IMG/VR virus record: IMGVR_UViG_3300032296_001640
Span: 1 to 26,673 of that record
Source: a virus
Length of the DNA: 26,673 nt
Reading direction: 5' to 3' (one strand)
The notes below the pieces were generated by a model. It searched no databases and had not been told where the DNA came from. It was given only the letters and a program-made list of their open reading frames with translations. The position numbers were made by a program, and so were the translations under genes. How positions within the stretch are numbered: the first letter of the stretch is position 1; each line of letters opens with the position of its first letter. Positions 1 through 26,673 of the stretch are shown piece after piece.

Positions 1-38
1 AGGGTTTGCGAGGCGGTATTTGTCTGTAAGTAATTCAT
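1..38 (-). CDS. Partial gene, N-terminal 12 codons only
   Basis: An ATG at position 38 on the minus strand opens a frame reading MNYLQTNTASQT up to the window edge. It lies downstream of the tail-tube-like gene in the same direction. Short proteins with a similar start occur next to the capsid and tube genes of Bacteroidota siphoviruses, from memory of the family only. Too little is present to assign a function. Confidence 0.5.
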   Translation of the reverse strand, partial: MNYLQTNTASQT

Positions 39-45
39 TTACCTA

Positions 46-53
46 CAAATATA
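46..53 (-). promoter_or_regulatory. TAnnTTTG-like -7 box just before a start codon
   Basis: The minus strand reads TATATTTG here, an exact match to the Bacteroidota -7 consensus, ending 7 bases before the ATG at 38. No TTG/TTTG -33 box sits at the usual 18-20 base distance. If used, the transcript would be nearly leaderless. It may be chance in AT-rich DNA. Confidence 0.3.
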
Positions 54-54
54 A

Positions 55-600
55 TTAAACAGTAGGTGCTTCTACATCAATGTCGGCAAAATTGTCAAAA
101 GGAATTGAAGTGAATGGCTCTAACAAATATGCTTTATTTTGTTCTTCAGCAGTAAATGTAATTGTGTATCCATTCAAGTCACCTTTGGCAGTACCAGTTG
201 TGCTTGATGCAGCAGTAACTTCAGCACCATCGAAACGGCCAATCATAAAGATGTTGTTGTTGTTATCTTGAACAAAAACAGCCAAACGATTCTTTGCCAT
301 CAATTCTAAATTTGATCTACGTGCAGCACTCATTGTAAAGAATGTTGCAGTGATTGTTTGAGTATAGAAAATCGTTCCATTCTCAACAGATGATGCAACT
401 TCTTCTGTGAAATTACCAGTGTGCTTTGGACATATAAATTTGTACACTTTAGCTTCAGGTAAAGTCACAATATATCCGTTCAAATCCGTAGTAATTCCAC
501 TCAAGAAATCTCCGTGGTTGCCTATATACAAGGCTTTGATGCCGCCAATCGATTCTTTACAATCCAATTGGAATCCAGCCGTTAACTCACAAATAGCCAT
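55..600 (-). CDS. Putative tail tube / virion structural protein
   Basis: A 181-residue protein with no signal peptide or membrane segment, rich in beta-type sequence. It begins MAICELTAGFQLDC and contains GNFTEEV, the patch NRLAVFVQDNNNN and LNGYTITFTAEE near the C-terminus. This layout resembles a family encoded directly downstream of the major capsid gene in Bacteroidota siphoviruses and usually described as a structural or major tail protein. That link is recognition from memory, not a search. It is the first gene after a strong terminator that follows the capsid gene, so it may need read-through or its own promoter. The start is ATG behind an A-rich leader. The tail-tube role is an inference; a head-completion protein is the main alternative. 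Confidence 0.6.
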   Translation of the reverse strand: MAICELTAGFQLDCKESIGGIKALYIGNHGDFLSGITTDLNGYIVTLPEAKVYKFICPKHTGNFTEEVASSVENGTIFYTQTITATFFTMSAARRSNLELMAKNRLAVFVQDNNNNIFMIGRFDGAEVTAASSTTGTAKGDLNGYTITFTAEEQNKAYLLEPFTSIPFDNFADIDVEAPTV

Positions 601-621
601 ATTATTATATTTTTTTTATAG

Positions 622-661
622 TTAAAATAAAGGGAAGGCAGAATTAACCACCTTCCCCTTT
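622..661 (-). terminator. Intrinsic terminator after the major capsid gene
   Basis: On the minus strand a stem of AAAGGGGAAGG (661-651) pairs with CCTTCCCTTT (638-629) around a 12-base loop, with one bulged base, and is followed by a T-rich tail. It lies between the capsid stop at 675 and the next start at 600, where it could end or attenuate transcription after the most abundant virion gene. Confidence 0.75.
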
Positions 662-674
662 ACTTGTGGTTAAA

Positions 675-1610
675 TTAGTTGTGACCGATTACGCAGTCAG
701 CATAAACACCTACTTCAACTCCAGTACGGAATCTCATAGCCATACGAACGTTGTCAGATGCATCAGTCATTGACATATCAACAACTTTAACTTCAGCGTA
801 GTCAGAACTTGCATCAACACCTACAAACAAGTTTTGAGGTTGAGCAGCAATGATTGTTCCTGCGCTGATACCTGGACATACATAGATATCGTAACCGTTG
901 AATTGCAAGTTGAAATCAGCAGCAGCAGAGAACATTTGCAAGTAACCTTGAGCAGCAACCGCTTGACGGTAGAATTGTGCAGATGCACGATTCATATACA
1001 ACTTGGTATCGGGTGAACCAATCAAAGTAGCAGGTAAAGCGTTGATCAAAGTGTTCAAGTTTGCGATAATGTTGGTTGCAGAAAGAGGAGTTAAACCTGC
1101 ACCAGTCCAAGTGATATCAGCACCACCAGTCAAAGTTGCAATTAACTTCTTTTCAAATCCATCAAATGAAGAATAAGTACCTGCAGTGTTACCTTGCCAA
1201 ATAGTGTACTCAATTGTTTCAGCAACTTTACCCGCAGCATATCCTATTAAGAAATCAGCGAAGTTAGTTGGAACAACATCATTGATGAATCCACGACCTG
1301 TTTGAGCAGCTTCCCAATCACGAGCGAAATCAGACTTGCACAATTCCAAGTTAACTTTCAAATCAGATACAGTCAAAACTGACTCATCTAAATTCAAAGA
1401 ACCTGCTTGTGTAAAGTCACAAGTAGTACCGCTTTGAAGCAAAGATGCAGCGTTTGACAATCTTTTCAAAACTGCCTTGAACTTCACACCTTCTTTAAGA
1501 GTTACATAGTTTTTAGCAAGAGTGTCTCCAGACAACATTGCTGCGTTGATGTAAGGCAACGCTAATTCACCTGCGTAGGTTGAACTGTTAATAGTTAAGC
1601 TATCAGCCAT
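675..1610 (-). CDS. Major capsid protein (HK97-fold type, putative)
   Basis: A 311-residue soluble protein. Its position directly after an XkdF-like protease and an acidic scaffold-like protein is the canonical place of the major capsid protein, and the length fits the family. The N-terminal half has an alpha-helical segment followed by an extended stretch around residues 95-130. The C-terminal part contains the TIIAAQPQNLFVGVDASSD region and ends with a beta-rich section (MAMRFRTGVEVGVYAD). Such 'native protein region then P-domain' endings are typical of Bacteroidota phage capsid proteins. ATG start behind a purine-rich, almost pure A leader (1611-1629), as expected for strong translation in this phylum. 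Assignment rests on gene order and general sequence character; no single motif is diagnostic. Confidence 0.8.
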   Translation of the reverse strand: MADSLTINSSTYAGELALPYINAAMLSGDTLAKNYVTLKEGVKFKAVLKRLSNAASLLQSGTTCDFTQAGSLNLDESVLTVSDLKVNLELCKSDFARDWEAAQTGRGFINDVVPTNFADFLIGYAAGKVAETIEYTIWQGNTAGTYSSFDGFEKKLIATLTGGADITWTGAGLTPLSATNIIANLNTLINALPATLIGSPDTKLYMNRASAQFYRQAVAAQGYLQMFSAAADFNLQFNGYDIYVCPGISAGTIIAAQPQNLFVGVDASSDYAEVKVVDMSMTDASDNVRMAMRFRTGVEVGVYADCVIGHN

Positions 1611-1629
1611 TTTTTCTTTTTTTTATTTA

Positions 1630-2217
1630 TTATTTGTACTTGTTTATAATTGAGAAGATTCTATTTTTAGAATCCATTTTAGCCAAATTGATAGGCTCTG
1701 ATTTTGCAACTGTTGTTGATTTCTTTACGCTATCAACTGCAGGTTGCTTTGACATCTTTTCGATTGTAGATGAAAGAGTTTCTTTCTCTGCATTCAAAGC
1801 AGCAATTTTAGCTTCGAAAGCTTCAACCAATGAATTGATTGTAGACTCGAACTCCTCTTTGCTCACACCTTCAAACGCAGCTTGTTTTTCTTCTTCGATT
1901 TCGATTTCAACCTTTGGTTCTTCTTCCATTGGCTCTTTGATCTCGGTGATTACACCACCTGCAACCACAATAATTTTACCTTCAGCAGTTGTGTGTTCTC
2001 CATCGGGTGCAGGAACTGGATTACCATCCCCATCCATAATGAAAAGTTCACTACCTACTGCAAATTCAGCATCGGGAGAATACACCTCCGTGCCATCAGC
2101 CAAAACGGCCATTGCCATTTGAGCTTCTTTTGTGATTTCCCCTTCTGCTGACAACTGAATACCAAAGGCCTTCAAGCGGTCTGCATATTTGGAAACGATT
2201 TCACTTACTTTGTTCAT
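1630..2217 (-). CDS. Scaffold-like / capsid assembly protein
   Basis: A 195-residue, very acidic protein. Residues 33-95 hold a beta-rich module with the phrase VPAPDGEHTTAEGK and a following VVAGGVITEI, a module that recurs between protease and capsid genes of Bacteroidota phages. Residues 95-112 are nearly all Glu with a few Lys and Ile. A coiled coil follows at about 118-155 (FEAKIAALNAEKETL), and the C-terminus is basic. Acidic coiled-coil proteins at this site act as scaffolds in the procapsid and are removed by the protease. The role is inferred from position and composition. It is separated from the protease gene by 166 bp carrying two hairpins, so it and the capsid gene may form their own expression unit. 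Confidence 0.65.
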   Translation of the reverse strand: MNKVSEIVSKYADRLKAFGIQLSAEGEITKEAQMAMAVLADGTEVYSPDAEFAVGSELFIMDGDGNPVPAPDGEHTTAEGKIIVVAGGVITEIKEPMEEEPKVEIEIEEEKQAAFEGVSKEEFESTINSLVEAFEAKIAALNAEKETLSSTIEKMSKQPAVDSVKKSTTVAKSEPINLAKMDSKNRIFSIINKYK

Positions 2218-2318
2218 ATCTATGTTTTACTTTTTCTTTGAGTAAGTAGCAAAACACCTAATTTTGTTCCAGTTGTAATGTGTTTTTTTAGTTTGTTTAG
2301 TTGTTTCGGTTTCACAAG

Positions 2319-2347
2319 AAAGCCCCCCAAACGTGGAGGGCTTTTTT
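2319..2347 (+). terminator. Hairpin with T-run between protease and scaffold genes
   Basis: AAAGCCC (2319-2325) pairs with GGGCTTT (2338-2344), extended by two further G-C pairs past one mismatch. The T-run follows on the plus strand. On the minus strand, the direction of the genes, the tail is only CTTTCTTG, so it is a weaker terminator there. It could block antisense transcription into the tail genes. Confidence 0.55.
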
Positions 2348-2351
2348 GTCG

Positions 2352-2378
2352 GGTAAATAAAACACCTGCACAAGGTGT
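2352..2378 (-). terminator. Weak intrinsic terminator after the protease gene
   Basis: On the minus strand ACACCT (2378-2373) and AGGTGT (2367-2362) form a 6-bp stem with a 5-base loop, followed by TTTATTT. It starts 6 bases after the protease stop codon. With the hairpin at 2319-2347 it may reduce read-through from the tail operon into scaffold and capsid genes. Confidence 0.45.
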
Positions 2379-2383
2379 AATCG

Positions 2384-2980
2384 TTACAACCCACTCAATT
2401 CATTCTCGAGTTCTTTCATTATCTTTTCGATTTCTTGCTGAGTCATATACTCATCACTGATTTCAGTAAAGAATCCTTCCAATGAAAAGCCTTTAACGTC
2501 ACCTTGCTTAATGGATGCCCACACCTCATCGTTATCAATCTTCATTCCAATGCACCACGTGCCTTCAGGAAATGAGAATCCAAAGTTTTGTGACTTATCG
2601 TGTTCACCTTCCACTATCCAAGACTCCACAACCGTACATCCCACAACTGGAATCTGATGCTCTAAATTGGAGTTGTGATGCATATTTCTTTTTAGATATT
2701 CCTGCGCAATTTTATTGATGGTTTCTTTCGAGTATTTGCAGTAGTATTCACGTTGCATCGAATCAACTCGGTAGATCAATTGCTCGGGAATCATAACCGC
2801 ACCATACACCATCTTGCGTTCACCTTCCTCAATGGCCGCTTGTTGCACCTTGCGAGTTTTGGACAATGCCACAAAGTCAACTTCAATTGCAGGATTCTCA
2901 ACTAATGACATTGCGTGAACACCCAAATAACCGCTATCGTCTATTGTGTACTCAATGACTTTTACTTCTTCTTCTTTCAT
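2384..2980 (-). CDS. XkdF-like prohead serine protease
   Basis: A 198-residue protein that should cleave scaffold and capsid precursors inside the prohead. The N-terminus VIEYTIDDSG...GVHAMSLVENPAIEVDFVAL is typical of XkdF-type proteins of Bacteroidota phages. The likely catalytic pair is His101 or His102 (MHHNSNLEHQ) and Ser166 in GFSLEGFF, the spacing and context seen in HK97-like prohead proteases. The C-terminus is a charged helix (EIEKIMKELENEL). It lies two bases after the tape measure stop codon, so it is read from the end of the tail operon, an unusual neighbour for a head protease. ATG start. Confidence 0.85.
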   Translation of the reverse strand: MKEEEVKVIEYTIDDSGYLGVHAMSLVENPAIEVDFVALSKTRKVQQAAIEEGERKMVYGAVMIPEQLIYRVDSMQREYYCKYSKETINKIAQEYLKRNMHHNSNLEHQIPVVGCTVVESWIVEGEHDKSQNFGFSFPEGTWCIGMKIDNDEVWASIKQGDVKGFSLEGFFTEISDEYMTQQEIEKIMKELENELSGL

Positions 2981-2982
2981 AT

Positions 2983-4578
2983 TTACTTTATTAATTTTGA
3001 TTGGTCTAATATCTTTTGTTGTGCATCTTGTGCCGACGTTACATTAGTAGCTAAAACGTAAGATTGTATCGGTTGCGCTTTCGTTTGTTGATTATTTAGG
3101 AAAGACAAATCCAAGGCAGGTGCGGAAGTAGAACCACCCCCACCACCTCCACCCAATGCACCCATTGAACCACCACCACTTGATGGACTTGATGCAGCAC
3201 CCGCATTGAATTTCATTGCTGCAATCTTTGCTACATTCGCAGCACCCATAACACCCGCAGCTGCTGCAGCGATGAAACGTGAACCACCAATTAAAGTAGG
3301 GTCAGCTAATACATTTTGCACCGCTTGAACCGCACCAATACTCGCTTGTGTTAATTGTAAAGCTTTATTGACCTTGAAAGATTGCTTCGCATTTAGCACA
3401 CCATTGGCAGTTAACGCATCCGCTAATGCACTCATACTACCTAATGCCATTTGCGCCATTTGCAAACGTGCTTGCATTTCACCTTCACTTATTGCCGTAT
3501 TGGTTTCAGCACTTTGTTGAGTAGATGCAGTAATGCCTGCCAACATTGTTTGAGTGCTGGCTAATATTTGATCATTAGTGGCCTGCTTTCTTTCAAGTCC
3601 TTTTGATTCTATTACTACATCATCTTCAGCTTGTTTTTCTTGCATCATCAAAACATCAGCTTGATAAGATGCATCCAACTGCCTCAATAACTCTTTATTG
3701 CCGTGCGCTAACTTTTCTTTTTCTAAATACAAAAGACGAAGTTGCCTTATTTCTCTATCATCATTTGATAAAGTTTCTTGATATCTTTTCTCTTGTTCAG
3801 CTTTTAAGAATTCAGTTAGTGAACGTTGATCATCTTTTATTTTTTGAATTCTTTGTGCCTCCTTTTCAGCTGCTTCTTTGGCTAAACGTTCTTTCTCTTT
3901 ATGAAGATGTTCAGCATCTTTGAGCGATTGTTCTTCTTGTTTCTTGCGTCTATCTTCTGCTTCCTTATCTAATTTCTTTTGATTCTCTGCACGTTCTGCA
4001 GCTTTACTATCAGTTAATCCGATGTAATCCAAAAAGTCAACTAATCCACCAGTAACTTTATCAATGGTTTCTTTGATGAATCCAAACATCTTACCCACCA
4101 ATCCCCCTGCCTCAACTAACTTATCGAAATTCATCACAATTGCTGCGATGATTCCACCCAATAAAAAGATTGGGTTAAGTAGTAACGATTTACCCAAGTC
4201 CAACATCGTTGAACCGAAACCTTTTGCAGCTTTTGTAAGGTCACCAAACTTGAAATCTTTAACCGCACTTGATACCCCTTGCAACCCTTGTTGCGCTGCG
4301 CCAAAGTCAAGTGACAAAATAGATGAACCAATCATTGAGAAAGAGTTGTTCAACCTTTCCAATGGATCACCTGCTAATGTGTTAACGCCTTTGGATAAGT
4401 CACCAACTTTGTCGGTTAAATCCCCAAGCTTTCTTTGCACCTTTTCGAACTCTGCAGTCCCCTCATCTAATCTTAACAACTCGTCACGGAGTGCCTTCAT
4501 CTGCGCCCTTACCGATTGCGCCTTTTGCTCTCCGTTACCTTTAATCTCGAATTCTAAAACTACTTTATTATCTGCCAT
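2983..4578 (-). CDS. Tail tape measure protein
   Basis: A 531-residue protein that would set tail length and pass into the host envelope. It begins with a mixed region (EIKGNGEQKAQSVRAQMKAL) typical of tape measures. A hydrophobic stretch follows at about 128-152 (NPIFLLGGIIAAIVMNF), then a long charged coiled coil at about 190-300, rich in Lys, Glu and Gln. A second hydrophobic Ala-rich block (FIAAAAAGVMGAANVAKIAAM) occurs near 440-460, then a Gly/Ser-rich segment including a run of seven Gly. It is short for the family, which would predict a short tail. Its ATG overlaps the stop codon of a 58-codon gene (TGATG), and the protease gene follows almost directly. Confidence 0.85.
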   Translation of the reverse strand: MADNKVVLEFEIKGNGEQKAQSVRAQMKALRDELLRLDEGTAEFEKVQRKLGDLTDKVGDLSKGVNTLAGDPLERLNNSFSMIGSSILSLDFGAAQQGLQGVSSAVKDFKFGDLTKAAKGFGSTMLDLGKSLLLNPIFLLGGIIAAIVMNFDKLVEAGGLVGKMFGFIKETIDKVTGGLVDFLDYIGLTDSKAAERAENQKKLDKEAEDRRKKQEEQSLKDAEHLHKEKERLAKEAAEKEAQRIQKIKDDQRSLTEFLKAEQEKRYQETLSNDDREIRQLRLLYLEKEKLAHGNKELLRQLDASYQADVLMMQEKQAEDDVVIESKGLERKQATNDQILASTQTMLAGITASTQQSAETNTAISEGEMQARLQMAQMALGSMSALADALTANGVLNAKQSFKVNKALQLTQASIGAVQAVQNVLADPTLIGGSRFIAAAAAGVMGAANVAKIAAMKFNAGAASSPSSGGGSMGALGGGGGGGSTSAPALDLSFLNNQQTKAQPIQSYVLATNVTSAQDAQQKILDQSKLIK

Positions 4579-4754
4579 CAGAATATCATTTTAATTATTT
4601 GATAAGTACCCCAAAGTAAAGTAGCAACTATTGCCATATTGATACAACCAGTTAGCCATTTTGGTAATTTATTTTGGTAGCTTTTCGCATCTGACTTGAT
4701 GCCCATCTTTTGCATATCGCAAATGTTCTTAAATGTCTGCTGTGGATTATTCAT
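4578..4754 (-). CDS. Small single-span membrane protein before the tape measure gene
   Basis: A 58-residue protein beginning MNNPQQTFKNICDMQK. The N-terminal half is hydrophilic and basic; residues about 34-57 are hydrophobic (WLTGCINMAIVATLLWGTYQ) and would span a membrane. It starts inside the last codons of the large distal tail gene (shared ATGAATAA) and its TGA overlaps the tape measure ATG, so translational coupling to both neighbours is likely and supports it being real. Short membrane proteins are sometimes found next to tape measure genes, but no function can be given. A holin role is possible but unsupported. Confidence 0.7.
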   Translation of the reverse strand: MNNPQQTFKNICDMQKMGIKSDAKSYQNKLPKWLTGCINMAIVATLLWGTYQIIKMIF

Positions 4755-7700
4755 AGTGATATTGTGTGTATATTATTTGAGCAGCAATGTTGATGTCGGT
4801 TAATGGATAAGATGAATTCTTGAGATAGACCAATGGTGCAAATGTTGAGCCTACCAAATCCAAATCAAGTTCAACGTCACCCGTTGTGCTATGCACGTTG
4901 GAATCAACTTGAGTTATATTTTTAATTGACAACCCACCGCTTTCAGCTAAATGCACGTTGAATTCAGATGTGATATTAACATCAATGCCGGTTATTGCAT
5001 CAGCGTGAGCAGCTACAATCATTATTTTGATATACCATAATGATTCTGAAGGAACTGTGATATAACCACCTCTATCAGTTGTTAATGTAATTGGTGTTGT
5101 TGCATTTGTCCAATCACCAAAGCCACGCACTTGAATGATTCCACTTTGATATTGTCCTGCATATGCACCCGCGCCACCGAAGGTCGCACCATCGTTTAAT
5201 ACTTTTGCATATGAACCACCCACTAAACTATCTTTTATTCCAAATGTGACAACATTGTTTTGACCATAAACCATTGTATCTAAAACATTACGGTCAATAG
5301 TATTGTTGGGTGTTGAAATCAAAGTTGTATTAGCAGACCTTACGATGGGTACTTTTGTCAATAGTTCAGATCTATTGCCATCTTGCAAAGTCTTTGTTTT
5401 GCCATCTGGAATCTTTGCGTAGCATTGTGGATCAATCCAAATATAACCAAACCTATCACAACAAGCTTGGGTTGATGTTATTTTATTTCCTTCCGAATCA
5501 ACAAAATTTATGTAACCTGATGTATCAATAACAGAATCGGGAACACCTAAACAATCTGGAGTTGCACTCACCATCTTGATGAGTTTCACCTTTACTGAAT
5601 CTTGCATCCCTACCACGTAATCGCTAATATCTAAAATGCGATAGTATGCATCTTTGATAAATATTTTATCATTGAATTTGAATTGGTAAATATCCGCAAA
5701 GTCTAACGCAAAGAAAGCCTCAATGATTCTTGCATCAGGTGCGTAAATGTCAGCTATGTAATCATTCCAATAACGCTGATATATGGTCTTGTATGGTATG
5801 CTTTGAATGTACTGCAATGGCACTTCTTGTCCAAAGTTTAAATCTTCATCAGCAAGAGTTGGCTCATTGCTTGTGTAATGATTAAATAATTTAAAAAAAC
5901 GTGATGGATAAGTACCGTTTTCATTATCGTACATATCCAATTTTATCTCATCATTTGTTTTGTAAAGTATTCTTGAACCTGGATTTACATAGGATCCAGA
6001 ATCATTAATGAATTTTGGGATAGCTAAATTTGTATTATTAATCAACGCGCAAGGAGTTGAAAAGAATAACGTTTCTATTTTAGAATCATTAGTCGCAAAA
6101 TCATTTTCAGCATCAACCAATTCCAATCTGCCATATACGCGATTACCTTGTGAGTTGTAAATGTTGTTCAGATAGTCATTTGATTGTTTATATGTCCAAA
6201 TGTTTTTTGCTGCTTGATAATCGGCAGTTGATGTGAGTGTGATGTCTTTTGATATGTCTATTTTATTGCTCCAATCTTTGACATTTCCTTGAGATAAATA
6301 CTCCATTATTGGCTTTAAAGTCAAAAGCTTTGGATTGATATCATCGGGAATAACCACCAAATTAAACATCTTGAATAGTGAACTCATAAACTCACTACAT
6401 TTCATAACTGGAGCATTAGCAGACCAATCAATGGGATTACCCAATGTCTTTGATACTGATACACATTCCATATTCGATGGATAACTGTAAGGAATGGTTG
6501 TTTCAATACTTGTATCATTTAAAGTTAATACTCCAGCAGGTATATTTGGTGGTTGGTTAAACCATAACACCATCTCTACTGTTGTTCCAACCTCCAAAAA
6601 ATATTGCGATGTTTCATTTTCTCCCAAACTAACACGGCCATTTGTATTGTTTATTCCAATTCCACCAATTCCAAATAGGTAATTATTTCCATCAGTAGAA
6701 GGAGTTATGAATTTATCACCATTTGTATTTGTTATTAAAAAACCTGCTGACATCCCATCAATGATTGGAGGGGGAGGTGCGGTAAAATCTTCTAAAATAT
6801 TTAAAGAACCATTAATTATATAATTTCCAGTAAATGGAACGGTGTATACATTTAAACCACTAACGTTATTACCTGGATCATTGACAACAGTCATTGCAGG
6901 AATTGTGTAAATATAAATAGTTCCTCCATCTGCTAACGTAACTGTAGTGAAATCATTACTATCAAAAGCAATATTATCTATACCACCCTCAACACGAAAG
7001 ACGGCAGTATCTCCATTGCCACCTATCATTGTGATAAAATTGTTTTCAGATGTAAATGGTATGTACATCTTGTCCAATTGCAGCGTTAAAGTTTGGCTTT
7101 CATCTTCATTTAATTCAAATCCGCTCAATGCGAAAATCTTATTAAATATATATCTTGCCCAAACGAATGGAGTTAACTCATTAACTTTAATTGCTTTTTG
7201 ATACAACGCTTCAGCACTATCGAATGGGTTTAAATAAATAGACCTTCCATCCGTTGAATAGCTATTGCCTATCCAATTATTGCCCCTATCTGTTAAACCA
7301 AATTTAACTACGTCATCAAATTCAATAGCATCTATTGTGCTAAATGTAACGTCAAATGGATAGTCATTTTGAAGTTCAGATGCTATGTAATTTTTGAAAT
7401 CAGCATCTCCAATGGTTTTGAAGAAATTCACCGTGTTACCAAAGAACACTATCTCCAAATCAGACACCTCACCATTGCTTGTGTATGCTGCTTTGAATTG
7501 CACATAGCCTTCTATAATTGGTATAGTGTCAACCGTAATGGATGCGTTGATTTTACGCTTGGGATTGAAGCCACTAAACTGAAATGTGTTCTCTTGAATG
7601 AAGCCAAATATACTTGCGTTAGTTTGCGTAAATGGAATTCGAAAAGTCCTCGAATAATTACCACGTGGTGCAAGGTCTTTGATGTCATTAAATGACCAAT

Positions 7701-7785
7701 TCAAAGAAATGTTTTCATTCTCGTATAGGTCAACAAGTACTGGGACTTGATTATCTTGTGTGTATAATATTAATGCTGTTTCCAT
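4747..7785 (-). CDS. Large distal tail / baseplate-like structural protein
   Basis: A 1012-residue protein. The N-terminal 150 residues (METALILYTQDNQVPVLVDLY, then ISLNWSFNDIKDL...NYSRTFRIPFT and a GYVQFKAAY segment) match a module common in Bacteroidota phage tail proteins. That module looks like a beta-rich baseplate domain. The middle has many Asn/Thr/Gly-rich beta segments including a proline run (APPPPIIDG). The C-terminal third contains CLGVPDSVID...ACCDRFGYIWIDPQC and ends in a beta-rich domain. A frame extends 3 codons upstream to TTG (7794), but the ATG at 7785, two bases after the preceding stop codon, is the likely start. Position upstream of the tape measure suggests a tail-tip role. 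Parts of it (about 6.5-7.0 kb) are visibly more AT-rich than neighbours. The exact role is inferred. Confidence 0.65.
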   Translation of the reverse strand: METALILYTQDNQVPVLVDLYENENISLNWSFNDIKDLAPRGNYSRTFRIPFTQTNASIFGFIQENTFQFSGFNPKRKINASITVDTIPIIEGYVQFKAAYTSNGEVSDLEIVFFGNTVNFFKTIGDADFKNYIASELQNDYPFDVTFSTIDAIEFDDVVKFGLTDRGNNWIGNSYSTDGRSIYLNPFDSAEALYQKAIKVNELTPFVWARYIFNKIFALSGFELNEDESQTLTLQLDKMYIPFTSENNFITMIGGNGDTAVFRVEGGIDNIAFDSNDFTTVTLADGGTIYIYTIPAMTVVNDPGNNVSGLNVYTVPFTGNYIINGSLNILEDFTAPPPPIIDGMSAGFLITNTNGDKFITPSTDGNNYLFGIGGIGINNTNGRVSLGENETSQYFLEVGTTVEMVLWFNQPPNIPAGVLTLNDTSIETTIPYSYPSNMECVSVSKTLGNPIDWSANAPVMKCSEFMSSLFKMFNLVVIPDDINPKLLTLKPIMEYLSQGNVKDWSNKIDISKDITLTSTADYQAAKNIWTYKQSNDYLNNIYNSQGNRVYGRLELVDAENDFATNDSKIETLFFSTPCALINNTNLAIPKFINDSGSYVNPGSRILYKTNDEIKLDMYDNENGTYPSRFFKLFNHYTSNEPTLADEDLNFGQEVPLQYIQSIPYKTIYQRYWNDYIADIYAPDARIIEAFFALDFADIYQFKFNDKIFIKDAYYRILDISDYVVGMQDSVKVKLIKMVSATPDCLGVPDSVIDTSGYINFVDSEGNKITSTQACCDRFGYIWIDPQCYAKIPDGKTKTLQDGNRSELLTKVPIVRSANTTLISTPNNTIDRNVLDTMVYGQNNVVTFGIKDSLVGGSYAKVLNDGATFGGAGAYAGQYQSGIIQVRGFGDWTNATTPITLTTDRGGYITVPSESLWYIKIMIVAAHADAITGIDVNITSEFNVHLAESGGLSIKNITQVDSNVHSTTGDVELDLDLVGSTFAPLVYLKNSSYPLTDINIAAQIIYTQYHYE

Positions 7786-7787
7786 AA

Positions 7788-9653
7788 TTAGCAACCGCTA
7801 CCAGAGTAGACATTTATAGTTATTGTGCCGTTATATCCTGGGAATGTTAATCCTTGTTTTGCCATTATAGCATAAACACCTACACCAGTTGTCAAGTTGT
7901 AAGGATTCCAAACAAGATTAGCGAATTGCATTGTAGTCACGCTGCCATCTATCAACCAATCCCATCCATTGAATCCAGGTGCAGTTGCATACCTACCAAA
8001 TGAGAAGCTTATCAACCCCGTCATTGGTGCGCTAAATGTTACCTCAACTCTATATGTTTGTCCAGTTATCAAACCATCAGGGTCATCAACCAAATGGTTA
8101 AGGTTGTAAAATTTCGCATAGTATTTAGCACCTGCATTTATACCCCATTGTGTTCCTTGAAACACAACTGGAAATGCACCTGGAGTGGGTGAAATATCGG
8201 TTAACTTACTTACTGCAACTGCATCAACTGTTGGCACTAATGTGCAAGGGTCAGGGTTAGGTAATGGGAATTCAGATAAAGGAACGTTTATAGTATCGTA
8301 TTCATTTGCCAATTGTAGACGCAATGTCTGATTGTACTTTTTAAAATTGCGCTCACGCTTCATCAAATAGTTAGTGTCCTCCACAACAACTGGCAAGATG
8401 TTGTATCCATCTACGTTGTCATCCACCATCCACACTGATTTTGAATAGAATAAATCCTTCATCCATTTGAATTCAGATTCCGTTATCCAATCACTTGTTA
8501 AGTTAATAAATGTCTTAACTATTGGCTCACGCTCATTGATTGACCTTGAATAGTTTTTGGTATCAAATGGTGTTTCAACATTGGCCGTGTTATAGTTGCC
8601 TAAATAAGTCTTGTACCTTTTCTTTTCAACGTCAATTGAACGCTCATTCTTTTTGATAAAAGAGTAACTATCCCAACCACCCATCTGATTAAGCCAATAA
8701 ACGTGAACTGGATTGTACTTACAATCTTCATCAACATAAAATCCATATTTGGCAGTTATTTCAGTTCCTTCATCGTCAATTCCAACAACAGTCCAAAATA
8801 CAGTATCATCAGCTTGTGCTTGTGTGATGAATTCACCACCTATTAAGTTTTTTAAACCTACTGGAATATGAATTAACCCACCTTCCAAAAATTCCATTTC
8901 AATATCAAATGTCAAAAAATCATCATAGGTATTATCATATAATGTATATCTAAAATTAGTAATTGTGGCATACGGATAATTTTGATTTATGTACGTGCCA
9001 TCATCAGCAATCCAAGAAAGAATTTTATATGCGCTATCTTGCGTACCCAATACATTTGACCTTGAGATGCGTTGCCAATTGATTACCTCATTTTGAAGGG
9101 ATGCAGGAATATTGATTCGAGTGGCAACCGTTTCAGCATTGAATCCAATAGTGTTATCGTAGCATTGAGAAAGTGCAATGGGTTTGGTATCATTTGTACC
9201 CATTACCAAGTAATTGCTCTTGCCCTTTCCGTACACGCACATTAAATTATATGCAACTAAAACAGATGGGTCTTCAGTAAACACACCCGCCACATCATAG
9301 CCTTCGTACAATTCAATGGTGAAGTTGTTTACTAAATTATCATTGATTACAAATGCATCAGTAATCTGAATTATCACATCGTCACTATCGGGCAATGTCA
9401 CATCAGTTCTGACAAGTTGGTTGAAGATTGTCTTTGCATTGAATACACCACTACCCACCGCATTAGGTGCTATATAAAATTTATATGACTCATTTGTAGT
9501 CATATCAGTTATCTCAACTATGTATTTGAAACCTGGATTAGCAAATTGATCTGATGTCATTGTAAATGAAACATCATTGTTGCTAAAACACATTCCAGTA
9601 AATGCGTCAATTCCTTGCGCTGAAAGTCCTTTAACCGCTGTATTAAATGCCAT
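7788..9653 (-). CDS. Putative distal tail / receptor-contact structural protein
   Basis: A 621-residue soluble protein, predominantly beta-rich. It contains VHVYWLNQMGGWDSYSF and a following KNERSIDVEKKRYKTY block near residues 320-350. A segment WITESEFKWMKDLFYSKSVWM follows at about 400-420. This pattern recurs in tail-associated proteins of Bacteroidota phages, from memory. After a Pro-rich linker (SEFPLPNPDPC, about 465-475) the last 145 residues form a separate beta-sandwich-like domain with Gly and Trp, reminiscent of carbohydrate-binding or adhesin domains. Translation is probably coupled to the upstream gp10-like gene (3 bases apart). It likely forms part of the tail tip; receptor contact by the C-terminal domain is a guess. 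Confidence 0.6.
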   Translation of the reverse strand: MAFNTAVKGLSAQGIDAFTGMCFSNNDVSFTMTSDQFANPGFKYIVEITDMTTNESYKFYIAPNAVGSGVFNAKTIFNQLVRTDVTLPDSDDVIIQITDAFVINDNLVNNFTIELYEGYDVAGVFTEDPSVLVAYNLMCVYGKGKSNYLVMGTNDTKPIALSQCYDNTIGFNAETVATRINIPASLQNEVINWQRISRSNVLGTQDSAYKILSWIADDGTYINQNYPYATITNFRYTLYDNTYDDFLTFDIEMEFLEGGLIHIPVGLKNLIGGEFITQAQADDTVFWTVVGIDDEGTEITAKYGFYVDEDCKYNPVHVYWLNQMGGWDSYSFIKKNERSIDVEKKRYKTYLGNYNTANVETPFDTKNYSRSINEREPIVKTFINLTSDWITESEFKWMKDLFYSKSVWMVDDNVDGYNILPVVVEDTNYLMKRERNFKKYNQTLRLQLANEYDTINVPLSEFPLPNPDPCTLVPTVDAVAVSKLTDISPTPGAFPVVFQGTQWGINAGAKYYAKFYNLNHLVDDPDGLITGQTYRVEVTFSAPMTGLISFSFGRYATAPGFNGWDWLIDGSVTTMQFANLVWNPYNLTTGVGVYAIMAKQGLTFPGYNGTITINVYSGSGC

Positions 9654-9656
9654 ATC

Positions 9657-10196
9657 TTATACCTTTATTGTTCCTGCTAAATTTTCTTCGATTGCTATTG
9701 TGATTTCGCTTTTCAAAACCTCAATGAATTTGTCATTAAAATCAACCAACGTTTCATTGACTGCATCCCGATAGTAAAATAGGGGTTTGATTCCCCTTCT
9801 ACCAATTGACATACTGATATTGTATGCAATTGCCTCCATTGCGTTTTCTCTCGCCTTTGGTGTTTTGAACTTTTTAAATGAGCCATTCTCATTGCGTGGT
9901 GAAATCTTTTTAATTTTCATCCATTGCAAGATTGCATCCGTTGGAGGTCTGCGACCTGGCTTCCTTCCTTCCTCTACATAGTAGGCATAATCCGCTGCTT
10001 TGCCCTTCGCAAAAAAATCAATGCGCTTATATCTATTGTCGTAACGAAATGCTAACGACTTGCGTAACGTATCAGATGCAACTGCTCTCCTTTTCTTTCC
10101 ATTCACAGTTCGATAAACGCCAAGGTTGAGCATTGCCTTTTCGACAACCTCTTGACCAAACTCATTCATTAATTGTGTGAGTGGATTAGATGCCAT
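9657..10196 (-). CDS. gp10-like tail completion / neck protein
   Basis: A 179-residue basic protein. Residues 60-95 contain AADYAYYVEEGRKPGRRPPTD followed by AILQWMKIKKI, the 'YA.yvE.GrkPG..P' pattern of HK97 gp10-type and related tail completion proteins. These form a ring between head connector and tail tube. A long amphipathic helix closes the C-terminus (FIEVLKSEITIAIEENL). Length fits the family, which is usually 120-180 residues. It overlaps the preceding 65-residue gene by 11 bases. Its placement among tail genes, well before the head genes, fits a connector at the tail terminus. Confidence 0.65.
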   Translation of the reverse strand: MASNPLTQLMNEFGQEVVEKAMLNLGVYRTVNGKKRRAVASDTLRKSLAFRYDNRYKRIDFFAKGKAADYAYYVEEGRKPGRRPPTDAILQWMKIKKISPRNENGSFKKFKTPKARENAMEAIAYNISMSIGRRGIKPLFYYRDAVNETLVDFNDKFIEVLKSEITIAIEENLAGTIKV

Positions 10197-10383
10197 TGAT
10201 GAATTTTAAAAATGCCGTATTACTATCTGCTATAAGTAGGTCAACAAAGACTTCAACTCCTTTCACCTCCAATGCATTTCTGAAATCAATGTAGTCATCG
10301 CTCATATCCCAACCAAAAAAGATATTGTGATTTAAGACCTCCAATATTTGAACGTCACCTTGTGTTGTTATTGTGTATCTCAT
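10186..10383 (-). CDS. Small hypothetical protein in the tail operon
   Basis: A 65-residue acidic protein (MRYTITTQGDVQILEV...), no membrane segment, no recognised motif. Its ATG overlaps the stop codon of the fibre gene (ATGA) and its end overlaps the gp10-like gene by 11 bases. This tight packing supports a real, translationally coupled gene. It may be a small tail or connector component; nothing in the sequence decides this. Confidence 0.6.
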   Translation of the reverse strand: MRYTITTQGDVQILEVLNHNIFFGWDMSDDYIDFRNALEVKGVEVFVDLLIADSNTAFLKFINGI

Positions 10384-11822
10384 ATTTCCAAAACTATTGA
10401 AACCCCAATTATAGCACCGCTTCCAGTACTCGCATTATTTGTTATTTTAATTCCAATAAAATCACCTGCTACAACTGAAAGAGTTGTTGTGGTATTTGAA
10501 AATACACCACTCAATGATCCTGCTGCAACTGTTATTACAAATGCTGAATCAACCCCACTTTTTCTGATAGTGTACACCAAACTGCCAGTTGCGGGTTGGT
10601 TACCATTATTAACGTAAAAGTTCTTCAAAGTCCCTGCAATAGGCATCAAATTTCTTCTTTGGAATTCAGATACAAATGCTACTGGAGCGCCGATAAAAAA
10701 ACAACCATAAGTTGTCGCTCCTGCTGCTACTGTCGTACCCAATAAATTACCACTCAAGATGGATTGCGCTACTGATAATTTAGAATTCAATTGCGTTTGA
10801 ATAGCTGAAGTCACACCACTTACATAACCAAGTTCAGTATCAGTTACTGAAGATATAGCTATCTTTCCACTTGCATTTGAAATTAAGGCTCTTGATGCAG
10901 TTAAGTTACTTGATGTGATTGTTGTTGCAGCTCCAGTTATTGTATCTTGTTTAGTTGATAGCACATTGCTATTTTCCCAAAGAGAATTTGATGAGTTGTA
11001 TTTTAAGATGTCATCATTTGCAACTGATGTGATTTTGACATTGTGCAACTCTTGCAATTCATAACCATTTTGAACTCTCACATACATACGACCAGCTGCT
11101 CCTGCGCTTGCCGTTGTGCAAAATCCAAGATACACCAAATGATTAGGAGCAGTTGGTTTGACATTTGTAATTGTTCCTGCCGTTGCTCCTAAATAGATAG
11201 CATCTCCATCTGCAAAAGTTGAAGTAGGTAATGTGCTTAATCCATCAAGTAACCCATTGACGATTATTAACCCCTTTTGGTTAGCAGCTATTGAAGCTGA
11301 CACTACCAATCCAACGGTTTGAGCAGATGTCGCATCTGTTGAGTTAGATGCAAGCTTCACAGTCAATCGGTCACCTTGTCCACCAAATGCGTAGACTGGT
11401 TGTCCTCTTGTAATTGTAACGGAATCAGCATTGGTTACATATGCAAGCAATGTGTTTGGTGCAGTTCCAATTACTTGAAACCCATTCATTCCCGTGTTGT
11501 AAATGCAGAACATTTCAGCACCATCAATGATGTCACCACCAATCAATAAGCCGTTATTGTTTCGATACAAATCTTTCGCTCCAAGCGAATTGATATTTAA
11601 GGTGCATCCAGTTGTATTGCCAATAGCAAATCTAATTAGATAGGCATCACCATCGTTATAGGCAGTCACACCTCCTATGGTTGTCGTGTAAGTATCAGTG
11701 CCTGAAGTTGTTCCCTTTGGAATACCACTACCGCCTCCAGGTATTGTTTTCCACGTGTTATCAGCTGCCAAATAATCGGTTGTCGCTGATGGGTTATTGG
11801 TTGTCCATTGTAGCTTCTTCAT
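10380..11822 (-). CDS. Tail fibre-like protein
   Basis: A 480-residue protein rich in Thr, Ser, Gly and Asn with short beta repeats, typical of trimeric fibres. Residues about 318-345 read ASGKIAISSVTDTELGYVSG followed by VTSAIQTQLNSK, a signature widely seen in phage tail fibres and appendages just before the distal domain. The last 110 residues form a compact beta domain (ATTYGCFFIG...GDFIGIKITNN) that could be a receptor-binding head. The N-terminal part starts MKKLQWTTNNPSATTDYLAADNTWK, like the structural 'stalk' repeats of Bacteroidota fibres. It begins at the stop codon of the preceding gene. Receptor binding is inferred. No variable-repeat pair or reverse transcriptase suggests diversification within this window. 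Confidence 0.7.
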   Translation of the reverse strand: MKKLQWTTNNPSATTDYLAADNTWKTIPGGGSGIPKGTTSGTDTYTTTIGGVTAYNDGDAYLIRFAIGNTTGCTLNINSLGAKDLYRNNNGLLIGGDIIDGAEMFCIYNTGMNGFQVIGTAPNTLLAYVTNADSVTITRGQPVYAFGGQGDRLTVKLASNSTDATSAQTVGLVVSASIAANQKGLIIVNGLLDGLSTLPTSTFADGDAIYLGATAGTITNVKPTAPNHLVYLGFCTTASAGAAGRMYVRVQNGYELQELHNVKITSVANDDILKYNSSNSLWENSNVLSTKQDTITGAATTITSSNLTASRALISNASGKIAISSVTDTELGYVSGVTSAIQTQLNSKLSVAQSILSGNLLGTTVAAGATTYGCFFIGAPVAFVSEFQRRNLMPIAGTLKNFYVNNGNQPATGSLVYTIRKSGVDSAFVITVAAGSLSGVFSNTTTTLSVVAGDFIGIKITNNASTGSGAIIGVSIVLEI

Positions 11823-12610
11823 TAATCACGAATTACATCCAAAGTCAATTCACCTCCTGCACATAAAGTATTGGCAACCTCAATCGGCATTTCGCATCTT
11901 ATCCTACCATCTCCATTGTCGTAATACGTTCCGTAATTTGACCAACAATAACAGACTTCAGGATTTTCACAAGATGGATTAGTGCCAGGATTAGTATTGA
12001 ACAAAGCCACCAAATCAGTGATGTTGTCTTCTCCACCTCCGCTATAACATACCGCCACTTGTTCACCATCGCATAAGTAACGGATGGAGTTGTATACTGG
12101 ATAAGCTTCAAAATCTACAACTTGCGAATAAACATTAATTGTTTGACCAGTATATGGTATATCACAAGCGTTCCACAAATAATCAACTGTGATATCAATG
12201 GACAATTGCACACCAGTTAAGACGTGGCTAAACTCCTCAATGAATGGTTGTGCTGAAATTGGTTTACCCAATACAACTGATTCATCGAAGATGCTACCGT
12301 TCTCCAACATCGCAACAAAGTCCCCTGCCAATTGAATACACTCGCTCATTGATTGCCTTTGATATTCAGTCTTTAACTCCTTATCACGTGGTATGTCGGA
12401 AAAATAGACATCCCACGAATAGGTTAATGATCCCGCATCAAATGAAAATGAGGTAGGGGTGACGTGCATCCAAGGCCATTCACCCTCCTTTTCCAAATCA
12501 GCTTGAGATATTTGGCCGTGTGTAAAACGTCTTATCAATGCGTGACTATTCGCAAATTGCTCGAACTTGCCAATGACAACGTTGTATGTGTAAAGAGATG
12601 AATCGCTCAT
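11822..12610 (-). CDS. Putative virion structural protein after the chaperone gene
   Basis: A 262-residue protein with a beta-rich N-terminal half (SFSFDAGSLTYSWDVYFSDIP) and a Cys-rich C-terminal half (NPGTNPSCENPEVCYCWSNY and two further Cys). It contains the helical segment RQSMSECIQLAGDFVAMLEN. Its ATG lies 14 bases after the stop of the frameshifted chaperone product, and its stop overlaps the fibre start. Position suggests a tail component. No specific family could be assigned, although similar proteins sit at this place in other Bacteroidota phages. Whether the Cys residues bind metal or form disulfides is unknown. Confidence 0.55.
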   Translation of the reverse strand: MSDSSLYTYNVVIGKFEQFANSHALIRRFTHGQISQADLEKEGEWPWMHVTPTSFSFDAGSLTYSWDVYFSDIPRDKELKTEYQRQSMSECIQLAGDFVAMLENGSIFDESVVLGKPISAQPFIEEFSHVLTGVQLSIDITVDYLWNACDIPYTGQTINVYSQVVDFEAYPVYNSIRYLCDGEQVAVCYSGGGEDNITDLVALFNTNPGTNPSCENPEVCYCWSNYGTYYDNGDGRIRCEMPIEVANTLCAGGELTLDVIRD

Positions 12611-12624
12611 ATAGTTAAGTAGCT

Positions 12625-13370
12625 TTAGTGGTTCTTTTTAGTCAGCAATTGTTTCTGAAAATTAAAATAATCAATGCGATAACTCAAATGTGCAAAAATG
12701 GTTGAAGCTTGGGTGCTTGTAATAGCATCGAATTTAGTAACATCTCTATCGGCTAATTCTTCGATGACGTGAAACCATCCGTATTTATTTGAGAGTTCTG
12801 AAGTTGCAACTCCTGCTCCATCATCTCCATCGCCATCTTCAGATTCGTCATCACTTGTGAATCCAAATACTGAAGCGAAGTGTTCACCAATTCTCTTTCG
12901 ATAGTCGAAAAAAAAACCAATGCTCCATTGGCAATTGCCAAAGGCATCTCGTTAAAGTCCTCTGCATTTTTGAGATGTGCTGAAGTGTACGGTTCTATTC
13001 CGTACTTATTCCCCAACTGATTTGAGATAGGTCTATAAAGGATGGCAAGTATCTTATTAAGATTTTTTGGAAAGTCTTTGCAGTTGGAATCCAAGTCAAG
13101 CCACTCACCAAAGCTAATGGCGTTAATGTCGGGTACAAATCCGTAGTCCTTCCATCTGTTTTGCTTGTTGGCTTGCGGCTGCTCAATGACTGACTTAAAT
13201 GCATTTATTGCATTTTGCAATTGATCAGGTGCTAACTGCCTGACAAAGTCTTTTGACTGTCCGAGAATAGCGGACACTTGCCCTATTTCATTCCCCTCAT
13301 TTAAAATGAAGTCAACGTACTGCTTCACCGTTATGGTGTTATAGTCAAGTGATACTTTTATCTTATTCAT
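12625..13370 (-). CDS. Tail assembly chaperone, long -1 frameshift product
   Basis: Ribosomes that slip back one base on the nine-T run (12916-12908 on the minus strand) leave the short frame after codon GTT TTT TTT and continue as FDYRKRIGEHFASVFGF. They read through an acidic linker (SDDESEDGDGDDGAG) and then YGWFHVIEELADRDVTKFDA to a TAA at 12625. The result is a 248-residue protein: 154 shared residues plus 94 from the new frame. The second frame stays open across the short product's stop, fills the apparent gap up to the next gene at 12610, and looks like a real globular C-terminal domain. This is the gpG/gpGT arrangement of siphovirus tail chaperones, in which the long form recruits the tape measure protein and the short form coats it. 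Confidence 0.8.
12753..13370 (-). CDS. Tail assembly chaperone, short form
   Basis: A 205-residue helical protein (MNKIKVSLDYNTITVKQYVD...) made without frameshifting. Its later part (WLDLDSNCKDFPKNLNKILAILYRP, then MPLAIANGALVFF) resembles tail chaperone proteins of Bacteroidota phages. After the slippery run the zero frame ends with STIERELVN... and a Met/Glu-rich helix (MAMEMMEQELQLQ). The open frame extends upstream to TTG (13391), but ATG at 13370, overlapping the previous gene's stop (ATGAATAA), is the better start. Tail chaperones are found just before tape measure genes; here fibre and tip genes are inserted between, which is unusual. Confidence 0.75.
   Translation of the reverse strand: MNKIKVSLDYNTITVKQYVDFILNEGNEIGQVSAILGQSKDFVRQLAPDQLQNAINAFKSVIEQPQANKQNRWKDYGFVPDINAISFGEWLDLDSNCKDFPKNLNKILAILYRPISNQLGNKYGIEPYTSAHLKNAEDFNEMPLAIANGALVFFSTIERELVNTSLQYLDSQVMTNLKMAMEMMEQELQLQNSQINTDGFTSSKN
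12896..12916 (-). other. Programmed -1 frameshift site with hairpin
   Basis: On the minus strand the sequence GG followed by nine T occurs in the codon phase GTT TTT TTT T, allowing both tRNAs to slip back one base. Directly overlapping its 3' end is a perfect 6-bp inverted repeat TTTCGA-CTA-TCGAAA (12910-12896). A slippery homopolymer with an adjacent stem is the usual layout of phage -1 frameshift signals. The reading frames before and after support its use. Confidence 0.75.
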
Positions 13371-13524
13371 CTTTAGCAAGGTCTTTGGCAATTAACTTTA
13401 TCCATTCATCGAATAGGTCAACAACATCAACCTTTGAAAGTCGTTTGCGTTGTCCTGGTTCTTTGAGCCACATACCAAATAGTATTGCCATCGTATACGT
13501 GTGCTTGATTTCTTGCTCTGTCAT
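13363..13524 (-). CDS. Small hypothetical protein before the tail chaperone
   Basis: A 53-residue protein starting MTEQEIKHTYTMAILFGMWL and ending VVDLFDEWIKLIAKDLAKDE. It looks helical and amphipathic. It starts directly next to the stop of the 73-residue gene and ends inside the chaperone start (ATGAATAA), so it fills exactly the space between two well-supported genes. This tight fit is the main evidence. Function unknown. Confidence 0.65.
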   Translation of the reverse strand: MTEQEIKHTYTMAILFGMWLKEPGQRKRLSKVDVVDLFDEWIKLIAKDLAKDE

Positions 13525-13746
13525 CTAATCTAATTTAATTTGATTTTCATTTATGATTTCGTAAAAACGTGTACGGAATTTATCCACACCTTCGAGTTCT
13601 TCGGATGGAAGATTTTGAGAGTTGTACTTTACCCAACTGCGCAGCTCCTGCTCCAACTCCCAAAACGTAACCCATAGTTTTCTTGATTGTTGGAACATTT
13701 GAAGTTCCTCATTGTCTTCCTCTGTGAATTCGTATATGACCTTCAT
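13525..13746 (-). CDS. Conserved small phage protein, function unknown
   Basis: A 73-residue acidic, helical protein. The motif ELEQELRSWVKYN followed by FRTRFYEIINENQI resembles small proteins found in many phages with a conserved 'LRs.vKY...iR.efyeIL' pattern; their function is not established. It overlaps the upstream gene at ATGA (13743-13746) and is part of a run of four tightly packed short genes before the tail genes. A role in head-tail joining or DNA handling cannot be told from sequence. Confidence 0.65.
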   Translation of the reverse strand: MKVIYEFTEEDNEELQMFQQSRKLWVTFWELEQELRSWVKYNSQNLPSEELEGVDKFRTRFYEIINENQIKLD

Positions 13747-13967
13747 AACTTTTGCAGTTCTAATTTAACAAGCTTATACCAATCATAAAAATCCTGCTCA
13801 TCTCCTTCGCTCATTGTGGGGATATCCAAAGTTAAAATGATATTGATATGGTGCATTGCACAGTTAACCGCACGTGCATAAACACTACCTTCGTCTTCAG
13901 ACATCTTTGACCTTACCATAGGCTTAAAGCTTCTGACTAATTCAGCAGCGTATTCTTTTGGCTTCAT
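13743..13967 (-). CDS. Conserved small hypothetical protein
   Basis: A 74-residue protein (MKPKEYAAELVRSFKPMV...) with the pattern 'ELV..F' then ARAVNCAMHHINIILTLD and a C-terminal DWYKLVKLELQKL. Short proteins with this plan are frequent near terminase and head genes of Bacteroidota phages. Start and stop overlap both neighbours by four bases (ATGA), implying coupled translation. No catalytic or metal-binding motif is visible. Confidence 0.65.
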   Translation of the reverse strand: MKPKEYAAELVRSFKPMVRSKMSEDEGSVYARAVNCAMHHINIILTLDIPTMSEGDEQDFYDWYKLVKLELQKL

Positions 13968-14254
13968 AACTTATCCGATATGATTATTTGCACTGGCGCA
14001 TCTGCATCGCCAACGATGGTGTTTCTCGCTTGTTTTGGTTTGAAGTATTCCAAAGTCTTGAGGTAAAGTTCAGACGCTATCATCTTGTCCTCATCATTAC
14101 GAGAGTTCCACAACTTGTCCATAAAGTCATTGAACTGCTCAGCTTGTTGACCAGTAATTGATTCGCCCAATGCCTCCCATTGCAAAGTCTTTTGACCTTT
14201 AGCACCTTGAGGTTTACCGTTTGGATTACCCGATTTTCCTTTTTCAAATGGCAT
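13964..14254 (-). CDS. DUF5681-like / small-terminase-like protein
   Basis: A 96-residue protein with the basic N-terminus FEKGKSGNPNGKPQGAKG, the 'f.kGqSGNP.GRP' signature of DUF5681 proteins that are often encoded next to terminases and may bind DNA. The rest is helical (ITGQQAEQFNDFMDKLWNS, MIASELYLKTLEYFKP). A small terminase subunit role is plausible because no other candidate is seen. However, the large subunit is encoded 7 kb away on the other strand. The C-terminus ends PVQIIISDKL. It overlaps the next gene by four bases. Confidence 0.55.
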   Translation of the reverse strand: MPFEKGKSGNPNGKPQGAKGQKTLQWEALGESITGQQAEQFNDFMDKLWNSRNDEDKMIASELYLKTLEYFKPKQARNTIVGDADAPVQIIISDKL

Positions 14255-14277
14255 ATGCGATTGAATTTTATTGATAC

Positions 14278-14634
14278 TTACAATTCCAATTTACTCTTAA
14301 AGTGATTAATTAACTGCTCCATCTTATGGTCATAGTATTTAGTAAAGGTAAGGAAACCTTCCTTATCTGCTTCCCATAGCTTGTAGAGAATGTTTCTAAG
14401 TCTTTGACCATTACTCTTTCGCTCTATCTCAAAGTCCGCTTTAAGGTCGTTCAAGATATCCCTTTCATTAGTAGCAAACTCCTCCTCTTTTATCGCGCAA
14501 TAGACGAATGAATTTTGAAGGCTGAATAGTTGACCTGCAGTAGCTGGAGTTAATTCATTAGTGCCTATCACAATGGCTGTAGTTTTGTCCTTGCGACTTT
14601 TGATTGATTCGATTTGAGCGGGTAGAATTATCAT
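14278..14634 (-). CDS. Conserved phage protein of unknown function
   Basis: A 118-residue protein. The N-terminus is beta-type (MIILPAQIESIKSRKDKTT, AIVIGTNELTPATAGQLFSL), followed by GQRLRNILYKLWEADKEGF and a terminal helix YDHKMEQLINHFKSKL. Proteins with this 'sqRLR.vLy.lWe...F..fY..kme..I.h.KskL' pattern are common in Bacteroidota prophages near the DUF5681 gene. No activity is known to me. It is the first gene after the large gene-free region and could be the first gene of the late transcript; a -7-like box sits just before its ATG. Confidence 0.65.
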   Translation of the reverse strand: MIILPAQIESIKSRKDKTTAIVIGTNELTPATAGQLFSLQNSFVYCAIKEEEFATNERDILNDLKADFEIERKSNGQRLRNILYKLWEADKEGFLTFTKYYDHKMEQLINHFKSKLEL

Positions 14635-14638
14635 ATAT

Positions 14639-14646
14639 CAAAGTTA
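14639..14646 (-). promoter_or_regulatory. TAnnTTTG -7 box before the late gene cluster
   Basis: The minus strand reads TAACTTTG, ending 4 bases before the ATG at 14634. It matches the Bacteroidota -7 consensus, but no TTG/TTTG box is found 17-23 bases upstream. It could be a late promoter that uses the phage sigma-like factor and yields a nearly leaderless transcript. An alternating TA tract lies at about 14682-14697. Confidence 0.35.
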
Positions 14647-14728
14647 CTAATTTTTTTAAGATAAGACCTAATTATTAATAGTTATATATATATATAAAGT
14701 AATTAATCTAGAGAATAGATCCTGAACC

Positions 14729-14781
14729 AAAAGGGAATGAGAATATCCTACTGACTTTTATATCAGTTATCACTCCCTTTT
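14729..14781 (-). terminator. Long bidirectional hairpin terminator
   Basis: AAAAGGGAATGA (14729-14740) pairs with TCACTCCCTTTT (14770-14781), 11 of 12 positions. An inner stem ACTGA/TCAGT (14750-14754, 14763-14767) stacks above it. Each strand ends the stem in CCCTTTT. On the minus strand it would close the candidate RNA gene that starts near 15065. Confidence 0.6.
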
Positions 14782-15065
14782 AATGATTAAGACAATCAAT
14801 CTGTCGAATGAGTCCCTCACCTTCAAGTTTCAAAGTGTCACCGATGACCTTTGACCTGGACACTACTTTAACACGATTCTCGGCTCGTGTGATGGTCTTG
14901 CGGCTTTGTCCTTAATGCTACCGCTGCGCTTTGCCATCATCCCCTTGTAACGCTACTCCTTTTACCCAAGCGTATTTACACCGCCAATAAAAAGAAAATC
15001 CCCCAATCATTATAACTGTTCAGAGCTAAAATGAAAGGGGGAATACCTAAAGCTTCTGAACACTA
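14782..15065 (-). ncRNA. Candidate structured non-coding RNA (unknown class)
   Basis: The gap 14635-15102 is the only gene-free stretch over 300 bp and is richer in G+C than neighbouring genes (about half at 14881-14940). Stems visible by eye: an interleaved pair TCCCCC/GGGGGA (14999-15004, 15037-15042) and TGTTCAGA/TCTGAACA (15017-15024, 15055-15062), giving a compact pseudoknot; ACGCT/AGCGT (14950-14954, 14969-14973); GCGG/CCGC (14900-14903, 14921-14924) inside GATGG/CCATC (14891-14895, 14934-14938); ACACGA/TCGTGT (14871-14876, 14885-14890); and a 10-bp stem at 14830-14854 with one bulge. A TAnnTTTG box precedes it and a hairpin terminator follows on the minus strand. Strand and function are inferred. 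No known RNA family (tmRNA, RNase P, SRP) was recognised. Confidence 0.45.
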
Positions 15066-15073
15066 CAAAGATA
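15066..15073 (-). promoter_or_regulatory. TAnnTTTG -7 box before the candidate RNA
   Basis: The minus strand reads TATCTTTG, an exact -7 consensus match, directly upstream of the pseudoknot (15062-14999). No clear -33 box lies at the usual distance. Its place at the 5' end of the structured stretch favours minus-strand transcription. Confidence 0.4.
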
Positions 15074-15102
15074 GTAATTCAGTGCAATGGTTGCTTATAA
15101 AG

Positions 15103-15300
15103 TTAATCTTTAGTTTTGAACAATTCCACTATTGTCATTGCCAATACCACTGGCCAGCAAAATGCCGTGAACAACATACCCAAAACATTTTCAACTGTAA
15201 AACGTAGGGTTTGCCTTAGGATCATCACGGCCATCAGTCCAATAAGTAATAAGGCGGTCAGTAAATAACACGTAAAACAAAAATGTAGCAGGCTCATCAT
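15103..15300 (-). CDS. Small two-span membrane protein
   Basis: A 65-residue hydrophobic protein with two probable transmembrane helices at about residues 4-26 and 38-58, and a charged C-terminus (VELFKTKD). The start codon pair ATG ATG overlaps the stop of the upstream gene. Size and topology would suit a class II holin or a small inner-membrane regulator. It is not next to the lysis genes at 24.7-26.7 kb, so the holin idea is weak. Confidence 0.6.
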   Translation of the reverse strand: MMSLLHFCFTCYLLTALLLIGLMAVMILRQTLRFTVENVLGMLFTAFCWPVVLAMTIVELFKTKD

Positions 15301-15794
15301 ATTCCTGATTTTCTTGATTTTCTTCCACGTTTTTTAGGTTGTGGGGTTTGTTCTTCAGTAAGTAGCACCTCTTCCCTTTTTAGTTGGTTATTGAGTTCGC
15401 TAATTATCTTATTTACGCAAGGCACACAACTGCTCGTCTTTGTGTTCGTACCCTTCATCAATGTGTCCAATTGCGTTAATAGCTTTCTATTGCCATCAGA
15501 TAAGACATTGGTGCGCTTTACCTCATCTACTAATTGCTTCGCTTGTTCTACCAGTTCTGCGTCTACAATTTTAGGCCACTTACCCGCAGGACAATCCGCA
15601 AAGGTCATCTTTGTTTTAAGGTCAAGAAAACACCCACACGGTTTGAAGGTCACTCCGTCTAGGGTTACGGGTTGGGAGAATGGGTTTAACTTGTTTAATG
15701 GCATCCCACACGTGCGAGTTGTGGAATTGTACACGGGGCATTCTATGCAGATATGCATCCGTTCATTTGCCATTTGGATAATCTTATTGATCAT
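15297..15794 (-). CDS. Cys-rich putative zinc-binding protein
   Basis: A 165-residue protein. The N-terminal 70 residues carry Cys16, Cys19 (HICIECP), Cys29, Cys53, Cys55 and Cys68, with a second CxxC at 123-126. This looks like a zinc- or iron-sulfur-binding unit. The C-terminus is strongly basic (PKKRGRKSRKSG), like an AT-hook or nucleic-acid-binding tail. It overlaps the sigma factor gene upstream and the membrane protein gene downstream (ATGA-type junctions). Similar Cys-rich proteins occur in Bacteroidota phages but without known function. A DNA- or RNA-binding regulatory partner of the sigma factor is a guess. Confidence 0.6.
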   Translation of the reverse strand: MINKIIQMANERMHICIECPVYNSTTRTCGMPLNKLNPFSQPVTLDGVTFKPCGCFLDLKTKMTFADCPAGKWPKIVDAELVEQAKQLVDEVKRTNVLSDGNRKLLTQLDTLMKGTNTKTSSCVPCVNKIISELNNQLKREEVLLTEEQTPQPKKRGRKSRKSGI

Positions 15795-16273
15795 ATTACA
15801 ATAGCTTTTCTTATTTCGTTTTTAGCGTATTTGACAAAGTTATAGAGTGCCTTCTTTGGGATTCCAGTCTCATCAGATAAGGTCTGATAACTGAAATCAT
15901 TTAAGGCATAAAGGTAAAAGACTTCACGCTCGAGCATTGGCAACCGTGAAATCAAGATATCTAATTGTTCATTGGTTATGCGATCACCTAACCACACCTC
16001 CACACTTTCAAAATCACGCAGTTGTGATTCAGTTGGTTCATCACTCATTTGATTGAACTTCCTGATAGTGTTATGGTAGTGGCTGCGATTAGACCAGTGC
16101 GCTATCTTTAATGCGTGGTTAATGTAATGTTCTGAATTCTTGATAGTGGATTTATTTTCGAAGATGCACAGTAGCGTATCGTGCAGAAGGTCATCTGCCT
16201 CATAGACATTGCCACCGCACAAGTTAATGGCTAACCTGCGATGTTGCTCATATTGCGCCCTTGAAATAATCAT
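15791..16273 (-). CDS. ECF-like phage sigma factor
   Basis: A 160-residue protein with the plan of an ECF sigma factor. Region 2 lies at about residues 7-60 (AINLCGGNVYEADDLLHDTL, with the acidic 'eADDLlhdtl' patch that contacts RNA polymerase). A linker follows at 75-100, then region 4 at about 103-155 (LPMLEREVFYLYALNDFSYQ, then TLSDETGIPKKAL, a helix-turn-helix that reads the -35-type element). It overlaps the VRR-NUC gene by 26 bases and the Cys-rich gene by 4. By position and direction it should be made before the late genes and direct their transcription, replacing the host -33 requirement. The late -7-only boxes at 14639-14646 and 15066-15073 would fit. Target promoters are inferred. 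Confidence 0.8.
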   Translation of the reverse strand: MIISRAQYEQHRRLAINLCGGNVYEADDLLHDTLLCIFENKSTIKNSEHYINHALKIAHWSNRSHYHNTIRKFNQMSDEPTESQLRDFESVEVWLGDRITNEQLDILISRLPMLEREVFYLYALNDFSYQTLSDETGIPKKALYNFVKYAKNEIRKAIVI

Positions 16274-16643
16274 CTATAACTTTTATGGCCTCATCAAAAC
16301 CTTTTACATAAGTAGCATAATAACCCCTTTTGTTCAATTCCTTGATCCATTCCTTCTGCTCCTTACTAACTACACCCTTTTCGGTTTTAACTTCAATAAA
16401 GAGGCCAAAGTATTTGCCAACTGGCTCACATATTTGGAGGTCGGGAAAACCTTTCACGTATCCAGTTGCCTTCATCTTGATCGCTTGCTTCATTGAGGTG
16501 AACATTCCGCCTGCTGAAGCGCAATAAAGTGCATTTGGATACATTATTTTGATATGCTGAATGATTAAAAATTGCACTCCTGCTTCACCTGCAAAGGGTT
16601 TTTTCGCTCTTGGCTTCATTGAATGTAGTATTTTACCTTTCAC
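16248..16643 (-). CDS. VRR-NUC domain nuclease
   Basis: A 131-residue single-domain nuclease of the PD-(D/E)XK superfamily. The active site is visible as Asp68 in GFPDLQI and Glu84-Val-Lys86 in LFIEVKTEKG, followed by Gln96 in SKEQKEWI and the terminal KRGYYATYVKGFDEAIKVI that is typical of VRR-NUC. Phage VRR-NUC proteins are thought to resolve branched DNA during replication or packaging. The frame opens at GTG (16643); an internal ATG at 16619 (MKPRAKKPFAGEAG) is an equally plausible start that keeps the whole domain. It overlaps the sigma factor by 26 bases and is the first minus-strand gene after the divergent promoter region. Confidence 0.85.
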   Translation of the reverse strand: MKGKILHSMKPRAKKPFAGEAGVQFLIIQHIKIMYPNALYCASAGGMFTSMKQAIKMKATGYVKGFPDLQICEPVGKYFGLFIEVKTEKGVVSKEQKEWIKELNKRGYYATYVKGFDEAIKVIDDYFKGAI

Positions 16644-16742
16644 GTGACTAATTTAATACGCATTTTTGATATTCATATAAAAAAAATTGCTATCTGAAAC
16701 CCGCATAAACATTGGAAAACTAAAAATATTTTAATTTTTTTC

Positions 16743-16772
16743 TTGACACATTAAAATTTATTTCTATATTTG
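16743..16772 (+). promoter_or_regulatory. Early promoter of the plus-strand operon
   Basis: TTG (16743-16745, in CTTGACA) and TATATTTG (16765-16772) are separated by 19 bases, an excellent match to the Bacteroidota sigma-ABfr consensus. The predicted start lies about 16778, leaving a short A-rich leader before the ATG at 16801. It should be read by host RNA polymerase immediately after infection or induction. Confidence 0.85.
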
Positions 16773-16800
16773 CCAAACAAACAACGAAACAATTAAACAA

Positions 16801-17028
16801 ATGCAAACACAAAGAATCAATCAAGTTAAGCAAATGATCTCAACAGTTGCTGGTATCAATGTAGATATGTCAATCAGAGATAAAAAAGCTTTCACCTTTC
16901 ACTTTGAAGGTCAAAACGCAAAAGCAATGAATAATATCATTAACTTTTTCAAATCTTCTAACGCAATGATTGAAGGTTCTTATGATTCAGAAATAGACTA
17001 CACAATGATTTTTGTTGACGTAGCTTAA
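16801..17028 (+). CDS. First early gene, small protein of unknown function
   Basis: A 75-residue protein (MQTQRINQVKQMISTVAGIN...) with an alternating beta-alpha pattern: DKKAFTFHFEG, then KAMNNIINFFKSS, then DYTMIFVDV. This may be a small ferredoxin-like fold. It directly follows the strongest promoter in the window with an A-rich leader (AAACAATTAAACAA), so it should be abundant early. Position suggests a host-takeover or anti-defence role, but nothing in the sequence proves one. Confidence 0.7.
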   Translation: MQTQRINQVKQMISTVAGINVDMSIRDKKAFTFHFEGQNAKAMNNIINFFKSSNAMIEGSYDSEIDYTMIFVDVA

Positions 17029-17036
17029 ATAAAAAT

Positions 17037-17060
17037 GGGGGGTGCGGCTCTTGAACGCAC
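17037..17060 (+). other. G-run and small hairpin between the first two early genes
   Basis: A run of six G (17037-17042) leads into GTGCG/CGCAC (17042-17046 and 17056-17060) with a 9-base loop, in a 68-bp gap. No T-run follows, so it is not a standard terminator. It might modulate transcript processing or stability; evidence is weak. Confidence 0.3.
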
Positions 17061-17096
17061 ATCACTAAAAAACAAACAAACAAAAAAACAACAGTT

Positions 17097-17294
17097 ATGT
17101 ATCAAGTACACATCAAAGAAGGAATCAATGCAGAAGTTCGCAATTATGATTCATTATCAATCGCTAACCGCTATGTAATCGAAAAGGCATCAAGTATGGA
17201 TTTGCACTACGGTTACGATGCAGACGGATGGGCATTTGCTCACGATGGCGAAGAAAGACCAAATACTGAAATATTTATTTTTCAAGTTATCTAA
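17097..17294 (+). CDS. Small hypothetical early protein
   Basis: A 65-residue protein with two parts: MYQVHIKEGINAEVRNYDSL, followed by SIANRYVIEKASS and an aromatic-rich C-terminal half (LHYGYDADGWAFAHDGEERP). No known motif. It is preceded by an A-rich leader (AAAAAAACAACAGTT) and ends one base before the next ATG, so it is part of the early operon. Function unknown. Confidence 0.65.
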   Translation: MYQVHIKEGINAEVRNYDSLSIANRYVIEKASSMDLHYGYDADGWAFAHDGEERPNTEIFIFQVI

Positions 17295-17295
17295 T

Positions 17296-17529
17296 ATGCA
17301 GTACAAAAAAATTGAGATCTACGGAAAGAACCTTGAGGATTTTGAATTGAAAAGAAATCTAATTGGAAGCGGAATTTATCTTTTGGATGCAAAAGAAGCA
17401 GCAGCTATAAAACACTTTTTACAGTTGCATATTGAAAGGGGAATGTATAGTTGGATTTTGGACTTTAACGAATCCGTTAATTTATTAAATAAAATAAATA
17501 ATCAAATTAGTTATGAAGAAATTAGATAG
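17296..17529 (+). CDS. Small hypothetical early protein
   Basis: A 77-residue protein (MQYKKIEIYGKNLEDFELKR...). The C-terminal half is helical (KEAAAIKHFLQLHIERGMY). The frame is open back to 17218, inside the previous gene, but the ATG at 17296, one base after that gene's stop, gives the better packed start. No domain recognised. Confidence 0.65.
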   Translation: MQYKKIEIYGKNLEDFELKRNLIGSGIYLLDAKEAAAIKHFLQLHIERGMYSWILDFNESVNLLNKINNQISYEEIR

Positions 17530-17686
17530 CACCTACCCACGCAAGTTCATCTGCGTACAATCTTCGAGTTATCCAAGTGAGCAACTTGATTTTAACGCAA
17601 TCGCTCAACACATTGCGGATGCGTCACCACGCAAACCATTTGAAAGGATGGAGGCACTGCTCAAAGAAAAAACATATAAGCGATGA
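17513..17686 (+). CDS. Small hypothetical protein (57 residues)
   Basis: A 57-residue protein (MKKLDSTYPRKFICVQSSSY...) ending RKPFERMEALLKEKTYKR. It starts within the last codons of the 77-residue gene and its TGA overlaps the ATG of the SSB-like gene (ATGA), filling the space between two genes. That packing is the main evidence. Function unknown. Confidence 0.6.
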   Translation: MKKLDSTYPRKFICVQSSSYPSEQLDFNAIAQHIADASPRKPFERMEALLKEKTYKR

Positions 17687-18387
17687 GTCAGTTTTACGAT
17701 GAGTTTGCGAATGATGCAGAACGTGAACAAAAGCAATGTGTCTATCAATACTGGAAGGAATTTGAAACTGGCAAGCCTCTATCGTATCGTGAACGCAAAA
17801 GAGAGGAGTATGAATTAAGTCAAGGAAGGCTAATCACAGTTGCATACAAAGGAGTTATGATGCACATTGACTTTGAAACCGATTTAGAAAAAAAATATAG
17901 TGAAATAATTAAAAACCAAAATAAGATGAAAACATCAAAAATCAAGTCCATCCAAAACGATGGCACGTGGAAAGACCTCTTTAAGTTCGAGGTTCAAATG
18001 GAAAACGGTGATGTCGGTGGCGCATTTGCCAAGACACAAGTACCCAGTTGGAAAGTTGGGGATGAAATGAACTACGAGTATGAACAAAAAGGAAAGTTTT
18101 GGAACATCAAGTTTTTGCAATCCAACAAACCTGCGTGGAATGGTGGAACTTCTGCTCCCAAATCTTATGGCAAAAGTCCTGAAGATAAAGCAGACATCGC
18201 ACGTGCCGTAGCTTTGAAGGCCGCCGTTGATTTGCACAAAGGTGAAGGTGAACCGATGGAGAAACAAATTGGAATCATTTGCGCTACGGCTCAAGCTTTT
18301 GAAGTGTATCTTACTACTGGCGACAATCCTTACAAGGATGCCATTATGGATGGCAAATTGTCAAACGCTGATGACCTCCCTTTTTAA
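17683..18387 (+). CDS. SSB-like OB-fold protein with acidic tip
   Basis: A 234-residue protein, probably the phage single-stranded DNA-binding protein. Residues 1-80 form a charged helical region (FANDAEREQKQCVYQYWKEF). Residues 82-146 look like an OB-fold (SIQNDGTWKDLFKFEVQMEN, then QVPSWKVGDEMNYEYE, ending KGKFWNIKFL). A linker and a helical segment follow (DIARAVALKAAVDLH). The C-terminus is SNADDLPF, very like the DDxPF tip by which SSB proteins recruit partners. An internal ATG at 17926 (residue 82) begins exactly at the OB-fold and could give a shorter form; the first 81 residues may be a fused separate domain. A slippery heptamer precedes the stop. Confidence 0.6.
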   Translation: MSQFYDEFANDAEREQKQCVYQYWKEFETGKPLSYRERKREEYELSQGRLITVAYKGVMMHIDFETDLEKKYSEIIKNQNKMKTSKIKSIQNDGTWKDLFKFEVQMENGDVGGAFAKTQVPSWKVGDEMNYEYEQKGKFWNIKFLQSNKPAWNGGTSAPKSYGKSPEDKADIARAVALKAAVDLHKGEGEPMEKQIGIICATAQAFEVYLTTGDNPYKDAIMDGKLSNADDLPF

Positions 18388-18449
18388 GGGGGGTTATCAC
18401 ATTTGATGACCCGAAAGAATTTATTGATTACTTAAAAACACTAATATGA
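18378..18449 (+). other. Slippery heptamer before stop and open -1 frame
   Basis: The heptamer C CCT TTT (18378-18384) in the reading phase X XXY YYZ stands immediately before the TAA of the SSB-like gene. CCCTT/AAGGG can form a small hairpin around it. A -1 slip would add 21 residues containing GVITFDDPKEFIDYLKTLI, ending at a TGA that overlaps the next gene's ATG. The frame looks coding but has no ATG, GTG or TTG start of its own. Alternatives are a non-canonical start or a decayed small gene. Confidence 0.4.
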
Positions 18450-18679
18450 AATTTCGAACACTAATTAAAACACACTTTGCCAATACGCAGGAATTCGCGA
18501 GAGCGATGGATGTAACGTGGCCAACTGGCAGGAAATACGAAAGCTATCCGCTAACGATGTCAATACACCATATCGAAAAGCTTTCAAAACTTATCAACGT
18601 GGACAAATGCGAATTGATTGAATTGGCAGTTGCTGAAAACGAAAACGAACACGAACCTTCAATTTACTGCAATGAATGA
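18446..18679 (+). CDS. Small HTH DNA-binding protein
   Basis: A 77-residue protein with a Cro/XRE-like helix-turn-helix at about residues 8-60: FANTQEFARAMDVTWPTGRK, then a helix near SIHHIEKLSKLINVDKCEL. The second helix and turn (TQEFARAMDVTWPTGRKYE) match the recognition part. The C-terminus is acidic. It lies in the early operon just before the DnaA-like gene and overlaps it by 8 bases, so it may regulate early transcription or replication. No divergent repressor-type operator is visible beside it. Confidence 0.65.
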   Translation: MKFRTLIKTHFANTQEFARAMDVTWPTGRKYESYPLTMSIHHIEKLSKLINVDKCELIELAVAENENEHEPSIYCNE

Positions 18680-19259
18680 TTTATTACTGAAGGTCATTGA
18701 CAATATGCGAGTTCAAAGTAAAAGTCAATTTAGAAACTTGCGTGAATTGTTAAACCCCGAACTAATTCCCGAACTACTCGAAAATTTAGATGAGTTGGTG
18801 GACAAATTTGATAGCCAAAAAACATTGAACGACATCCTTTACCAGTGCTGCGAGGAGGTGTATGGGGTTAGTCCTGAAGATATCCACGAAAAGTCACGCA
18901 AAAGAAACATTGTTGATGCACGTGGTATGTTTATTACGTTCCTTTTTTTAGCTGATGGTAATCTTACTTGGCAAAGGATTGCACAACAATTCGATCAAGA
19001 CCACGCTACCGCTATCCATTGCACTCGAAAGTTTTGTGAGTTGTATGGAACGGATGGGGAATACCAGTTCAATGCGAATCAATTTTTTGAAACGTTGGAA
19101 AAATATGGGTATAATTGCAAAGAAACTAAACGATTAATAAACTATGGACAACCTTACTTTACTCTCAAAGGTAGCATCACTGGAAGAGAGGATAAAAAGA
19201 CTCGAAGAACTACTCCCGAAGAAATTAGCCGTGTCGCATTTCATTGTGCCATCACTTGA
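18672..19259 (+). CDS. DnaA domain-IV-only protein, putative replication initiator
   Basis: A 195-residue protein. Residues 63-122 match DnaA domain IV, the double-stranded DNA-binding part: VSPEDIHEKSRKRNIVDARG, then LTWQRIAQQF, then the signature DQDHATAIHCTRKF. DnaA normally has an AAA+ ATPase domain before this, and it is absent here: the first 60 residues are helical without Walker motifs. It may mark the phage origin and recruit helicase loader or host DnaA. The open frame extends upstream to TTG (18618), but the ATG at 18672 fits the overlap with the HTH gene. The last 38 residues overlap the next gene by 116 bases and look less like a domain. Confidence 0.75.
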   Translation: MNDLLLKVIDNMRVQSKSQFRNLRELLNPELIPELLENLDELVDKFDSQKTLNDILYQCCEEVYGVSPEDIHEKSRKRNIVDARGMFITFLFLADGNLTWQRIAQQFDQDHATAIHCTRKFCELYGTDGEYQFNANQFFETLEKYGYNCKETKRLINYGQPYFTLKGSITGREDKKTRRTTPEEISRVAFHCAIT

Positions 19260-19509
19260 GGAAGTCGCAGACCACTTCCTTGAAAAGATGCCACACGCAA
19301 CTTCAGAAGATGCGCTCAACTTTGCTGATGTTTTCATCTCCCATTACACAAATACGGGTTGGAAGTACGGCAAGAATAAGATGAAAGATTGGAAAGCAGC
19401 AATGCGATCAGCTTGGGATCTAACGAAATTTGTAATAACTAAAAATAATCACAATGACACAATTGGTAGAATACAACGGACAAGCTTACAGCAATGGCTT
19501 GACTCCTAA
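19144..19509 (+). CDS. Coiled-coil protein with phage replication-type C-terminal motif
   Basis: A 121-residue protein. Residues 6-27 form a coiled coil (LLSKVASLEERIKRLEELL). Residues 60-95 read DVFISHYTNTGWKYGKNKMK followed by DWKAAMRSAW, a motif found at the C-termini of Bacteroidota phage replication and helix-turn-helix proteins ('F..hY...gW..G.nkmkdWkaa.r.W'). It probably mediates protein contacts. The start overlaps the DnaA-like gene by 116 bases and the end overlaps the next gene by 56, both unusually long. Replication-accessory role is inferred from context. Confidence 0.65.
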   Translation: MDNLTLLSKVASLEERIKRLEELLPKKLAVSHFIVPSLEEVADHFLEKMPHATSEDALNFADVFISHYTNTGWKYGKNKMKDWKAAMRSAWDLTKFVITKNNHNDTIGRIQRTSLQQWLDS

Positions 19510-20233
19510 CGAGAAGGCATACCTCCAAGCGCAGGAACAAATCAATCTTGGCGATTGCACACTCTCAATCTTTAAGCAAACGCTATCCTATGGAATCGTG
19601 CTATATGGCATCAAGACTTTACCTTCTGATGAGGAAACGAACTTACTGTATGGAGTGATTCAAGGGCATTATAGATACGTTACAATTGGTGAGTTAGCAC
19701 TTGCCTTCCAACTCAATGCAGTTGGGCAGGATTGGCCACGTGTGGAATGCTTTGGACTTATGTCGGTTGCCTTTCTTTCTGATGTATTGAAGCAATATTC
19801 AGAATACAAGATGAAGATGAATCTTGCCATTGATAAGAAGAAACAAAAGCTATCCATCCCTGCACCTTCCATTGACGAATCCACTCCAGTTAATTGGCTA
19901 CAAATGTTTACTGATGACATTCAAATGTGGAAAGAGAACAAACGTGACTATGTGTTGATGCTTGCACCGATGAAGCTGCGCAAGTTATATGAGTTGGGTG
20001 CGTATACCGATGAAACGTGGAGCGATGACGAGTGGAAACGCTGGCAATTTATGTCGTACAAAAAGACACTTGATGCAAATCAGATGAGCGACTATAAATT
20101 CAAGAAACTTGATAAGCTTTCCAAAGACCGTATCAAAGAAGATTATCAAGCTGAATTATCACGACTTGTGTATGCAGATATAATGGATAGTCACATCTTA
20201 CAACAAAAGGCAAAAGAAAAACTAAAAAACTAA
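19454..20233 (+). CDS. Replication-associated protein, unknown function
   Basis: A 259-residue soluble, mostly helical protein. Features: GLTPNEKAYLQAQEQINLGD, the segment TIGELALAFQLNAVG, FLSDVLKQYSEYK, and a charged C-terminus (LQQKAKEKLKN). The central part resembles uncharacterised proteins common next to replication genes in Bacteroidota phages (recalled, not searched). It follows the DnaA-like and coiled-coil genes with a 56-base overlap. A helicase-loader-like role is possible, but no Walker motif is present. Uncertain. Confidence 0.55.
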   Translation: MTQLVEYNGQAYSNGLTPNEKAYLQAQEQINLGDCTLSIFKQTLSYGIVLYGIKTLPSDEETNLLYGVIQGHYRYVTIGELALAFQLNAVGQDWPRVECFGLMSVAFLSDVLKQYSEYKMKMNLAIDKKKQKLSIPAPSIDESTPVNWLQMFTDDIQMWKENKRDYVLMLAPMKLRKLYELGAYTDETWSDDEWKRWQFMSYKKTLDANQMSDYKFKKLDKLSKDRIKEDYQAELSRLVYADIMDSHILQQKAKEKLKN

Positions 20234-20237
20234 GAAA

Positions 20238-21089
20238 ATGGAATATGATTTATTTGGACAACCAATTATTAAAGATGAAATATTAAGAGATAAATTCATT
20301 GAACCACCTTTTAGTATTTTAGATACAAAAAGCGGTAATTGGCAAAAAAGAAAAAAGGCTTGGATTTCTAAAGGTATTCAAAGTGAAGTTGGAAGAGATG
20401 CAAAAGTTATAAATATGGATACAATAGCCAAAGAAAAAAACTCTGCTGAATATGTAAGTATTTTTGATCCTGCTCTTTGCGAAGTTTTATATCATTGGTT
20501 TTGTCCTCAAAATGGTAGTATTTTAGATCCATTTGCAGGCGGTTCGGTTCGTGGAATTGTAGCCAATTATTTAGGATATAATTATACTGGTATTGACATA
20601 AGGCAAGAACAAGTTGATAGTAATCGAGAACAAGCAATAGATATTTTACCAATAGATAAACAACCTCAATGGTATGTTGGAGACTCAAACGAAGTTTTAA
20701 ATGATTTCAATAAAGAATTTGATTTTGTTTTTTCTTGCCCTCCTTATGCTGATTTAGAAGTTTACAGTGATTTAAAAGGTGATATTTCGAATATGAATTA
20801 TATTGAATTTATGAAGGCTTATGAAAGTATCATTTATAAAAGTTGTAAGTTATTAAAAAAAGGTGGATACGCTTGTTTTGTCGTGGGAGAGGTGAGAGAT
20901 AAAAACGGTTATTATATTGGATTTGTCCCAGATACTATTAAAGCATTTGAAAAATGTGGTATGAAGTTTTACAATGAAGCTATTTTATTAAATGCTATTG
21001 CAAGTGCAAGTATGAGAGCAAACGGAAATATGAAAAGTCAAAAACTTGTTAAGGTTCATCAAAATATTTTAGTATTTAAAAAACCATAA
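20238..21089 (+). CDS. Phage DNA methyltransferase (N6A/N4C type)
   Basis: A 283-residue SAM-dependent methyltransferase. Motif I is DPFAGGSVRG (97-106) and motif IV, the catalytic loop, is SCPPY (166-170), so the order is I then IV as in alpha- or gamma-type amino-methyltransferases. SCPPY is a variant of the usual NPPY/SPPY. It transfers methyl groups to adenine or the amino group of cytosine and most likely protects phage DNA from host restriction. No partner endonuclease is nearby, so it is an orphan. Codons are noticeably more AT-rich than in the neighbouring terminase gene, which suggests separate acquisition. Recognition sequence unknown. Confidence 0.8.
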   Translation: MEYDLFGQPIIKDEILRDKFIEPPFSILDTKSGNWQKRKKAWISKGIQSEVGRDAKVINMDTIAKEKNSAEYVSIFDPALCEVLYHWFCPQNGSILDPFAGGSVRGIVANYLGYNYTGIDIRQEQVDSNREQAIDILPIDKQPQWYVGDSNEVLNDFNKEFDFVFSCPPYADLEVYSDLKGDISNMNYIEFMKAYESIIYKSCKLLKKGGYACFVVGEVRDKNGYYIGFVPDTIKAFEKCGMKFYNEAILLNAIASASMRANGNMKSQKLVKVHQNILVFKKP

Positions 21090-22382
21090 ATGAAAATTGA
21101 ATTTCACGAAAAGCAAATAGCAGCTCTCAACGCATTGGCAATAGATAGCGACATTAAACAAGTCCTTTACGGGGGTGGAGTTGGTGGAGGGAAAAGTTTT
21201 CTCGGATGCGATTGGCAAATAAAAAGACGGTTAAAGTACCCAGGTACACGTGGCCTCATTGGCCGTGCTGAATTAAAAAAGTTGCGATTAAGTACAATGC
21301 AAACATTCTTTGAATTGTGCGCTCATCATAATTTGATTGCAGGAAAACACTACAACTACAACGGACAAGACCACGTCATTACTTGGTTCAATGGAAGTCA
21401 GACAATCTTAATGGACTTGGCAGATACCCCATCAGATCCCGAATTTCAAAGGTTCGGTTCAATTGAGTTAACGGATTATTTTGTTGATGAAGCAGGGGAG
21501 GTGAGTGAAAAATGCGTGAATATCTTGGCCTCACGTGTGAGATACAAGTTAATCAATGACAAACCAAAGGGACTGCTAACCTGCAATCCGCATAAAGGAT
21601 GGCTCTATCGTGAATTCTTTGATGCTAAACGTAGCGGATTAATAAGGTCAGACCGTGAATTCATACAAGCTTTACCAACGGACAACCCGCACGTGTCACC
21701 AGTATATCTCGAATCTCTTTTATTACTGCCTGAAGTAGACCGCAAAAGACTTTTGGAGGGGGATTGGGACTACGATGAAACGAAAGATAGACTTTATGAA
21801 TACGATGACTTGTTAAGATGTTTCCGCACTCCTGCCAATTCCAACGTTGATAAGTTCATTACTGCCGACATTGCACGAATGGGAGACGACAGGACAGTTA
21901 TTGTCGTGTGGAATGGATTACACGCTGAAACATTTGTAGTCTTAAAACACAAACCAATTAACGAAGTTGTGGATACGATTAACCAGTTGGTAAAAAGTCA
22001 CGGTGTGAAGCTTTCAAATGTGCTTTGCGATGAGGATGGTATTGGTGGTGGTGCAGTTGACTACCTTAAATGCAAGGGATTTTTGAACGGATCAAAATCG
22101 GTGCGAGATAACTATATGAATCTTAAATCTGATTGCTATTTTAAGATGGGTGAACTCATCACAAATAACCTCATCACATTTGAGTCAACTCACAAAGATA
22201 CGATTGTCAAAGAACTGGAGATGATTCGCAGGGAGAAGTTGGATAGTGATGGAAAGTTAAGAGTGACTAACAAAGAGGACTTAAAAAAACGTCACGGAAT
22301 ATCTCCCGACTTTGCAGATGCAATAATGATGAGGGCATTTTATGAATTAAAAAAGAACTTTGGTAAATACGCATTCGCATGA
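21090..22382 (+). CDS. terL: Terminase large subunit
   Basis: A 430-residue DNA-packaging motor. Walker A is GGGVGGGKS (28-36), Walker B ends in DEAG (133-136, FVDEAG), and the coupling motif is TCNP (164-167). The nuclease domain has Asp260 (TADIARMGDDRT), Asp314 (LCDEDGIGGG) and Asp410 (SPDFADA), all expected metal ligands. Length is typical. It directly follows the methyltransferase stop codon, and its own TGA overlaps the next gene's ATG. Odd feature: it lies in the early plus-strand operon, opposite in strand to the head and tail genes, and no small subunit is next to it. Confidence 0.95.
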   Translation: MKIEFHEKQIAALNALAIDSDIKQVLYGGGVGGGKSFLGCDWQIKRRLKYPGTRGLIGRAELKKLRLSTMQTFFELCAHHNLIAGKHYNYNGQDHVITWFNGSQTILMDLADTPSDPEFQRFGSIELTDYFVDEAGEVSEKCVNILASRVRYKLINDKPKGLLTCNPHKGWLYREFFDAKRSGLIRSDREFIQALPTDNPHVSPVYLESLLLLPEVDRKRLLEGDWDYDETKDRLYEYDDLLRCFRTPANSNVDKFITADIARMGDDRTVIVVWNGLHAETFVVLKHKPINEVVDTINQLVKSHGVKLSNVLCDEDGIGGGAVDYLKCKGFLNGSKSVRDNYMNLKSDCYFKMGELITNNLITFESTHKDTIVKELEMIRREKLDSDGKLRVTNKEDLKKRHGISPDFADAIMMRAFYELKKNFGKYAFA

Positions 22383-23170
22383 TTATAGGTTGGTTTAGTT
22401 GTGGAGTGACATCCGCTATTGCTTGTAAATTAGCAATTGATGAATTTGGAAAAGACAATGTAAGATTGTTCTACATTGAAATCGATTCAGCACATAAAGA
22501 CAATGAACGCTTTATTTTAGATTGTGAAAAATGGATGGGTGTTAAAGTGGAAAGAAGAAGATGTATTAAATACAAAGACCAGTTTGATGTCATTGAACAA
22601 ATAAAATACGTTAATGGCCCAACTGGTGCTGCGTGTACAAAGGTTCTAAAAAAAGATGTGCGTATTGCAATTGAAAAAGAGGTTGAATTTGATGGACAAA
22701 TATTTGGTTTTGAATTCTCAAAAAAAGAAATTAATAGAGCCATTAGATTTGCTGAACAATACCCAAGTTCAAAACCATTATATCCGCTCATTGATAAGCA
22801 AATGACAAAGCAGCAATGCGCTGAATTGCTTTTAATGAATGGTATTGCATTGCCGAAAATGTATGAATTAGGATTTCATAACAACAATTGTATTGGTTGC
22901 GTTAAAGGTGGTAAAGGTTATTGGAATCACGTGCGTAAACACTTTCCAAATGAATTCGAAAGAATGGCAAAAGCTGAAAGAGTAGCTGGGCATTCGTGTA
23001 TCAAAAATAGATTCTTAGATGAACTGCAACATAATGAAGGTAAACACGAACCTCCAATTGTTCCCGACTGTGGAACATTTTGCGAAATTGAATTTGCAGA
23101 CCTTATTAGTCCCAATACCGAAAAGATTTTGAATGGCTACACAACTATCAAACAATTAAAATTATTTTGA
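22379..23170 (+). CDS. PAPS reductase-like PP-loop protein
   Basis: A 263-residue member of the adenine nucleotide alpha-hydrolase-like family (PAPS reductase/CysH type). The PP-loop is SCGVTS at 7-12, then SAHKDNERFILDCEKWMG, and GPTGAACTKVLKK (80-92). Cys171 and Cys174 (NNCIGCVKGGKG) and further Cys near the C-terminus may hold a metal or iron-sulfur centre. Phage proteins of this family could act in DNA or tRNA modification, or in sulfur metabolism; DndC-like phosphorothioation is one precedent but no dnd partners are seen. It overlaps terL by 4 bases. More AT-rich than terL. Substrate unknown. Confidence 0.75.
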   Translation: MIIGWFSCGVTSAIACKLAIDEFGKDNVRLFYIEIDSAHKDNERFILDCEKWMGVKVERRRCIKYKDQFDVIEQIKYVNGPTGAACTKVLKKDVRIAIEKEVEFDGQIFGFEFSKKEINRAIRFAEQYPSSKPLYPLIDKQMTKQQCAELLLMNGIALPKMYELGFHNNNCIGCVKGGKGYWNHVRKHFPNEFERMAKAERVAGHSCIKNRFLDELQHNEGKHEPPIVPDCGTFCEIEFADLISPNTEKILNGYTTIKQLKLF

Positions 23171-23195
23171 TATTGTAGAAATTTATTTATATTTG
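23166..23195 (+). promoter_or_regulatory. Promoter of the late-early accessory gene set
   Basis: TTTG (23166-23169) and TATATTTG (23188-23195) are separated by 18 bases, a good Bacteroidota promoter. It overlaps the end of the PAPS-reductase-like gene and precedes a 50-codon gene at 23215 with an A-rich leader, so the distal small genes can be expressed independently of the main early transcript. Confidence 0.75.
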
Positions 23196-23214
23196 CAACA
23201 ACTAAAAAAACAAT

Positions 23215-23367
23215 ATGGAACTAAACAAACTAATCAAGATGCAAGGAGAAATCTACGCATCATTTGGAAATGATGACGATATGAGTGGTGAAGCTTATTT
23301 CGCATTTGTCGCAGGTGCAAAGTATGCACTTGAATTAATCAGCAAACAAATACAAGACGAGTTATGA
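23215..23367 (+). CDS. Small hypothetical protein (50 residues)
   Basis: A 50-residue acidic protein: MELNKLIKMQGEIYASFGND, then GEAYFAFVAGAKYALELISK. It follows the promoter at 23166-23195 with an AAAAAAACAAT leader and its TGA overlaps the next ATG (ATGA). The promoter and the overlap support it. Function unknown. Confidence 0.65.
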   Translation: MELNKLIKMQGEIYASFGNDDDMSGEAYFAFVAGAKYALELISKQIQDEL

Positions 23368-23729
23368 AAAACAAAATTACAATTGAAGACCACGAAAAGC
23401 TGAAGGTGCTTAACCTACTAATGTGGTTACAAGCTTCACTCTACGCAGCTGATGAGTGCGAGACAGTCAAATGGTTCTATAACCATCAAACAAAGATGCT
23501 TTTAAAGAGGCTCAATGATTCTATACAAAAACAACACGGAAGAACAATAGCCAGTTTATGGGATGTTGATGGCACTTTACTTCCAAATGTTACTCAACAA
23601 ATTGGTGAATTTACAGAAGAGATGGCTACCTATGGCTATTGGATGCTACCCGAATTGACGAAGTTGATTCAAAATGCCAAAGAAGAATCTGAAAAAGTGG
23701 AGGTAATTGATGAGAAAGAAGTGCTTTAG
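23364..23729 (+). CDS. Hypothetical helical protein
   Basis: A 121-residue acidic protein, largely helical (LLMWLQASLYAADECETVKW, KRLNDSIQKQHGRTIASLWD). It ends with a charged tail (VEVIDEKEVL). Similar proteins are found among accessory genes of Bacteroidota phages, without known function. It overlaps the zinc-ribbon gene by 20 bases. Confidence 0.6.
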   Translation: MKNKITIEDHEKLKVLNLLMWLQASLYAADECETVKWFYNHQTKMLLKRLNDSIQKQHGRTIASLWDVDGTLLPNVTQQIGEFTEEMATYGYWMLPELTKLIQNAKEESEKVEVIDEKEVL

Positions 23730-23943
23730 TTGTAACCGAAAGTTCCCATTGTTCTTTTTCTCAAAAGACAAGATGAAATATCAAAGGCCAAGTGACCACA
23801 AAAGAGTTAAGTGTTGCAGAATTTGCAACTACTTAAAATGGAGTAAAGATGGGGAAGGTTGGTTCTTTGATTATTCAATAGGTAAATTCACAAAAGAAAT
23901 ATTTAATTCAAAATTTAGCGTATTAAAAAGAGTAATAAGATGA
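23710..23943 (+). CDS. Small zinc-ribbon-like protein
   Basis: A 77-residue basic protein with Cys5-x2-Cys8 (CFSC) and a second cluster Cys35, Cys36, Cys39 (CCRIC), followed by a basic aromatic C-terminus. The two Cys pairs suggest a zinc ribbon. Motif FPLFFFSKDKMKYQRPSDHK is shared by small proteins in other Bacteroidota phages. The frame includes a TTG at 23707; the ATG at 23710 is more likely. Nucleic-acid binding is plausible. Confidence 0.6.
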   Translation: MRKKCFSCNRKFPLFFFSKDKMKYQRPSDHKRVKCCRICNYLKWSKDGEGWFFDYSIGKFTKEIFNSKFSVLKRVIR

Positions 23944-24152
23944 ATATAACACACGATTTCGACAACTGTCAATCAGACATTTACAAAGAAGTAATAACCG
24001 ATCTAATCTCACGTGAAAAGATGGGGAGAATGAAGTACGGCACAACGGTGGATAAAGCGAATTTATCAGAGAAAGAATGGATGCAGCACGCCTATGAGGA
24101 GGCTCTTGATTTTGCTATCTATCTAAAAAGAATGATGAACAATAAAAAATAA
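23940..24152 (+). CDS. Small MazG-like or conserved phage protein
   Basis: A 70-residue protein with the pattern REKMGRMKYGTTVDKANLSE followed by EWMQHAYEEALDFAIYLKRM. The 'YG..l...eW..ha.EE.lD..iYL' pattern recurs in short phage proteins and resembles part of a MazG-type nucleotide pyrophosphohydrolase helix, with the E-E-D triad suggestive of metal binding. It is too short for a full MazG domain. Overlaps its upstream neighbour by 4 bases. Confidence 0.55.
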   Translation: MNITHDFDNCQSDIYKEVITDLISREKMGRMKYGTTVDKANLSEKEWMQHAYEEALDFAIYLKRMMNNKK

Positions 24153-24157
24153 TAACT

Positions 24158-24709
24158 ATGCTATTTTTATTTGAAGATGAAATTCAACGATATGAATTTT
24201 TAGAAAAAGAAATAAATGATAAAGTTGATACAAGAATGCCAGTTGAAAAAACTGATTTAATTTATCATATGGAGTATCTTAAAAAAGATTTGGAATTGGA
24301 TGCTGAATGTTTACGATTAACTCAAGATGAATTTATCCAACAACATATCAATCATAAAAATCTGAGGTATATTGGAAAAGAGATTGATAGGCAGGAGAGG
24401 GAAGAATATATGCGATTCAAATTTGAATTATATAACGTGCAACAAGATTACATTGATATGGTTGATCAATTGGAAATATTTGATAAAAGAATTGGTAAAG
24501 GATATGATTATATCGTAAAAAAATTCCCGAAAATAGACACTCGTAATTTGTATGTGAATGGTATTGATGGCTGTCTTTATCTTGGCGAAAGATTAAAAAA
24601 TGAAGATGAGCCAAGAATGTTGGGTGCATTAGCACCTGGAGCAATGATTATGAATGAGAAAGAATATTCGAATCTAATCCAATCAATTAAGGATGAAGTA
24701 GGCCAATGA
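24158..24709 (+). CDS. Hypothetical coiled-coil protein at the end of the early operon
   Basis: A 183-residue acidic, mostly helical protein (RYEFLEKEINDKVDTRMPVE, LKKDLELDAECLRLTQDEFI). The C-terminal third reads YVNGIDGCLYLGERLKNEDE and LGALAPGAMIMNEKEYSNLI. Codons are clearly more AT-rich than in the terminase, so it may be a recent acquisition. It ends 27 bases inside the convergent minus-strand gene and is followed by the early operon terminator. No function recognised. Confidence 0.6.
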   Translation: MLFLFEDEIQRYEFLEKEINDKVDTRMPVEKTDLIYHMEYLKKDLELDAECLRLTQDEFIQQHINHKNLRYIGKEIDRQEREEYMRFKFELYNVQQDYIDMVDQLEIFDKRIGKGYDYIVKKFPKIDTRNLYVNGIDGCLYLGERLKNEDEPRMLGALAPGAMIMNEKEYSNLIQSIKDEVGQ

Positions 24710-25054
24710 AATCACATTAGCACCCCCAATCAAAAGAGTGGCATTGCGCCACTTTTTTTTTGACCTTAATTCCTCATTTAACTCCTCACTTAATCCCTTA
24801 TTTTGCTCCTCTAATTGTGCAATATATCGCACATTATGCTCATTAAGTTGTGCATATGTATGAATTATGCTACGATTATTCTTATTTAATTCAATGTAGT
24901 AATCCAATGAGCGCACACCCAAGACAACCAACCTACGTTCAACGCTCAAAGAATCCAGCTCCTTCCAGTTCAATGAGTCTTTGTATTGCCCTTGCGTATG
25001 CGCTATCAATGGCAGTGCTATCCATAAGATAGATAGTATCAATGTCCTTTTCAT
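24683..25054 (-). CDS. Spanin-like membrane/periplasmic protein
   Basis: A 123-residue protein with an N-terminal signal peptide (MKRTLILSILWIALPLIAHT, cleavage near residue 22). A coiled coil spans about 33-100 (YIAQLEEQNKGLSEELNEEL) and a hydrophobic C-terminal helix 105-123 (TLLIGGANVISLAYFIL). This fits a periplasmic spanin-like coiled coil, possibly with both ends in membranes, but it lacks the lipobox Cys of classical outer-membrane spanins. The frame opens at TTG (25081); the ATG at 25054 starts directly at the signal peptide. It overlaps the 103-residue gene by 116 bases in another frame, as Rz/Rz1 pairs do. The terminator of the opposite operon lies inside its 3' end. Confidence 0.55.
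   Translation of the reverse strand: MKRTLILSILWIALPLIAHTQGQYKDSLNWKELDSLSVERRLVVLGVRSLDYYIELNKNNRSIIHTYAQLNEHNVRYIAQLEEQNKGLSEELNEELRSKKKWRNATLLIGGANVISLAYFILN
24732..24761 (+). terminator. Terminator of the plus-strand early operon
   Basis: AGTGGC (24737-24742) pairs with GCCACT (24748-24753) around a 5-base loop, extended by A-rich and T-rich flanks and followed by nine T on the plus strand. It sits 28 bases after the last plus-strand gene and inside the 3' end of the convergent spanin-like gene. Confidence 0.85.
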
Positions 25055-25250
25055 AAATCGTTTTAAGTTTAGTGCGTTCAATGGTTAGCGTGTCTATTGT
25101 CCGCAAATATGCGGTGATGGTATCTGAAGTGGTTACAATTTGTAACCGACTGGGTGCAGGTCTGCATAATAAAATACCAATAGCAATACCGATACTAATA
25201 GATGCGACCTTGATGAATACGATAGTTCTTAACGTGAAAATCTTTTCCAT
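24939..25250 (-). CDS. Inner-membrane spanin-like protein
   Basis: A 103-residue protein with one N-terminal membrane segment at about residues 9-29 (TIVFIKVASISIGIAIGILL) and a soluble, helix-rich C-terminal part (IDTLTIERTKLKTIYEKDID, ending in LIELEGAGFFER). That is the topology of an Rz-like inner-membrane spanin, which links inner and outer membranes during lysis. It overlaps the metallophosphoesterase gene upstream by 56 bases and the signal-peptide protein downstream by 116. The lysis role is inferred from topology, overlap and the nearby M15 peptidase. A Cys sits just after the membrane segment (ILLCR), which is not a standard lipobox. Confidence 0.55.
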   Translation of the reverse strand: MEKIFTLRTIVFIKVASISIGIAIGILLCRPAPSRLQIVTTSDTITAYLRTIDTLTIERTKLKTIYEKDIDTIYLMDSTAIDSAYARAIQRLIELEGAGFFER

Positions 25251-26190
25251 TCCCTCTTGTTATTATGGCAAATCCGTGGTTGTATTTTGAATAGGGGTTG
25301 TAATCTGGACTCAACTCGGAAAGGCAAGCGACACCCCAACACGTTATCACCTTTCCATTTACATCACGCTCCGTGTGTTCCGCAGTTTGGTGATGATGTC
25401 CGCACATTGCATTTGCTTTTGTCTTTAAGAACAACCCACGTGCTACGTTAACTGATGGCATAAATTGTTTACCAAATTCGTGGCCGTGAAAAATGGATAG
25501 ACCGCCAACATTCAATTTGTTTTTACCTTCAATCCATTTCACATTGTGCTTATCCAAGTGGCAAAGAGAGGAAAAATCAAAGGCATCAATATCAACTAAT
25601 TCTGGAGCTTTCACTCTCATAAATCTCCAGTATCTTTCTTCGTGGTTTCCTTCCTTGTAAATGATTTCTGCGTTGGGGAAATTTTGTCGCAATTCGTAAA
25701 TGAAAGTCCTCATTGCATAAAGTTCCTCTTTGAATTTGCGCTTCTTTGGATCCTTAACAAAATCAGATAATTGATGGCAGTCAAGTGCATCTCCATTTAA
25801 GATAACCGTATCAACATTCTCATCTATTCCACTTTGTATTGCAACATTCAAAGCCGCAACATCGTGGTATGGGATATGAATATCGGATAGAATCAAAATC
25901 TTTTTTCCCTTGATGTCAATGTGCTTGCGACCTTTGGCATACGACTTGGGTAACTTGAAAGGATTGCGTGGTCTTTCCTCTGATTTGTACAAAGATTTAT
26001 CAGTTGTTTCTTTTCGATTTCTTGCACCATTCTTCCCCTCAATTCTACGCAATACACTACGTGCATCTTCTACTCCCAAGAACGTTTCAAAGTGTTCCTT
26101 TGATAGTTTCTTCGCCAATGTTAAAGTTGGTGTATCAGGAAAACGCTCACGCAATTCTCTTGCGATTTTTGTCTTTTGACTTTCAGCCAT
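25195..26190 (-). CDS. Calcineurin-like metallophosphoesterase
   Basis: A 331-residue protein. The metallophosphoesterase motifs are in order: SDIH (102-105), NGDALD (132-137), GNHEE (181-185), FHGHE (234-238) and GHHH (264-267). The N-terminal 80 residues are basic and helical, probably a DNA-binding or linker region. Phage enzymes of this family are linked to DNA repair or nucleic-acid hydrolysis, or to removing phosphate from nucleotides; the substrate here is unknown. It stands between the M15 peptidase gene (9 bases away) and the spanin-like gene, an unexpected spot for such an enzyme. Confidence 0.85.
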   Translation of the reverse strand: MAESQKTKIARELRERFPDTPTLTLAKKLSKEHFETFLGVEDARSVLRRIEGKNGARNRKETTDKSLYKSEERPRNPFKLPKSYAKGRKHIDIKGKKILILSDIHIPYHDVAALNVAIQSGIDENVDTVILNGDALDCHQLSDFVKDPKKRKFKEELYAMRTFIYELRQNFPNAEIIYKEGNHEERYWRFMRVKAPELVDIDAFDFSSLCHLDKHNVKWIEGKNKLNVGGLSIFHGHEFGKQFMPSVNVARGLFLKTKANAMCGHHHQTAEHTERDVNGKVITCWGVACLSELSPDYNPYSKYNHGFAIITRGNGKDFHVKNYRIHQGRIY

Positions 26191-26199
26191 ATGTTATTT

Positions 26200-26661
26200 T
26201 TAGAATGGTTGGTAAATAGTTCTACCCCCACTCTTAACTGCACGTAAAATCTGACCTCTATTCCCTTCTTTGTTGTAACTTACGTGTACCCAAGATGGTG
26301 CATTTTCACTACCAAATTCCCATATTAATTGGTCAAATGTACAATTATTTCTGATGTAATCAAATATCTCTTTGTTATTTAAACCACCGTGAATATCTGC
26401 ATCAATATCCAAAGCTTTGCCCTCCATATGTTGGCTTGACTTACTACCGCCTATGCGTGTATTAAGTTCGATGCTTCTGAACCCACTACTGATACCAATA
26501 GGTTTTCCGAAATGCTCACGCACTTTATCAAAAATGTTGGTGCATACAAGCTTTAAGTTATGCAATTGTTCAGCGTTTGGAGTATTACCAATTCGCAAGG
26601 CTTGTGCTTGGTTGCTATGCGTTACCTCTTTGTAGCTTACGTACTTACTTATCTTTTCCAT
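26200..26661 (-). CDS. M15-type peptidoglycan peptidase (endolysin)
   Basis: A 153-residue protein of the Peptidase_M15_3 type, which cleaves peptide cross-bridges of peptidoglycan. Zinc ligands are visible as His78 and Asp85 in SSQHMEGKALDID and His126 in SWVHVSYN. The substrate-binding SSGFRS (58-63) is also present. There is no signal peptide, so release depends on a holin that is not identified here. It heads the lysis-type cassette with the metallophosphoesterase and the spanin-like pair. ATG start is 9 bases from the window end, so an upstream gene of the same operon probably lies outside. Confidence 0.9.
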   Translation of the reverse strand: MEKISKYVSYKEVTHSNQAQALRIGNTPNAEQLHNLKLVCTNIFDKVREHFGKPIGISSGFRSIELNTRIGGSKSSQHMEGKALDIDADIHGGLNNKEIFDYIRNNCTFDQLIWEFGSENAPSWVHVSYNKEGNRGQILRAVKSGGRTIYQPF

Positions 26662-26673
26662 CGGTCATCGCAT

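Follow-up and report, generated by a model that had tools for sequence, protein, structure and literature searches.

A phage locus with a pseudoknotted 5' RNA head and exchangeable structured modules, a candidate trans-acting RNA gene

The phage contig IMGVR_UViG_3300032296_001640 of IMG/VR, analysed over its whole length (26.7 kb; 26,673 nt, hereafter the window), carries on its minus strand a locus made of two structured RNA units. The first is an H-type pseudoknot of about 75 nt, here called the head, in which, as covariation shows, the first 7-10 nt pair with a hairpin's apical loop; the second, here called module A, is replaced in related phages by one of three other modules, B, C or D. 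The structures of the head and of the modules are well supported. As to function, we favour on balance an independently transcribed phage RNA gene that acts in trans, composed of a putatively stabilising and attenuating 5' head and a presumed exchangeable effector.

All genes between 55 and 16643 of the window lie on the minus strand. A sigma factor gene (15791-16273) and a VRR-NUC nuclease gene are located upstream of the gap at 14635-15102, and the structural genes downstream of it. A first-pass annotation had described this gap as gene-free and placed it between two operons, that of the sigma factor and the late one; an ORF check gave no convincing ORF, and the position holds, on the same strand as the late operon. 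The core is richer in G+C than its flanks, as had been noted, by a small margin (0.465, most neighbouring windows having about 0.38-0.41). The source phage probably has a Bacteroidota host. A search of 84,980 genomes for the 118-aa gene that neighbours the RNA gave a single match (35%; L208 2466-2810, on a contig of a Candidatus Scalindua-binned MAG), and thus no host was assigned. BLAST likenesses to Bacillus, Prevotella, and Staphylococcus phages were discarded, as they cover an AT-repeat region past module A and not the RNA. Elsewhere in the window, on the plus strand, a DNA methylase is encoded near a PAPS-reductase/SspD-like protein (20238-21089 and 22379-23170), a possible DNA modification pair, and the protein at 18618-19259 has a DnaA C-terminal DNA-binding domain and perhaps a role in replication initiation.

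The first reading took 14729-15073 as one RNA closed by a strong hairpin terminator. A terminator-like T-run lies directly behind the pseudoknot, and the stretch therefore consists of two RNA units, the head and a module (Table 1). The supposed terminator (14776-14729) is an internal helix of module A, since conserved sequence continues beyond it.

Table 1. Features of the RNA locus in the window.
Feature	Positions	Strand	Evidence
-7 promoter box TATCTTTG, Bacteroidota sigma-A type	15066-15073	minus	sequence; box ahead of head in homologues
S1 5' strand GTTCAGA, at predicted transcript 5' end	15055-15061	minus	covariation with 15018-15024
S1 3' strand TCTGAAC, within apical loop of S2 hairpin	15018-15024	minus	covariation
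S2 5' strand TCCCCC-TT-TCATT	15030-15042	minus	covariation
S2 3' strand AATGA-TT-GGGGGA	14999-15011	minus	covariation
T-run after pseudoknot, doubling as 5' strand of module A P1	14989-14998	minus	T-run in detected heads; P1 covariation
Module A, second structured RNA, swapped for B, C or D in relatives	~14705-14994	minus	alignment A1, swap map
Module A P1, CTTTTTATTGGCG / CGCTTGGGTAAAAGG	14958-14994	minus	7 pairs changed on both sides
Module A P2, GCGTT / AGCGC	14926-14953	minus	GCGTT/AGCGC (A), GGGCA/AGCCC (A2), GAGCT/AGCTC (D)
Module A P3, GCGG / CCGC	14900-14924	minus	six alternative pairings across A/A2/D
Module A pseudoknot, P2 loop GATGG (14938-14934) with CCATC (14895-14891)	14891-14938	minus	A/A2/D comparison
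Hairpin ACACGA...TCGTGT	14871-14890	minus	CACGA/TCGTG to CGAGA/TCTCG in 9 of 21 homologues
Hairpin TCAAAGGTCA...TGACACTTTGA, helix 6	14830-14854	minus	covariation analysis of A1
Hairpin AAAAGGGAGTGA...TCATTCCCTTTT, internal helix 7	14729-14781	minus	covariation analysis; conservation on to ~14705

The set of homologous loci was assembled without reference to the RNA, by way of the 118-aa protein encoded beside it. Among the 26 distinct versions of the head, S1 and S2 were paired in 97.6% of cells and 8 of the 18 pairs had changed on both sides, with a covariation score of 0.304 against 0.087 for shuffled alignments and 0.039 for the best slid version. Pairs of S1 change between C-G and G-C, among G-C, A-U, C-G, and U-A, or among G-C, A-U, and U-A (variants include GTTCAGG/CCTGAAC, GTTGAGA/TCTCAAC, GTTCATG/CATGAAC, and GTTCACG/CGTGAAC). 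The outer pair of S2 changes among C-G, G-C, and U-A, and the inner stem between C-G and G-C and between A-U and G-C (TCAT/ATGA, TGAT/ATCA, TCGT/ACGA); a UU/UU step is conserved within S2. These 26 heads were selected by a regular expression that fixes GTT, CCCC, and GGGG, and invariance there is thus without weight; the covarying positions were free. The two interleaved stems proposed at 14999-15062 in the first-pass annotation were found at those positions, both covarying, and the covariation test that it had suggested was passed by the head, by module A, and by the core common to modules A, A2, and D. Folding energy was similar on both strands (z = -3.2 on the minus and -3.1 on the plus strand) and so settles by itself neither strand nor function; it is covariation that places all elements on one strand, the minus, and the compensatory changes bear out a structured, pseudoknotted RNA read from it, its transcription being predicted.

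The -7 box noted at the start of the element is present, but such boxes are no commoner in the window than expected by chance (35 found, 35.4 expected), and its support thus comes from conservation in homologues. In Flavobacterium, the TAnnTTTG box occupies positions -12 to -5 (PMC9723704), which would place the transcription start at 15061 on the minus strand, the first G of stem 1. The motif GGCAACCNTTG is conserved upstream of the -7 box, at 15085-15094 (minus strand) in the window and in many homologous heads, and occurs too in phages with unrelated pseudoknots; a phage factor may bind it. In one subgroup (L036, L048, L052, and L117), an inverted repeat, CTCAACACAA...TTGTGTTGAG, extends across the promoter and the beginning of S1 and may serve as an operator.

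Other phages were reached by searching with one downstream module, and there the sequence before the module is unrelated and the plan the same: a terminator-like hairpin precedes a T-run, and its apical loop is paired with the 5' end of the transcript. A generic detector was applied that requires a -7 box, a stretch near +1 with its reverse complement in the apical loop of a hairpin, and a T-rich tail next to it. Across 2.44 Mb it identified 198 sites (103 distinct), and in 0.6 Mb of block-shuffled sequence a single one; some of the 198 are double-counted because loci from one contig overlap. The complementarity and the T-rich tail are demanded by the detector, whose chance rate the shuffles supply, and the T-run in detected heads is partly such a requirement. 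By eye, about six or seven sequence types of head were recognised (GTT[CG]A/GTCAAA/GCCAAG; CAGGGTG; ATGTGTGA; CATGCGAC/ATGCGC; AATGCAA; GTGGAC; TACTCG), S1 and S2 being replaced completely between phage groups, and in most detected heads the beginning of stem 1 is no more than about one base away from the predicted +1. In L281 and L287, which have an unrelated head (TACTCG...CGAGTA), the RNA is transcribed away from the 118-aa gene.

Within 450 nt of the head, the slot holds exactly one module class (B in 46, A in 22, D in 20, and C in 14 of the 103 distinct heads); the single unclassified head is that of L281, where the contig ends. The GTT-type head precedes modules A, B, and C, unrelated heads precede B and C, and a diverged module C is found behind the TACTCG head of L287. 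Heads and modules thus appear to recombine.

Module A showed changes on both sides in 18 of 77 predicted pairs (alignment A1, 21 homologues), and its hand-drawn structure had a covariation score of 0.225 against 0.113 for shuffled alignments. An intermediate, module A2 (L269 and L284), links A and D, and across the three P2, P3, and the pseudoknot between the P2 loop and the stretch after P3 change together, forming a common covarying core. The P3 pairings are GCGG/CCGC, ACCG/CGGT, ATGG/CCAT, GGAG/CTCC, GAGG/CCTC, and GGGG/CCCC. The P2-loop pseudoknot, invariant among module A sequences alone, is GATGG/CCATC in A, TGTGT/ACACA in A2, and AGTAAC/GTTACT in D, where the register shifts by one base. 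With an insert between head and module (L056, L055, and L024), P1 uses another 5' strand and keeps its pairing, and the head keeps its own T-run nonetheless, which is the best evidence for a separate job of the T-run. Matches to the module-A pattern in L129 and L136 were dismissed as chance; they belong to unrelated phage contigs and lie in a stretch that is richer in G+C and apparently coding.

Module C is separate, and both sides had changed in 30 of its 94 pairs. Module B combines conserved hairpins with a polypyrimidine tract, and its proposed structure is less secure: it draws on covariation seen by hand (GCG/CGC to GCAG/CTGC; ATTGCC/GGCAA to TTTGGC/GCCAAA), and RNAalifold returned 4 pairs only on the mixed module-B alignment. 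The module-B pattern had 0 matches in bacterial genomes, and two module-B regions gave no match in a phage-wide BLAST. A protein-coding origin was rejected for module A and for module B, which has an ATG start in this phage group, as the frames are interrupted by indels or stops in relatives with pairing kept. The tract with which module B ends (L013 2367-2566 and other loci) follows a run of G, is about 60 nt long, and is conserved at the base level across divergent phages; it is possibly a binding platform or a Rho site.

Some loci have tRNA-like or other inserts between head and module. The tRNA-like ones (L056 5574-5666, L016, L024, L028, L017, L004, and L055 5259-5488) have intact acceptor, D, and T arms and an anticodon arm apparently unpaired or odd; ARAGORN called the L004 insert only, and Rfam two tRNAs in L055.

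A slot filled by one of four modules, sometimes with a tRNA-like insert ahead, argues for a diffusible modular RNA and not a single-gene switch. A trans-acting RNA gene is also supported by the covariation of the head helices and the retention of the design with unrelated sequences, by the covariation of A, of C, and of the A/A2/D core, by the start of stem 1 at or near the predicted +1 in most detected heads, and by the variety of the downstream genes, many of which have a -7 box of their own. In the mechanism we propose, a Bacteroidota-type promoter would start transcription at about 15061, and the first 7-10 nt would pair with the apical loop of the hairpin that ends in the T-run to form the pseudoknot head. 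This head would bury the 5' end and so stabilise the RNA, as in RydC (PMC4337610), and its hairpin and T-run would act as a leaky terminator, yielding two products, a short RNA of the head and a longer one that includes the module. The module, A in the window, would be the effector domain, most likely directed at a host or phage protein or at the translation or tRNA machinery. It counts against this proposal that no recognisable -7 box of the modules' own was found just behind the head, and modules would thus depend on read-through of the terminator-like T-run.

The genes that follow the RNA vary (small ORFs, the 118-aa gene, or a ParB-like gene), and a -7 box lies 19 nt past module A in 15 of 17 relatives, on which grounds a riboswitch or single-gene cis leader was rejected. 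In the window, the corresponding box lies instead 64 nt downstream of module A, so there may be a cis contribution here; a cis role may likewise follow from the position of the RNA in most loci, just upstream of and co-stranded with the following gene block. The first-pass annotation had hinted at a regulatory RNA or a leader of the late operon. The structured RNA stands, and the leader is kept as a rival and not as the best-supported reading: the head would serve as a terminator-attenuator and the module as an element for read-through or antitermination, by which the phage sigma factor or another factor would control read-through into the 14-kb late operon. We consider this distinctly less probable. 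The place between the sigma-factor and late operons, on the same strand, suits it, as does a hairpin and T-run right after the promoter, with the T-run doubling as a strand of P1. It is at odds with the -7 box of the 15 relatives, with the small ORFs that often separate the RNA from the late genes, and with the orientation of the RNA in L281 and L287, and it requires antitermination activity in all four unrelated modules. The late leader of lambda gives a 6S RNA ending at tR', and the put RNA of HK022 is an antitermination element; both resemble the present locus in being short structured RNAs that open a transcription unit near late genes with a terminator-like hairpin, whereas the present locus is usually followed by a separate promoter and has an exchangeable structured RNA of 200-350 nt in between.

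The best-studied analogue of the head is RydC, likewise an H-type pseudoknot in which UU steps are conserved and the tail is U-rich. RydC works with Hfq, and Bacteroidota are not generally known to possess this protein. The RydC pseudoknot is required for RNA stability in vivo, and RydC has UU steps and a U-tail (PMC4337610). RydC exposes a 5' seed, whereas in the head the 5' end itself is paired, and there is no sequence relation; the pseudoknot fold and the U-rich tail are present in the head, and its transcript size is predicted. The likeness raises the improbable alternative that the head alone is the product, a RydC-like sRNA of about 75-80 nt that ends at its own terminator and has mRNAs or an RNA-binding protein as its binding partners; the modules would then be separate or accessory RNAs. 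The T-run kept after the head of L056 in spite of the tRNA-like insert, together with the UU/UU of S2, would fit such an sRNA; the complete turnover of S1 and S2, unlike a fixed-seed sRNA, and a structural constraint on the modules as strong as that on the head would not.

Still less probable is a decoy or counter-defence locus, in which modules and tRNA-like inserts would mimic the targets of host defences (e.g., anticodon nucleases, RNA-sensing systems, or the toxins of type III toxin-antitoxin systems) and be exchanged as hosts change. The exchange of one of four modules at a fixed slot and the unusual anticodon arms of the inserts agree with this; exchange by itself is equally expected for other accessory RNAs, and nothing specific counted against it. 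The polypyrimidine tract and ATG-initiated frame of module B and an open frame through module A in some relatives might suggest that the stretch is no RNA gene but consists of decayed small genes or is a DNA element, such as an origin or a site of packaging or recombination. This is very improbable, given that the compensatory changes include G-U pairs, are confined to one strand and lie downstream of a promoter, and that module frames are broken in relatives with pairing kept. Two known RNA classes were also rejected: a type III toxin-antitoxin RNA, since there is a single head per locus with no tandem pseudoknots and no toxin among the tested neighbours (Pfam and PADLOC), and a guide RNA (omega RNA or tracrRNA), since no TnpB, IscB, or Cas was found among the Pfam and PADLOC matches of the tested window proteins.

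The preferred trans-acting RNA gene could, although we put this a little short of even, be a new kind of phage locus, with a universal expression head whose fold is selected and whose sequence is free, followed by at least four exchangeable structured effector RNAs. No description of a modular slot with a sequence-free head was found in Rfam or in the searched literature; phage structured RNAs near tRNAs are already known, and for modules A and D a known RNA is a probable relative. If the proposal is true, the locus would do for RNAs what a cassette slot does for proteins, two of its modules being distantly related to the Betaproteobacteria-1 RNA. A single fixed slot, present in an abundant family of phage contigs that are mostly from freshwater, holds at least four alternative RNAs behind one conserved design, a natural module-swap set for probing the roles of phage structured RNAs (GOLLD, ROOL, and Betaproteobacteria-1). 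The head shows that an architecture in which a 5' end pairs with a terminator loop can be under selection without conserved sequence, and for this reason is missed by ordinary homology searches.

In the Rfam comparison suggested at first reading, the window and 24 related loci had no match at the gathering score except the two tRNAs of L055; GOLLD and ROOL were without a match in any of them. In GOLLD, the 3' part is conserved, and the 5' part is variable and able to hold tRNAs (PMC12286853). Like GOLLD and ROOL, the present RNA is a large ornate phage RNA near tRNAs, here as tRNA-like inserts between head and module; those RNAs measure roughly 600-800 nt, against 200-350 nt here, and the variable part is 5' in GOLLD, whereas here the module is exchanged and not the head.

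The earlier remark that no known RNA family was recognised thus holds at threshold but has to be qualified, because the module is probably related, at a distance, to Betaproteobacteria-1 (RF02932). Scores for RF02932 were below its gathering score of 49.4 bits in the window (26.8), L284 (32.4), L277 (34.2), and L216 (37.9), with E-values of 4.5e-5 for the window when RF02932 was searched alone and of 5e-4 for L216 against the whole of Rfam. The matches fall at the same place in the A, A2, and D cores and cover the full model length, with the P1 and P2 blocks in order (CGG...ACGGCAGCG and CUGCGGGAUAG...GGCGAAG over model positions 1-120). Betaproteobacteria-1 shares with A, A2, and D a P1 like CGTCGG-N-TTTAACGACAGG, a P2 like AACTGTGGGATT, and the order P1-P2-P3. 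It differs in its length of 120 nt, against about 300 nt for modules A and D, in its P2 loop, which pairs within P3 and not after it, and in that a pseudoknot head precedes A and D. A reciprocal search of L288, the Acidovorax phage AP1 locus, with a model of the A/A2/D core (R1) missed the AP1 RNA and gave a 4.4-bit chance match elsewhere. In view of the sub-threshold scores and this failed search, modules A and D are regarded as probable distant relatives and not as members. A likeness of 10 bases between the Betaproteobacteria-1 consensus and 16S rRNA was judged to be expected by chance and was disregarded. No function for RF02932 was found in the searched literature, and this orphan family gains a phage home and probable distant relatives. 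BLAST with the Betaproteobacteria-1 consensus found it in one phage, AP1 (OM049504.1), a true member at 93.4 bits, where CGTCGG..TTTAACGACAGG and AACTGTGGGATT occur as they do in L269 and L284. The AP1 RNA, at L288 2476-2599, is unannotated and lies between the primase and hydrolase genes.
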